Origin: Myxococcales bacterium
GTDB lineage: Bacteria > Myxococcota > Myxococcia > Myxococcales > JAKAPL01
DNA: 64,000 nt
Direction: 5' to 3'
Assembly (NCBI GenBank): GCA_021783235.1
Contig: JAJXUD010000011.1
Location: 20,455-84,454, forward strand
Made by a program: the position numbers and the translations under genes. This document shows positions 1 to 64,000 of the stretch, in pieces (the stretch's first letter is position 1; every line of letters starts with the position of its first letter). The notes beneath the pieces are model-generated. The model searched no databases. It was not told the origin of the DNA and worked only from the letters and a program-made list of their open reading frames with translations.

Positions 1-1
1 G

Positions 2-2326
2 CTGACGGGCGCCGTCGCCCGCGCGAAGAGCAGCGAGACCGAGCTGCGCGAGCTGCGTGGCCGGCTCGAGCCGCTGCGCCGCTCGCTCGAGGAGGCCGAG
101 AGCGGCCGCGCCGCCGCCGAGGCGCGCGCCCAAGCCGCCCGGGGCGCCGCGGAGAAGGCCGCGGAGGAGCTCGAAGTCGCGCGGCGGGCCCTCGCCGCCG
201 CGGAGACCGAGGCGCACGAGCGACTCGCCGAGGCCGGACGGCTCGCCGCGGAGCGCGATCGGCTGCGGCAGGAGCTCGAGCAGGGCGGCAGCCGTCTCGG
301 CGAGCTCGAGGCCGAGCTCGAGCGGCGCGGCGAGGCGGAGCTGCGCGCGGCGGCCGAGCGCGCGGGGCTGCGCGCGGCCGTCGAGGAGCGAGACGAGCGG
401 CTCGCGCAGCTCGCGGCCGAGCTCCAGTCCCAGAAGGCCGCGGCCGGCGCCCGCCTCTCCGAGCTCGAGGCCGACCTCGTCGCGCTGGTGAACGCGAAGG
501 AGCAGGTCGAGCTCCTCCTCGCCGAGACGCGCCAACGGGTCCGGGATCAGGGCCAGCTCGCGGAGGAGGCGGCACGCCAGATCGATGGGCTGCGGGTCTC
601 CGAAGCGGCCCTGCGCAAGGAGCTCGCCGACGCGCGGGCGCACGCCGAGCGCGGCGTCGCCGAAGCCGAGGCGCTGCGGGCCGCCGAGGCGGGGCTGCGG
701 CGGGAGCTCGCCGACGCGGCCGAGCGGCTGAGAGGGGCGATCGCCGACGCGTCGGACGCCGCCGAGCGCGCCGCCGAGCTCGAGCCGCGGATCGAGGAGG
801 GTCGCGCCCGCGCGGCCCGCCTCGAGCGCGACATCGCGACGCTCGCAGCCGCCGAGTCGCAGGGGCGGGCCCGCGCCGAGATCGCCGAGGCCCGGGCGCA
901 GTCGGTCTCCGAGGCCCTGCGCCGCGTCGAGCAGTCCCAGGCCGACGGGCGCGCCGAGCTCGATCGGCTGCGGGAGGAGCATGCCGCCCGCGAGGCGCTC
1001 CGGCTCGAGACGGCGAGGGCGCTCGAGGCGCAGGCCTCCCAGGCGCGCGAGGCGGCGGGGGCGCTCGCGATCGAGCGCCGCGGCGCCCAGGAGCTGCGCG
1101 AGCGGCTCTCGCGCGCCGACGATCTGCTGCGCGCCGCGCAGGCGCGGGCCGATGCCGCCGAGCGGGAGACTCACGAGCAGGCGGACCGGCTCGAGGCCTC
1201 CGAACGGCGCCTGCGCGAGCTCGACCTGACCGCGTCCGAAGCGGGGCGGCGAATCGCCGAGGCGGACGAACGGGCCACGGCGGCCGAGCGGGCGCTCGCC
1301 GAGGCGAACGAGCGGCTGCGAGCGGCCGAGGGCGGCGCCGGCGTGGCGAACGAGCGGCTCGCCGAGGCCGAGCGGGGGGTCGCGGAGGCGTCGGGGCGCG
1401 CCGCCGCGGCGGAGAAGCGAATCGAGGAGGCCGAGCGACGGCTCTTCCAGGCGGAGTGGCGGGCCGAGGAGGCGGAGCGGCGCGCCGACGGGGCCGAGCG
1501 GCTCGTCAGCGAGGCCAAGGCGGCCGCCGCCGAGGCGACACCCCGCATCGAGGAGCTCGAGCGCGAGCTCGAAGGCGCCCGGCGGCGCGCCGAGAGCGCG
1601 GACGCCGACCGCGAGACCGTCGCGCTCGCGCTCTCCCAGGCGCGCGAGAGCGGGGCGAAGGCCAGCCTCGCGGCCGACGAGGCGCGGGCCGAGCGCGAGG
1701 CCTCGCGGCGACGGATCGAGGAGCTGCTCGAAGGGCAGGAGGCGTTGCGCGCCGAGGCCGACCGGCTGCGGACGGCCCTCGCCTCGGCCGAATCGGGCGC
1801 CGCCGCCCGCGAGGGGCTCGAGGGCGAGGTCGCGCGGCTGAAGGCCGAGCTGCTCGCGGCGCAGCAGCAGCGGCTCCAGGCCATCCGGCCGGTGGTCGCC
1901 GACGACTGGGGCGCCCAGGCCGAGGGCGCGAGCCTGCGCTCGGAGATCGAGCGGCTGCAGGGCCGGATCGCCGAGCTCGGGCGCGAGGTCCAGGAGACCC
2001 GCCGCGAGCTCTCCCTGCGGGCCGAGGAGGCGGCACGCGCGCCGCTGCTCGCCGCCGAGCGCGACCGGCTCGAGGCAGCCCTGGCGGCCGCGCAGGCAGA
2101 GCTGCGGCAGCTCGCCGCCCTACCCAGCGTCATGCTCGGCCAGGCGCTCGCCGCGGTCGGCGAACCCGCGGACGACGTCCTCTCGCTGCGCGCCCAGGCG
2201 GACGCCCGCGAGGAGAAGCTGAACCTCCTGCGCCAGGAGCTCGCCGACCGGACCGACCGGATTGCGCGACTCGCGACCGAGCTCGGCGAAGCCCAGGCGC
2301 GCACGAGCCGATTCGCCGGGAGCTGA
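2..2326 (+). CDS. Ala/Glu/Arg-rich coiled-coil protein, 5' end outside window
   Basis: Frame of ORF 488..2326 stays open to the window edge (LTGAVARAKSSETELRELRGRLEPL...); continuous heptad-like E/A/R/L-rich sequence. Confidence 0.8.
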   Translation: MTGAVARAKSSETELRELRGRLEPLRRSLEEAESGRAAAEARAQAARGAAEKAAEELEVARRALAAAETEAHERLAEAGRLAAERDRLRQELEQGGSRLGELEAELERRGEAELRAAAERAGLRAAVEERDERLAQLAAELQSQKAAAGARLSELEADLVALVNAKEQVELLLAETRQRVRDQGQLAEEAARQIDGLRVSEAALRKELADARAHAERGVAEAEALRAAEAGLRRELADAAERLRGAIADASDAAERAAELEPRIEEGRARAARLERDIATLAAAESQGRARAEIAEARAQSVSEALRRVEQSQADGRAELDRLREEHAAREALRLETARALEAQASQAREAAGALAIERRGAQELRERLSRADDLLRAAQARADAAERETHEQADRLEASERRLRELDLTASEAGRRIAEADERATAAERALAEANERLRAAEGGAGVANERLAEAERGVAEASGRAAAAEKRIEEAERRLFQAEWRAEEAERRADGAERLVSEAKAAAAEATPRIEELERELEGARRRAESADADRETVALALSQARESGAKASLAADEARAEREASRRRIEELLEGQEALRAEADRLRTALASAESGAAAREGLEGEVARLKAELLAAQQQRLQAIRPVVADDWGAQAEGASLRSEIERLQGRIAELGREVQETRRELSLRAEEAARAPLLAAERDRLEAALAAAQAELRQLAALPSVMLGQALAAVGEPADDVLSLRAQADAREEKLNLLRQELADRTDRIARLATELGEAQARTSRFAGS

Positions 2327-2341
2327 CGCGCGAGGTTCCCC

Positions 2342-4687
2342 GTGGCGTCGTCTGAAAAGAGCCGACTCCAACGGCGGCCGCGCGACCGCGCGGCCCCGGC
2401 CCCCTCCCCCCGCCGCCGGCGCTGGCCCTGGGGGCTCCTGCCCATCGCGGCGCTCGTCGCCTGGGGGCTCTGGCCGTCGGGCCCGACGACCGCTGGCGGC
2501 GGCGCTGGAGCTGCCACGGCCTCGCCTGCGCGGGCGGACGGGGACTCTTCGGACGATGGCGGCGAGGCTCCCGCTGCCGCGGCCTCCCTCGGTGGAAAGG
2601 TCGTCGAGCGGGGCGCGGGCCCGGTGGCGGGGGCGCGCGTCGTCCTCGCCGACGACGCCGACCGGCTGCGGGAGACATCGAGCGGCGACGGCGGCAGCTT
2701 CCACTTCGACGATCTCCCGCCCGGCAACTACCGGCTCCAGGCCGAGGCCGGCGCGCTGACCTGCGATCCGCTGGGGCCGCTCCCCGTCGCGGCGGGGGAC
2801 GACCTGCGCGGCCTCGTGATCGAGCTCTCCCCGGGCGTCCGGCTCGCGGGCCGGGTCCTCGACCTGAGGACCCGCCAGGGCATCGGGGGCGCGACGCTCA
2901 CGGTCGCCGGGAGCGCGATCTCCTCCACCGCCGACCCCGGCGGCCGCTACCTCTTCGCCGCCGTCCCCGCCGGCGATCGGACGATCGTCGCCGAGGCCCA
3001 GGGCTACCTGAAGCGCAGCGTTCGGCTCTCGTACCCGCCGGGCGCCAGCGCCGCCGGGCTCGACCTCTACCTCCGGCGCGCCGCCCACGTCGCGGGCATC
3101 GTGGTCGACCCGGGCGGCACGCCCGTGCCCGGCGCCTCGCTCTGGGCCAGCCGGTACCGGGCGAGCGGCGAGGACGCCCCGCTCGCGCCGCTCGCCCGCG
3201 AGACCGGCCCGGACGGCCGCTTCGCGGCCGACGTCGAGCCCGGCCTCTACCGGCTCGTCGCCCGCTCGCCCGGCTTCGCGGAGGGGCGCAGCGGCGAGCT
3301 CGACCTCGCCGAGGGGAGCTCGCGAGAAGATCTGCGGCTCGCGCTCGCCGCGGGCGGCGAGATCGACGGCACGGTCGTCGACTCCGCCGGCGCGCCCGTG
3401 GCCTCGGGCCGGGTCCAGGCGCTCTTGGCCGACGATCGCTGGCCGGTCGCGGAGACGGCGCTCGGCGCGGGCGGCCGCTTCTCGCTCCACGGCGTCCCGG
3501 CGGGCCACCTCGTCGTGGTGGCGGACGCGGCCCAGGCGCGCGGCGAGGCCGAGGCGAGCCTCGAGTCGGGAGGGCAGGCCCAGGTCGAGATTCGGCTCGG
3601 GGCCGAGACGCTCGAGGGCAGCGTGGACGACGGCTCGGGTAGCCCGGTCGCGGGGGCGCTCGTCGTCGCGAGGCCCGTCGGCCTCGGCGAGGCGGGGGAG
3701 CGTTCGACGCTCTCGGCGGCGAACGGAAGCTTCCACCTCGGCGGGCTCGTCGGAGGTCGCTTCGACGTCGCGGCGAGCAAGGACGACGGCTCCGCCGAGC
3801 TCCGCGGGATCGTGGCGGGCAGCCGCGACGTCCACCTCTCGCTCGCGGTCGGCTCGGTGTCGGGCTGGGTCGAGAGCCCGGACGGCGCCGGGATCACGGA
3901 CTTCACCCTCTCAGCGGAACCCCAGGTCCCGGGGCGGGGCCGGCCGCGCAGCCAGCACGTCTTCGACGCGCGGGGCGAGTTCAAGCTGGTGCTCGCCCCG
4001 GGCAGCTACGTCTTGCGGGCCAGCGCGCCCGGCTACGCCGAGGGGCTGCTGAGCGACGTCTCCGTGGCCGGCCACGAGCCGACCTCGGGCCTTCACCTCC
4101 AGCTTCGACCGTCCGGCACGATCGACGGGCTCGTCCTCGACGCCTCGACCGGAGCGCCGCTCGTGGGCATCCACGTCGCGGTCGACCGCGGCCACGCCTG
4201 GGCCGTGGGCCGGGAGGCGGGCGGCGCCTCGGCGACCAGCGGCCTCGACGGCCGCTTCGCGCTGCGCGACGTCGCGCCGGGCCGCTGGCCGGTCTTCGCC
4301 GACTCGGCGGACTTCGAGCTGGCGGGGCCGCCGCCCGTGGTGGCGGTCGATCCCGGAGCCGACTCGCCGCCGGTCGAGCTGCGGATGCGCCGCGCCGGCA
4401 AGCGCGAGCAGGAGTACGCCGGCATCGGGATGTCGATCTGGCAGCGGGGCGGGAGCAAGTTCGCCGCCGAGGTATTCGAGGGCGGCCCAGCCTTCGAGGC
4501 GGGCGTGCGCGGCGGCGACGAGATCCTCGCCGTCGACGGCGCCGCCGCCCAGTCGCTCGGGCTCCCCGATCTGGTCGCCCGGATCCGCGGCCCGGTGGGG
4601 AGCGAGGTCACGCTCGACATGCAGCGCTCGAACGGCGGCCCCGGCTACGAGGTCGTCGTCCCCCGCGCCGACATCAAGATGTTCTAG
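2342..4687 (+). CDS. Membrane-anchored protein with repeated carboxypeptidase-regulatory-like (Ig-fold) domains and C-terminal PDZ domain
   Basis: GTG start; N-terminal TM (WPWGLLPIAALVAWGLWP); repeats of the type G.V.D..G.PV.GA.V; C-term GGPAFEAGVRGGDEILAVDGAAAQSL is PDZ-like. Confidence 0.75.
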   Translation: MASSEKSRLQRRPRDRAAPAPSPRRRRWPWGLLPIAALVAWGLWPSGPTTAGGGAGAATASPARADGDSSDDGGEAPAAAASLGGKVVERGAGPVAGARVVLADDADRLRETSSGDGGSFHFDDLPPGNYRLQAEAGALTCDPLGPLPVAAGDDLRGLVIELSPGVRLAGRVLDLRTRQGIGGATLTVAGSAISSTADPGGRYLFAAVPAGDRTIVAEAQGYLKRSVRLSYPPGASAAGLDLYLRRAAHVAGIVVDPGGTPVPGASLWASRYRASGEDAPLAPLARETGPDGRFAADVEPGLYRLVARSPGFAEGRSGELDLAEGSSREDLRLALAAGGEIDGTVVDSAGAPVASGRVQALLADDRWPVAETALGAGGRFSLHGVPAGHLVVVADAAQARGEAEASLESGGQAQVEIRLGAETLEGSVDDGSGSPVAGALVVARPVGLGEAGERSTLSAANGSFHLGGLVGGRFDVAASKDDGSAELRGIVAGSRDVHLSLAVGSVSGWVESPDGAGITDFTLSAEPQVPGRGRPRSQHVFDARGEFKLVLAPGSYVLRASAPGYAEGLLSDVSVAGHEPTSGLHLQLRPSGTIDGLVLDASTGAPLVGIHVAVDRGHAWAVGREAGGASATSGLDGRFALRDVAPGRWPVFADSADFELAGPPPVVAVDPGADSPPVELRMRRAGKREQEYAGIGMSIWQRGGSKFAAEVFEGGPAFEAGVRGGDEILAVDGAAAQSLGLPDLVARIRGPVGSEVTLDMQRSNGGPGYEVVVPRADIKMF

Positions 4688-4693
4688 GCCCCG

Positions 4694-6436
4694 CTAGAGC
4701 AGCTCGCCGCGCTCGCCGAGGAGCAGCTCGCGGACCAGCGGGATCGGCGGGGCCCCCACCGAGAGCAGCGCGTCGTGGAACTTCTCGAGCGAGAAGTCGG
4801 CCCCGAGCTTCTTCTGGTAGTCGTGCCGCAGCTTCTCGATCTCGAGCTTGCCGAGCGCGTAGTAGAGGTAGATCGGATCGGCGGTGCCCCGCTGCGCCTC
4901 TCGAAGGGCGTTGGCGTGCGTCATGTACGCCTCCTTCTCGAAGAAGCGGACGCCGTCCTCGAGGCTCATCCCGCGGGTGTGCATCCGGATGCCGACGAGG
5001 TAGCGGCAGAGCCGGACGAGCGCCCACTGCTCCTCGGAGATCCAGAGCTTCGGGTCGCCGTGGCCGTAGCCCTCCTCGAGCAGCATCTCCTCGGTGTAGT
5101 GGGCCCAGCCCTCGACGAAGGTGTTCGCTGTGACGAGCTTGCGGACGAGGGTCGGGCTCTTCGGGAGCCAGAGGAACTGGACGTAGTGGCCCGGGAAGGC
5201 CTCGTGGATGGCGGTGTTCGCGATGTCGCCCTTCCAGAACGCCTCGAGGTGCTCCTCGCTGCGCTCCGGGGACCAGCCCGCCTCCGGGAGCGTGATGTAG
5301 AAGTAGGCCTCGCGCGCCTTCGGCTCGAGCGGCCCCGGCGTGTCCATCGAGGCGAAGCTGAAGGCGCGCGCGAAGGGCGGCGTCTCGAGCACCTTCGGCA
5401 TGACCTCCGAGGGGACGCCGACGACGTGGTGCGAGACGCAGAACTCGCGCAAGGCGCCGAGCAGCTCCTGCGTCTCGGGCAAGAGCCGCCGTGCCGTCGG
5501 GTGGTCGCGAGTCAGCGAGGCGAGCAGCTCGAGCGGCGGCCTCGTCGGGTCGATCTGCTTCGCCGTCTCGGCGAGCCTCGCCTGCTGGCGGCGCAGCTCC
5601 GCCTCGCCGATCCGCAGGAGGTCGTCGACGGGGAGATCGACCATCTCCTCGTAGAGGAGCTTCTTGCGCCAGAGCTTCTCGCCCAGCCGGAAGTCGCCGT
5701 CGGCCTGCGGGAGGAGGTCCTTCTTCAGCCAGTCCCGGTAGGAGTGCAGGGCCTCCGTCGCGGCCTTGGTCGAGTCGGCGAGCGCCGAGACGAGCGCCGG
5801 GTCGTGCACCGACTCGAAGGCGGTCGGAACGTCGTGGGAGAGAAAGTCGATCGTGCCGTCGACGTCGTCCAGGGCGATCTCGACCCAGAGCTTCGGCGGG
5901 TGGGAGAGGTTGCGCTCGGCGTCGTCGAGCAGCCCTGGGATCGCCTTCTCCCGGGCGACGACGTCGCGCATCCGCTCGTCGAGCGGCGCGAAGTCGCGCC
6001 TCACCAGGCCGAAGACGCCCCAGGAGATCCGGTCGCCGTAGTACGAGGGCTGCCGCTCCCAGGAGCGGACCTCGGCGAGGTCGAGCAGCTCCGCCTGGAT
6101 CGACGAGAGGAGGAGCTCGCGGTCGATCCGGTCGTCTGGCGGCAGGCTCGCGGCCGGCATGGACGAGAGCTCGGCGAGCGAGGCCCGCAGCCGGCTGACC
6201 TCGCGCCCGATGGAGGCACGGGAGAGGTCGGGCATCGCGCTGTCCCGGTCGTGGAGCCCCTGGTCGGTCGCGTCTCCCGGCCGGAAGTCGAAGTAGCCCT
6301 TGAAGTAGCGCTCGACGAAGCGCTGGAAGGCGCGGTGGGAGTAACCGGTCTCGGCGGCGGACGGGGCCTCGGCCTGGGTCGTGGCGCAGCCGAGCGGCAG
6401 CAAGACGCAGAGGGCGAGGAGGTTCGGTCGGGACAA
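4694..6436 (-). CDS. DUF885 family lipoprotein (putative metal-dependent hydrolase)
   Basis: Lipobox LLPLGCATT; IHEAFPGHYVQ motif typical of DUF885. Confidence 0.85.
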   Translation of the reverse strand: MSRPNLLALCVLLPLGCATTQAEAPSAAETGYSHRAFQRFVERYFKGYFDFRPGDATDQGLHDRDSAMPDLSRASIGREVSRLRASLAELSSMPAASLPPDDRIDRELLLSSIQAELLDLAEVRSWERQPSYYGDRISWGVFGLVRRDFAPLDERMRDVVAREKAIPGLLDDAERNLSHPPKLWVEIALDDVDGTIDFLSHDVPTAFESVHDPALVSALADSTKAATEALHSYRDWLKKDLLPQADGDFRLGEKLWRKKLLYEEMVDLPVDDLLRIGEAELRRQQARLAETAKQIDPTRPPLELLASLTRDHPTARRLLPETQELLGALREFCVSHHVVGVPSEVMPKVLETPPFARAFSFASMDTPGPLEPKAREAYFYITLPEAGWSPERSEEHLEAFWKGDIANTAIHEAFPGHYVQFLWLPKSPTLVRKLVTANTFVEGWAHYTEEMLLEEGYGHGDPKLWISEEQWALVRLCRYLVGIRMHTRGMSLEDGVRFFEKEAYMTHANALREAQRGTADPIYLYYALGKLEIEKLRHDYQKKLGADFSLEKFHDALLSVGAPPIPLVRELLLGERGELL

Positions 6437-6467
6437 GGGCGGCTCCTTCGGGGGAATTTGGTGAGCT

Positions 6468-7361
6468 TCAGAGGATCCGGGCGAGGGCGACGTGGCGGCT
6501 CTCGTCCCGCGCGGCGCGGAGATCGCGCGTGAAGGACGGCGGCAGCAGCCGCCCGGCGAGCGCGCGGTGGGACTCGTCCTTGACCAGGCGGAAGGAGCGT
6601 TCCGAGAGAAAGCCCGCGACCTCGGCGGGCGCGAGCCCGAAGCGGTACGGCTCGCCGACCCGGGCGACGAGCCGGCGGATCGCCGCCTCGGCTCCCCGGG
6701 GCCGCTCGAGCAGCTCCCGGTCGACGTAGGTGAAGGCGAGGAGCGAGCCCGGGGCGGAGAGCGCGCGCACGGCCCCGAGCGTCGCGCCGACGGCGCGGGC
6801 CGTGAGGTAGGGCGTCACGCCCTCCCAGAGGGTGAGGGTCCGCGCGCCGGGGTCGTGGCCGAGCGAGGCGAGCCGCGCCGGCAGCTCGACGAGCGGCATC
6901 GCCTCGAAGTCGAACGGCACGAAGGAGACGGGGGCAGGCGGAGCGCCCATCCGCTCGAGCAGCCGCCGCTTTCGGGCCTGCGTCGCCGGGTGGTCGACCT
7001 CGAAGACTCGGCAGCCCTCGAGCTCGCGCGAAAAGCGCCAGGCGCGCGCGTCGTAGCCCGCGCCGAGCAAGAGGAGCTGCCGGCCGCTCGCGCGCGCGAA
7101 GTCGAGCACGATCTCGTCGAGCGCTCGCGTGCGCAGCTGCATCCAGAGCATCGTCCGTCGCACGGGCCCGACGGCGATGGAAAAGAGCGGCGCGAGCGCC
7201 GGGCGGCGCGAGGCGGCGCGGCGCAGCCGGACGGCGAGCTCGCCGCCGAAGCGAGCGCCGTAAGGATCGTCGCAGAGCCTCGCCTCCCGGGGCAAGAGCG
7301 GCGCGAGGCCTCGCATCGCCGCGACCCAGCCGGCGGTCGCGCTCGGAGCGCCTTGCTTCAC
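6468..7361 (-). CDS. Leucine carboxyl methyltransferase-like class I SAM methyltransferase
   Basis: LLLLGAGYDARAWRF, FEVDHPATQARKRRLL, LTLWEGVTPYLT motifs; GTG start inferred at 7361, overlapping the upstream gene by 4 bp. Confidence 0.8.
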   Translation of the reverse strand: MKQGAPSATAGWVAAMRGLAPLLPREARLCDDPYGARFGGELAVRLRRAASRRPALAPLFSIAVGPVRRTMLWMQLRTRALDEIVLDFARASGRQLLLLGAGYDARAWRFSRELEGCRVFEVDHPATQARKRRLLERMGAPPAPVSFVPFDFEAMPLVELPARLASLGHDPGARTLTLWEGVTPYLTARAVGATLGAVRALSAPGSLLAFTYVDRELLERPRGAEAAIRRLVARVGEPYRFGLAPAEVAGFLSERSFRLVKDESHRALAGRLLPPSFTRDLRAARDESRHVALARIL

Positions 7362-8089
7362 CGACGCTTCCGCCTGCCGCGCGGCGGCGACGGCCGGGCT
7401 TCGCGCATCCCCTCGACCGCCCCCTCGAAGGGATCGGCCTCGCCCTCGCCCGCGGCGGGCTTCTGGCCGGCCGCCTCCTCGAGCCGCGCGAGCCGCTGGG
7501 AGAGACGGCCGAGCGCCTCGGCCACGGGGTCCGGGAGATCGGCGTGGGCCACGTCGACGGGACGACTCTGGTGGCGCACGAGTCTGCCGGGGACACCGAC
7601 CACGGTGGCATTGGCCGGAACGTCGCGGATGACCACCGATCCCGAACCGATGCGCGCCCCCTCGCCGACGTCGATCGCGCCCAGGACGCAGGCGTTCGAG
7701 CCGACCACGACGTCCTGGCCGAGCCGAGGGTGGCGCCGCACCCGCGCATGGCTGACGCCGCCGAGGACGACGCCCTTGTAGAGGACGCAGCCGTCGCCGA
7801 CCTCGGCCGTCTCGCCGATGACCACCCCCATGCCGTGGTCGATGAAGACGCCGCGCCCGATCCGCGCGCCCGGATGAATCTCCACCCCCGTCAGAGTGCG
7901 GCCCAGCTGCGAGAGGATCCGAGGCCCGAGGACGAGGCCGCGCCGCCAGAGCGCGTGCGAGATCCGGTGGATCCAGAGCGCGTGGAGGCCGGGGTAGCAG
8001 AGCGCGACCTCGATTCGCCCGCGCGCGGCCGGATCCTGTCGCAGCGCGGCGTCGACGTCCTCGGCGGCCCGTTCGATGAAACCCCACAT
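7358..8089 (-). CDS. cysE: Serine O-acetyltransferase
   Basis: MWGFIERAAEDVDAALRQDPAARG..., left-handed beta-helix hexapeptides, IDHGMGVVIGETAEVGD. Start trimmed from ORF 7358..8539. Confidence 0.9.
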   Translation of the reverse strand: MWGFIERAAEDVDAALRQDPAARGRIEVALCYPGLHALWIHRISHALWRRGLVLGPRILSQLGRTLTGVEIHPGARIGRGVFIDHGMGVVIGETAEVGDGCVLYKGVVLGGVSHARVRRHPRLGQDVVVGSNACVLGAIDVGEGARIGSGSVVIRDVPANATVVGVPGRLVRHQSRPVDVAHADLPDPVAEALGRLSQRLARLEEAAGQKPAAGEGEADPFEGAVEGMREARPSPPRGRRKRR

Positions 8090-8175
8090 GATCGGCGGCT
8101 CTTGTATCGAACGAATGGGCCGGGGCCAAGGGGGCCCGAACCACGGACCACGAAGGAGCCCGGGCGCCTCGGGGC

Positions 8176-9444
8176 TTACTGCGGCGGGCTGCCCCGGAAG
8201 ATCTGCATCAGGCCGCCCGAGTTCATCTGCAAGAAGAAGCCGAAGCTGAACTTGATCTCGCCATTCGCGTCGACGAGCGCCGGCGGTGGATTCAAGAACG
8301 GCTGGGCGCGCTTGAAGGCGCCCATCGCCTCCTCGTCGAGGAAGTCCACTCCGCAGCTTCGCTCCACCGTCAACTCGCGCACGCCCCCCTCGCGGTCGAG
8401 CGTGATGCTGAGGATGGTGCGCCGGTCCCGCCAGCCGTAGATCTGCCCCGAGGGATCTCGGCGCCGCATGACGCTGCCCGGATCCCAGTGCTCGGCGACG
8501 CTCTGCTTCACCCGGTTGAAGAAGCCGGCGTACTTCCATTCGCGCGTGTTGAGGAAGGTCCCCTCCCCTTCGTCCACGCCCTCGAGGTGGTCGGGGGCCG
8601 GCGCGCCGGCGATCCGGTCGAGGATCGACTGCGACGGCACGAGGTTCAGCTTCGAGCCGGTCCCGCCCGTCCCGAACGCCTGAGCCGACTCCCCTTCTCC
8701 CTTGCCCTCCTGGACCCGGAAGCGGCTCGAGTTGCCATGGACCCCCTCCGTGGCGCTCCGCTCGGGCAGCTCGCCGTTCTTCCCGGGCGCCACCGCGAGC
8801 TGCTGGCGTGGCTTCACGTCGGGGATCTCGAGCTTGTGCCCGCCCTCCCGCGCCCGCTCCGCCTGCCGCTGCTTGCCCACCGACGGCTGGCCGATGGCCA
8901 TCACCTTGTCGCCCGCGTCCTTGCCGGGGAGCTTCTGCGGCTTCGCGACGGTGGTGTGGCGCGGCATCGCATTCTTGTAGAAGGCGCTCTTCTGCTGCGA
9001 CTGCGTCTCACGCTGAACGTGGGTGTTGTACTCGGAGTAGCGGTGGGTGTCGGCCGGGGGATTCGTATCGGGAGTCGGCGCCACGTCGACGATCTGGCCC
9101 GGAATCTTCGGCGGCTCCGGCTTCTTCTCGGCCGGTTTCTGCTCGGGGGCCGGGGTCGCGAGCTGCGGCGCCTGCGTCTGGGGGCCGGCCCGGCGATCGG
9201 TCTCTCCCTCGGCCTGCCGGTTCGCCGCCCACTGTGAGGGCGAGAGATCGAGCATCTGGACCTGCGCGGGAGGCCGGCCCAGCTCGGAGGAGGGCTCGGG
9301 CAGGCTCGCGACGAGGAGACCGAACCCGAGGAGCAGAAGGGCGACGGGGAGCGATCCCAGCGCCGCGAGGACGAGGCGACGCCGGTCCTCGCGCCGGTGG
9401 CGGAGGCGGTAACGGAGGTAAGGCTGCCGCTCGACGACCGGCAT
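8176..9444 (-). CDS. TonB C-terminal-domain protein with N-terminal TM anchor
   Basis: N-terminal TM LALGSLPVALLLLGFGLLVASL, Pro-rich linker, C-term TonB-like RRTILSITLDREGGVRELTVERSCGVDFLDEEAMGAFKRAQPFLNPP. Confidence 0.75.
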   Translation of the reverse strand: MPVVERQPYLRYRLRHRREDRRRLVLAALGSLPVALLLLGFGLLVASLPEPSSELGRPPAQVQMLDLSPSQWAANRQAEGETDRRAGPQTQAPQLATPAPEQKPAEKKPEPPKIPGQIVDVAPTPDTNPPADTHRYSEYNTHVQRETQSQQKSAFYKNAMPRHTTVAKPQKLPGKDAGDKVMAIGQPSVGKQRQAERAREGGHKLEIPDVKPRQQLAVAPGKNGELPERSATEGVHGNSSRFRVQEGKGEGESAQAFGTGGTGSKLNLVPSQSILDRIAGAPAPDHLEGVDEGEGTFLNTREWKYAGFFNRVKQSVAEHWDPGSVMRRRDPSGQIYGWRDRRTILSITLDREGGVRELTVERSCGVDFLDEEAMGAFKRAQPFLNPPPALVDANGEIKFSFGFFLQMNSGGLMQIFRGSPPQ

Positions 9445-9536
9445 CAGTCTCCCTGTGACGGAGAATCCATGGGGAGTCTAGCAGCCCCACCAACGTTATT
9501 CATGCCAGCAGTCATGGGGGTGCTGACGATCTGGGG

Positions 9537-11267
9537 TCAGTAGATCTTCGAGGGGTCGGCGCCATTGAAGTAGTGACGCAGGATGTCACGGTAGCTCTCC
9601 CCCCGCAGCGCCCGGCCGATGGCCCCGGTCTGGCACATGCCGACGCCATGCCCCCAGCCGGCGCCGCGGAAGACGAAGCCGGCGGGCTCGGGATCCACGA
9701 CGAAGGCCGAGCTCGGCAAGTTCCTGAAGAGCTTACGGATTACGAGCTCGCCCCGCACCTCGGCGACCCCCCGCTCCCCCTCGACGCGCAGCGCCGCGGC
9801 GCGCCCCGAGACGCCCCGATCGAGCGGCACGAGCCGCCGGACCCGACCCACCCCGAGGGGCGCCGCCAGGGCGTCGATCTCGGCCGACTCGAAGCGCCTC
9901 GACCAGCGGTACTTGGGGCTTCCCGCCTGCCCGGGGAGGTGGCAGTAGGCCGGGGGATCGGCCGAGAGCCAGCGGCGGAGCGACGCCTCGGTCGAGCCCG
10001 GCCCTGGGTCCGCGTCCCCCTCCAAGAGATCGCTCACCCCGCGCAGGGAGGGATCGGGCGGGCCGCCCCAGACCACCTCGTTGTTCTCGGTGTGACCTCC
10101 GCAGATCGCCGAATAGACGGAGTCGACGAGCCCGTCTTTCGAGAAGAGCGCCTCGCCCCGGGTCGCCCGAACGGCCGCGTCGGTGCTGGGACGCTCGCCC
10201 CCGAGTCCCGCGTAGACCTGGCAATGCTGCTCGGCGCAGAGGAGGTACGGATCGGTCAGGTGGCGCGCGCCGATTTTGGCGAGCACCTCGCCGCGCGCCG
10301 TCACGGCCTGGGCCTCGAGCGCCGCCGGCGGCGAGCTCGCGTAGATCTCGGAGGGGACGAGCCCACGCAAGAGCTCCTCGAGCGGCAGCGCCTCGACGAG
10401 CGCGAGCTTGCCGTCCTCGCCGACCACCGCGTAGAGGCGGCCGCGGTAGCGCCGATCGGCGAAGCCGTGAAACGCGTAGCCGACGCCGTACTCGACCCGC
10501 TTCACCTCGATCGAGCCGACCTCGAGGGCCTCGACGATCGCGACGTCCTGCGAGGCCGCGATGGCCACGCCGCCCGCCCCGTCCGCGATCTCGACGACGC
10601 CATGCGGCCGATCGAGCAGCTCCTCGTGCAGCGTCGCGACGGCGTCGTAGCGGCGCCGCAAGAGCGCGATCTCCGCCTCGGCGGCGGCCCGGTCGCCGGC
10701 CTCGCCGACGAGCACGAGCTCTCGCCGATTGTCGAGCACCCGCCCCGCGATGCCGTAGACCGTGCCGATCGTCCGAACGGTCACCGGCAGCCCGCGCCCC
10801 TCCCAGAGCGCGCGGGCCTTCGCGAGCCCGGCCCGGTCCCGGAAGGCGACGTCCGCGACCTGCGCGTAGTCGGCGAGCTTCGCGGGCGTCGCCGCCGAGA
10901 GGCGAAAGCGGACCGACACGCCCGCCGGTACGCCCACCTCTTTCTGGCCGGCGCCGCGCAGCTGCACCCGCAGCTGCGTCTCGCCCGACAGATCGATCTC
11001 GTCCTGTCCTTCCATGAGCCGGACCGTGACGAGCGGCGCCCCCTCGGAGGCGAAGTTGATCCGGTGGGCGTAGAGGAACTCGAGCGGATCGTCGGGGGCC
11101 GGCGGAACGCTCTCCGCGCCGCCATCGGGGGCCGCCTCGAGCGCATCCGGCGGCGGCAGGGGCAGCGGCGCTGGCGCCTCCTCGGGCAGCGCGAGGATCG
11201 GCCCGAGCGGCGTGCTCAAGGGGCCCGCCGTGGCGGCGAGAACGAGGCCCAGCGCGAGAAGTCGCAC
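9537..11267 (-). CDS. SpoIID/LytB domain-containing protein
   Basis: LEELLRGLVPSEIYASSPPAALEAQAVTARGEVLAKIG, AICGGHTENNEVVWGG, GWGHGVGMCQTGAIGRA. Confidence 0.88.
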   Translation of the reverse strand: MRLLALGLVLAATAGPLSTPLGPILALPEEAPAPLPLPPPDALEAAPDGGAESVPPAPDDPLEFLYAHRINFASEGAPLVTVRLMEGQDEIDLSGETQLRVQLRGAGQKEVGVPAGVSVRFRLSAATPAKLADYAQVADVAFRDRAGLAKARALWEGRGLPVTVRTIGTVYGIAGRVLDNRRELVLVGEAGDRAAAEAEIALLRRRYDAVATLHEELLDRPHGVVEIADGAGGVAIAASQDVAIVEALEVGSIEVKRVEYGVGYAFHGFADRRYRGRLYAVVGEDGKLALVEALPLEELLRGLVPSEIYASSPPAALEAQAVTARGEVLAKIGARHLTDPYLLCAEQHCQVYAGLGGERPSTDAAVRATRGEALFSKDGLVDSVYSAICGGHTENNEVVWGGPPDPSLRGVSDLLEGDADPGPGSTEASLRRWLSADPPAYCHLPGQAGSPKYRWSRRFESAEIDALAAPLGVGRVRRLVPLDRGVSGRAAALRVEGERGVAEVRGELVIRKLFRNLPSSAFVVDPEPAGFVFRGAGWGHGVGMCQTGAIGRALRGESYRDILRHYFNGADPSKIY

Positions 11268-11377
11268 CCGTCGCCTCTACCGTCCCGGAACCCCGCCGGT
11301 CAACCTGCCAGCGATGGAGCGAGCGGCGGAAGAGGTGGAACGAGGGCAGCGGTCCGCCCTCGCCCCCGGCGACCGCC

Positions 11378-12247
11378 TCAGGAATCCACCGGTGCCACCC
11401 CCGCGCGAGCGCGGAAGGCGGCCAGCAGCCTCCGCGTCACGGGGCCCGGTCGGCCGCTCCCGATCGCCCGCCCGTCGAGCCGAACGAGCGGGACGATCTC
11501 GCGGGTCGTGCTCGTGAGGAAGAGCTCGTCCGCCGCGAAGAGATCCTCCGGGCCGAGCGGCGTCTCGGCGGCCGGCAGGCCCAGCTGCCCGGCGAGATCC
11601 AAGACCACCCGGCGCGTCACGCCCTCGAGGATGCCGTCGAGCGGCGGGGTCGCGAGCCCGCCCGCCCGGACGGCGAAGACGTTCGAGCTGCTCCCCTCGG
11701 TGACCCGTCCGTTCGCATCGAGCATCAGCGCCTCGTGGGCGCCACGAGCGCGGGCCTCGCGCACGGCCAGCACGCTGTTCAGGTAGTTGCCCGTCTTGGC
11801 CGCTGGGTCGACCGCCTCGCGCAGGTTGCGCCGGACGTGAACGACGCAGGCCTCCACCCCGTCGCGGTAGACGTCGGGCGGCGGCGGCGCGAGCGGGCGG
11901 ACGATGACGACGACGTGCGGATTGCAGGCGAGCGCCGGGTCGAGGCCGATCTCGCCCTCCCCGCGCGTGATCACGAGCCGCACATACGACTCGTCGTTGC
12001 CCGAGGCGGCGAGCGTCCGCTCGATGCGGGCGAGGAGGAGCCCGCGGGGCACCGGCAGCACGAGGCCGATGAGCTCGCCCGAGCGCTCGAGCCGGTCGAG
12101 GTGGGCCTCGGCCTCGAAGAGGTGGCCCCGGTAGGTCCGGAAGACCTCGTAGATCGAGTCGCCGTAGAGAAAGCCACGGTCGAAGATCGAGAGGCGGGCC
12201 GCGCCCGGGGGCACGAGCCGACCGTCGATGGAGGCGAGGGTTCCCAT
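11378..12247 (-). CDS. Aminotransferase class IV (branched-chain / D-amino acid / PabC-like)
   Basis: SIFDRGFLYGDSIYEVFRTYRG, KTGNYLNSVLAVREARARGAHEALMLDANGRVTEGSSSNVF. Confidence 0.88.
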   Translation of the reverse strand: MGTLASIDGRLVPPGAARLSIFDRGFLYGDSIYEVFRTYRGHLFEAEAHLDRLERSGELIGLVLPVPRGLLLARIERTLAASGNDESYVRLVITRGEGEIGLDPALACNPHVVVIVRPLAPPPPDVYRDGVEACVVHVRRNLREAVDPAAKTGNYLNSVLAVREARARGAHEALMLDANGRVTEGSSSNVFAVRAGGLATPPLDGILEGVTRRVVLDLAGQLGLPAAETPLGPEDLFAADELFLTSTTREIVPLVRLDGRAIGSGRPGPVTRRLLAAFRARAGVAPVDS

Positions 12248-12374
12248 GGCCGGATACTACGACAGGGCCCGCGCGAATGCCTTTCGCTCCAACTCCCCGG
12301 CCCTCGCGCCTCTCGACGGGTCGGGGAGAGGGAAATTGACCTCGAGCGGCATCGGCGGTAGCTAGTGCGGCGCG

Positions 12375-12905
12375 ATGATCGAGCCTTCGCCGTTCGACTG
12401 CCGCCACTGCGGCTCGCCGCTCGAGCGGCTCCGCTCCGAGGCGAGCCCCGTCGAGTACCTCCGCTGCCCGCGCTGCGACCGGCAGTTCGCCGTGCTCGGC
12501 GAGGACGAGCTGCGGCGGCTCGCCCGCCCGCGCGCCGGGGCAACCCCGGGACGATCCGACGAGGCGCTCTCCGCGCTGCGCGAGCGGCTCGACCGCTGGC
12601 TCGCCCACGCCGAGGGGACCGACCCGTTCGCCGCGCTCGGGCTGCCGAAAAGCGCCGGGCCGCGCGAGGCGCGCGAGCGCTTCCACGAGCTCGCGCTGCG
12701 CCACCACCCCGATCGGGGTGGCGACGCCCTGGCGATGCAGCGGATCATCGAGGCCTATGACCTCCTGCGCGACCGTTTCGCCCGCGAGGCAAGGGCGGCT
12801 CGGGCGAAGGAGCGGGCGGCGCCAACGCCCGTGAAGCCGCGGTCGGTGGCGCTCTCGCGCCGCCAGCCCGCGAGCTGGGCGCGCGCGCGGGGGACGCAGC
12901 CATGA
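12375..12905 (+). CDS. J-domain protein with N-terminal zinc-ribbon-like CxxC pairs
   Basis: CRHCGSPLE...CPRCDRQF and RFHELALRHHPDRGGDALAMQRIIEAYDLL (HPD motif). Confidence 0.8.
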   Translation: MIEPSPFDCRHCGSPLERLRSEASPVEYLRCPRCDRQFAVLGEDELRRLARPRAGATPGRSDEALSALRERLDRWLAHAEGTDPFAALGLPKSAGPREARERFHELALRHHPDRGGDALAMQRIIEAYDLLRDRFAREARAARAKERAAPTPVKPRSVALSRRQPASWARARGTQP

Positions 12906-13498
12906 AGCGGACGCTCTCACTCTCGCTCGCGCTGCTCGCGCTCGCCGGCTGCTCGCGCGTCGATTACGTCGAGATCGAGCCGAGCCAGGTTCTGCTGCGC
13001 CGGCGAGGCGAGGGGCTACAGCTGCGAGCGAAGCCGATGAACCGCAACGGCCAGTACTTCCCCCGCGAGCCCGTCTCCTGGAGCGCCGACGACCCAAAGG
13101 TGGCGAAGATCGATCGAGACGGGCAGCTCACTGCCGTGGGTCCGGGGCACGCCGTGGTCACCGCGAAGGCGGGCGGCCGGACCTCCACGGTCGATGTCGA
13201 GGTCCGCACCGTCGAGACCGTGCGGGTGACCCCGGCGAGCGTCACGCTGAAGGTCGACGACGGCGCCTTCCGGCCGGAGGTCGAGCCGCTCGACTCGAAG
13301 GGGCACGAGCTCAAGGACCGGACCATCGAGATGAAGGCGGCGGACGAGAACGTCGCCGACGTCGACGGCGAACAGATCTGGCCCGTGGGTCCGGGTCACA
13401 CCGTCGTGACCGTGCGAGCGGACGACCGGAGCGGCAGCATCGAAGTCACCGTGACCGGCACCGGAAAGGGCACGAAGAAGGGGAAGCGGCGCCAGTAG
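12902..13498 (+). CDS. Lipoprotein with bacterial Ig-like (BIG2) repeats
   Basis: LALAGCSRVDY lipobox; VSWSADDPKVAKIDRDGQLTAVGPGHAVVTAKAGG; ATGA overlap with upstream gene. Confidence 0.8.
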   Translation: MKRTLSLSLALLALAGCSRVDYVEIEPSQVLLRRRGEGLQLRAKPMNRNGQYFPREPVSWSADDPKVAKIDRDGQLTAVGPGHAVVTAKAGGRTSTVDVEVRTVETVRVTPASVTLKVDDGAFRPEVEPLDSKGHELKDRTIEMKAADENVADVDGEQIWPVGPGHTVVTVRADDRSGSIEVTVTGTGKGTKKGKRRQ

Positions 13499-13517
13499 CC
13501 CGCGGGCGGCCCCAGCG

Positions 13518-16500
13518 CTACTGGGCCACGATCGCGATCGTCTGGCTCCCGACGTTGCCCCAACCGTCGGTGACCGTCACCGTCGCCGTGTAGCTTCCCG
13601 GCGCCGTGAAGGTGTGGTCGAGCCAGCCGTCCACTCCGCTCGCGCCGTCGCTCGTCGTCCAGAGGAAGCCAGCGATCCAGTCGTTCGGATCCGTCGTCGT
13701 CGAGCCGGTCGCGTCGAGCTCCAGCCAGAACGGCGCCGGGCCAGTCGTCCCGGGGTTCGAGGTGACGACGATCTGGATGGGGCTTCCGCCGCCGCCACTG
13801 GTCGAGCCACCCGAACTCGTCCCCCCGCTCGTCGCCCCCCCGCCGACCGAGATGGGAATGGTCTGCGTGGCCGTGTTCCCGTACCCGTCGGTCGCGACGA
13901 CCGTCGCGGTGTAGCTTCCCGCCACCGCGAACGTGTGGTCGAGCCAGGAGGCCGTCCCGCTCGCGCCATCGCTCGTCGTCCACTGAAAGGCCGCGATCCA
14001 GTCGTTCGGATCGCTCGTCGTCGTGCCCGAAGCGTCGAGCTCGACCCAGAACGGCGCCAGGCCGCTCGTCCCCGGGTTCTCGGTCACGACGAGCTGGATG
14101 GCACTCGATCCGCCGCTGGTCGTCGTACCGCCACTCGAGCCACTCGAGGTCGAGCCACTCGTCGAGCCGCCGGAGGTCGAGCCCCCTGAACTGGAGCCGC
14201 CGCTCGTCGTCCCGCCGCCCACGGAGATGGGAATGGTCTGCGTGGCCGTGTTCCCGTACCCGTCGGTCGCGACGACCGTCGCGGTGTAGCTTCCCGCCAC
14301 CGCGAACGTGTGGTCGAGCCAGGAGGCCGTCCCGTTCGCGCCATCGCTCGTCGTCCACTGAAAGGCCGCGATCCAGTCGTTCGGATCGCTCGTCGTCGTG
14401 CCCGAAGCGTCGAACTCGACCCAGAACGGCGCCAGGCCGCTCGTCCCCGGGCTCTCGGTGACGACGAGCTGGATGGGGCTCGTCGCACCGCCACTCGTGG
14501 TCGAGCCGCCGGTCGTCGACCCGCCGCTGGTCGTCGACCCGCCGCTGGAGGATCCGCCGCTCGCCCCCCCTCCCCCCGCGCCCGAGAGCAGCCGCACGGT
14601 CGAGCTCCCCTCGTCGACGACGGCCACGGTGCCGTCCGGCAGGATCGCGACCCCAGCGGGCTCGCTGAAGCTCGCGGACGTCCCCGTCCCGTCGGCGGCG
14701 CCCATCGCTCCGCTGCCCCCGAACGTTCCGACGCTGCCGCCCTGGATCCAGCGGATCCGGGAGTTGCCCGTGTCCGAGACGAGGACTCGGCCGCCGGCCT
14801 CGGCGATGCCGTTCAGCGGCATGAAGAGCGCGCCCCCGGCGGGCCCGTCGGCAAAGCCGCCGTTGCCGGCGTAGCTCGCGATCGTCGTCACCGTGAAGCT
14901 GCCGTCGAGCGAGAGTTCGCGGATCGTTCGGCTCCCCGTGTCGATGAACCAGAGGGCGCCGTCACCGTACGCGATGCCGGTCGGCCGATAGACGCTCGCG
15001 GCCGGCCCCGACCCGTCCGAGGTCCCCATTCCGGAGATCACCGTCGTCACCGTCTGATCCGGCGCGACGTGGGCAATCCGGTCGTTCTGCGAGTCGGTCA
15101 CGTAGAGGTCGTTGCCAACCGCGGCAACTCCCGTGGGGAGGTAGAAGCGCGCCTGCGTGCCGACGCCGTCCTGCTCGCCCGCCCCGCCCCCGGGATCGCC
15201 GGCCCAGGTGGCGACGGTCCAGCCCGCGCCGGGCGTGATGCGGACGATCCGGTTGTTGCCGCTGTCGCAGACGTAGAGCGACCCGTCCGCGCCGATGGCG
15301 ATCCCCTCGGGGAGCCAGAGCCCCGCCTGCGCTCCGGGACCGTCGGAGATCCCCGGCTGCCCCGTGCCGGCGATGGTCGAGACGACGCCGTTCGCGATGA
15401 GCCGCACCACGTCGTTGTTCGTGTCCGCGACGTAGACGTTCCCCGCCCCGTCGGCGGCGATGCCGGCCGGCCGGTCGAAGCGAGCCTGCGCCGCGGGCCC
15501 ATCGACGAGCCCGGTCGAGCCCGACGCGCCCGCCAGGGTGGTCACCTGGGCGACGGCACGCGACAGATCGGTGGGCGGCGGAGTCCCCGCGCCGAAGGCC
15601 GCGCCGGCCGAGGCCGGGAAGAGCCCCGCCCGCGCGAGCACGTTGTCGGTCATCGTCTGCACCCGCGCGTCGGCGCGGCCCGGGTAGGCGAGCCCCCAGG
15701 CCCACTCCACCGTCCCCGCCGCGAAGACGAAGCCGCCCGCCGTGGTCGGGTAGACCGACGCCTGGTGCTCGCTCGGCCCGCCCGTGAACTGGACGACTGG
15801 CTCGGAGGAGAGCGGGACGAGGCCGCTCGGCTCGAAGCCGTTCGCCGCGCGCCGATCCGACTCGTAGCCGATGAGGAGCGGGATGGTGTCGCCGTCCTGC
15901 GCGCCCGTGCCGGCGTAGAGCCAGGACGAGGCGTTCTGCACGACCCACGGCGCGTCGGTGAGCTGCCAGGCGTCGTACAGGATCCCCTGGAGCGCGTTCT
16001 CGGGATCGTTCACCGGCGGCTCGCGCCACATCACCGTGGCGAGCGGCGTCCCCTGGTCGGGGTCGTCCTGCTGGTCCTGGTCCTTGTAGCAAGTGACCGT
16101 CCGCGCGGGCGTACCGTCCGCGGGAGACGGCTCGATCCGGACCTGCCAGTAGACCGAGTTACCGCAGAAGAACGCCGCATCGGTCCCCTGCGTGATCGCC
16201 TGCTCCACGGCCGAGCGCTGGTTGCGCGACCAGTACTCGTCGTGCCCCACCGCCATGTAGAGCTTCTGCCCGGCCAAGAGGCTCGGGTTCTGGTCGACGT
16301 CGACGTCGGTGAGGTAGGTGACGTCGTAGCCTCGCGCCTCGATCCACTGGACGAATTCCTGCTCGTACCAGGTGAACTCGCCGGAGCCGGCCCCCTCGCC
16401 GTAGGGCCGGTTGTACGAGACCCGCTTCGCATAGCCGCCGACGAGGCCGATCGAGTCGGCGTAGAGGCTCTCGCCCCCCCAGAAGTTGTAGGCCTGGTAG

Positions 16501-17057
16501 GTGTTCGTCGACGACTGGAAGACGGCCACGCCCTTTCGCTCGTCCGCCCGGACCACGAAGACGACGTAGCTCTGCGGGCCGTCGTCTCGCGTCATGAGGA
16601 CGAGGTAGACGCCGCTCACCCACGATGGGTCGGTCTGGAGGGTGAAGGAGACGGGCCAGCGGCACTCGACGAGGCCGGTCGTCGGATCGGGGATGGGCGT
16701 CGGCTGACTGTCCACCGGCACGGGCCCGCCCGAGGCGAGGAATCGCCCCCCGAGCCCCTGGTAGTAGCCCATCCGGAAGAGGCTCCAGGAGAGCGTGTGA
16801 GGCCCGTCCGCCCGGACGTGGACGGCGATCCCGCCCCCGTGCTCGACGCTCGTCGCCCCGGCGTAACCCTCGAGCTGCCCCGGCGCCGCGATCCACGAGA
16901 GGTTCCAGGCGGAGCTGCCCGGGAGCTGGTTCTCCGCGCTCACCGGGTTCGACGAGAGCGGCTGACTGGATCGAGCGCCCCCGCTCGACGGCAGCCTCGA
17001 CCTCCCGCACCCGAGGAGCGCGATCGCTCCCAGGATTCCCACCCCGATCCGATGCAT
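13518..17057 (-). CDS. Large secreted lipoprotein: N,N-dimethylformamidase-beta-like domain, NHL repeats, three PKD-like domains separated by Gly/Ser/Thr linkers
   Basis: AIALLGCGRS lipobox; VGHDEYWSRNQRSAVE; NHL strings such as PAGIAADGAGNVYVADTNNDVVRLI; PKD-like DWIAAFQWTTSDGANGTASWLDHTFAVAGSYTATVVATDGYGN repeated. Confidence 0.8.
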   Translation of the reverse strand: MHRIGVGILGAIALLGCGRSRLPSSGGARSSQPLSSNPVSAENQLPGSSAWNLSWIAAPGQLEGYAGATSVEHGGGIAVHVRADGPHTLSWSLFRMGYYQGLGGRFLASGGPVPVDSQPTPIPDPTTGLVECRWPVSFTLQTDPSWVSGVYLVLMTRDDGPQSYVVFVVRADERKGVAVFQSSTNTYQAYNFWGGESLYADSIGLVGGYAKRVSYNRPYGEGAGSGEFTWYEQEFVQWIEARGYDVTYLTDVDVDQNPSLLAGQKLYMAVGHDEYWSRNQRSAVEQAITQGTDAAFFCGNSVYWQVRIEPSPADGTPARTVTCYKDQDQQDDPDQGTPLATVMWREPPVNDPENALQGILYDAWQLTDAPWVVQNASSWLYAGTGAQDGDTIPLLIGYESDRRAANGFEPSGLVPLSSEPVVQFTGGPSEHQASVYPTTAGGFVFAAGTVEWAWGLAYPGRADARVQTMTDNVLARAGLFPASAGAAFGAGTPPPTDLSRAVAQVTTLAGASGSTGLVDGPAAQARFDRPAGIAADGAGNVYVADTNNDVVRLIANGVVSTIAGTGQPGISDGPGAQAGLWLPEGIAIGADGSLYVCDSGNNRIVRITPGAGWTVATWAGDPGGGAGEQDGVGTQARFYLPTGVAAVGNDLYVTDSQNDRIAHVAPDQTVTTVISGMGTSDGSGPAASVYRPTGIAYGDGALWFIDTGSRTIRELSLDGSFTVTTIASYAGNGGFADGPAGGALFMPLNGIAEAGGRVLVSDTGNSRIRWIQGGSVGTFGGSGAMGAADGTGTSASFSEPAGVAILPDGTVAVVDEGSSTVRLLSGAGGGGASGGSSSGGSTTSGGSTTGGSTTSGGATSPIQLVVTESPGTSGLAPFWVEFDASGTTTSDPNDWIAAFQWTTSDGANGTASWLDHTFAVAGSYTATVVATDGYGNTATQTIPISVGGGTTSGGSSSGGSTSGGSTSGSTSSGSSGGTTTSGGSSAIQLVVTENPGTSGLAPFWVELDASGTTTSDPNDWIAAFQWTTSDGASGTASWLDHTFAVAGSYTATVVATDGYGNTATQTIPISVGGGATSGGTSSGGSTSGGGGSPIQIVVTSNPGTTGPAPFWLELDATGSTTTDPNDWIAGFLWTTSDGASGVDGWLDHTFTAPGSYTATVTVTDGWGNVGSQTIAIVAQ
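13849..14102. repeat. PKD-module duplication, copy 1 (about 254 bp, near-identical to copy 2, offset 375 bp)
   Basis: gagatgggaatggtctgcgtggccgtgttcccgtacccgtcggtcgcgacgacc... repeated at 14224. Confidence 0.9.
14224..14477. repeat. PKD-module duplication, copy 2
   Basis: Direct near-identical copy of 13849-14102 by inspection. Confidence 0.9.
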
Positions 17058-17126
17058 GGCTCCCCCCCCCGATCGGAAGGAAAGCTCTGGCCCGCGTGGC
17101 CCGACCGCAAGCGGGCGCGGGACCGG

Positions 17127-17660
17127 TCAGCCGGCGTCGCTCCCGGCGTCGGGCGGCGCGAGCGCGACGCACGCCGCGCCCTCGCAGGCGGTGCCGGCGG
17201 GGCAGGCGTGGCGGCAGCTCCCGCAGTTCAGGTTGTCGCTGCCGACGTTGGCGCAGAGGGGCGCGGCGCCCCCGTCGTCCTCGCAGAGGAGCTCGCCCGG
17301 TGGGCAGCCGAGCTGGCAGGCGCCCGACGCGCAGAGCTCCCCGGGACCGCACGACACCCCGCAGCCGCCGCAGTTGGCCTCATCGCTCCCGACGTTCGCG
17401 CAGTAGCCCGAGCCGGCGTCGGGCGCGCAGAGCGTCTGGCCGTCGGGACAGCTCACCGCGCAGGCGCCCGAGACGCAGAGCTGCCCCTCGAGGCAGGCGA
17501 CGGCGCAGCTCCCGCAGTGGGAGGGGTCGCCGTTCAGGTTCGCGCACGTCCCATCGCAGAGGCTCTCGCCCGCGCCGCAGGCGGGGCCGGCGTCGGGCGC
17601 GGGCGCGGGCTTCCCGCAGGCGAGGACGGCGACGGCAGCGATCAGGGCGAGGCGGCGCAT
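17127..17660 (-). CDS. Cys-rich lipoprotein with repeated STIG1-like CANxxxDxxNCGxCxxxC modules
   Basis: VAVLACGKPAP lipobox; CANLNGDPSHCGSCAVAC, CANVGSDEANCGGCGVSC, CANVGSDNLNCGSCRHAC. Confidence 0.8.
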   Translation of the reverse strand: MRRLALIAAVAVLACGKPAPAPDAGPACGAGESLCDGTCANLNGDPSHCGSCAVACLEGQLCVSGACAVSCPDGQTLCAPDAGSGYCANVGSDEANCGGCGVSCGPGELCASGACQLGCPPGELLCEDDGGAAPLCANVGSDNLNCGSCRHACPAGTACEGAACVALAPPDAGSDAG

Positions 17661-17810
17661 GGGAGCTCCTCCGACGGGGGGCCGCGGACGCTACCGGGGC
17701 CGGGTCGCCTCGGGCAAGCGATTCGCAATCGGCTCCGGCCGGCGGCGCGATCGGTTATAGTCGGTTCCCGAACCAGGGAAGGGCCAGCGAGGAATCGGAG
17801 TGGACCGACG

Positions 17811-18269
17811 ATGAGACGGCGAACCGAGTCCGGGGAGTTCAACTTCGTCGCCCTGCTCCTGCTCAGCGGCGTCGCGCTCGCGGGCTACCTCGCCTACGCG
17901 CTCCTCCCAGCCTTCTCGGACGAGATGGACGTGGCGCAGCAGCTCCACGCGGTCGCGAACGACGGCTGGCGGCGGATCGGCAAGGAGGAGATGCACAAGC
18001 GGGTCCTCGAGGCGATGGGCAAGATCGGCAACCACATCGAGACGCCGGCGGGCGGCCTGCCGACCGAGGTCCCGGGGCTCGAGGTGAACGACGACGACGT
18101 CGAGATCAGCTGCACCGATCAGAGCCAGGACTGCAGCGACCTGACCGGCGACGTGACGATCGCGGTCCACTACACGCGCCTCGTCCCGCTGCCGTGGCTC
18201 CAGGGCAAGTTCGTGACGCTCCACTTCAGCCCGTCGGCGCACGCGAGCCTGCAGCCGGTGAAGTGGTAG
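17811..18269 (+). CDS. Small protein with one N-terminal TM segment, unknown function
   Basis: MRRRTESGEFNFVALLLLSGVALAGYLAYALLPAF...; stop TAG abuts the pyrB ATG. Start trimmed from the very long spurious ORF 14310..18269. Confidence 0.7.
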   Translation: MRRRTESGEFNFVALLLLSGVALAGYLAYALLPAFSDEMDVAQQLHAVANDGWRRIGKEEMHKRVLEAMGKIGNHIETPAGGLPTEVPGLEVNDDDVEISCTDQSQDCSDLTGDVTIAVHYTRLVPLPWLQGKFVTLHFSPSAHASLQPVKW

Positions 18270-19247
18270 ATGACCCCGGAGGGGATCCGCGGCCGGCGCG
18301 CGGCGGCCGCCTGGGGCGGCGGCCACCTGCTCGACATCGAGCGGCTCGCGCGCGAAGAGATCGAGCGCGTCCTCGACCTCGCCCGAGAGCTGAAGGCGGC
18401 GCACGGCCGCGGCGCCCTCGCACAACCCCTCGCGGGGAAGCTCGTCGCCCTGCTCTTCTTTGAGCCGTCCACCCGGACGCGCAGCTCCTTCGAGATTGCC
18501 GCGAAGCGGCTCGGCGCCCAGACGGTCGTCTGGACCTCGCAGGGCTCGAGCGTCTCGAAGGGCGAGACGCTCCTCGACACGGCGCTCAACCTCGAGGCGA
18601 TGGGGCCCGACGCCCTCGTCGTCCGCCACGCGGCCTCGGGGGCGGCGGGGCTCGTCGCCTCGCGCGTCGGCTGCGCCGTCCTGAACGCCGGCGACGGCGC
18701 CCACGAGCACCCGTCGCAGGCGCTGCTCGACGCCTTCACGCTGCGCGAGCGCTGGGGCTCGCTCGAGGGGCGGACGGTGGTCATCGTCGGCGACATCGCC
18801 CACAGCCGCGTCGCCCGCTCGAACCTCTGGTGCCTCACCCGGCTCGGCGCGAGGGTGCGGCTCTGCGCGCCGCCCACCCTGCTGGCGCCCGGCCTCGACC
18901 GGCTCGGCGAGCCGGGGCGGGTCACCTTGCACGAGCGGCTCGATCGGGCGCTCGAGGGGGCCGACGCCATCATGATGCTCCGCATCCAGCTCGAGCGGCA
19001 GGGCGGTGGACCGCCCCTCGTCCCGAGCCTGCGCGAGTACGCGCGGCTGTTCGGCCTCTCCGAGCGCGTCGCAGGCGAGCTGCCCGCCGGCGCGCTGGTC
19101 CTCCACCCGGGCCCCATCAACCGCGGCGTCGAGCTCGCGCACGCGGTCGCCGACGGGCCCCGCAGCGTCATCCTCGAGCAGGTCGAGAACGGCGTCGCCG
19201 TGCGCATGGCCGCGCTCTCGCTGCTCGTCGGCGGAGGCCGCCCGTGA
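18270..19247 (+). CDS. pyrB: Aspartate carbamoyltransferase catalytic subunit
   Basis: [56 protein letters not shown]. Confidence 0.96.
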
Positions 19248-20530
19248 GCCGGCTCGTCGTCCGCGGCGGGCTCGTGATCGACCCCTCGCAAGGGATCGAG
19301 GAGGAGCGAACGCTGGTCGTCGAGGACGGCGTCGTCCGGTCGCTGCCGGCGGGCCCGCCCGCGCCACTCCCAGGCGACGAGGTCGTCGAGGCGCGAGGCG
19401 CCTGGCTGCTGCCGGGCTTCGTCGACCTGCACACCCACCTGCGCGAGCCGGGCGAGGAGGGCAAGGAGACGATCGAGACGGGCGGCCGCGCCGCCGCCGC
19501 CGGCGGCTACACGTCGCTCGTCGCGATGCCGAACACGAAGCCGCCGATCGACCGGCCCGAGCTCGTCGAGTGGGTGCGCCGGCGCGCCGCCGAGCGCTCC
19601 CCGGTCCGCGTCTTCACGGCCGCCGCCATCACGGTGGGGCAGGAGGGCGAGCGGCTCGCCGAGCTCGCGGCGCTGCAGGCGGCCGGCGCCGTCGCCGTGA
19701 CCGACGACGGGCGGCCGGTGATGAGCGCGGGGCTGATGCGCCGCGCCCTCGAGTACGCGCGCCCCCTCGGCCTTCCGGTGATGGTCCACGAGGAGGATCT
19801 CACCCTGGTCGCGGGCGGCGTCGCGAACGAGGGGCCCACCGCGACCCGGCTCGGCCTGCGCGGCAACCCCGCCCTGGCGGAGGTCGTGATGGTGCTGCGC
19901 GACCTCGCGCTCTGCGAAGCGACCGGCGCGCGGCTCCACCTCGCCCACCTCTCGGCGGCGGCGAGCGTCCGCGCCGTGCGCGAGGCGAAGGCCCGCGGCG
20001 TCCCGGTGACCGCCGAGGCGACGCCGCACCACTTCACCCTCGACGACGAGGCGCTCTCGGGCTACCGGACCGAGGCGAAGATGGCCCCGCCGCTCCGGTC
20101 GCGCGAGGACGTCTCGGCTCTCCGGAGCGGCCTCGCCGATGGCACGATCGACGCGATCGCCACGGACCACGCCCCCCACGGAGCGGGCGACAAGGACTGC
20201 GAGTTCGACCTCGCGGCGAACGGGGTCGTCGGGCTCGAGACGGCCTTCGCCCTGGGGCTGCGGCTCGTCCACGAGGGGGTCCTCTCGCGCCGCCGGCTCG
20301 TCGAGCTCTTCTCGAGCGGGCCCGCCCGCGCCTTCGGCCTGACGGGCGGCACCTTGAAGCCGGGCGTCCCGGCGGACTTCACGCTGGTCGATCCCGCGCT
20401 CGATTGGACCGTCGACCCCTCGGCCTTCGCCTCGAAGGGGCGCAACAGCCCCTTTGCCGGCTGGAAGCTGCGCGGCCGGGTGACGTCGACCTACGTCGGC
20501 GGCCGGCGCGTCTTCCCGTTCCACGGCTGA
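19244..20530 (+). CDS. pyrC: Dihydroorotase
   Basis: [74 protein letters not shown] start overlapping the pyrB stop. Confidence 0.96.
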
Positions 20531-20544
20531 GCGAGAGATCGCGG

Positions 20545-20573
20545 CTGCGAAGTGGCGCGGCTTCGCTTATAGT
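20545..20573 (+). promoter_or_regulatory. Putative promoter CTGCGA-N17-TATAGT upstream of carA
   Basis: -10 TATAGT at 20568-20573, 10 nt before the carA ATG; weak -35. Confidence 0.45.
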
Positions 20574-20583
20574 CGACCCTCCG

Positions 20584-21681
20584 ATGTCCTCCACCGGAAA
20601 GAGACGCGCGATCCTGGCGCTGGCGGACGGGCTCGTCTTCGAGGGCGAGGCCTTCGGCGCCCAGACCGAGGCCGTGGGCGAGGTGGTCTTCAACACCTCC
20701 CTCACCGGCTACCAGGAGATCCTGACCGACCCCTCGTACGTCGGACAGATCGTGGCGATGACCTGCCCGGAGATGGGCAACGTCGGCGCGAACCCCGAGG
20801 ACGAGGAGTCGCCCGGGCCGCGCGCCGTCGGCATGGTGGTGAAGCGCGCCACCGACGAGCCATCGAGCTGGCGTGCCCGCGAGAGCCTCTCCGCCTACCT
20901 GACCCGCCACGGACTGCCCGGCATCGCGGGACTCGACACCCGCGCGCTGGTGCGCCACCTGCGCGACCACGGCGCGCAGATGGGCGTGCTCTCGACCGCC
21001 GGCGGCAGCCCCGAGGCGCTCGTCGAGCGAGCGCGGCGCGAGCCGGGAATGGCGGGGCGAGACCTCGCGAGCGGCGTCTCCTGCCAGGCGATCTACGAGC
21101 ACGGCGAGAGCCCGAAGGGCGGCGCGCGGCGCCACGTCGTCGCTTACGACTTCGGCCTCAAGCGGCAGATGCTCCACCTGCTCGCCGAGCAGGGCTGCCG
21201 CGTCACCGTGGTCCCCGCCTGGACGGGCGCCGATGAGGCGCTCGGGCTGAAGCCCGATGGGATCTTCCTCACGAACGGCCCGGGCGACCCAGACGCCGTG
21301 CCGAAGATCCGCGAGACCGTCGCCTCCCTGCTGGGCCGGCTCCCCGTCTTCGGCATCTGCCTCGGCCACCAGATCCTGGCGCTCGCGCTCGGCGGCAAGA
21401 CGTACAAGCTCAAGTTCGGCCACCGCGGCGGAAACCAACCGGTGCGCGAGCAGGCGACCGGACGCGTCGACATCACCTGCCAGAACCACGGCTTCGCGGT
21501 GGACGCCGCCTCGCTCGCCGGCAAAGCGCGCATCACCCACGTGAACCTCAACGACGGTACCGTCGAGGGGCTGCGGGCCCTGGAGGTCGCCGCCTTCGGC
21601 GTCCAGTACCATCCGGAGGCCTCCCCGGGGCCGCACGACGCGCGCAAGCTCTTCTTGGAGTTCATGCAGCTGATGGGGTAG
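20584..21681 (+). CDS. carA: Carbamoyl-phosphate synthase small subunit
   Basis: [82 protein letters not shown]. Confidence 0.97.
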
Positions 21682-21709
21682 CTCGCCGCCCCCGGAGTGA
21701 GACCCGCCG

Positions 21710-22339
21710 ATGTACCATCAAGAGCTGGAACGCCTCGTCGCCTACGCCACGTCCGACGCGCACAAGGAAGACGTCGCCATCGCCCGCAAGGAGTTCTTCG
21801 GGGCGACGGGCGGAGAGGTCTTCGAGGACGACAAGTCGGTCGAGAGCCGACTCGCGGCCTTCGTCGACTGGTACGTCTTCGACCGCCCGTGGCCCGACCG
21901 CCAGATGACGCCGGCGCAGGCGTTCCTCCTGGACGAGGGGCCCCGCATCCACCCCACGGAGCTACCGCTCTACCGGGGCTTCACCGAGACGATCCGCGGC
22001 CTCTTCGAGCTGCGCAAGGCGCCGAAGAACGATCGGGTCCGCGTCCGCGAGCTCTGCAGCGACAAGGAGTTCGACGTCTTCGAGCGGCGGCAGCTCTCGG
22101 GGCTCGAGAAGGGCGACCTCTTCGAGGCCCGCCTCGTCCCATGGAAGGGCGACCTCCTCTTTTCGCAGCCGTTCTGCTACCACCCGCGCGCGATCAAGAA
22201 GCTCGTCCAGGGCGAGCTGAGGCGGCGCAAGAAGGCGGGCGCGCTCGACCGCAGCGCCTTTTTGGACGAGCTCCTCGCGCGGGCGCTCAAGTACGAGCGC
22301 TACCGCAACGTCGCCGTCGAGGCCATCTACCGCTTCTAG
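21710..22339 (+). CDS. Conserved-looking hypothetical protein
   Basis: ORF 209 aa, MYHQELERLVAYATSDAHKEDVAIARKEFFGATGG..., coding-like composition. Confidence 0.7.
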   Translation: MYHQELERLVAYATSDAHKEDVAIARKEFFGATGGEVFEDDKSVESRLAAFVDWYVFDRPWPDRQMTPAQAFLLDEGPRIHPTELPLYRGFTETIRGLFELRKAPKNDRVRVRELCSDKEFDVFERRQLSGLEKGDLFEARLVPWKGDLLFSQPFCYHPRAIKKLVQGELRRRKKAGALDRSAFLDELLARALKYERYRNVAVEAIYRF

Positions 22340-22397
22340 ACCAGCAGCCGACGAGGTCTCTCGCCGGGCGGCGCGGCGACCCCCCACAAATGCAGAA

Positions 22398-22425
22398 GGC
22401 CCCGACCGCTTGCGCGATCGGGGCC
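22398..22425 (-). terminator. Putative intrinsic terminator of cspA
   Basis: Perfect 8-bp stem ggccccga/tcggggcc with a 12-nt loop, about 20 nt downstream of the cspA stop; weak T-rich tail on the minus strand. Confidence 0.5.
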
Positions 22426-22446
22426 GGGAGTGAAGCGGTTCGGCGA

Positions 22447-22650
22447 TCAGCCGGCCTTCATCACGTTGGCGGCCTGAAGGCCCTTCGGGCCCTGGACCAC
22501 GTCGAACGTCACCTGCTGACCCTCGGCCAGCGACTTGAAGCCGTCGGCCTGAATCGCGGAGAAGTGGACGAACACGTCCTCCCCACCCTCCTGCTCGATG
22601 AACCCGAAACCCTTCGCGTCATTGAACCACTTCACACGTCCCTGTGCCAT
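22447..22650 (-). CDS. Cold shock protein, CspA family
   Basis: [63 protein letters not shown]. Confidence 0.97.
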
Positions 22651-22802
22651 TTCGAACTACTCCTTACTGGTGCGCCGGGCGAATCCCGGCTCGCCGGAAG
22701 CCTTGAAGGCCCCCAAGCGGGCGTGCATCCTGGGCGAGCGGTCCGGCGGAGTCAACCCCCATCCGTCCGTCGCGAGGGGACGCCTCGCGAGCGACCGAGG
22801 CG

Positions 22803-23447
22803 TCAGTCGGCCTTGTCGCCGACGAATCGATCACCCTCGTCGGCGAAGAGGACGTTGAAGGTGGTCAACGAGCCGTAGCAGCGGGTCACGTACTGCTGCA
22901 TCTCGACCTTCTCCGCGTCTGACAGCTTCGCGTGGCCGTTGATCCGCTGCTCGAGCACGCGGAGCCGGTCGCGGATCATCACGACCTTGTGCAGGAGCGC
23001 GTCGATCGAGATCTCCTTCGGCTGCAGCGTGGGATCGCGGGGGCGCAAGAGCACGCTGCCGCCCTCCCACTTTGGCGCGAGCGAGACCGGGATCTCCCCG
23101 AGCGCCTCGCGGACGATCTGCTTCAGCTCTTCGCGGGTCATGTCGAAGTCCTCTCCGAGCTCCCGGTCGGGAACGGCAGTGAGCGGCTCGCGGCGCAGGG
23201 GCGGAACCGGCGCCGCGTGGCGGCGCCGCGGCCCGGGCGCCTCCGGCAAGGACTGCGGTAGGGCCCGAGCGCGCGACAGGAAGCTGCCGCAGGTCGGCGC
23301 CTCGGGGGCGAAGAGGCCGCGCTGCGGCATGACGCGGCAGTCGCCGCGCCAGCCCGTCTCGACCCGCTCCACCGGCCGGAAGAGCCGGCAGTTCCCGCAC
23401 GCCTTCGCGTCGGCCGGAAGCCCGAGGTCGATGTCGTCGTCGGCCAC
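22803..23447 (-). CDS. Hypothetical protein with N-terminal Cys motif
   Basis: VADDDIDLGLPADAKACGNCRLFRPVERVETGWRGDCRVMPQRG...; GTG start inferred. Confidence 0.65.
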   Translation of the reverse strand: MADDDIDLGLPADAKACGNCRLFRPVERVETGWRGDCRVMPQRGLFAPEAPTCGSFLSRARALPQSLPEAPGPRRRHAAPVPPLRREPLTAVPDRELGEDFDMTREELKQIVREALGEIPVSLAPKWEGGSVLLRPRDPTLQPKEISIDALLHKVVMIRDRLRVLEQRINGHAKLSDAEKVEMQQYVTRCYGSLTTFNVLFADEGDRFVGDKAD

Positions 23448-23457
23448 GCGGAGGACA

Positions 23458-24336
23458 TTAACACGCGGGCGCGCGGGCGAGTTCCCCCGCCGAAGGAGGC
23501 GCCAGCGCGACGAGGGCGCCCGAGCCGAAGACCAGCGCGGCGCCAAGGAGCCCCAGCGCCGCGAGCGGCTCGTGGAAGAAGAAGACGCCCACCGCCGTCG
23601 CGGTGAGCGGCTCGAGGTAGGTGAGCACGGCGGCGCGGCCCGCGGCGAGGCGACCGAGCCCCTCGTAGAAGAGGGCGCCCGCGAACACCGCGCAGAGCAG
23701 CGCCCCGGCGACGACGAGGCCGAGCGAGCGCGCGGGGACGGCCACGGGCGGCGCGAGGAAGAAGAGGACCGCGGCCGTCACGTACGCGTGGTAGCTCTGC
23801 ACCTCGAGCGGCGCGAAGTCCGCCGTCAGCTCCCGCCCCACCGGGAAGAGCGCGCCGTAAAAGACGGCGCTCCCCGCGCCGAGCAGCGCGGCGGGGACGA
23901 CGCCGGGCCCCGAGTGCGCGGGGCCGAGGATCAGCGCGAGGCCGGCGAGCCCTCCGGCGGCCGCCGGCAAGGTCCGGCCACCGATCCGCTCGCCGAGCCA
24001 GAGCCGCGCGAAGAGGGGCGCGAGCGTCGGCGCGAGGTAGTGGGAGAGGACCGCCACCGAGATGGGGCCGGCCCGGAGCGCGCTGAAATAGAGCCCCATG
24101 TTGCCCGCGTCGAGCAGGCCGCAGACGCCCATGAGCAGCCAGGCCCGGGCTGGGCGGCGCCGGCGTCGATTCCGCCACTGGACCTTCAGGCCGGAGAGCG
24201 CCATGGCGAGGGCGATCAGCGCCCCCGAGGTCATGCCAGGGAGCCCCGCCGGTCGGAGGAAGAGGGGCCAGAGCCCCCAGAGGACGGCGGCGCTGCCCAC
24301 GAGGTAGAAGCCGCTGCGGCGATCGGGCCCGGTCAC
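23458..24336 (-). CDS. DMT-superfamily (EamA) transporter
   Basis: About 10 hydrophobic segments; SAVLWGLWPLFLRPAG, SVAVLSHYLAPTLAPLFARLWLGERI, AVLTYLEPLTATAVGVFFFHEPL. Confidence 0.88.
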   Translation of the reverse strand: MTGPDRRSGFYLVGSAAVLWGLWPLFLRPAGLPGMTSGALIALAMALSGLKVQWRNRRRRRPARAWLLMGVCGLLDAGNMGLYFSALRAGPISVAVLSHYLAPTLAPLFARLWLGERIGGRTLPAAAGGLAGLALILGPAHSGPGVVPAALLGAGSAVFYGALFPVGRELTADFAPLEVQSYHAYVTAAVLFFLAPPVAVPARSLGLVVAGALLCAVFAGALFYEGLGRLAAGRAAVLTYLEPLTATAVGVFFFHEPLAALGLLGAALVFGSGALVALAPPSAGELARAPAC

Positions 24337-24519
24337 CGTCGGATCGCTATCACGGCCGCCGGTCGCGCCGGAAGCCGAAGGATCGGCTCCGAGCTCCGCC
24401 TCGCCTCGCCTGGGGGAAAGACGCTCGATTGGGAGGCGGTCCGCGAGCGAGTCGGCGCCCGGCCGCTTGTTCGGCCCTCGACCGTCCAGTATGGTCGCTA
24501 GAATCCACTGGGAGGATCC

Positions 24520-26031
24520 ATGCGGCGGCCCGTTCGACTCTTCTATTCTCTTCTCGCCAGCTCATCGCTCGCGCTCACGGGGTGCCCGAGCAGCGGCGGC
24601 GGCACGGGCGGAACCAGCGGCGGAACCAGCGGCGGCAGCTCGACCTCCAGCGGCGGAACCGGAGCGACGAGCACGACCGGGGCCGGAACGACCGGCGGGA
24701 GCAGCAGCGGAAGCACGAGCGGCTCGACCGGCGGCGGCTCGACCAGCGGGGGCAGCAGCGGAAGCACGAGCGGCACCACTGGCGGAGGCACCAGCGGCGG
24801 CAAGGGCAGCGGTGGCTCGACCAGCGGTGGCTCGACCAGCGGCGGCTCGACCAGCGGCGGCTCGACCAGCGGCGGCTCGACCAGCGGCGGCTCGACCGGC
24901 GGGATCGCCGACGGCGGCCTCGGCAGCTGCGGCTGCGCCCTCTGCGATGCACAGGGGCGCTGCGTCAACTGCCTCGTCAACCAGGACTGCGCCTCGCAGA
25001 GCGGCACGCCGTTCTGCGAAACCTATACGGGAAGCTTCAACTACGGCAGCTGCGTCCAGTGCCTCGACAACACGCCCTGTGGCACGGGCAACTCCTGCGA
25101 CCCGTTCCTCAACAGCTGCAACCCCGACTGCCGCATCGACGGCGGGACGCCCTGCAGCTCCCCGTCCATCTGCGATTCGACGACGGGCGCCTGCGTCGGA
25201 TGCAAGACGCAGTCCGATTGCGCGAGCTCTCCCGGAACGCTCTGCGACACCACCCTCGAGGCCTGCGTCTCCTGCATTCGACCCTCGGATTGCCCGTTCA
25301 CGAACCCCGGCTGCTTCGAGGGAATCTGCGGCAGCTGCGGCGCGACCGTCGACTGCCCTTCGACTCTCGAGTGCAGCTCCTTCGGAAGCAGCTCGGGCTT
25401 CTGTCAGTGCGCCGGGAACAACAACTGCGCGGCCGATGCGCCCATCTGCGAAGGGGCCATGGACGGCGGCTACAACGGAACCTGCGGCTGCCAGGCGAAC
25501 GCCGACTGCGGCACCGACCGGATCTGCGACACGACCGACTTCGTCAGTGGCGGCTGCGTCACCTCCTGCGCCGCCGATGCCGGCGTCTGCGCCGGCAGCC
25601 TGACCCCGGCCTGCAACGTCTCCACCGGTAGCTGCCAGCAGTGCGTGACGAACGCCGACTGCGCGGACGGCGGGGGAGCGCCCTACTGCCTCGTCGACGC
25701 CGGGAGCTGCGTGCAGTGCGAGGCCGATCCGCAGTGCGCCGCGCTCGACGCGGGGACGCCCTACTGCGTCACCTCCACCAACAGCTGCGTGCAGTGCACC
25801 TTGCCGTCCCAGTGCCCGGCGAGCGCGATCGGCTGCGACTTCTACATGAACGTCTGCGGCCAGTGCTCGCTCGACACCGACTGCCCCACGGGCTACCTCT
25901 GCCCCTCGGGGAGTTGCACGCAGGTCTGCGGCACCCGGGGAGCGCCGACGGACGGCGGCTGCGCCCCTTGTCAGACGAGCGCCAACTGCGGCGACGGCGG
26001 CAGCTGCAACGACGCCGGGAGCTGCATCTAG
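24520..26031 (+). CDS. Cys-rich lipoprotein with Gly/Ser/Thr repeat linker
   Basis: [14 protein letters not shown] lipobox; (GGSTS)n linker; many C..xxDC/C motifs. Confidence 0.85.
24811..24900 (+). repeat. In-frame 15-bp tandem repeat (ggYggctcgaccRgc x 6) encoding GGSTS
   Basis: Six consecutive 15-bp units read directly. Confidence 0.95.
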
Positions 26032-26137
26032 CGGGCGGGCTCGAGAGAGAGAGCTTGCGAGGGGCGCCGGAATCGGTATAGTGGCGCGCCTTTTCGGGCC
26101 GCGGCTGTGCCGCGCCCACCAGCCGGAGGAATCGACG

Positions 26138-26329
26138 ATGGCCCAGCGCTGCGACATCTGTGACAAGGGGCCCCTGGTGGGCAACAACGTCAGCCACGCC
26201 AACAACAAGACCAAGCGGCGGAGCATCCCGAACCTGCAGCGGGTCAAGGCGAAGGTGGACGGACGCGTGACGCATCTTCGCGTCTGCACGCGGTGTCTGA
26301 AGGCCGGCAAGGTCACCAAGGCCGCCTAG
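26138..26329 (+). CDS. rpmB: 50S ribosomal protein L28, zinc-binding (CxxC...CxxC) form
   Basis: [63 protein letters not shown]. Confidence 0.97.
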
Positions 26330-27270
26330 CGCGCCGCGGGCTCGCCTCACGGCCCACCGAGCGGACGCACCCGCTGGCCGACCGGCTCGAGCGGCTCTCC
26401 CCGGGCGAGCTTCTGCGCGCCATCCACGCGGAGGATCTCCGCGCCGTCCGCGCCGTCGACGCAGCCTTGCCGGCGCTCGAGCGGGTCGTCGCCTTCGCCG
26501 TCCAGTCGTTTCACGAAGGCGGCCGGCTCGTCTATGTCGGCGCTGGGACCAGCGGCCGGATCGCCGCGCTCGACGCCGCGGAGTGCCCGCCGACCTTCGG
26601 AACCCGGCCGGGCGAGGTCGTGGCGGTCGTCGCCGGAGGAAAGCGCGCCCTCTCGCGGGCCGTCGAGGGGGCGGAGGACGACGCCGCCGCGGGGGCCGCC
26701 TCGCTGCGCCGGCTCCGCCTCGGCCCACGCGACACCGTCGTCGGGCTGACCGCCTCGGGCGACACCCCCTTCGTCCTGGGAGCGCTGGCCTTCGCCAGGG
26801 CGGCCCGCGCGCGCACCGCGCTCGTCTGCGGGGCCGTCGTGCCCGCCGGGCGCCGGCTGGCCGATGCCGTGGTGCGGCTCGACACCGGGCCCGAGATCGT
26901 CCAGGGCTCGACCCGACTCAAGGCAGGCACCGCCCAGAAGCTCTGCCTCAACGCGCTCTCCACCGCCTCCCTGGCGCTGTCGGGCCGGGTGGTGCGGGGG
27001 CGGATGGCGAGGCTCCGCCCCACCTCCCAGAAGCTTCGCGAGCGGGCCGAGCGAGCCGTCGCGGAGCTCGCCCGCGTCCCGAGGGGACGCGCGGCGGCGC
27101 TCGTCGCCGAGGGGGGGCGCGTCGACGTCTCGGTCGCCATGGCGCTCCTCGGCCGATCCGCGGCGGCAGCGCGGCGCGCGCTCGCCGCGGCCGGCGGCCT
27201 CGGCCCCCTGCTCGCGGCGGAGGATCCGTTGACCGGGCCGCGGCGGCGGAATAGACCGAGGCGGAGATGA
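26293..27270 (+). CDS. murQ: N-acetylmuramic acid 6-phosphate etherase
   Basis: [71 protein letters not shown]. Start codon uncertain (GTG at 26293 lies inside rpmB). Confidence 0.9.
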
Positions 27271-28442
27271 GCCCCGCCGCCCCCGGTGCCTCCATGGAAC
27301 GCCTGCGGAAGCTCATCGAGCGCGAGGATCGCATCTGCCTCGGCCTCTGCTCGGGCACCTCCGCCGACGGGGCGGACGTGGCGCTCGTGCGGATCGTCGG
27401 CTCGGGGCCGGGCGCCCGGTTGACGCTCCTCTCGCACGCGACCTATCCCTTCCCCGACGGGCTGCGCCGGAGCCTGCGCCAGCTCTCCGGCGTCAAGGAG
27501 CTCTGCGAGCTCAACTTCTCGCTCGGCGAGCTCTTCGCCGACGCGGCCCGCCGGCTCGTGGCCCTCGCCGAGATCGACCTCGCCGACGTCGACCTCATCG
27601 GCTCGCACGGCCAGACCGTCTACCACCTGCCGCCGTTCCTCGCGGGCGTCCCATCGACGCTCCAGATCGGCGAGGGGGCCGTCATCGCGGAGCGGACGGG
27701 CGTGGTCACCGTCAGCGACTTCCGCGTCCGCGACGTCGCCGCCGGCGGCCACGGCGCGCCGCTCGTCCCCTACCTCGACGATCTCCTCTTCCGGGTCCCC
27801 GGGCGCGTCCGCGCGCTCCAGAACATCGGCGGCATCGCCAACGTCACCGTGGTGGGCGGCCCGCTCGAGGAGCCGCTCGCCTTCGACACAGGCCCGGGCA
27901 ACATGCTCCTCGATCAGCTCGCGCCGCTCGTCTCCGGGGGCCGGCTGCGGATCGACCTCGACGGCGAGCTCTCCCGCTCGGGCGCGGTCATCCCCGAGCT
28001 GCTCGCCGAGCTCTGCGCCCACCCCTACCTCTCGCTCCCCCCTCCCAAGTCCGCCGGGCGGGAGCTCTTCGGCGAGGCCTTCTGCCACACGCTCTGGGAG
28101 CGTTACCGGAGCCGGCCGCTCGATCTTATCGCGACCGCGGCCGCCTACACCGCCGAGAGCATCCGCGACGCCTACCGGCGCTTCGTCGAGCCCAGGGCGC
28201 GCGTCGACGAGGTCTACCTGTCGGGCGGCGGCGCGCGGAACCCGACGATCGTCGCGCAGCTCTCGCGGCTCTTCGCGCCGGTCCCCGTCCGGGCACTCTC
28301 CGATCTCGGTATGCCGGCGGAGGCCAAGGAGGCGGTCGCCTTCGCGCTCCTCGCGAGCGAGTGCGTCTCCGGCGTCCCGGCGAACGTCCCGTCGGCGACG
28401 GGCGCCCGCCGGCGAGTCGTCCTCGGCAAGATCAACCTCTGA
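27267..28442 (+). CDS. anmK: Anhydro-N-acetylmuramic acid kinase
   Basis: GLCSGTSADGADVALV, IGSHGQTVYH, LQIGEGAVIAERTGVVTVSDFRVRDVAAGGHGAPLVPYLD, LQNIGGIANVT, FDTGPGNMLLD. Confidence 0.95.
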   Translation: MSPAAPGASMERLRKLIEREDRICLGLCSGTSADGADVALVRIVGSGPGARLTLLSHATYPFPDGLRRSLRQLSGVKELCELNFSLGELFADAARRLVALAEIDLADVDLIGSHGQTVYHLPPFLAGVPSTLQIGEGAVIAERTGVVTVSDFRVRDVAAGGHGAPLVPYLDDLLFRVPGRVRALQNIGGIANVTVVGGPLEEPLAFDTGPGNMLLDQLAPLVSGGRLRIDLDGELSRSGAVIPELLAELCAHPYLSLPPPKSAGRELFGEAFCHTLWERYRSRPLDLIATAAAYTAESIRDAYRRFVEPRARVDEVYLSGGGARNPTIVAQLSRLFAPVPVRALSDLGMPAEAKEAVAFALLASECVSGVPANVPSATGARRRVVLGKINL

Positions 28443-28485
28443 CCCACGACCTCTCGAAGTCGTCGCCCGTCCGGGCACGGACGGT

Positions 28486-29904
28486 TCAGGCGGCCGCTGC
28501 CTCGACCAGCGCCGGCGCGGGCGCGCGGCGGCTCATCCAGGCCTGGTCGCGCAAGGTCAGCGCCGCGAACGGCTGGATCCAGAGCAGCGCCGGGAAGAAC
28601 CAGGCGTAGCCGACGAGCATCAGGCTCTCCAGGCTGAAGTCCGCCGACAGCGCCTGGGCGATCCCGAGCAGGCTCGGCAGCCCGAGGCCGCCGAGGCCGA
28701 GGAGGCCGACGAGCGGGTGGGTCACCAGCAGCGCCGCGACGACGTAGGCCGAGATGAACGAGAGCGGCACGGCGAGGAGCGTCGCGAGCACGTTCGCGTG
28801 GACGAAGGGGATGGCGAGCCGCGCGAGGCCCCGCCGCCTCGGCCAATGCGTCAGCGCCGCGAGGCTCTCTCGAATGTCGCTCCGATCCCAGCGGAGCAGC
28901 ATCCGGCAGATGCCTCGGTAGTGAATCGGCACGAGCGTGTGGACGACCGCCGTCGACTGGTAGCGCGCCTCGTAGCCCTCGCGCAAAAGAAGGGTCGTCA
29001 GGTACCGGTCCTCTCCCGGACCGACCCGACGACCCCAGAACGTCTGGCCGAGCCACGCCGGAAGCAGCGGCCGCAAGGCCGCGAAGCGGTAGGCGGCGAG
29101 CGCTCCCGGGCAGCAGAGCACCGTCCCTGCGACCGACTGCGAGGCCCGTAGAAAGTCGAAGGTCACGAGAAACTGCGGAGCGAGCAGCCGGGTCAGGATC
29201 GAGGCCTTGCGGTTGTGCGCGACGACCTTGCCGGCGACCGCCCCCACCTTCGGATTGGCGAGCGGCGCCACGATCTCCCGCACGGCGTCGGGGGCCACGA
29301 TGCAGTCGGAGTCGGCGGTGACGATGACCTCGCCGGTCGCCGCCAAGAAGCCGGCGTGGAGGGCGGCCCGCTTCCCCGAGTTGCGGGGCAGACGGAGCAG
29401 CTCGATCCGATCGGGGTGGAGCCGCGCGGCGGCCCGCATGTGATCCCAGGTGTCGTCCTGACTGCCGTCGTCGATGCCGATGACCCGGAGCCGTCCGGCC
29501 GGGTAGTCCGAGCGCGCCAGGCTGAGGAGCGCGTTGCGGACCATCGGCCCCTCGTTGTACGCGGGCACCAGCGCCGTCACGCTGGGCAGGTGGCTCCCCG
29601 AGGTGGCGGGCCGATAGAAGAGCCAGAGGAGCGCCCTCAGCGACGTCACGGCGAGGAGCCCGATGCCGGCGAGCCGGATCCAGTGGGCGGCGGCGTGGAG
29701 CCCCGGCACCTGCCCGAGCCAGGCCTCGCCCCTCCCGAAGCCACCGGCGGCGATCTGCCACCAGAGCGCGGCGAGCGTCGCCACGACGGCGGCCCGCAAG
29801 AGCCAGCGGATGGCGAGCGGCGCCTCGCGCGGCTTCGGCGGGATCTCCAGCGCCGAGGGATCGGGCGAGAGCTTCAGGGCGGGAACGGCGAGCAGAGGGG
29901 CCAT
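28486..29904 (-). CDS. Family 2 glycosyltransferase, membrane-associated (hyaluronan/cellulose synthase-like)
   Basis: VTALVPAYNEGPMVRNALLSL, VIGIDDGSQDDTW, VTADSDCIV, CCPGALAAYR, C-terminal TM segments. ATG at 29904 preferred over TTG at 29919. Confidence 0.88.
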   Translation of the reverse strand: MAPLLAVPALKLSPDPSALEIPPKPREAPLAIRWLLRAAVVATLAALWWQIAAGGFGRGEAWLGQVPGLHAAAHWIRLAGIGLLAVTSLRALLWLFYRPATSGSHLPSVTALVPAYNEGPMVRNALLSLARSDYPAGRLRVIGIDDGSQDDTWDHMRAAARLHPDRIELLRLPRNSGKRAALHAGFLAATGEVIVTADSDCIVAPDAVREIVAPLANPKVGAVAGKVVAHNRKASILTRLLAPQFLVTFDFLRASQSVAGTVLCCPGALAAYRFAALRPLLPAWLGQTFWGRRVGPGEDRYLTTLLLREGYEARYQSTAVVHTLVPIHYRGICRMLLRWDRSDIRESLAALTHWPRRRGLARLAIPFVHANVLATLLAVPLSFISAYVVAALLVTHPLVGLLGLGGLGLPSLLGIAQALSADFSLESLMLVGYAWFFPALLWIQPFAALTLRDQAWMSRRAPAPALVEAAAA

Positions 29905-29919
29905 GTACCGCAGGTCCAA

Positions 29920-29934
29920 GCAAGCTCCCGGCCA
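29920..29934 (-). promoter_or_regulatory. Putative sigma54 promoter TGGCCGG-GAGC-TTGC(T)
   Basis: 15-nt core with GG/GC at correct spacing just upstream of the glycosyltransferase ATG. Confidence 0.4.
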
Positions 29935-30086
29935 ATGCGCAATCGGCTGTCATCATTACTGATTTCAGGCGTTCGATCGAAGGGACCGGCAAGGGTTGCC
30001 TTCCCGCCGAGATCCCCTCGAGGACCCCGGAAAAAACTTCCAGTCAGCGGTCGATTCGAGCCGTCGGCTCTGCAACGTTTGCCGGC

Positions 30087-31007
30087 TCAGCCGCGCGGCC
30101 AGGCGGCGGCGACCTCGCCGGCCTTGCCGGCATTCCGTTCGAGCAGCGCGAGGTTCACCTCGAGCGCCCCCCCCTCGCGCCGGGCCACCTCTCCGAGCAA
30201 GAAGGGCGTCACCGCCTTTCCCCGGACCCCCCGCTCCCCCGCCGCCTCGAGCGCGGCCGCCACCGCCGCCTCTGCCTGCGCGGGGCCGAAGCCCGGCCGC
30301 TCGGGGGGCGGCACCACCACGAGCGCGCCTCCCGGGCCGAGCGACAGGTGGGCGGCGAGCGCCCGGGCGAGCGTCCCGGGATCGTCGAAGCGGTACTCGA
30401 GCTCGAGGCCGCGCGGATCCTGGGGCAGCGTGTAGAAGGCCGGGAAGACGCCCGTGCCGAAGCCGACCACCGGCACGGAGAGGCTCTCGAGCCGCTCCAG
30501 CGTCGCGGGCAGGTCCAGGATGGACTTCGCCCCCGCGCAGACGAGCGCCACCGGCAGCTCCGCGAGCGCGCGGAGGTCCGCCGACTCGTCCTGCGCCTGC
30601 GCGAAGTCGCGGTGGACGCCGCCGATGCCGCCCGTGGCGGCCACCCGAACGCCGGCGAGGCGGGCGATCGCGAGGAGCGCCGAGACGGTCGTGCCGCCGT
30701 CCGCGCCGCGGGCCGCGAGCAGGCCGAGGTCGCGCCGCGCCGCCTTCGCGACCCCCCGCCGCCGGTCGGCGAGCCGCAGGACCTCCTCCGCCGTGATCCC
30801 GGCGCAGAGCCGCCCGTCGAGAACGGCGGTGGTCGCCGGGATCGCGCCCGCCCCGCGCACCGCCTCCTCCGAGCGCCGCCAGGCTCCGGGGCCGACCTCC
30901 TCGGGCAGCCCCTGGGCGAGGACCGAGCTCTCGAGGGCGACGACGGGCCTCCCCGTCGAGAGCGCCTCGGCGACCTCCTCGGAGAGCCGTACGAGCCGCT
31001 CGCTCAT
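30087..31007 (-). CDS. psuG: Pseudouridine-5'-phosphate glycosidase
   Basis: PVVALESSVLAQGLP, GAIPATTAVLDGRLCAGITAEEV, GGTTVSALLAIARLAGVRVAATGGIGGVHR. Start trimmed from ORF 30087..33158. Confidence 0.93.
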   Translation of the reverse strand: MSERLVRLSEEVAEALSTGRPVVALESSVLAQGLPEEVGPGAWRRSEEAVRGAGAIPATTAVLDGRLCAGITAEEVLRLADRRRGVAKAARRDLGLLAARGADGGTTVSALLAIARLAGVRVAATGGIGGVHRDFAQAQDESADLRALAELPVALVCAGAKSILDLPATLERLESLSVPVVGFGTGVFPAFYTLPQDPRGLELEYRFDDPGTLARALAAHLSLGPGGALVVVPPPERPGFGPAQAEAAVAAALEAAGERGVRGKAVTPFLLGEVARREGGALEVNLALLERNAGKAGEVAAAWPRG

Positions 31008-32617
31008 CGTTTCACCCGCAGCCCGTACGCGGCGAGCTTCTTGTCGAGAGTCGGGCGCGAGATCCCAAGCGCCTTGGCGGCGTGGATCTTCCGCTGGCCG
31101 GCCGCTCGCAAGGCCGAAGCGATCGCCGCCCGCTCGACCTCCGAGACGAGCTTTGCGAGGGTCCCCTCCGCGCCGGGGCCGACGCGCGCCGACCGGACGG
31201 ACGCCGGCAGCTCGTGCGGCTCCACGGTGGGTCCCGCGGCCCAGAGCGCCACCTGCGTCAGGACCGCCCGCAGCTCGAGCAGGTTGCCGGGCCAGGCGTG
31301 GCCCTCGAGGAGCCCGAGCGCCTCTGTGGAGAGCGTCGGCACCGGCCGGCCGAGCGCCTGGCAGATCTCGGCGAGCAGGGTCACCGCGAGCGCCGCGATG
31401 TCGGACGGCCGCTCGCGCAGCGGTGGAACCGACAGGGTGACGCCCCCGAGCCGCTCCGCCATCCAGAGGGAGAGCCGCTTCTGCTCGACGAGCTCGGCGA
31501 GCTCGCAGCGGGCGCAGGCGACGAGCCGCACCGGCGCGGCGAGCCGCGGGTCGGGCAGCGGCGGCAGCGCGCGCAGCGCCGCCTCGAGCGCCTCCGGCTC
31601 GCGCAGCTCCCCGAGCTCGCGCAGGTAGAGCGTCCCGCCCTCGGCGCGCGCGAGCGCCTCCGCCCACGGCTCGGATCCGCCGCAGCGGACCTCCTCGAAC
31701 GGCCCCGCGGCCCGGGGGCTCTGCTGGTGAACGAGCCGCGCGAGCGTCGAGCGGCCGGTCGCGCCGGGCCCCACGAGCAGGACCGGCGCCTGGTGGCTGG
31801 CCGTCTCGTCGACCTGCTCGAAGAGCTGCCGGTAGGGCTCGCTCCAGGTCGAGGTCGGCCCGCTCGCGACGAGCTTCGGCGGGCGCCAGGGGGCGCGGGC
31901 GGCATCGAGCCTGGCGGCGTCCTCGGCCGCGAGCGCGAGCAGCAGCCGCGCGAGGGCCCCGTCGTCGGCCCCGAAGGGCCGCCTCTCCCGCAGGAGCACG
32001 ACGCCCATCCTGGAGGAGGCGTCTCCGAGCGCCAGCGCGGCGGCCGAGGCCATCGGCCGGCCGCCCGCGAGCGCCTCGCGCAGCGCGGACGGCAGGAGCG
32101 CCGTCCCCTTCCCTTCGAGCCAGATCAGCTCCTCGCCGCCCTCGCCCATTCGAAAGAGCAGCGCGGCGTCGGCCGAGAGCTCGCGCCGCAGCGCCGAGGC
32201 GAGGCTCCGCCGCACGCCGGCGGCGCTGCGAACGCCGCCCCAGGCGCGGCAGAGCTCGAGCAGCCGGGAGGCGCCGGGATCGGCCCCCTCGGCGAGGGGG
32301 CGCGCCTCGCCCTCGACCCAGCGGTAGAGAGGCGGCGGATCGAACGCCAGCACCGTGAAGCCGATCTGGATCCGATCCCCGGCCGCGAGCGGCGCGCGCC
32401 CCTGGATCCGCTCTCCGTTGAGCAGGACGCCGTTGCGGCTGCCGAGGTCGAGGAGCTGCCAGCCGTCGCCTCCCGGCCGGATCTGGGCATGGCGGCGCGA
32501 CACCCGCCGGTCGCGAAGGACCGCCTCGCAGGTCGAGGAGCGGCCGAAGGTGAACTCCCCCCCGAGCGCGTAACGGGCCCCGACGTTGGGCCCCTCGACG
32601 ACCCAGAGCTCGGTCAT
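31004..32617 (-). CDS. FHA-domain protein with degenerate sigma54-activator-like AAA+ domain and Fis-type HTH
   Basis: FTFGRSSTCEAVLRDRRVSRRHAQI...DLGSRNGVLLNGERI (FHA); VLLVGPGATGRSTLARLVHQQSPRA...GGTLYLRELGEL; AIASALRAAGQRKIHAAKALGISRPTLDKKLAAYGL (HTH). Confidence 0.85.
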   Translation of the reverse strand: MTELWVVEGPNVGARYALGGEFTFGRSSTCEAVLRDRRVSRRHAQIRPGGDGWQLLDLGSRNGVLLNGERIQGRAPLAAGDRIQIGFTVLAFDPPPLYRWVEGEARPLAEGADPGASRLLELCRAWGGVRSAAGVRRSLASALRRELSADAALLFRMGEGGEELIWLEGKGTALLPSALREALAGGRPMASAAALALGDASSRMGVVLLRERRPFGADDGALARLLLALAAEDAARLDAARAPWRPPKLVASGPTSTWSEPYRQLFEQVDETASHQAPVLLVGPGATGRSTLARLVHQQSPRAAGPFEEVRCGGSEPWAEALARAEGGTLYLRELGELREPEALEAALRALPPLPDPRLAAPVRLVACARCELAELVEQKRLSLWMAERLGGVTLSVPPLRERPSDIAALAVTLLAEICQALGRPVPTLSTEALGLLEGHAWPGNLLELRAVLTQVALWAAGPTVEPHELPASVRSARVGPGAEGTLAKLVSEVERAAIASALRAAGQRKIHAAKALGISRPTLDKKLAAYGLRVKR

Positions 32618-33092
32618 GCCGATCACGTACCACGCGCATCGCCCCCGGCTCCACCCGCCTGCGCCTGGAAGGGGGCCGAAGCGTCGAACCGAGAGGACTG
32701 TTCGACGCACGCTCGACCTCGAAAGCGCACGTGAGCGGCTCGGGCGGCTGCCGGAAACGGCCGAGCGCGAGGTCGAGCGGCGCGGGGAAGCGCGGCTCCA
32801 GGCCATCGCCCGCTGCCACCGCGTGCTCTTCCGCGACGCGGCGGCGGCGAGGTTCAACTGGGAGGCCGTGGCACGGGGCGACCTCGACGCGATTCGCGAC
32901 CTCCCGGTCGCGCGACGCCGCTTCTCGCTGACGTTCCGCCCGATGAGCGAGGACTCCCTCGCAAGGATCGCCCGCCTCGTCGCCATCCCGGTGAGAAGCA
33001 GCCTCGTCCTCCGCGAGGGGAAGCTCGACGAGCTCGAGGGATCCGCAAAGAAGCTGGGCGACCGGACCAGCACTTGGCCTGGACGCGGCTGA
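32616..33092 (+). CDS. Hypothetical protein, possibly disrupted at its 3' end by the repeat array
   Basis: High-GC3 coding-like ORF LDLESARERLGRLPETAEREVERRGEARLQAIARCHRVLFRDAAAARFNWEAVARGDLDAIRDLPV...; stop falls in the first degenerate array unit; start uncertain. Confidence 0.45.
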   Translation: MPITYHAHRPRLHPPAPGRGPKRRTERTVRRTLDLESARERLGRLPETAEREVERRGEARLQAIARCHRVLFRDAAAARFNWEAVARGDLDAIRDLPVARRRFSLTFRPMSEDSLARIARLVAIPVRSSLVLREGKLDELEGSAKKLGDRTSTWPGRG

Positions 33093-33101
33093 TCGGCCCC
33101 G

Positions 33102-33501
33102 TCCTCCTTCATCAAAGCGGTGGGACGCTCGATGAAAGGGGCGAGTTCCTTCGTCCAACCGGTTTCATCGTCGATGAACGGGGCGAGTTGGTTCTTCTCG
33201 CCCCGGAGTTCGTCGATGAAGCCGGTGGGAGGCTCGATGAAAGGGGTTGGACGCTTCATCCAAGCGGTTCGACGGAGCGTGAAGCCGGTCTCCTCGACCA
33301 TCGAACCGCTTGGACGAAGCGTCGCGGCCGTTGGACGCGCGATGAGACCGGATGGACCGAGCAGGAAGGGGCTTTCATCGTTCATCTCGCCCCTTTCATC
33401 GTTCGTCCCACCCCCTTTCATCGTCGGTGAAGGGCCCGAGACGCAGCGTCCAAGGCCTTTCATCGTGCGTCCAAGCGGTTTCATCGCTCGTCCCACGACC
33501 G
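33102..33501. repeat. Array of about 19 degenerate 21-bp units (consensus approx. CGATGAAAGGSSTTGGACGCT), forward on left, reverse-complement on right
   Basis: Units read by eye at strict 21-bp period from 33102, with one 1-bp slip at about 33417. Confidence 0.92.
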
Positions 33502-33560
33502 GCTGCCTCGCAAACCCTCGAAAGGTGGCCTGTCCCTGCCGTTGAACGGAGGGTCGCGGT

Positions 33561-34673
33561 TTGGAGGAGCTCGACGAGTCACGGCTCATTGAGGGATTCT
33601 TCGCGGGGGACCGGCAGGTCACGGCGCTCCTCATCACCGCCCTGCTCGCGCTGGTTCGGTCCGACTGCGCGCGCCGATGGGGATCGCCCAAGGGTCGGGC
33701 GGACGACGTCGAGTCGCGGCCCCTCTGCCCGTTGACGAAGCGGAAGGGCGAGCGGACGGTGAATCCCGCGGCCCCGAAGCTGCGTCCGGACCAGGCCCTG
33801 AATGAACTGGGCGCGCTCCTCGTGAACCGCCCCGCCAAGGTCGAGCGGAAGAGCGTGAGCCCGGAGAAGGAGGCCATCGGGGCGGCGCAGGAGTTCGAGG
33901 CCGAGCCGCGTCCGGCCGCCGCGACGGCCGAGGAAGAGGCCGGGGCGGGCGACCTCGCCCAGAAGTTCGGGGGCCTCGCGGCCGGGATGGGGGCGCGGCA
34001 GCAGGCGGCGCTGCGGGCGTGGGACAGGCGCCGCCGGGGATCGCTCGGGGGTCGGGCGGACGACGTCGAGTCGCGGCCCCTCTGCCTGTCGACGAAGCGG
34101 AAGGGCGAGCGGACGGTGAATCCCGCGGCCCGGAAGCTGCGGCCGGACCAGAGCCTGAACGAACTGGGCGCGCTCCTCGTGAACCGCCCCGCCAAGGTCG
34201 AGCGGAAGAGCGTGAGCCCGGAGGAGAAGGCCATCGAGGCGGCGCAGGAGTTCGAGGCCGAGCCGCGTCCGGCCGCCGCGACGGCCGAGGAAGGGGCCGT
34301 GGCGAGCGACCTCGCCCAGAAGTTCGGGGGTCTCGCGGCCGGGATGGGGGCGCGGCAGCAGGCGGCGCTGCGGGCGTGGGAGGCGTCGCAGCACGGCGGT
34401 CCTCCCTTGGCGGAGGCGCTTGGCATGGAGCCGCCAGCCGCGCGCAAGCTGCTCGAACGGGCGCGCGAGGCGCTGCTCGCCCGGGCCAAGGCGGCGAAGC
34501 TCGTCGCCCGGCCGGAAGAGGCTCTCGATGCGACGAGGCGATTCGCCGACATGGCGGCTCCTCTCTTGCCCCATTCCCAGTCTCTTCGACCGTCGGGCCG
34601 CCGCTTCAAGTTTCAACTACGTAGGGGACATCTCCTACTTTGGTCCCCCACCCCCCTTCGAAGCTTTCTTTGA
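33561..34673 (+). CDS. ECF-sigma-like protein with internal tandem duplication
   Basis: N-term SRLIEGFFAGDRQVTALLITALLALVRSDCARRWGSPKGRADDV resembles sigma region 2; C-term GARQQAALRAWEASQHGGPPLAEALGMEPPAARKLLERAREALLAR resembles sigma region 4; TTG start. Confidence 0.5.
   Translation: MEELDESRLIEGFFAGDRQVTALLITALLALVRSDCARRWGSPKGRADDVESRPLCPLTKRKGERTVNPAAPKLRPDQALNELGALLVNRPAKVERKSVSPEKEAIGAAQEFEAEPRPAAATAEEEAGAGDLAQKFGGLAAGMGARQQAALRAWDRRRRGSLGGRADDVESRPLCLSTKRKGERTVNPAARKLRPDQSLNELGALLVNRPAKVERKSVSPEEKAIEAAQEFEAEPRPAAATAEEGAVASDLAQKFGGLAAGMGARQQAALRAWEASQHGGPPLAEALGMEPPAARKLLERAREALLARAKAAKLVARPEEALDATRRFADMAAPLLPHSQSLRPSGRRFKFQLRRGHLLLWSPTPLRSFL
33679..34392 (+). repeat. Tandem direct duplication, period 357 bp (119 codons), two copies
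   Basis: ggggatcgc...GRADDVESRPLC...ERTVNPAA...NELGALLVNRPAKVERKSVSPE...QQAALRAW occurs twice, offset exactly 357 bp at two anchor points. Confidence 0.95.
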
Positions 34674-34724
34674 GCACACCCGAGGTTTGACCCGCCCCGG
34701 GGGACGCGGCTAGATCCCGCGCGG

Positions 34725-36014
34725 ATGGCTCTCCAGCTCGATCGCCCCCGGGCGCCCCGACCTTCGCCGGCCTGCGCGCTGCCGGACCGGCGGCGCGAGC
34801 TCTACCCCGAGGCGACCGACGCCGAGTGGGGAGACTGGCGCTGGCAGGCGCGGCAGATGATCGGGACGCTCGAGGCGCTCGAGGCGAAGCTGCCGCTGTC
34901 GCCCGAGGAGCGCAACGCCGTGGCCTCCACCCGCGCCATCTTCCGGCTCGGCATCACGCCCTACTACCTCTCGCTCGTCCACCCGACGCACCCGTTCTGC
35001 CCGATCCGCCGGCAATCGATCCCGCTCGCGGGGGAGGCGACGGTCCGGCCGGGCGAGCTGCGCGATCCGCTCGGCGAGGATCTGACCCGCCCCACCCCGG
35101 CGATCGTCCACCGCTACCCCGACCGGCTGCTCCTGCTCGCGACCGACCGCTGCACCGTCTACTGCCGCCACTGCACGCGCCGCCGGCTCACCGGGGGCGA
35201 CGAGGGCGAGCTCGACCGGGCGGCCCTGCGCGACGCGGTCCGCTACCTGCGCGCCCACCCCGAGGTGCGCGACGTGCTCGTCTCGGGCGGCGACCCGCTC
35301 CTCCTCTCGGACGCGCGGCTCGACGAGCTGCTCTCGGAGGTGGCCTCGGTCCCCTCGGTGGAGATGATCCGCATCGGCACGCGCATCCCGGTGACCTGCC
35401 CGATGCGGGTGACGGACGAGCTCGCGCGGCTCCTGCGCCGCCACGCGCCGCTCTTCGTCGTCACCCACTTCAACCACGCCCGCGAGATCACCCCCGAGGC
35501 GGCGCGCGCCTGCGAGGCGCTCGTCGACGCGGGCGTGCCCGTGGAGAACCAGACCGTGCTCTTGCGGCAGGTCAACTCGAGCGCCCGCGCGATCCTGGAT
35601 CTGAACCATCGGCTCCTGCGGCTGCGCGTCCGGCCCTACTACCTGCACCAGGCGGACGTGGCCGAGGGGATCGAGCACCTGCGCACGCCCATCGAGAAGG
35701 GGATCGAGATCCTGGAGGCGCTGCGGGGCCACACGAGCGGCCTCGCCGTTCCCCACCTCGCGGTCGACCTGCCGGGCGGCGGCGGCAAGGTGACGATCCA
35801 GCCGAACTACGTGCTCTCGAGCGGCGAGCGCGAGTGGAAGCTGCGAAACTTCCAGGATCGGATCTACCGTTACCCGCAGCCCGCCGAGCGCGACTGCTCC
35901 TGCCCCTACGACGACGAGGTCTTCTACTCGCCCGCCTGCGCGGGGACCGCGGCGCAGGGCGAGGCCGTGAAATGGCCCGCGAGCGAGCCCGCGTCGGCGA
36001 AGTCGACCTCGTAG
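34725..36014 (+). CDS. kamA: KamA-family radical SAM lysine 2,3-aminomutase-like protein
   Basis: CTVYCRHCTRRRLTG (CxxxCxxC), DVLVSGGDPLLLSD, AVDLPGGGGKVTIQPNYVLS (PLP-lysine region). Confidence 0.9.
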   Translation: MALQLDRPRAPRPSPACALPDRRRELYPEATDAEWGDWRWQARQMIGTLEALEAKLPLSPEERNAVASTRAIFRLGITPYYLSLVHPTHPFCPIRRQSIPLAGEATVRPGELRDPLGEDLTRPTPAIVHRYPDRLLLLATDRCTVYCRHCTRRRLTGGDEGELDRAALRDAVRYLRAHPEVRDVLVSGGDPLLLSDARLDELLSEVASVPSVEMIRIGTRIPVTCPMRVTDELARLLRRHAPLFVVTHFNHAREITPEAARACEALVDAGVPVENQTVLLRQVNSSARAILDLNHRLLRLRVRPYYLHQADVAEGIEHLRTPIEKGIEILEALRGHTSGLAVPHLAVDLPGGGGKVTIQPNYVLSSGEREWKLRNFQDRIYRYPQPAERDCSCPYDDEVFYSPACAGTAAQGEAVKWPASEPASAKSTS

Positions 36015-36553
36015 CGACCCGCCGCGCTCTGCTGGTCGTTCGGGTCCACGGCGAGCAGGGTGACGCTCCCCGACTGAGCCGTCTCGATGCCGAACGAGCC
36101 GCCGTCGCCGTCCTCCCAGTCGAACTCGGCGATGGCGCCCGAGGGCGGCAGCGCCGGCGCGACGGGGTAGCTGCCGAGCTGCGCCCCGGCGAGGTGGAGC
36201 CGCAGCATGTTCCAGGGCGGGGGGACGCCGCCGTCCTGGAGGAGGCCGCAGAGCCCCGGCGCGTCGGCGAGGAAGACGAGCGTGTAGGCGGGGCCGCCGT
36301 CGGGGGTGACCACCTGGTAGCTGGACGAGACGAGGTCGAAGCCACGGCCGTCGACGCTGCCCATCGAGCCGTTGGGCCCCACGGGGCCGCCGTCCAGACC
36401 GCCGTCGGTCGGGCCGGAGCCGCCGTCGGGGGGCGGCCCGCCGTCGAGGACGTCGAGCGGATTGTGGTAGCGGGACGGCGCCGGCTCGATCACCGGGGAG
36501 AAGCAGCCGACGATGGCGGCGAGCGAGGCGGCGAGGGCGACGGCGCGAAGCAC
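35924..36553 (-). CDS. Lipoprotein, unknown function
   Basis: LAAIVGCFSPVIEPAP lipobox; D/G/P-rich linker; convergent 3' overlap with kamA. Confidence 0.7.
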   Translation of the reverse strand: MLRAVALAASLAAIVGCFSPVIEPAPSRYHNPLDVLDGGPPPDGGSGPTDGGLDGGPVGPNGSMGSVDGRGFDLVSSSYQVVTPDGGPAYTLVFLADAPGLCGLLQDGGVPPPWNMLRLHLAGAQLGSYPVAPALPPSGAIAEFDWEDGDGGSFGIETAQSGSVTLLAVDPNDQQSAAGRYEVDFADAGSLAGHFTASPCAAVPAQAGE

Positions 36554-36753
36554 GCGCGAAGGCTAGTGGGCCGCCCGAGGCCGGGTCAAGCGGCCGGCGG
36601 GCCGGAGATCGGAGCGGGGCAGCTCCGGAGCCGCTCGGGGCCGACCGCCAGGCGCTTGACGAGCCCTTCTCATCGCCCGGGCGCTCCCGGCCAGCGCTCG
36701 AAGGGCCCGAAGGGCCATGCCCGGCCCGACGGCCTCCGTGCTAGAACCGGGGC

Positions 36754-38250
36754 ATGGACGCCGCCGCCCTGCAGCGACGCTGCGACAAGCTCTCCTCCAT
36801 CCTCGAGGTGGCGCGCGCCATGGCGACGCAGCGCGACCTCGACGCCCTGCTGTCGATGGTGCTCTCCGCCGCGGCGCGGGTCGCCGAGGCCGACCGCTGC
36901 TCCATCTTCCTCGTCGACCGCGAGCGGGGCGATCTCTGGACGCGCGTCGCCCAGGGCATGGGAGCGGCGCAGGAGATCCGCACCCCGCTCGGCGTCGGCA
37001 TCGCGGGCCACGTCGCGCTCACGGGCGAGGCGCTCGTCATCCCCGACGCCTACGCCGATCCGCGCTTCAACCGCGCCGTCGACCAGGCGACGGGCTACCG
37101 GACGCGCAACATCCTCACCGTGCCGATGCGCAGCGCCGAGCGAGAGGGGGCCGTCACGGGCGTCCTGCAGGCGCTCAACCGCGAGGACGGCGGGGACTTC
37201 AACCGAGAGGACCAGGAGCTGCTCGAGGGGCTCGGGGGCCAGGCGGCGGCGGCCCTCGAGAACGCCTTCCTCCACGGCGAGATCGAGCGGCTCTTCGAGG
37301 GCTTCGTCCACGCCTCGGTGGTCGCCATCGAGTCGCGCGACCCGACCACCGCCGGCCACAGCGAGCGGGTGGCGAAGCTCACCCTCGCGCTCGCCCAGCG
37401 GATCGAGCGCGAGCCGCGAGGCCCGTGGGCAGGACGCCGCTTCAGCCGCGAAGAGCTCCAGGAGATCCGCTACGCCGCCCTGCTCCACGACTTCGGCAAG
37501 GTGGGCGTGCGCGAGAACGTCCTCGTCAAGGCGAACAAGCTCTACCCGCACGAGCTCGCGCTGCTCGAGAGCCGCTTCGAGCTCGCGGCGCGCTCGCGCG
37601 AGCTCGAGTCGGCGCGGCGACGGCTCGCCCTGCTCGAGCGCGGCGCCGCTCGCGCCGAGATCGAGGCCGAGGGCGCCCGGCTCGAGGTCGAGCTGCGCGA
37701 CCTCGCGGGCTTCCGCGAGCTGGTCCACGGCTGCAACCGCCCCACGCTGCTCGCCGAGGGAGGCCACGAGCGGTTGCGCGAGATCGCCAGCGCCACCGTC
37801 GACCCCTCGGGCGCGCAGCCGCTCCTCACGGAGGCCGAGCTCACCCGGCTCTCGATCCGAAAGGGAAGCCTCTCGGAGGAGGAGCGGCGCGAGATCGAGT
37901 CGCACGTCACCCACACCTTCCGCTTCCTCAGCCAGATCCCCTGGACGCGCTCGTTGCGCCGCATCCCCGAGATCGCCTACGGGCACCACGAGAAGCTCGA
38001 CGGCCGGGGCTATCCGCGCAAGCTGCCGCCCCAGGCCATCGCGCTCGAGACCCGCATGATGACGATCGCGGACATCTACGACGCCCTCACCGCGAACGAC
38101 CGGCCGTACAAGAAGGCCGTCCCGCACCCGAGGGCGCTCGAAATCCTCGAGATGGAGGCTCGCGAGGGGCAGCTCGACCCGGACCTCTTGCGCGTCTTCG
38201 TGGACGCCGAGGTGCCGGCCGCGGCGCTGGGCAGCCCAGCGGCGCGCTGA
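36754..38250 (+). CDS. GAF plus HD-GYP domain protein (putative cyclic-di-GMP phosphodiesterase) with coiled-coil insertion
   Basis: GAF: DRCSIFLVDRERGDLWTRVAQGMG; HD-GYP: LLHDFGKVGV, GHHEKLDGRGYPRKL. Confidence 0.88.
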   Translation: MDAAALQRRCDKLSSILEVARAMATQRDLDALLSMVLSAAARVAEADRCSIFLVDRERGDLWTRVAQGMGAAQEIRTPLGVGIAGHVALTGEALVIPDAYADPRFNRAVDQATGYRTRNILTVPMRSAEREGAVTGVLQALNREDGGDFNREDQELLEGLGGQAAAALENAFLHGEIERLFEGFVHASVVAIESRDPTTAGHSERVAKLTLALAQRIEREPRGPWAGRRFSREELQEIRYAALLHDFGKVGVRENVLVKANKLYPHELALLESRFELAARSRELESARRRLALLERGAARAEIEAEGARLEVELRDLAGFRELVHGCNRPTLLAEGGHERLREIASATVDPSGAQPLLTEAELTRLSIRKGSLSEEERREIESHVTHTFRFLSQIPWTRSLRRIPEIAYGHHEKLDGRGYPRKLPPQAIALETRMMTIADIYDALTANDRPYKKAVPHPRALEILEMEAREGQLDPDLLRVFVDAEVPAAALGSPAAR

Positions 38251-38284
38251 GGATGCGCGCGCTCGCCTCGAGCGTTCAAGAACC

Positions 38285-38890
38285 GTGCGGCTCGATCGAG
38301 ACTTCTTCGCGGAGCCGGCCCGCGAGGTGGCGCGCCGGTTGATCGGCGCCCGGCTCGTCCGCCGCTTCGACGACGGCCGGTTCGCGGTGGGACGGATCGT
38401 CGAGACCGAGGCCTACGTCGGCCCCGAGGATCTCGCCTGCCACGCCTCGCGCGGCCGGACGGCCCGCACCGAGGTGATGTTCGGCCCGCCGGGCCACGCC
38501 TATGTCTTCCTCGTCTACGGCATGCACCACTGCCTGAACGCGGTCACCGATCCGCAAGGACGACCCGCCGCCGTGCTCTTGCGCGCGATCGAGCCCGTCA
38601 TGGGCATCGCCGCCCCGACGAACGGACCGGGCCGCCTCTGCCGGGCGCTCGGCATCGACCTCGCCTTCTACGGCGAGGATCTCTGCGGCGAGAGGCTCTT
38701 CGTCGAGGCCGGCGCGCCGCGGGCGCCGGTCGACGCGAGCGCCCGCATCGGCGTCGACTACGCGGGCGCCTGGGCGCGGAGGAGGCTGCGCTTCTCCGAA
38801 CGCCGAAACCCCTTCGTCTCGGGGAGGCGGGGCGCTCCCCGAAAGCGGTTGTCCCGCCCTGGAGCGAGCCCTACAGTGGCGCTGCGATGA
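38285..38890 (+). CDS. 3-methyladenine DNA glycosylase (AAG/MPG family)
   Basis: ARRLIGARLVRR, IVETEAYVGPEDLACHASRGRTARTEVMFGPPGHAYVFLVYGMHHCLNAVT. Confidence 0.92.
   Translation: MRLDRDFFAEPAREVARRLIGARLVRRFDDGRFAVGRIVETEAYVGPEDLACHASRGRTARTEVMFGPPGHAYVFLVYGMHHCLNAVTDPQGRPAAVLLRAIEPVMGIAAPTNGPGRLCRALGIDLAFYGEDLCGERLFVEAGAPRAPVDASARIGVDYAGAWARRRLRFSERRNPFVSGRRGAPRKRLSRPGASPTVALR
38849..38877 (+). promoter_or_regulatory. Putative promoter TTGTCC-N17-TACAGT, 9 nt before the ATG at 38887
   Basis: Hexamers with 17-bp spacer read directly. Confidence 0.5.
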
Positions 38891-39480
38891 TTCCCGCGCC
38901 GCTCCCGCCGCCCGCCGAGGAGACCCGCCCCGCGCCCCCGTCCCCGGCCGGCTTCGGAAGGCGGGAGCTCTTGCGTGGGGCGCTCTGGACCGGGGCGGCG
39001 ATGGCCTCGGGCGGACTCCTCTACCGGGCCTGCTTCGGCTCGGGCGTCCCCGGTCGCGGGCTGCTCGCGCTCACCGAGGGCGAGTTCCTCACCGCCGCCT
39101 CCGCCGCCGGCGCCTTCTTCCCACGGGGTGAGTTCGAGGTCAGCGCGGAGGAGGCGCACGTCGGGGAGTTCCTCGATCGCTACATCCACGACATGCCCCG
39201 GGCGAAGGCGCGCCTCTTCAAGCTCCTCCTGCGGACGCTCGAGTACAGCCCCGCCGTGGCCATCCAGAGCCTGACCCGCTTCTCTCGCCTCTCGCTCTCC
39301 GACCGCCGCCGCGTGCTCGAGGCCTGGGAGCACAGCCGGCTCTTCGCTCAACGGACCGCCCACCGCGCGCTCCTCTTCGCCTGCGCGAGCGGCTACTTCG
39401 AGGACGACGCCGTGCTCGCCAAGATGGGCTGGGGCGTCGGCTGCGTCGTGAGCCCACGGGAGAAGGGCGAGCTGCCGTGA
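38887..39480 (+). CDS. Tat-signal-like small subunit of GMC dehydrogenase (gluconate 2-dehydrogenase subunit 3-like)
   Basis: FGRRELLRGALWTGAAMASGG leader; GTGA overlap with the downstream GMC gene. Confidence 0.6.
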   Translation: MIPAPLPPPAEETRPAPPSPAGFGRRELLRGALWTGAAMASGGLLYRACFGSGVPGRGLLALTEGEFLTAASAAGAFFPRGEFEVSAEEAHVGEFLDRYIHDMPRAKARLFKLLLRTLEYSPAVAIQSLTRFSRLSLSDRRRVLEAWEHSRLFAQRTAHRALLFACASGYFEDDAVLAKMGWGVGCVVSPREKGELP

Positions 39481-40979
39481 TCCGCTCGGCCCAGGAGCTC
39501 GTGGGCTCGGCCGGAACCGCGATCTGGCAGGCCGACGTCTGCGTCGTCGGAACCGGCGCGGGCGGCGCAGCCGTCGGCCACACGCTCGCGAAGGCCGGCG
39601 CGAAGGTCCTCTTCCTCGAGGAGGGGCGCTCCTGGGCGCCCGAGCAGTTCGTGCCGAAGCCGTCGGTGGCCTATCGCAACCTCTACCAGGACCGGAACAC
39701 GCGGGTCATGGAGGGGAAGAGCTACATCCCGCTCCCCGGCGGCCGCGGGGTGGGCGGCTCGACGCTCGTCAACTCGGGCATCTGTTTCCGCGCGCCCGAC
39801 CGAGTGCGGCGGCGCTGGAGCTCGTTCGGCCTGGACTGGGCGGCGCCGGGCGGCGAACTCGACGCGATCTACGGCGAGGTCGAGGCGCTGCTCGGGGTCG
39901 CGAAGACCGACCCGTCCCAGGCGAGAGGCAACAACCTCATCTTCAAGAAGGGAGTCGAGAGGCTCGGGCACCCGGGCGGCGACTTCATCTCGCGAAACGC
40001 CCCGGGCTGCGTCGGCTGCGGCGTCTGCCAGCTCGGCTGCCCCACCGGCGGAAAGGCGAGCGCCGACCTGACCTTCATCCCGGAGGCGATGGACTCGGGC
40101 GCCGAGGTCCACACGGGCTGCCGCGTCGAACGGATCTTGCTCGAGCGGGGGCGCTGCATCGGGGTCGAGGGGATCGCGCTCTCGCCGGACGACCGGTCGA
40201 TCGGCCGCTTCCAGGTGCGGGCCGGCAAGACCGTGCTCGCGGGCAGCGCCGTCGGGACGCCGCTCCTCCTCTGGCGATCGGGCACCGGCAACCGCAGCGG
40301 CCAGGTCGGGAAGAACCTGCACGTCCACCCGGGGACCGGCACGATCGCCTTCTTCGACGAGGAGATCCGGCTCTGGGACGGCGTCACGCAGGGATACTAC
40401 GTGGACCTCGAGGACGAGGACATCGTCATCGAGACCTTCTCGGCGACTCCCGAGACCTACTACACGCTCGCCCGCCGCTCGGTGGGCGGCGATCTGCGCA
40501 AGATGAACCGCATGGCCTCGTGCGGCGCCATGATCGCCGACCGATCGAGCGGCACGGTGAGGCCCGCACCCGACGGCCGCCCCGAGATCGCCTACTCGCT
40601 CGGCGAGGAGGATCGAGCGCGGCTCATCCGATCGCTGCGCTTCATCAACACCGTCTACGCCGCCGCCGGGGCCGTCGAGCTGCAGGCCGGCGTCACCGGA
40701 GTGCCCACCGTCCGGACGCTCGACGAGGCGCTCGCGCAGCTCCACCCGGACGTCGCGCTCCACGAGATGAACGTCTACGCAAGTCACCCGCAAGGGACCT
40801 GCCGCATGGGCGTCGATCCGGACGAATCGGTGGTCCGCCCCGACGGGCGCACCCACGACGTCGAGGCGCTCTACGTCGCCGACGGGAGCCTCTTTCCCGA
40901 GGCGCTGGGCGTGAACCCGCAGATCACCATCATGTCACTGGCGGTCTGGATTGGCCGTCGCATGGCTGCCGGCGGCTGA
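39477..40979 (+). CDS. GMC-family FAD oxidoreductase
   Basis: VCVVGTGAGGAAVGHTLAKAGAKVLFLEEG, GGRGVGGSTLVNSGICFR, CVGCGVCQLGCPTGGKAS, HPQGTCRMG, YVADGSLFPEALGVNPQITIMSLA. Confidence 0.92.
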   Translation: MIRSAQELVGSAGTAIWQADVCVVGTGAGGAAVGHTLAKAGAKVLFLEEGRSWAPEQFVPKPSVAYRNLYQDRNTRVMEGKSYIPLPGGRGVGGSTLVNSGICFRAPDRVRRRWSSFGLDWAAPGGELDAIYGEVEALLGVAKTDPSQARGNNLIFKKGVERLGHPGGDFISRNAPGCVGCGVCQLGCPTGGKASADLTFIPEAMDSGAEVHTGCRVERILLERGRCIGVEGIALSPDDRSIGRFQVRAGKTVLAGSAVGTPLLLWRSGTGNRSGQVGKNLHVHPGTGTIAFFDEEIRLWDGVTQGYYVDLEDEDIVIETFSATPETYYTLARRSVGGDLRKMNRMASCGAMIADRSSGTVRPAPDGRPEIAYSLGEEDRARLIRSLRFINTVYAAAGAVELQAGVTGVPTVRTLDEALAQLHPDVALHEMNVYASHPQGTCRMGVDPDESVVRPDGRTHDVEALYVADGSLFPEALGVNPQITIMSLAVWIGRRMAAGG

Positions 40980-41579
40980 TCTCGGGGGCGGCGCGGAGCT
41001 CGGCTTCAACGGGCGAGAGAGCGCCGCGGCAGCCCGCCCGACGTCGACGACGACGTAGGTCGACTTCGCTCCGAACTCGGTGGTTGGGCCGAGCGTCTCG
41101 CGGAAGGCCGCGCAGCGCCCGTCCGGCGAGAAGCCCCACAGGGAGAGATCGGTCGCCGCCGGCGATGACGGCGGCGCGCGGTAGATCTCCTTCGCCCGGC
41201 CGTCCGAGCGCCGGCGCAGGGTGAGCTCGACGCGGCCCGCGGCGCCGATCCTCGCCTCCAGGGTGTAGGAGCGGTCGATCCAGGAGGGCGCCGGGCGAGA
41301 CTGGTCCGAGAAGCGGCCCTCCGCGAGGAGCCGCTCGGCCTCGGTCCGGCTCGCGGCGTCGTGGATGGCGACGACCTTCTCGACCTGGCCGTCTCTGCAG
41401 CGGACGAACGTCACGGTCGGAACGCCGGCCCCCTGGCTGAAGGCCGAGAAGGCGAACTGGCGCGAGTCGCCGCCAAAGCCCGCGAAGCGCTCCGGCGCGA
41501 CGAGACTGGCGGCGGAGGCGGCGGCGAGGACGAAGGCGACCATGGACACCAAGTTCGTCCGCCCCCCCTCGAAGCACAA
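40935..41579 (-). CDS. Secreted protein, unknown function (start may be ATG at 41543)
   Basis: MVAFVLAAASAASLVAPERFAGFGGDSRQFAFSAFSQ...; 3' end overlaps the GMC gene by 45 bp. Confidence 0.6.
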   Translation of the reverse strand: MCFEGGRTNLVSMVAFVLAAASAASLVAPERFAGFGGDSRQFAFSAFSQGAGVPTVTFVRCRDGQVEKVVAIHDAASRTEAERLLAEGRFSDQSRPAPSWIDRSYTLEARIGAAGRVELTLRRRSDGRAKEIYRAPPSSPAATDLSLWGFSPDGRCAAFRETLGPTTEFGAKSTYVVVDVGRAAAALSRPLKPSSAPPPRSAAGSHATANPDRQ

Positions 41580-41589
41580 GGGCCGCTAG

Positions 41590-41776
41590 TGTGCCCCGCC
41601 AGAATAAGCGGCACGTTTCGGCGTTCGGGGCACACTAGCCCTTCGACGGAGGGCGTGCCGCCCTCCCTGCCAGGCCGCTGGCGCAGCCTGGCATTCCCTC
41701 CCTGCCACGGCCGGACTCCCGGCCGGGCCGCCTCCGGCGGCCGGATCGATCGTTCCGCTGATTGTGACGGGGTACA
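41590..41776. mobile_element. 187-bp MITE-like / non-autonomous IS remnant flanked by CTAG
   Basis: Ends TGTGCCCCGCCAGAATAAGCGGCACG / TGTACCCCGTCACAATCAGCGGAACG (21/26 identical, inverted), 5'-TG...CA-3', CTAG on both sides, extra internal GGGGCACACTAG at 41627-41638. Confidence 0.6.
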
Positions 41777-42064
41777 CTAGCCCGCGTCGGGCTGGACGAG
41801 GCCGCAGTTCCCCGCGCCGCCGTCGCCGGCGGCCTCACAGGCGCACTGGTACTGGAGCTGCCGGCAGACGCCGCCCGGCCCGCAGTCCCGGTCGACGGCG
41901 CACTGCATCTCGCAGCTCCCGGAGACGCCGCCGTTCACGGCGCAGTCGGCGCTGCAGACGTAGCCGCCCCAACACTGGGAATCGCTGCAGCAGCTGTTGT
42001 GGGTGCAGCCAGGGCCGGCCGCCGCGAACAGGCCCACGACCCCGACGATGAGCCAGCTCCGCAC
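41777..42064 (-). CDS. Small Cys-rich lipoprotein
   Basis: LFAAAGPGCTHNSCCSDSQCWGGYVCSADC...; its TAG stop coincides with the CTAG flank of the element. Confidence 0.7.
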   Translation of the reverse strand: MRSWLIVGVVGLFAAAGPGCTHNSCCSDSQCWGGYVCSADCAVNGGVSGSCEMQCAVDRDCGPGGVCRQLQYQCACEAAGDGGAGNCGLVQPDAG

Positions 42065-42067
42065 GGT

Positions 42068-42511
42068 CTACGCTCCCTTCGAGTGGTGGCGCGAGATGGG
42101 CCGGGGGCCGTCGTCCTCGGGATCGAAACCGAGCGCCAGGTCGCCGAGCTCGCGGTTCAAGCTCCGGAGCCGCTCCCGCTGCCCGCGCCCCCCGTTCTGG
42201 GCGAGTTCGCAGCCATAGGTCCGGCAGCCGAACGGCCGCTCCTCGTACACCGTGCAGCGCCCCGCCGCGTCGAGGAAGCGGCAGCCGGCGTCGGGCCGCT
42301 CCGCGGGCAGCCGGCCGCCCCGCTCCGCGACCCGCCGGGCGACAAGCAGCCACTCGATCCGCCAGAGGTACGGCTCCCGGCCGGTCTCGGCGAAGCGGCT
42401 GCAACGGGCGCGGCCCGGGCAGGAGAACCCGGACTGCGCCTCGTCGACGCGCCCGTAGAAGGCCACGAGGTCGGCGAGCGCCTTGCGGGTCGGGTCGGCG
42501 AAGGCCCTCAC
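42068..42511 (-). CDS. YkgJ-family cysteine cluster protein
   Basis: FSCPGRARCSRF...CRFLDAAGRCTVYEERPFGCRTYGCE; GTG start overlapping the upstream HAD gene stop. Confidence 0.75.
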   Translation of the reverse strand: MRAFADPTRKALADLVAFYGRVDEAQSGFSCPGRARCSRFAETGREPYLWRIEWLLVARRVAERGGRLPAERPDAGCRFLDAAGRCTVYEERPFGCRTYGCELAQNGGRGQRERLRSLNRELGDLALGFDPEDDGPRPISRHHSKGA

Positions 42512-43107
42512 GCCGAGAGCCCCAGCTCCGCGAGCCTCCGCTTCGTCGCTTCGGTCCCCTCGTGAACGATGCCCGCGGCGCCCTCGCGCACGATCGCCTC
42601 CACGTTCGGTCGCAGGTCGTCGACGAGGACGCACTCCTCGGGGCGCAGCCCGAACCTGCGAAACGCGGCTCGATAATACTCCGGATCTGGCTTGAGGAGG
42701 CCGACCTCGTACGAGAGCTGCTGGCCGCGAAAGCGCGAGAGGACGGGCAGACGGCCGAGCGCGCAGGCGAAGTGCATCGGGTCCGTGTTGCTCAGCAGGT
42801 AGCAGGGGTGACGCCGCGCCAGCGCGGCGGCGAGCTCCTGCATCGGGCGCAAGTCGTCGAAGATGTCGCACCAGAGCGCCCGGACCTCGTCGACGGAGAG
42901 CGGCAGGCCCGCCGCGCGACCGACCGCCGCGGCGAAGCCCTCGGGGCCGATCCGACCCGTGTCGAAGCCGAGCTTCGCGACGCCGAGCAGCTCCGGCGCG
43001 AGCTCTTCCGGCGAGCGGCCAGATCGGATCGAGAGAGCCTCGATCGCCCGCTCTGGGTGCGGTTCGAGGAGGACCCCGCCGAGGTCGAAGAGGATCGCGC
43101 TCGCCAT
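42508..43107 (-). CDS. HAD-superfamily hydrolase
   Basis: ILFDLGGVLLEPH, CYLLSNTDPMH, GLLKPDPEYYRAAF, CVLVDDLRPNVEAI. Confidence 0.9.
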   Translation of the reverse strand: MASAILFDLGGVLLEPHPERAIEALSIRSGRSPEELAPELLGVAKLGFDTGRIGPEGFAAAVGRAAGLPLSVDEVRALWCDIFDDLRPMQELAAALARRHPCYLLSNTDPMHFACALGRLPVLSRFRGQQLSYEVGLLKPDPEYYRAAFRRFGLRPEECVLVDDLRPNVEAIVREGAAGIVHEGTEATKRRLAELGLSA

Positions 43108-44301
43108 CTACTCCGGGACCCGGCCGATGAGGACCTTGAGGTAGCGCGTCTCTGGCGCGCCGAGGAGCGTCGGGTGGTCGCGGCCGGCGCCGCGCCGCTC
43201 GACGATCTGCAGCGGCCGGCGCGCGTCGATCGCCGCCGAGAGCACGGTCTCCTCGAAGAGCTCGGGGCCGACGTGGTAGCTGCAGCTACAGGTCACGAGG
43301 ATGCCGCCCGGCCGCAAGAGCTGCAACGCCCGCAGGTTGATCTCCTTGTAGCCGCGCAGAGCCGACGAGAGCCGGTCCTTCGTCTTCGCGAACGCCGGGG
43401 GATCGAGGACGACGGTGTCGTAGCGGATCCCCCGGTCGATCTCGTCGCGCAGCAGATCGAAGACGTTCTTGTCCGCCACCTCGACCCGCCCCTCGAGATC
43501 GTTTCGCCCGAGCGACCCGCGCAGCTCGACGAGCGCCTTCGGCGCCATCTCGACGGCGACGATCCGCGTCGCGCCTCCCTTCGCGAGCTGCAGCGCGAAG
43601 CCGCCGTTGTACGAGAAGCAGTCGAGGCAGTCGCCGCGCGCGTAGAGCCGCGCGGCGAGGTGGTTCTCGCGCTGGTCGAGAAACGCTCCCGTCTTCTGCC
43701 CCTCGAGCGGATCGGCGAGGAGGCGCACCTCGCCCTCGCGGTACTCGACGATCCCGGGCGCGCCTCCCCGCACCACCCCTTTGCGCTGCGGCAGCCCCTC
43801 GAGCTCGCGGGACCTCGGGTCGTTGCGCTCGACGATGGCGCGCGGCGAGAGCTGCTCCTGCAAGAGGTCGAAGATCGTCTCGCGCATCGCGTCCATCGGC
43901 GCGGTGAGCGTCTGGACCGAGAGGACGTCGGCGTAGCGGTCGACGACGAGCCCCGGCAAGAGGTCGGCCTCGCCGTGGACCAGCCGGACGGCGTCGGCCT
44001 CGGGGAGCGCGAGGCGCCGCAGATCGATCGCGCGGGCGAGCCGTCCCGCGAAGAACGCCCGATCGATCGGCTGGTCCTCGAGCGAGAGGAGCCGAAGCGC
44101 GATCTTCGAGAGCGGCGAGTAGTGGGCGATGGCGGCGAAGCGCCCCCGCGCGTCGACGAGCCGCACCGGTCCGCCCTGCGGCAGCGCGGGCGCGACCGCG
44201 AGATCCGATCGGTAGATCCACGGGTGGCCGCTCGCGAGCCGCAGCTGCCCCCTGCGGGTCAGCGGGACCGCCTGGAGCGGCTCAGACTTCGACGAGCTCA
44301 C
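43108..44301 (-). CDS. Class I SAM-dependent rRNA methyltransferase (RlmI-like, PUA plus methyltransferase)
   Basis: RLASGHPWIYRSDL, KTGAFLDQRENHLAARLYARGDCLDCFSYNGGFALQLA, YDTVVLDPPAFAK. Confidence 0.9.
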   Translation of the reverse strand: MSSSKSEPLQAVPLTRRGQLRLASGHPWIYRSDLAVAPALPQGGPVRLVDARGRFAAIAHYSPLSKIALRLLSLEDQPIDRAFFAGRLARAIDLRRLALPEADAVRLVHGEADLLPGLVVDRYADVLSVQTLTAPMDAMRETIFDLLQEQLSPRAIVERNDPRSRELEGLPQRKGVVRGGAPGIVEYREGEVRLLADPLEGQKTGAFLDQRENHLAARLYARGDCLDCFSYNGGFALQLAKGGATRIVAVEMAPKALVELRGSLGRNDLEGRVEVADKNVFDLLRDEIDRGIRYDTVVLDPPAFAKTKDRLSSALRGYKEINLRALQLLRPGGILVTCSCSYHVGPELFEETVLSAAIDARRPLQIVERRGAGRDHPTLLGAPETRYLKVLIGRVPE

Positions 44302-45133
44302 CTTGAACCACCTCGCCTCTCTCGCCCGGCGCCACACGGCAGGCGGCGAAGCGCGGGTCGTGCTCGAAGAAGAGGATGAGACCCTCGGCCGCGGCACGGC
44401 CGAGCAACGCCCGCTTCTCCTCCAGGCAGACGAGCGGCTGCAGATCGTAGCCCATGATCCAGCTCGCCTTGAGGTGGGCCGCCGTGGGCACGAGATCGGC
44501 GCAGTAGACGAGCGTCCCCTCCTCGGTCTCGATCCGCACGAGCTGAAGGCCGATGGTGTGGCCGTCGCTCGGCACGAGCCGGATGCCGGGAGAGAGCTCG
44601 CCCTCCCCCTCCCAGAGCCGCAGCCGGCCACTCCGTTCGAGGGCCTCGAAGTTCTCGCGCAGATAGCTGCCGGCGTCCCGCTCGGTCGGCGCGCGCGCCC
44701 AGTCCCAGTTGCGCCGCTGCAGGTGGTAGGTCGCCTGCGGGAAGGCGAGCGCCACGGTCCCGTCCGGCCGGCGCACCGTGGTCCCACCGGCGTGGTCGAA
44801 GTGCAGGTGGGTCAAGATCACGTCGGTGATCGACTCCCGCGACAGGCCGAGCGATGCGAGCCCGCGGTCGAGCGAGGACTGCGACTGGTCGATGCCGTAG
44901 CGGTCGATCTCCTTCGGCGACCACTTCGAGCCGATGCCGTCGTCGACGAGGATCCGGCGCTCGCCATCCTCGATGAGCAGGCAGCGGAGCGCGAGCCGGA
45001 TCCGGTTCCGCTCGTCGGCTGGGAACTGCTTCTCCCAGAGCGGCTTCGGCACGATGCCGAACATGGCGCCGCCGTCCAGGGCGAAGGTGCCATCGCTGAC
45101 CGAGTGGAGCCGGAAGCGGCCGAGGCGGCGCAT
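44282..45133 (-). CDS. Metallo-beta-lactamase-fold hydrolase
   Basis: ITDVILTHLHFDHAGGTT (HxHxDH), VPSDGHTIGLQLV. Confidence 0.88.
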   Translation of the reverse strand: MRRLGRFRLHSVSDGTFALDGGAMFGIVPKPLWEKQFPADERNRIRLALRCLLIEDGERRILVDDGIGSKWSPKEIDRYGIDQSQSSLDRGLASLGLSRESITDVILTHLHFDHAGGTTVRRPDGTVALAFPQATYHLQRRNWDWARAPTERDAGSYLRENFEALERSGRLRLWEGEGELSPGIRLVPSDGHTIGLQLVRIETEEGTLVYCADLVPTAAHLKASWIMGYDLQPLVCLEEKRALLGRAAAEGLILFFEHDPRFAACRVAPGERGEVVQGELVEV

Positions 45134-45136
45134 CGC

Positions 45137-46300
45137 TCAGGCGGCCCCGAGCGCGTGCGACAGGTCGTCCCAGAGATCCGCCGAGTCCTCGATGCCAGCC
45201 GAGATGCGGATGAAGCCGTCGGCGATGCCGAGCCGCTCGCGGGTCTCCTTGGGTACGGAGGCGTGCGTCATGATCGCCGGGTGCTCGATGAGCGACTCGA
45301 CGCCGCCGAGCGACTCGGCGCAGGCGAAGACGCGGACGGTCTTCAGGATCTTGCGCGCCGATTCGAGCCCGCCCTTCGCGACGAAGGTCAGCATGCCGCC
45401 GAAGCCGCTCATCTGCCGCTTCGCGAGCGGGTGCTGGGGGTGCGAGGAGAGCCCCGGGTAGACCACCCGCTCGACCTTCGGATGCGACGAGAGCTTCTCG
45501 GCGAGGAAGGCCGCGTTCTTCGCGTGCCGCTCCATCCGCACGCCCAGGGTCTTCACGCCGCGGAGCACGAGGAAGCTGTCGAAGGCGCCGGGGACGCCGC
45601 CCACCGAGTTCTGCAGGAAATGGAGCCGCTCGGAGAGACCAGCGTCGCGGGTGGCGCAGAAGCCGCCGACGACGTCCGAGTGACCGTTCAGGTACTTCGT
45701 CGTGCTGTGGGTCACGACGTCCGCGCCGAGCTCGAGCGGCCGCTGGAAGTAGGGCGTCATGAAGGTGTTGTCGACGATGGCGAGCGCCTGCGACCGGTGG
45801 GCGATCTCGGCGCAGGCCGCGATGTCGACGAGCTTCATCATCGGGTTCGTGGGCGTCTCGATCCAGACCGCCTTGGTCTTCGGCGTCATCGCCCGCTCGA
45901 GGTTCTTCGGGTCGGTGAGATCGACGAAGGCGAAGTCGAGCCCGGTGCGCCGGAAGACCTTGTCGAAGAGCCGGAAGGTGCCGCCGTAGACGTCGTCCGA
46001 GCAGACGATCCGGTCGCCCGCGTCGAAGAGGTGCATCAGGCAGTCGGCGGCGGCGCAGCCCGAGGCGAAGGCGAGGCCGTGCCGAGCGCCCTCCAGGGCG
46101 GCGAGACAGTCCTCGAGCGCCTGCCGGGTCGGGTTCTTGGTCCGGCTGTACTCGTAGCCCAGGTGCTCGCCGGGGCCGGACTGCGCGTAGGTGCTCGTCA
46201 GGTAGACGGGCGTCATGATCGCGCCGGTCGTCGGGTCGGGCCGCTGCCCGGCGTGAATCGCGAGGGTGTCGAAGCGAAGGGCTCTTTCGGTGTGGGCCAT
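45137..46300 (-). CDS. Cys/Met metabolism PLP enzyme (cystathionine gamma-synthase / beta-lyase)
   Basis: YLTSTYAQSGPGEHLGYEYSRTKNPTRQALEDCLAALEG, ETPTNPMMKLVDI, HSTTKYLNGHSDVVGG. Confidence 0.94.
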   Translation of the reverse strand: MAHTERALRFDTLAIHAGQRPDPTTGAIMTPVYLTSTYAQSGPGEHLGYEYSRTKNPTRQALEDCLAALEGARHGLAFASGCAAADCLMHLFDAGDRIVCSDDVYGGTFRLFDKVFRRTGLDFAFVDLTDPKNLERAMTPKTKAVWIETPTNPMMKLVDIAACAEIAHRSQALAIVDNTFMTPYFQRPLELGADVVTHSTTKYLNGHSDVVGGFCATRDAGLSERLHFLQNSVGGVPGAFDSFLVLRGVKTLGVRMERHAKNAAFLAEKLSSHPKVERVVYPGLSSHPQHPLAKRQMSGFGGMLTFVAKGGLESARKILKTVRVFACAESLGGVESLIEHPAIMTHASVPKETRERLGIADGFIRISAGIEDSADLWDDLSHALGAA

Positions 46301-46447
46301 CGTGGCTGCCTTTCTCGGGGAGGGCGCACTCTAGCGCCAGGGGCGGCCGCCGGACAACGAGGGGAGCCCAGGGGGCCGGGAGCGGGCCCTTGCGGTCCAG
46401 CGACGCCCACAAGAGCTTTCCTTCCGGGCGTGAGGCGGGGGAGATCG

Positions 46448-47917
46448 ATGCGAAAGCTCGGCTGGATCGTCGGGGTGGCGTTGGGGCTCTTCGGCTGCAA
46501 TGGCGGCGGGGACCACGTGCTCCCGATCCTCGCGCCGGGAGGAGGGGGAGACGGCGGTCCCACGACCAGCGTGACGAAGAGCGCCTTCGGGCTCGCGCTC
46601 GGCGGTCACCTGGGCGGCCTCGGAGCCTTCCTCCGCCCGAACGGCGCGACCGACGCGGGGGCCGCCGCGGACGCCGGGATGGCCGACGCCGGGACTCCGG
46701 ACGCCGGAGGCATCGACGCGGGTCAGCCCGACGCCGGAGCGCCGCCGCCCTCCCCCTGGCCGAACCAGCCGGTCACCGTCTACGGCTCCGCCAACGGGAT
46801 CCAGGAGCTGCCGGTCGTCGGCGCGCAGCCGGACGAGGCGCAGAACATCTGGCTCGTCACCCACTCGGCGCTCTACCTGCTGAAGCCCGGCGAGACGACC
46901 TTCCACCGCTACACCGACGCCGACGGGCTGCACCTCTCCCTCTCGACGCCCCCCGGCATCACGGCGGTGGCCGGGGGCGCGCCGGGCGAGGCCTTCGTCG
47001 GCTACGAGGGCTACGACACCAACGACCCGAGCACGATGACCCAGGCCCAGAGGGACATGGGCAAGCTGGACCGGGTGAACCTGAACCCCGACGGCACGAT
47101 CTCGGTCTTCCGCTTCAACGTCCACGACACCGTCAGCATCAACTACTGGGAGAACCACAGCGTGCGGCGGCTGCTCTACGACCACGACTACCACCCCGGG
47201 AACCTCTACGCGGGCTTCAACCACGGCGTCGATCGGATCCGCGGGAACGACTACGTCGACCACATCCACGTGGAGGTCTGCACGGGCGGCTGCGCGACGA
47301 ACCCGGATGCGCTCGACATCGGCGAATGGCGCGGCCTCGCCTTCGACCCGAACCACGGCGGCGCGCTCTGGACCGCCGGCGAGTACTCGGCGGGGCTCAT
47401 CGGCTGGACCGCCGATCTGATGTCGTGGATCGACAACGGCGCGAACCCTTTCATCGTGGCGTTCGGCGACCCGTATCCGCCGTTCGCGCCCGTCTTCGAG
47501 CCGCCCGCCGAGGGCGACTCGGTCAACCTCCGCGCGGTGGCGGTTGCGCCGGACGGCCTCGTCTGGTTCGCGAGCGGCGAGCAGTGGAGCCCGGCGACCG
47601 ATCCCATGTACGGCATCGCGAGCTACCGCATCGACACGGGCAGCTTCAGCTACTACGACCCGACCTCGCTCGGCTTCGGGACGAACGACCTCCTCGACCT
47701 GGTCGCCCTCCCGGACGGCCGGCTCGTCTTCGGCACCCACGACGGCCTGCGCGTCTGGACGCCCCCCTCGGGCGCCGTCCAGTCGCTGACCATGACGGAC
47801 GGACTGCCGGGCAACGACGTCCAGATGATGTACCTCGACGCGAGCGTGACTCCCCCCGCGCTCTACGTCGGCACCGACGGCGGGCTCGCGGTGCTGCGGA
47901 TCCCCGCGACGAAGTAG
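46448..47917 (+). CDS. Lipoprotein with beta-propeller-like repeats
   Basis: LGLFGCNGGG lipobox; DAG-rich linker; NIWLVTHSALYLLKPGETTFHRYTDADGL, ALYVGTDGGLAVLRI. Start trimmed from spurious ORF 44303..47917. Confidence 0.75.
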   Translation: MRKLGWIVGVALGLFGCNGGGDHVLPILAPGGGGDGGPTTSVTKSAFGLALGGHLGGLGAFLRPNGATDAGAAADAGMADAGTPDAGGIDAGQPDAGAPPPSPWPNQPVTVYGSANGIQELPVVGAQPDEAQNIWLVTHSALYLLKPGETTFHRYTDADGLHLSLSTPPGITAVAGGAPGEAFVGYEGYDTNDPSTMTQAQRDMGKLDRVNLNPDGTISVFRFNVHDTVSINYWENHSVRRLLYDHDYHPGNLYAGFNHGVDRIRGNDYVDHIHVEVCTGGCATNPDALDIGEWRGLAFDPNHGGALWTAGEYSAGLIGWTADLMSWIDNGANPFIVAFGDPYPPFAPVFEPPAEGDSVNLRAVAVAPDGLVWFASGEQWSPATDPMYGIASYRIDTGSFSYYDPTSLGFGTNDLLDLVALPDGRLVFGTHDGLRVWTPPSGAVQSLTMTDGLPGNDVQMMYLDASVTPPALYVGTDGGLAVLRIPATK

Positions 47918-47954
47918 CCGAGGGCATCCGCCCGGCGGCCCGTCGCATCGGGGA

Positions 47955-48164
47955 TCAGAAGGGGCGGCGACGCCCCTGAAAGGCGGCGAAGCTGCAGAAG
48001 GTGCAGGTCACGTTCGCCGGCCGGAGTTGGGTCTTGCGACCCACCTTCACTTCGCGCACGCTGCTCGCGTGCCGCCGCACGACGTGGCCACACTCGAGAG
48101 TCAGCCGCCACCCCGTGCGGTGACGCAGCTCATCCTGCTCTCGGTCCCAACGAACGACCTTCAC
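47955..48164 (-). CDS. Small C-x-H/CxxC-containing protein
   Basis: VKVVRWDREQDELRHRTGWRLTLECGHVVRRHASSVREVKVGRKTQLRPANVTCTFC; GTG start inferred. Confidence 0.45.
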   Translation of the reverse strand: MKVVRWDREQDELRHRTGWRLTLECGHVVRRHASSVREVKVGRKTQLRPANVTCTFCSFAAFQGRRRPF

Positions 48165-48220
48165 GTCCGAGAGTTTACCAGCAGACGCTCCAGCCGGCCA
48201 GGCCCCCCGGCCGCGGGCGT

Positions 48221-48799
48221 TCAGTTCGGCTGGATCGGGCTTCCGGCGCCGGTGACCACCCGCACGTCGCTGGTCATGACCTGCGAGCCGCCGTTGCTCG
48301 TCACGATGATGTTCTTGAAGAGGTTGCTCAGGTCGGTCACCGTCGTCGCCGTCCAGTTGCCGTTGAGTGCGTCCTGGTGGGAACCCGGCCCCGTGAAGGC
48401 GTTGTAGGGCGCCGGTCCCCGGAAGAAGAGGATCTGCTGGCCGAGCTGCACCGGCTCCCCCTGAACGAGCGGCCGCGTCATGTACCAGCGGCTCGTCCAG
48501 ATGGCCTGACCGTCGCGCACCCGCATGAACTGCCCCTGGTTCTTGGTCTGCGGCGAGGGGGGCGTCATCGTGTGGCCGACCGCGCAGAACCATTCGTCGT
48601 CACAGACGATGACGTCCGCGGGGCCGAGACACTGCGCGTCGCCGGTGCAGGCGCTGACCGTTCCCGCGACCGCCACCGGCGCCGCGTTGGCGTTGGACGC
48701 GATGACGGCGGCGCCGACGGGGTCGGGCACATACGGGGCTGGGATGATGGGCCCGAAGCATCCCGAAAGAGTCAGGGCGAGGACGGCGCAGCGCTTCAT
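48221..48799 (-). CDS. Lipoprotein, unknown function
   Basis: MKRCAVLALTLSGCFGPIIPAP lipobox. Confidence 0.7.
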   Translation of the reverse strand: MKRCAVLALTLSGCFGPIIPAPYVPDPVGAAVIASNANAAPVAVAGTVSACTGDAQCLGPADVIVCDDEWFCAVGHTMTPPSPQTKNQGQFMRVRDGQAIWTSRWYMTRPLVQGEPVQLGQQILFFRGPAPYNAFTGPGSHQDALNGNWTATTVTDLSNLFKNIIVTSNGGSQVMTSDVRVVTGAGSPIQPN

Positions 48800-48999
48800 C
48801 GAAGAACCTCCCAAGGGCGATACGAGGACGGTTGGTCTTCTAGCACACGGCGGGGCTGGATCAAACGTCGAGCCGGGAATGGGCCCGCAGACGGGTAGAC
48901 CCGGCGCAGCCCCGCCTTCGACCAGCGCAGCGGGAGGCTGACCGAGCGCGAGGGGCCGAGGGTTGCCAGGCGCGGATCCTGCGTTACGTTCGTCTCATC

Positions 49000-51615
49000 A
49001 TGAAGCTCGACAAGCTGACCGTGAAGGCGCAGGAGGCGCTCCAGAGCGCCCAGGAGATCGCCCGACGCCGCGATCACCAGGCCATCGAGCCCGAGCACCT
49101 CGCCCGGGCGCTCCTGGACCAGCCGGACGGGCTCACCCTTCCCATCCTCCAGAAGATCGGCGCCGATCCCAAGCTCGTCGCCGCCCGGATGGACGAAGAG
49201 CTGGGCAAGCTCCCCTCGGTCCAAGGGGGCGAGCCGTACTTCTCCCAGCGGCTCCTCAAGATCCTGGACCGGGCCCAGGACGAGGCGAAGAAGCTCTCGG
49301 ACGAGTACGTCTCGACCGAGCACCTCCTGCTCGGCCTCGTCGGCGAGAAGCGGGGCGCGGGCGACGCGCTCGCCGCGTCGGGCGTCACCCGCGAGCGGCT
49401 GCTCGGGGTGCTCGAGGACGTCCGCAGCGGCGGCCGCGTCACGAGCGAGAACCCGGAGGCGCAGTACCGCGCGCTCGAGAAGTACGCGCGCGACCTCACC
49501 GAGCAGGCGAGGGCCGGCAAGCTCGACCCGGTCATCGGCCGCGACGAGGAGATCCGACGGGTCGTTCAGGTCCTCTCGCGGCGCACGAAGAACAACCCCG
49601 TCCTCATCGGCGACCCCGGCGTCGGTAAGACCGCCATCGTCGAGGGGCTCGCGCGCCGAATCGTCGATGGCGACGTCCCCGAGGGGCTCAAGCACAAGCG
49701 GCTCGTGGCGCTCGACCTCGGCGCGCTCGTCGCCGGCGCCAAGTACCGAGGCGAGTTCGAGGAGCGGCTGAAGGCGGTCCTCAAGGAGATCACCGCCTCC
49801 GAGGGCCAGATCATCCTCTTCATCGACGAGCTCCACACGCTCGTCGGCGCAGGCGCGGCCGAAGGGGCCATGGACGCCGGCAACATGCTCAAGCCCGCCC
49901 TGGCCCGGGGGGAGCTGCACTGCGTCGGCGCGACCACGCTCAACGAGTACCGCAAGATCGAGAAGGATCCTGCGCTCGAGCGCCGCTTCCAGCCGGTCTT
50001 CGTCGGCGAGCCCTCGGTCCTGGACAGCATCAGCATCCTGCGCGGCCTCAAGGAGCGCTACGAGATCCACCACGGCGTCCGGATCCAGGACTCGGCCTTG
50101 GTGGCCGCCGCGACCCTCTCCCACCGCTACATCGCCGACCGCTTCCTGCCGGACAAGGCGATCGACCTCATCGACGAGGCCGCGAGCCGCCTTCGGATCG
50201 AGATCGACTCGATGCCGACCGAGATCGACGAGATCCGGCGCAAGATCCTCCAGTTCGAGATCGAGCGGCAGGCGCTCGCAAAGGAGGTCGACCCCGTCTC
50301 GAAGGGACGGCTCGCCGAGATCGACCGCGAGATGGCCCAGCTGAACGAGCAGTTCGCGGGGCTCAAGTCCCACTGGGACGCCGAGAAGGCAGCCATCCAG
50401 GAGATCCGAGCGACGAAGGGAAAGATCGACCAGGCGAAGTCCGAGATGGCCGAGGCCGAGCGGCAGGCGAGCCTCGGCCGGGCGGCCGAGCTCAAGTTCG
50501 GCGTCCTGCCGGGGCTCGAGAAGGAGCTCTCGGGGCAGAACGAGAAGCTCGCCGAGCTGCAGAAGGACCAGCAGATGTTGAAGGAAGAGGTCGACGCCGA
50601 GGACGTCGCCTCGGTGGTCTCGAAGTGGACCGGCATCCCGGTTGCGAAGCTGCTCGAGGCCGAGATGCAGAAGCTGCTCCACATGGAAGACCGGCTGGCC
50701 GAGCGGGTGGTCGGGCAGGAAGAGGCCCTGCGCGCGGTCTCCGATTCGGTGCGGCGGGCCCGCTCCGGCTTGCAGGACCCGAACCGTCCCATCGGCTCGT
50801 TCGTCTTCCTCGGACCCACGGGCGTCGGCAAGACCGAGACCGCCCGGGCGCTCGCCGAGTTTCTCTTCGACGACGAGCAGGCGATGATCCGCCTCGACAT
50901 GTCGGAGTACATGGAGAAGCACGCCGTGGCGCGCCTCATCGGCTCGCCGCCGGGCTACGTCGGCTACGAGGAGGGCGGGCAGCTCACCGAGGCCGTCCGA
51001 CGCCGCCCCTACGCGGTGGTCCTCTTCGACGAGATCGAGAAGGCGCACCGCGACGTCTTCAACGTGTTGCTCCAGCTCCTCGACGACGGGCGACTCACCG
51101 ACGGTCAAGGACGGACGGTCGACTTCCGAAACGCGGTCGTCATCATGACGTCGAACCTGGGGAGCGAGGATCTGACGCGGCTCGCCGGCGGCGGGGCGGG
51201 ACCCGATCAGCTTCGCACGGTCGCGAACGAGGCGCTGCGAGCCCACTTCCGGCCGGAGTTCTTGAACCGGATCGACGAGGTCGTGGTGTTTCGCAGCCTC
51301 GAGCGCAAGGATCTCGGCCAGATCGTCGACGTCCAGCTCGGCCGGATGAAGAGGCTGCTCGACGAGAAGCAGCTCTCACTGAAGCTGACCGAGGGCGCCA
51401 AGGGGCTGCTCGTCGACCAGGGCTACGACCCGGTCTACGGCGCGCGGCCGCTCAAGCGGGCCATCCAGCGACTCCTCTTGAACCCGCTCTCGATGCACCT
51501 GCTCGCGGGCGAGTTCGAGCCGGGCGACGCCATCGAGGTCCGCGCCGACGGCGGGCAGCTCCTCTTCGAGAAGGCGGGCGCGCCCCGGGCCACTCAGCCT
51601 GCCGCGCGCGCCTGA
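49000..51615 (+). CDS. clpB: ATP-dependent chaperone ClpB
   Basis: Two AAA+ modules [18 protein letters not shown] and [19 protein letters not shown], middle coiled-coil, [36 protein letters not shown]. Confidence 0.97.
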
Positions 51616-51619
51616 CGGG

Positions 51620-52090
51620 TCAGGCCGAGGGGGCCGATCCCGAGGCCGAGGCGGACGGCCCCACCGGCTTGGGCGCCCTCGCCCTGCGCTCGAGCGCCCG
51701 TGCGATCCGGGCGGCGGCGAAGCCGCCCAGCGTCGCGAGCGCGATCCGCAGGAGCCCCGCCGGGCCGTTCGGCCAAACCCCCCTCCACCCTTGCCCGAGG
51801 TAGGCGAGGAGCGCGAGCAGCAGCGGCCCGGCGACGCCGACCCCGGCGGCCGCGACGCGCGGGGGCAGCGCGACGAGGCGCCCGAGCCCCGCGACGACGG
51901 CGGCGCCCGCAAGCGCGAGGGTCGAGCCCGTCAGTAGTGCGTTCCAGCCGATCCAGCCCGGCGGGCCGAAGAGCGCGGCAATCGCGGGGCCGAAGGCGTG
52001 GCCGACGAGCGGCGCGGAGAGGGCGAGCGACAGACCGCCGAGGTAGAGCGACCAGAGGACGTCCCGGCTGATGCGGCGAAAGGCGTTAAT
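51620..52090 (-). CDS. Hydrophobic multi-TM protein with apparent non-canonical (ATT) start
   Basis: Manual reading: (I)NAFRRISRDVLWSLYLGGLSLALSAPLVGHAFGPAIAALFGPPGWIGWNALLTGSTLALAGAAVV...PSASASGSAPSA*; no ATG/GTG/TTG in the N-terminal two thirds; GGAGG 6 nt before ATT. Confidence 0.65.
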   Translation of the reverse strand: MNAFRRISRDVLWSLYLGGLSLALSAPLVGHAFGPAIAALFGPPGWIGWNALLTGSTLALAGAAVVAGLGRLVALPPRVAAAGVGVAGPLLLALLAYLGQGWRGVWPNGPAGLLRIALATLGGFAAARIARALERRARAPKPVGPSASASGSAPSA

Positions 52091-52835
52091 AGTAGACCTC
52101 CATCAGGCAGAGCCCGTGCGCGGGGGCGGTCGGGCCGGCGAGCCGCCGGTCGCGGCTCGCGAGCAGGCGCGGGACGTCGCCCTCGGGCCGCTTTCCCCGA
52201 CCGATCTCGACCAGGGTGCCGACGACGTTGCGGACCATGTGCTTGAGGAAGGCCGTGCCGCGGACCTCCACGACGATCTCGCCCGGCTCGCCGGGCGCCA
52301 CCGCGACCCGATCGAGCCGCCGCACCGTCGTCTTCGCCGGACAGTCGGCCGACCGAAACGCCTGGAAGTCGTGCTCGCCCTCGAGGGCGGTGGCGGCCCG
52401 CCGCATCGGCTCGCAGTCGAGCGGCGGGAAGATCTGCCAGTGGGTTCCCCGGCGGAGCGGGCAGCGGGTCGCCCGGTTCCAGATCCGATAGCGGTAGCGC
52501 TTGCCTCGCGCCGAGCGCCGGGCGTCGAAACCGTCCGGGACGAACGCGGCCTCGCGAACGGCGACGTCCTCCGGGAGGAGCCCGTTGAGGCCTTGAACGA
52601 GCGCCTTGAGCGGAAGCCGCCGTCCCTCGGGGAGCCGCACGCCGACCACCTGCCCCTCGGCGTGGACGCCGGCGTCCGTGCGCCCCGCCGCCTGCGCCCG
52701 CAGCGGCTCGCCGGCGAGGGCCTCGAGCGCGACCTCGAGCACGCCCTGGACGGTGCGCTGGCCGGGCTGGAGCTGCCAGCCGGCGAAGCGGGATCCGTCG
52801 TAGGCGAGCGTGAGCCGCGCGGCGCGTGATTCCAT
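52086..52835 (-). CDS. truA: tRNA pseudouridine(38-40) synthase
   Basis: RLTLAYDGSRFAGWQLQPGQRTVQGVLEVALEAL, AAGRTDAGVHAEGQVVGV, FLKHMVRNVVGTLVEIGRGK. Confidence 0.95.
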   Translation of the reverse strand: MESRAARLTLAYDGSRFAGWQLQPGQRTVQGVLEVALEALAGEPLRAQAAGRTDAGVHAEGQVVGVRLPEGRRLPLKALVQGLNGLLPEDVAVREAAFVPDGFDARRSARGKRYRYRIWNRATRCPLRRGTHWQIFPPLDCEPMRRAATALEGEHDFQAFRSADCPAKTTVRRLDRVAVAPGEPGEIVVEVRGTAFLKHMVRNVVGTLVEIGRGKRPEGDVPRLLASRDRRLAGPTAPAHGLCLMEVYY

Positions 52836-53044
52836 GCGGCTTCAGATTCCCCGTGCCGACCATCCTCCGTCAAGCGGGCGGGAACACGGCTCGGGCGGCG
52901 CGCGTTCCAAGAACAGGAGAGGCGAGGTAGCCAGAACGGAAGGGCGGGCATCGAGATCCGGGGTCGGGGGAGGATCGATCGATAAGCCTGCGGCGGGCTG
53001 AAGCAGTGGTTCTTGCCCGCCAGCTCAAAGGGGGGAGCGGGTAT

Positions 53045-53185
53045 CCACCGCCGCGAGGCGGCGGAGGCTCCGCCGCGGTGGCGCTGACTCGGCCGGAAAA
53101 GCCGAGGAGGAGCATGAGGCCGATGCTCCGCGCCCGCCCGAGATCCGACGCCGTGCGGGACGTACGCTCCATACGTACGTCCCGC
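53045..53185. other. Cluster of four inverted repeats/hairpins in non-coding DNA between truA and the kinase gene
   Basis: 53045-53051/53075-53081; 53088-53093/53101-53106; 53109-53115/53123-53129; 53155-53166/53174-53185 (perfect 12-bp stem, 7-nt loop). Confidence 0.65.
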
Positions 53186-53189
53186 GCTC

Positions 53190-54428
53190 CTATTTGAACT
53201 TGAGGTAGGAGGCGACGATCTCGCCGACCAGGGCCCCGACGGCCAGATCGTTTCGGTCGGCCAGCGCCTTCAGCGCCTCGTAGTCGGCCGCCTTCAGGTC
53301 CACCGTCAGGACGCGGGAGGAGCCGCGGCTGCTCGTGCCGCCCGGCGAGCTCCGCTGGGCGCGAGGGCGAAGCGGGATCGGCTCGAGATCTTCTTCGCCG
53401 ATCTCCATCGCCTCTTCGGGCTCCGGCGGCGGCGCCAGCATCGAGCCGCGCGCCGCCAGTCGCTTGCGCTCCTCGTCGAGCTCGTCCGAGAAGAGCTGCT
53501 TGAGGAAGTTCGCGAGGTGGATGTTCGAGGGCGTGAACTCGTACTGCGAGAGGAACTGGTCGAGGTCGTACTGCATCTCCCAGGCGCTCTGGTAGCGCTT
53601 GTCGCGATCCTTATCGAGCGCCTTCATGAGGATGTGCTCGACCGCCTCGGGGACGTCGGCCTTGAAGTAGCTCGGGGGGTAGATCTTGCCGTCCGTGATG
53701 CTCTTGAGGATCGCGACCTCGCTCTCCCCGGTGAAGAGCTTGAAGCCCGTGATCCACTCGTAGAGCACGACGCCGAGCGAGAAGAGGTCCGAGCGGTGGT
53801 CGAGCACCTTGCCCATGCACTGCTCGGGGCTCATGTAGCTGAGCTTGCCCTTGATCTCGCCGACCCGCGTCTGCTCGACCTGGTTCGCCGCCTTGGCGAT
53901 GCCAAAGTCGAGGATCTTCACCGTGCCGTCGAAGGAGACGAAGATGTTCTCGGGCGTGACGTCGCGGTGGACGATGTGCAGCGCGCCGCCGTACATGTCG
54001 GTCTTCTGGTGCGCGTAGTAGAGCCCCTCGCAGACCGAAGAGGCGATCTTGAGGGCGTAGACCATGGGGAACGGGATGCCCATCCCGTCCGCCTTCGGGA
54101 TGATGCGACGCATGTCGCGCCCGAAGATGTACTCCATGGCGATGAAGTAGCTCTCGGCGATCTTCCCGAGGTCGTAGATCTGGACGATGTTCGGGTGGTT
54201 CAGCTGCGCCGCCAGCTTCGCCTCGTTCAAGAACATGTTGACGAAGGCCTTCTGCGACGACAGGTGCGGGCGGATCCGCTTGATGACGATCGTCTTCTCG
54301 AACCCCTCGAGCCCCTCCTGCCGGGCCAGGAAGATCTCGGCCATCCCGCCGACCGCGATCCGGTCGAGCAGCACGTACTTGCCGAACCGCTGGCCGGCTA
54401 TCTTGTGCTCCTCGAGGGGCATGCTCAC
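53190..54428 (-). CDS. Ser/Thr protein kinase with C-terminal ribbon-helix-helix-like segment
   Basis: VLLDRIAVGGMAEIFLARQEG, IVIKRIRPHL, IVHRDVTPENIFVSFDGTVKILDFGIAKA, SYMSPEQCMGKVLDHRSDLFSLG; C-term RVLTVDLKAADYEALKALADRNDLAVGALVGEIVASYLKFK. Confidence 0.92.
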   Translation of the reverse strand: MSMPLEEHKIAGQRFGKYVLLDRIAVGGMAEIFLARQEGLEGFEKTIVIKRIRPHLSSQKAFVNMFLNEAKLAAQLNHPNIVQIYDLGKIAESYFIAMEYIFGRDMRRIIPKADGMGIPFPMVYALKIASSVCEGLYYAHQKTDMYGGALHIVHRDVTPENIFVSFDGTVKILDFGIAKAANQVEQTRVGEIKGKLSYMSPEQCMGKVLDHRSDLFSLGVVLYEWITGFKLFTGESEVAILKSITDGKIYPPSYFKADVPEAVEHILMKALDKDRDKRYQSAWEMQYDLDQFLSQYEFTPSNIHLANFLKQLFSDELDEERKRLAARGSMLAPPPEPEEAMEIGEEDLEPIPLRPRAQRSSPGGTSSRGSSRVLTVDLKAADYEALKALADRNDLAVGALVGEIVASYLKFK

Positions 54429-54436
54429 GCGCCGCC

Positions 54437-54465
54437 AGTATAGCCCCCAGAAGCCAAGGACTCAA
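54437..54465 (-). promoter_or_regulatory. Putative promoter TTGAGT-N17-TATACT of the kinase gene
   Basis: Hexamers with 17-bp spacer; -10 ends 8 nt before GTG and 14 nt before the in-frame ATG. Confidence 0.5.
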
Positions 54466-54496
54466 AAAGGTTGCGCGGCCGTTCCGCGGGGCCTCG

Positions 54497-55816
54497 TCAG
54501 ATCCGGCGCCACAGGGCGTCCGAGCGCTGGGCCGCCCGCGCAGCGAGCTCCGCCAGGTCCGCCGTCAAGAGAACCCCCTCGCGGACGATGGGGCGCCCCG
54601 CGACCAGGGTCCAGGCCACCCTCGCGTCCGCCGCCGCCGTGAGGAGGTGGCCGCAGGCGGAATCGGCGCGCAGCGGCGTCGCCGGCCGTTCGTCCAGCAG
54701 GACGAGATCGGCGATCCGCCCCTCCTCCAGGCGTCCGAACTCCGCGTCGAAGATCCGACCCGCGAGGCGCCCGCCCCCCTCGAGCACCATCCGCTCGATC
54801 GCGAAGAAGCCGAGCTGCGCGCCCGGCCGGGCGCCACGGCGCCAGAGGGCGAGCGCCCACGGCGCCTCGCCGCGAACCGAGGCCGAGAGGCCGTCCGTGC
54901 CGAGAACCGCGTAGGTCCCGGCCTCGATGGCGGCCTCGAGCCTCGGCGGCCGCTCCTCGGAGAAGAGAGCGGCGCGGGGCGTCAGGGAGAGGAAGCCCGA
55001 GAGCTCGGCGAGGATCTCCGCCTCGCGCCGGTTGAGCTGGTTTCCATGCGCGAGGAGGCTCTTCGGCCCGAGCAGGCCCACCTCGCGCAGCCGCTCGAGG
55101 GTGCGCATCCCGTGCGCGTCGAAGGCATCGGCGAGCTCCTGCTCGCTCTCGGCTCCGTGCACGATGAGGCCGTTCGTGTGGGCAAGCTCGGCGACGCCCC
55201 CGAGCGCGGCGACGCCGATCGTCTCGACGTGGCAGAGGCCGACGGCCCCGCGCACGAACGGCCCAAAGCGGCCCGAGCCAGCCTCGCGAGCGAACCGCTC
55301 GCACTCCTGGAGCCCCACCGCCGCGGCGCCGTCCCGCTCCGAAGCGCCGTAGGCCACGACCGCGCGCAGGCCGATCTCGCGGGCCGCCTCGCCCACGGCG
55401 TCGAGGCTGCCTGGAGCGCAGCCGGGCGCGCGCAAGAGGTCGAAGACCGTCGTGGTCCCGGAGAGCGCGGCCTCCGCGAGCGCGAGCCGCGCGGCGGCGC
55501 GCAGGTCCTCCGGCTGGAGCGTCCGCTCGTAGCGGCCGCGCAAGGGCTCGTCGAGCTGGGGGTAGCCTCTCGGGTAGGCGCGGCTCCCCGAGAGGCCCTG
55601 GGCCAGCCGGCGCGACAGGTGGGTGTGGGCGTCGACGAAGCCCGGGAGGAGCAGCCGGCCATCGGCGTGAATCTCCCAGTCGCCGGGCTTGCCGGCGATT
55701 GGCGCGCTCGTGACGAGAGCGATTCGCTCGCCCTCGACGACCACGTTCGCCTCGGCCGAGACCTCCGGCGGAGCCGGCCAGAGCCTCGCATCGCGGATGA
55801 CGACCCTGCCACTCAT
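54497..55816 (-). CDS. Amidohydrolase family protein (cytosine deaminase / SsnA-like)
   Basis: [61 protein letters not shown]. Confidence 0.85.
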
Positions 55817-55898
55817 CTGGCGCACTCTATCAAGAAAGCGGCAGTGGGCATGTTTTCGGCCGCCGAATTGCTGTATACACGCGCGCCCGGAGGCGCCC

Positions 55899-56996
55899 GT
55901 GCTGGACAAGGACGTGATCGCGAAGCTCGAGGAGGTCGAGGCTCGGTTCGAGCGGCTCACCCAGGATCTGGGCGACGCCGCCATCATCGCCGATCAGAAG
56001 CGCTTCCAGTCGGCAGCGAAGGAGCGCGCCTCGCTCGAGCCGCTCGTAGAGGCGCTGCGGGCGTACCGGGCAACGCACCGGGAGGCCGACGAGCACGAGG
56101 CGCTCGGGGTCGATCCGGATCCAGAGCTGCGCGAGCTCGCCCGCTCCGAGCTGCCGGCCCTCCGCGCGCGCGCCTCGAGGCTCGAGGAGGAGCTCAAGCT
56201 CCTGCTCTTGCCGAAGGACCCGAACGACGAGCGGAACGTCATCGTCGAGGTCCGCGCCGGCACGGGCGGCGAGGAGGCCGGGCTCTTTGCGGCCGAGGTC
56301 TTCCGCATGTACCTGCGCTACGCCGAGCGGCGGGGCTGGAAGGTCGACCTCATCTCGCGCAGCGACAGCGGCGACGGCGTGCGCGAGATCATCGCGACCC
56401 TCGAAGGCCGGGGAGCCTACTCCGAGCTCAAGTACGAGAGCGGCGTCCACCGCGTTCAGCGCGTTCCGGCCACCGAGACGCAGGGGCGCATCCACACCTC
56501 CACCGTCACGGTGGCGGTCCTGCCCGAGGTCGAAGAGATCGACATCAAGATCGAGGACAAGGATCTGCGGATCGACGTGATGCGCTCCGGTGGCCCCGGC
56601 GGGCAGAGCGTCAACACCACGGACTCGGCGGTCCGGATCACACACCTGCCCACCGGCATGGTGGTCCACTGCCAGGACGAGAAGAGCCAGCTCAAGAACC
56701 GCAGCAAGGCCATGAAGCTCCTGCGCAGCCGGCTCTATGAGATGGAGCGCGAGAAGCGCGAGACCGAGCGGGCCGCCTCGCGCAAGAGCATGGTCGGCAC
56801 CGGCGAACGCTCGGAGAAGATCCGGACCTACAACTTCCCCCAGGACCGGCTCACCGACCACCGGATCGGGCTCACGGTCCACAACCTGCCGGCCGTGATG
56901 GATGGCGACATTGGCGACGTCGTCACGGCCTGCCGCACCTTCTTCCAGGCCGAGGCGCTCAAGTCGCAGGGGATCGCGGCGGAAGCACGGACGTGA
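55899..56996 (+). CDS. prfA: Peptide chain release factor 1
   Basis: [94 protein letters not shown] start. Confidence 0.97.
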
Positions 56997-57877
56997 CCCC
57001 GGCGCCGTCGCCCGAGACCTGGACGATCCAGCGGCTGCTCTCCTGGACGACGGGCCGCTTCTCGGAGCTCGGCCTCGACTCCCCTCGCCTCACCGCCGAG
57101 CTGCTGCTCGCCCACGCGCTCGGGAGGACGCGGCTCCAGCTCTACCTCGCCTTCGACCAGCCGCTCGATCGGCCGGAGCTCGCGCGCTACCGGGAGCTCA
57201 TCCGGCGCCGCTCCGAGCGCGTTCCGACCCATCACCTCGTCGGCGGCCGCGAGTTCTTCGGCCGCTGGTTTCGCTGCGACGCCCGGGCGCTCGTCCCGCG
57301 GCCGGAGACGGAGTTGCTCGTCGAGGCCTGCCTGCGCGCCCTCCCCGGCGACGGCGCCGGCCTGACGGCCCTCGACCTCTGCGCCGGAACGGGCTGCGTC
57401 GGCCTCACGCTCTTGGCCGAGCGACCGGCCCTGCGCCTCGTCGCGGTGGAGCTCTCGCCCGAGGCCGCGAGCCTCACCCGAGAGAACGCCCAGGCGCTCG
57501 GGGTCGCAGACCGCCTCGAGCTGCGCGAGGGGGATCTCTGGGGAGCGCTCGACTCCGACCAGCGTTTCGCCCTGATCGCCTCTAACCCACCCTACGTCCC
57601 AAGCGCCGAGATCGCGGGGCTCGCCCCCGAGGTCCGCGACCACGAGCCGCGACTGGCGCTCGACGGCGGCCCCGACGGGCTCGACCTCGTGCGACGCATC
57701 GCGCTGGAGGCGGCCGGCCGGCTCGAGGCCGGCGGGCTGCTCGCGCTCGAGATCGGCGACGACCAGGGCGCGGCGACCCGGGAACTCCTCGACGCGGCGG
57801 GGCTCGACCGAGTCTCCGTCGAGCGCGACTACGCCGGGCAGGACCGCATCGCGCTCGGCTTTCGTCGCTCCCGCTGA
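56993..57877 (+). CDS. prmC: Release factor N5-glutamine methyltransferase
   Basis: [46 protein letters not shown]. Confidence 0.95.
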
Positions 57878-57892
57878 GGGGCCTGGACTGGG

Positions 57893-58267
57893 CTAGGCAG
57901 CCATGCTGCCGAACTTCTTGAAGAACACCACGATGCCGTCGACCATCGCGGCGAGCGACTCCTCGCCGTCGAGCCCCTGTCCGAGCCAGATGCCGCCGCA
58001 GGACTCGCAGGTGTCGTAGCGCTGCGACCGCCTCGGCCCGCCCTCGATGACGACCAGGTCGACCTGGCACTGCGGGCACTGCCCCGCGAGCTCCTCGATG
58101 TTCGGCTTGCCGCCGAGCTTCTCGAGGCCTGGCAGGTTGTGGCGCAGGAGAACTCGGTTCAGCTCGGCGACGTCGATCCAGACGCCTCTGCACTGACCGC
58201 AGCGCTGCAAAGCGATGTGATCGTCGTCCTGCTGCTCCAGCTCCACCGCGCACTTCGGGCAATCCAT
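57893..58267 (-). CDS. TFIIB-type zinc-ribbon (zf-TFIIB) protein
   Basis: MDCPKCAVELEQQDDDHIALQRCGQCRGVWID...CPQCQVDL...YDTCESCGGIWLG. Confidence 0.85.
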   Translation of the reverse strand: MDCPKCAVELEQQDDDHIALQRCGQCRGVWIDVAELNRVLLRHNLPGLEKLGGKPNIEELAGQCPQCQVDLVVIEGGPRRSQRYDTCESCGGIWLGQGLDGEESLAAMVDGIVVFFKKFGSMAA

Positions 58268-58351
58268 GGGGGTTTTCGCCGCTCTCCTGAGGGGGGGTTG
58301 GGAGGGATGGTACCTCGCCGGCGCGGGGATGGGCAACCCGCCCGGGGGACG

Positions 58352-59656
<1,305 letters not shown>

Positions 59657-59724
59657 GACGCGCCGATTCTTGGGCCGGACGCCCGGCGACGTCAACGTGC
59701 GCGAGGCCGGCTGCCCGGAGGCCC

Positions 59725-59753
59725 CTGTCCCACCGCGCCGCGCCCGCTATAAT
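59725..59753 (+). promoter_or_regulatory. Putative promoter CTGTCC-N17-TATAAT, 10 nt before the ATG at 59764
   Basis: Consensus -10 with 17-bp spacer. Confidence 0.6.
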
Positions 59754-59763
59754 CGCCGCCCTC

Positions 59764-61749
59764 ATGCTCCTCCCGCTCGTCGCCGCCTCGGCCCTCGCCT
59801 CCGTGCTCACGCCGGGACCGCTCGCCGTCCCGCTCGACAAGGACCGCGCCGCGCTCTCGCGGCCCCGCCCCCTCCTCGCGCGGCCGCCCTTCCCCGGCCC
59901 CATCGCGGCCGGAACGGGCGCGGGGCCGCGCGGGGAGATAGTCGCGCTCCCCTCGACCTTTTGCAGCTCCGACGACGGTCAGAACCCGCAGCCCGCGGGC
60001 TGCACGGCATACGCCGATCCGAACTGCACGATGGCGGGGGCGCCGCCGGCCTACGAGCTCGCCCCGCAGGACTCGGCCATCGATGCGGTCGCGCAGTTCT
60101 TCCAGGCCGAGCCCGATCAGTACGACACGATCGTGTTCTGGCGCGACTACCTGCAGGACTACTGCACGGGGCTCGCCTACTACTTCCCGATCTTCAACGA
60201 CGTCGACGGAATCGGCGCCATCCATTTCAGCCAGACCGGCAGCTACCAGATCGACCTGCGCCCCTACTTCGGCGTCGCTTCGGGCGGCACGCTGCGCGGC
60301 CTCATCGACATGGGCATGCTCTACGACTGCTCGCTCGACCAGATGCTCGGGATCGACTGCGGTGACGGGCAGACCTTCCCGACCGACGCCTACTCGCTCC
60401 CCGGCATCCTCGGCCAGGAGTCGGCGCACCAATGGGGCGCCTTCGTCCACTTCACGAACGGCGCCGGCCAGGACGACGCCTCGCTCCTCGGCCGCTCGCA
60501 GCAGCACTGGAGCTGGTTCTTCGACACCGGCGGAGGCGACGGCAACCTGGGCTCGCCACTCGAGGGCAACCTCTGGACCGCGGACGGGGGCGACTTCTCC
60601 ATCCCGCAGGGCAGCGTCGCCGCCTACAGCCCGCTCGACCAGTACCTGATGGGCGTTCGGCCGGCCAGCGACGTCCCTCCCTTCTTCTACGTCGCGAACC
60701 CCGCGCCCGCTCCGGGGCAGCCCGCCTTCAAGAGCCTCGTGCAGGGCGAGGGGCCAGGCTCCGACCCGCCCTACGGCCCGGCCTTCTCGCGCTACGAGCC
60801 CGACGCCATCACCGGGCAGGCCGTCCAGGTGACCATCGACCAGGTCCAGGCGGCCGAGAACAGGCGTCAGCCGGCCTTCGGCTCCGCCCCCTTCGTCACG
60901 ACGCAGGCCTGGACCTTCCTGCTCCAGCCCGGTGAATCGATCGCGCAGGCCGCGACCGCCCTCGCGCGCGTCGAGGCGCTGCGCGAGTTCTGGACCGGCT
61001 ACTTCTACCAGGCGACCGATCGGCGCATGCGGGTCATCACCACGCTCGAAGGGCGCGACGACCTGCCGCTCTTCACCTTCCACGTCTCGGGCGAGGGCTT
61101 CGCCTCTCTCGCGAGCGGCACCGTCTCCGTCGACCCCTCGGGCGGGCTCGACCTGAAGCCCGGCGCCGGCATCCAGAACCTGAACGTGCTCTACCCGGCC
61201 GGCTCGTCGGTCGCGGCGCTCCTTGGAGGGAGCTGGCCCAAGGGTGCCGGCGGCCAGTCGCTGCTCTCGTTCACCCAGAGCGGCGCCTTCGCGAGCGGCG
61301 ACTCCTTCACCTCGACGAACCCGGTCGACGGCCGCCACTACGCCCACCGGATCCTCTACTTCTCGAAGCAGAAGGGGGCGAGCGCGCAGGCGGCCACCGA
61401 CTGGAGCGGGACCATCGAGGGAATCGAGCTCCAGCCCTCGGTGGGATCCAGCGGCTCCGAGGACGTCCTCGTCGATCACCTCGAGCTGACCGCCTCGCCG
61501 CCGCCCGACCAGGACGGCGATGGCGTCGCCGACGACGAGGACGACTGCCCGAAGGTCGCGAACCCCGACCAGGCGGACTACTCCGGCAAGGGCGTCGGTT
61601 ACGCCTGCGATCCGGCGCAGCAGGCCAGGTTCAACCCCGACGGGACACCCCGCCCGGCCGGCTGCGGCTGCTCGAGCGGCGGCTCCGAGACCTTCGCGGC
61701 GGGGCTCTTCTTGCTCGGCCTCGGGCTGCGACGTAGGAGACGCGCATGA
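59764..61749 (+). CDS. Secreted/anchored protein: degenerate metallopeptidase-like domain, thrombospondin type 3-like Asp-rich region, MYXO-CTERM-like tail
   Basis: LGQESAHQWGAFVHF; DQDGDGVADDEDDCPKVANPDQAD; CGCSSGGSETFAAGLFLLGLGLRRRRRA. Confidence 0.75.
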   Translation: MLLPLVAASALASVLTPGPLAVPLDKDRAALSRPRPLLARPPFPGPIAAGTGAGPRGEIVALPSTFCSSDDGQNPQPAGCTAYADPNCTMAGAPPAYELAPQDSAIDAVAQFFQAEPDQYDTIVFWRDYLQDYCTGLAYYFPIFNDVDGIGAIHFSQTGSYQIDLRPYFGVASGGTLRGLIDMGMLYDCSLDQMLGIDCGDGQTFPTDAYSLPGILGQESAHQWGAFVHFTNGAGQDDASLLGRSQQHWSWFFDTGGGDGNLGSPLEGNLWTADGGDFSIPQGSVAAYSPLDQYLMGVRPASDVPPFFYVANPAPAPGQPAFKSLVQGEGPGSDPPYGPAFSRYEPDAITGQAVQVTIDQVQAAENRRQPAFGSAPFVTTQAWTFLLQPGESIAQAATALARVEALREFWTGYFYQATDRRMRVITTLEGRDDLPLFTFHVSGEGFASLASGTVSVDPSGGLDLKPGAGIQNLNVLYPAGSSVAALLGGSWPKGAGGQSLLSFTQSGAFASGDSFTSTNPVDGRHYAHRILYFSKQKGASAQAATDWSGTIEGIELQPSVGSSGSEDVLVDHLELTASPPPDQDGDGVADDEDDCPKVANPDQADYSGKGVGYACDPAQQARFNPDGTPRPAGCGCSSGGSETFAAGLFLLGLGLRRRRRA

Positions 61750-63626
61750 AGAAGTCGCTCGGCCTCGCCCTCCTCGCGCTCGCCTGCGGAACCCGCAGCG
61801 CCGCGCCCTCCGCCGCCCCGCCTGCCCCGGCGGCGCCCGCCGCGCCCGCACCCCCGTCCCTCGCGGAGGCCGAGCCGAACGACGCCCCCGCTCAGGCGCA
61901 GCCCGTCTCGAGCACAATCCGCGTCCAAGGAGACCTCCACCCGGTCCAGCCGGCCTCCCGACCGGACGAGGACTGGTACGCGATCCGGCCGGGCGGCGAC
62001 GGAAAGACGCCGGCGACCGCCGATCTGCGCGCCGAGCTCTTGCCCCCGGCGGGCGTCCGCTTCTCGCTCGAGGTCTACGACCGGGATCTGAACAAGCTGC
62101 TCTCGCTCCCGTGCAGCGCCGGCGCCGGCTGCCTCGTGCCGGGGATTCGCGTGCGCGGCCAGGCCTTCCTGCGCGTCTTTTCGCCCACGGGCGCCACCGG
62201 GACCTATGCGCTCGACGTGAGGCTTTCGCCGCCCGATCTCGACGCCGAGGCCGAGCCGAACGACCGCCCGGTCGATGCGACGCCGCTGCCGCTCGATCAC
62301 CCGCTCCACGGGACGATCGGCACGCCGGCGGACGAGGACTGGTACGTCCTCGATCTCGCCCCCGACGGCGGGGCCCCGCTCGCCCCGCCCCCCTCGCCCG
62401 CGACGGCGACGAGGCCGGGCGCGGTACTGCCCATCCCCAACGCGACCACGGCGCTGGTCCCGTCCCCCGCGCTCGGGAAGCCACCGCCGGGCGCCCAGGC
62501 CACTGCCGCTCCCGCCGCGGCGCCGAACCCCGAGGTCCAGCCGAGCGCCATCCTCCAGCTCCAGCTCTCCGGGGTCCCCGGGCTGCGGCTCGGCCTGCGG
62601 ATCTTCGATCAGGACCAGCGGCCGCTCCTCTCCACGGAATCTCGCCAGCCCGGTGATCCCATCGAGCTGCGCGACCTCGCGCTCTTTCCCACCAGCCGCG
62701 CGCTCTACCTGCTCGTCGAGAGCGCCCCGATCCACGGCAAGCGGCCGGCGGCGCCCGGCTCGCCCTACACTCTCGCCGTTCACCGCGATCCGGCGCCCGC
62801 CGACTTCGAGGCCGAGCCGAACGACACCCCCGAGCTCGCGACGCCCATCTCGGCAAAGCGGGTCGGTTACCTCGCGCCCCGCGGCGACGTCGACTACTAC
62901 CGCGTCCACGTCACCGCCCCCTCGCTGCTCCACGCGAGAGTCTCCGGCCTGGACCGAGTCGACGCCGAGCTGTCGGTCGTCGACCCGCCCGACCCCACCG
63001 CCGGCCGCGGCAAGGCGCGTGAGAAGCTGCTCTGGAAGGCGAACGAGGGCGGGCCGCACGAGCCCGAGGTGATCCCGGCGGTGGCGCTGCCGCCTGGGGA
63101 CCACTATGTGAAGGTCGAGGCGGCCGCCCACCAGGTGGGCGCCCACTGGGTGCGCGACCAGGACAACGAGACGGATCCCTACGAGCTCGACGTCACGCTC
63201 TCGCCGGACGACGGCAACTTCGAGAAGGAGCCGAACGGCGACGCCCGCAACGCGACCCCGGTCCGCATGGGCGAGACCGTGCGCGGCTACGCCTTCCCCG
63301 CGAAGGACGTCGACGTCTACCGGCTCGACCTCTCCAGCCAACCGGTCGGCGTCGGCGTCGTGCTCCGGCTGCAAGGGGTCCCGAAGACCCCGCTCGTGCT
63401 CGAGCTGCGCGGGCCGCTCGCGGGGCCGCCGGGGCCTCGGCTCGACGACGCGCCGCTCGTCAACACGAGCGACCACGGCCGGGCGGGCCACCCCGAGGAG
63501 ATCCACGCGAAGCTCACCCCGGGCGTCTGGCTGTTCGTCGTCAGGCCCTCGCCCGAGGGGCGGGTCCCCGGCCAGCCGGGCGGAGACCCGGACGCCCCGT
63601 ACGCGCTCTCCATCGCCTCCGAGTAG
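61746..63626 (+). CDS. Lipoprotein with repeated PPC-like domains
   Basis: LALLALACGTRS lipobox; EAEPNDAPAQAQPV, EAEPNDRPVDATPL, EAEPNDTPELATPI, EKEPNGDARNATPV; ATGA overlap with upstream gene. Confidence 0.8.
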   Translation: MKKSLGLALLALACGTRSAAPSAAPPAPAAPAAPAPPSLAEAEPNDAPAQAQPVSSTIRVQGDLHPVQPASRPDEDWYAIRPGGDGKTPATADLRAELLPPAGVRFSLEVYDRDLNKLLSLPCSAGAGCLVPGIRVRGQAFLRVFSPTGATGTYALDVRLSPPDLDAEAEPNDRPVDATPLPLDHPLHGTIGTPADEDWYVLDLAPDGGAPLAPPPSPATATRPGAVLPIPNATTALVPSPALGKPPPGAQATAAPAAAPNPEVQPSAILQLQLSGVPGLRLGLRIFDQDQRPLLSTESRQPGDPIELRDLALFPTSRALYLLVESAPIHGKRPAAPGSPYTLAVHRDPAPADFEAEPNDTPELATPISAKRVGYLAPRGDVDYYRVHVTAPSLLHARVSGLDRVDAELSVVDPPDPTAGRGKAREKLLWKANEGGPHEPEVIPAVALPPGDHYVKVEAAAHQVGAHWVRDQDNETDPYELDVTLSPDDGNFEKEPNGDARNATPVRMGETVRGYAFPAKDVDVYRLDLSSQPVGVGVVLRLQGVPKTPLVLELRGPLAGPPGPRLDDAPLVNTSDHGRAGHPEEIHAKLTPGVWLFVVRPSPEGRVPGQPGGDPDAPYALSIASE

Positions 63627-63639
63627 CTAGCGTTGGGAG

Positions 63640-64000
63640 GTGGAGCCCCAGGCCGATTCGGGGAGCCCGCTCGCCCCCTCGCGCTTCTTGCGGGAGCGGC
63701 GCGGAGCGCTCCTCGCCGAGTGGGAGCAGCGCACCCGGAAGGCGCGCCCGGTCTCCCGCCGTCCCCTTCGGGAGCTGCTCGAGCAGCTCCCCGAGCTCCT
63801 CGACCGCATCCAGGATCTCGTCGAGGCGACGGACGGCGGAGCTCGCGGGGAGAGCCCTCCCCGGGGCGCCACCCCCATAGGCGTTAGCATTTGCAGCGGG
63901 GTTCAGGGTTGCGATCCGCGGGGAAGTGCTCGCGGAAGAGCGTGAGTTGACGCTGCTCGAGATGGGAGTCGCAGGCATCGAGGGCTGCGACGATCTGCGG
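63640..64000 (+). CDS. N-terminus of RsbRD-like sensor/kinase-type protein, truncated by window and possibly frameshifted
   Basis: SRFLRERRGALLAEWEQRTRKARPVSRRPLRELLEQLPELLDRIQDLVEA; continuation EVLAEERELTLLEMG is in a different frame. Confidence 0.5.

Follow-up and report, generated by a model that had tools for sequence, protein, structure and literature searches.

Intergenic repeats of bacteria normally form families held together by a common sequence. Plasmid iterons and partition centromere arrays are built from repeats of about 20-22 bp, in dyad or direct arrangement and phased with the helix. Bacterial minisatellites, or intergenic VNTRs, resemble the arrays described here in being tandem, degenerate, variable in copy number and intergenic, and cyanobacterial STRR heptamers and similar period-7 arrays bear an arithmetic likeness to them (21 = 3 x 7). 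The REP, BIME and REPIN elements are likewise short palindromes outside genes, scattered and in some cases forming clusters; REPs measure 20-40 bp and have a shared sequence and GTAG/CGTC tags (PMC3733652, PMC3116915).

We analysed a 64,000-nucleotide stretch of DNA (the window) on contig C47 of a 4.58-Mb genome of the Myxococcota (G000). An intergenic gap of about 2.1 kb, between a minus-strand sigma54/FHA regulator and a gene at 34725 that by eye appears to be an aminomutase-like radical-SAM gene, holds the array whose features are listed in Table 1.

Table 1. Coordinates of the 21-bp array and associated features in the window
Feature	Position	Strand	Remarks
Gene remnant (3' end)	32754..33092 (about)	+	directly precedes the array
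Quasi-palindromic 21-bp array	33102..33500	.	about 19 contiguous degenerate units; core of TTCATCGTCGATGAA / TGGACGCTTCATCCAAGCGGT type
Motif copy CGATGAAAGGGGTTGGACGCT, forward	33235..33255	+	
Same motif, reverse-complemented	33445..33465	-	CGATGAAAGGCCTTGGACGCT as reverse complement against CGATGAAAGGGGTTGGACGCT; 19/21 identical
Longest/best internal hairpin, left arm GACGCTTCATCCAAGCGGTTCGA	33250..33272	+	22/23 complementary to 33301-33323
Longest/best internal hairpin, right arm TCGAACCGCTTGGACGAAGCGTC	33301..33323	+	fold and sequence
1-bp insertion in C-run	33416	.	register shifts by +1; near-copy C24 without insertion (aligned C24:26251-26628)
3' flank homologous to copy C24	33501..33559	.	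duplicated segment ends here

The initial annotation had described an array of 21-bp units, and the periodicity is borne out. Identity at lag 21 reaches 0.476 across 33102-33500, against a mean of 0.261±0.024 and a maximum of 0.347 in 1,000 dinucleotide shuffles (z=9.1); lags 42 and 63 match it in height (0.457 and 0.450), and TRF agrees, with period-21/42 tracts at 33105-33189, 33372-33424 and 33446-33493. A proposed 1-bp slip near 33417 is real, with a slightly shifted placement (Table 1), and lag-21 identity stays high on either side of it (0.478 and 0.508). The window array shows no elevation at lags 7 and 14, and the A/T sub-period of 10.5 bp that was sought is weak or absent. The spacing does correspond to two helical turns, and the motif pair reported in opposite orientations was recovered at both of its positions. 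The suspected inverted, quasi-palindromic character is also upheld: dyad symmetry of the unit profile is significant under column permutation (z=4.3), and the strand folds more stably than shuffles (z=-10.3) and than arrays in which the 21 columns were permuted identically in every unit (z=-9.7). The suggested division into CGATGA cores on the left and TCATCG cores on the right holds roughly, but both cores are found throughout the array. GATCG/TCGAT hexamers are enriched 4-fold.

Gene remnant and array occur together in all three own-genome copies (32772/32885-33559). The copy on C24 is 89% identical, with one unit fewer and without the slip, which is confined to the window copy; the copy on C27 is longer and super-repeated. 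In the sister-genus genome G001, an open homologue of the remnant encodes 429 aa (two aligned blocks, at 58% and 45% identity) and has a 21-bp array directly after it, as the remnant does. Searches of Pfam, NCBIfam and PADLOC gave no significant family for the remnant or for the translated arrays. The 429-aa protein itself (L029:1052-2341 / L029:2366-2926 pair), with no Pfam or PADLOC match, contains a 'YYGVLCDFVHPN' stretch that looks HEPN/DUF5677-like by eye; it adjoins an IrrE/CapP-like gene in L029, possibly as a defence-type pair moving with 21-bp arrays. A 357-bp direct tandem duplication (two copies, 94% identical, 33671-34381) also adjoins the window array, within an open frame that looks like a decayed ECF sigma factor (SigJ-like match weak, E=0.09).

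The window array is one of many. With all periods of 12-48 open, sampling of 502 kb from G000 and 315 kb from G001 revealed nine and eight period-21/42 arrays, respectively, and most of the remaining periods are multiples of 3; G002 has two period-21 arrays in 114 kb. The sampled stretches were not strictly random, some being contig ends, where repeats are enriched, and of the nine G000 arrays two begin at the first base of their contig and one within 1.3 kb of it; the density of up to about 18 arrays per Mb is therefore an upper-end estimate. G000 probably carries dozens of such arrays. No array with a true 21 period was present in about 520 kb sampled from seven other Myxococcota families, and blastn of the window array against 60 relatives gave two weak matches outside its own genome, both in ordinary sequence that lacks a 21-bp period. 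Most of the sampled arrays have units unrelated to those of the others, and several array families have a TCATCGTCGATGA-type core in common. The G001 loci chosen by a shared 5' leader or by array homology all have period-21 arrays: 9568 positions surpass the threshold at lag 21, and no other lag of 15-30 has more than 425. Several loci selected solely on their leader have units that differ from the query, and the units observed at the chosen loci include GATGAAAGCCAGCTCATGCTC, GAGGTCGACCTGATCGACGAT, CTGATCGCCGAGGTCATGCGT and TCGAAGCCTTCCATCGATGCC. Some arrays have spread to several loci with shared leaders; about ten G001 loci share a leader that is 92-95% identical. At L182, L184 and L185 of G001, two different upstream modules join one array leader at the identical base. 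Separately, an 85-bp higher-order repeat of four CTGATCGATCG-type sub-units lies at L214:1-319 and L215:1-559 in G000, there at contig ends, and at L234:4705-5138 in G001; by eye (L214 and L234) it seems common to both genera.

Length differences between homologous arrays amount to 21n or 21n±1, that is, to the whole-unit change between copies that is seen in minisatellites, and inverted pieces within arrays keep the 21-bp register. In several array pairs transversions are more frequent than transitions, differences are clustered in blocks in only some pairs, and new bases in array units are also present in neighbouring units. The transversion excess would fit an exchange between units without proving it, and bases matching neighbouring units are also expected from plain reversion towards the array consensus. 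Dyad symmetry is significant in most arrays, and 19 of the 21 tested fold more stably than their column-permuted versions, with no excess folding in L241 and L251. The arrays are intergenic, some of them upstream of groEL and tolQ-like genes; the one position compared across the genera is not conserved, and synteny is broken there too.

The same period recurs in Bacteroidota, in gut-type bacteria unrelated to G000. When 84,980 species were scanned for TCATN5ATGA recurring every 21 bp, 96 stretches matched; as the pattern fixes the period, this result alone is no evidence for 21. About half are period-7/14 arrays, among them TCATGAATCATGAT arrays of Bacteroides, Duncaniella, Singulisphaera and cyanobacteria (L103, L117, L121, L124, L126 and others); the period-21 stretches belong to Odoribacteraceae, Prevotellaceae, Tannerella, Flammeovirgaceae and others. 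An independent test is offered by G195 (Odoribacteraceae), where about 17 arrays in 115 kb have period 21/42 and varied units, with a few more of 41 and 44, and the palindrome CTCRYRYGAG is spaced at 21 bp 15 times, at 42 ten times, at 22 once and at 43 three times. When any step of 15-27 bp was allowed in a palindrome search of 59 Odoribacteraceae genomes, the matches listed had 21-bp steps only (at least 45 pairs in G195 and at least 11 in G223), and among these matches CTC(RYRY)GAG arrays were absent from 57 of the 59 genomes. Such palindrome arrays are dense and intergenic in G195 (L301-L310) and lie also at C29:6635-6875 of G223. A giant inverted repeat of 21-bp units, about 520 bp long, was observed between genes in a member of the Prevotellaceae (L097:7380-7905; column-permutation fold z=-11).

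Altogether, the window array is real, non-coding and part of a lineage-wide class, and the arrays are most likely fast-evolving, hairpin-forming intergenic repeats. The explanation we favour, and to which we give about an even chance, is that the window array belongs to a lineage-specific, satellite-like intergenic class with a 21-bp step, often as a 42-bp dimer, grown by slippage and template switching with a helical ruler. Slippage and template switching would make arrays grow and shrink in steps of 21 or 42 bp; self-complementary units could extrude as hairpins during replication and so give direct and inverted copies in register, and recombination or duplication might then place segments at other intergenic sites. 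Template switching is reported to yield quasi-palindrome mutations in yeast (PMC3820800). The ruler would be two turns of B-DNA (about 21 bp), independent of the sequence copied. Such growth would require no host function, and the arrays may secondarily act as phased platforms for proteins. Selection on spacing and a mutational ruler are inseparable on the present data; the ruler is what we infer. More broadly, a process or a form of selection acting in certain lineages as a sequence-independent 21-bp ruler may build or keep dozens of quasi-palindromic intergenic arrays at exactly two helical turns, with separate origins in Myxococcota and Bacteroidota, as a satellite- or chromatin-like layer previously undescribed in bacteria, a proposal that we advance tentatively and with some doubt.

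Since 21 is 7 x 3, and some arrays hold long open frames on both strands, the arrays could also be taken to encode heptapeptide-repeat proteins; the 'SSFI-like' heptapeptide string mentioned in the initial annotation does have a counterpart here, frame +0 before the slip reading SSFIKAVGRSMKG... Nevertheless, the initial annotation had judged protein coding unlikely, and the constraint test across homologues agrees. Substitutions between homologous arrays fall evenly on the three codon phases, and pN/pS in the six frames tested is near 1 (mostly 0.6-1.4 where counts are adequate), with no purifying selection in any frame. The GC-phase test gives p<0.05 in 3 of the 22 arrays from Myxococcota and in 1 of the 12 from Odoribacteraceae, no better than permuted columns, and p=0.60 for the window array, against p=0.0006 for a coiled-coil gene at 1271-1647 and p<0.0002 for a coiled coil at 50137-50411 (ClpB-like, by eye), both positive controls from the window. 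In several other arrays every one of the six frames contains stops, arrays in Bacteroidota genomes include steps of 22, 41 and 43 bp, and the slip breaks the register of the window copy. Coding is thus largely refuted and highly improbable, although annotation can easily mistake such arrays for heptapeptide-repeat proteins. Transcription of the arrays into RNA that acts through its structure (as hairpin arrays, terminators or sponges) we regard as improbable. Folding is strong relative to shuffles in the window array and in copy C27 (z=-6.9), and the advantage over column-permuted versions extends to nearly all arrays tested; however, there is no Rfam match over the arrays, copy C24 no longer has one 21-nt arm of the main hairpin seen in the window array, and dyads at the DNA level would give self-complementarity anyway.

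A docking platform for a dimeric nucleoid or partition-like protein, with selection holding the 21-bp spacing and the arrays shaping the chromosome or nearby promoters, is the chief alternative and would also account for the spacing; we consider it unlikely though by no means negligible. Dyad units two turns apart would put all sites on one face of the DNA, where cooperative binding is possible; the prevalence of dyads, the scarcity of length changes that are not 21n and the intergenic positions, including those ahead of groEL and tolQ-like genes, are in keeping with it. The common TCATCGTCGATGA-type core and the GATCG/TCGAT enrichment likewise leave room for a putative binding protein. On the other hand, the arrays are lineage-restricted, the one position compared shows no conservation in the sister genus, no candidate protein was found, and units within one genome are mostly unrelated; a single sequence-specific binder is disfavoured because many arrays keep the 21-bp period without sharing a unit. 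It is likewise improbable that the arrays lie inside non-autonomous mobile elements, REPIN/MITE-like or in the form of a gene-plus-array cassette, that a transposase has spread. The three own-genome copies of remnant plus array, the near-identical G001 leaders and the recurrence in G001 of the array-adjacent gene all speak for such movement, but most arrays have no common leader or flank, and at the G001 leaders neither terminal inverted repeats nor target duplications are clear by eye. Moreover, the Y1 transposase (PF01797) has a single weak match in each of G000 (25 bits) and G001 (23 bits), not close to the studied arrays.

Our search of the open-access literature found no description of such 21-bp arrays, which proves no absence elsewhere. 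Among described systems, the contiguous degenerate units without spacers do not fit a CRISPR array, and the STRR heptamers are set aside since lags 7 and 14 are raised neither in the window-array family nor in the G195 arrays. An iteron or an array for one sequence-specific protein, in the form proposed by the initial annotation, finds no support: many further arrays with mostly unrelated units have the same 21-bp period, the arrays have no phage or plasmid DNA match, and no rep or par gene lies beside the window array. Unlike plasmid iterons and partition centromeres, the present arrays are chromosomal and probably number dozens per genome. They also differ from REP, BIME and REPIN elements in being contiguous, with dissimilar units and no clear RAYT partner, and a REP/REPIN-RAYT system is not supported, as units are unrelated between most arrays instead of forming a single conserved palindrome. 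Minisatellites and VNTRs have unit lengths that are free within a genome, whereas the present arrays combine one 21-bp length and dyads with mostly unrelated sequences. The pattern suggests that either a novel mutational ruler or selection on helical phasing is at work. The property in common is here a length of 21 bp together with dyad symmetry, seen over mostly unlike sequences in two genera of a single family and in one or more further phyla.
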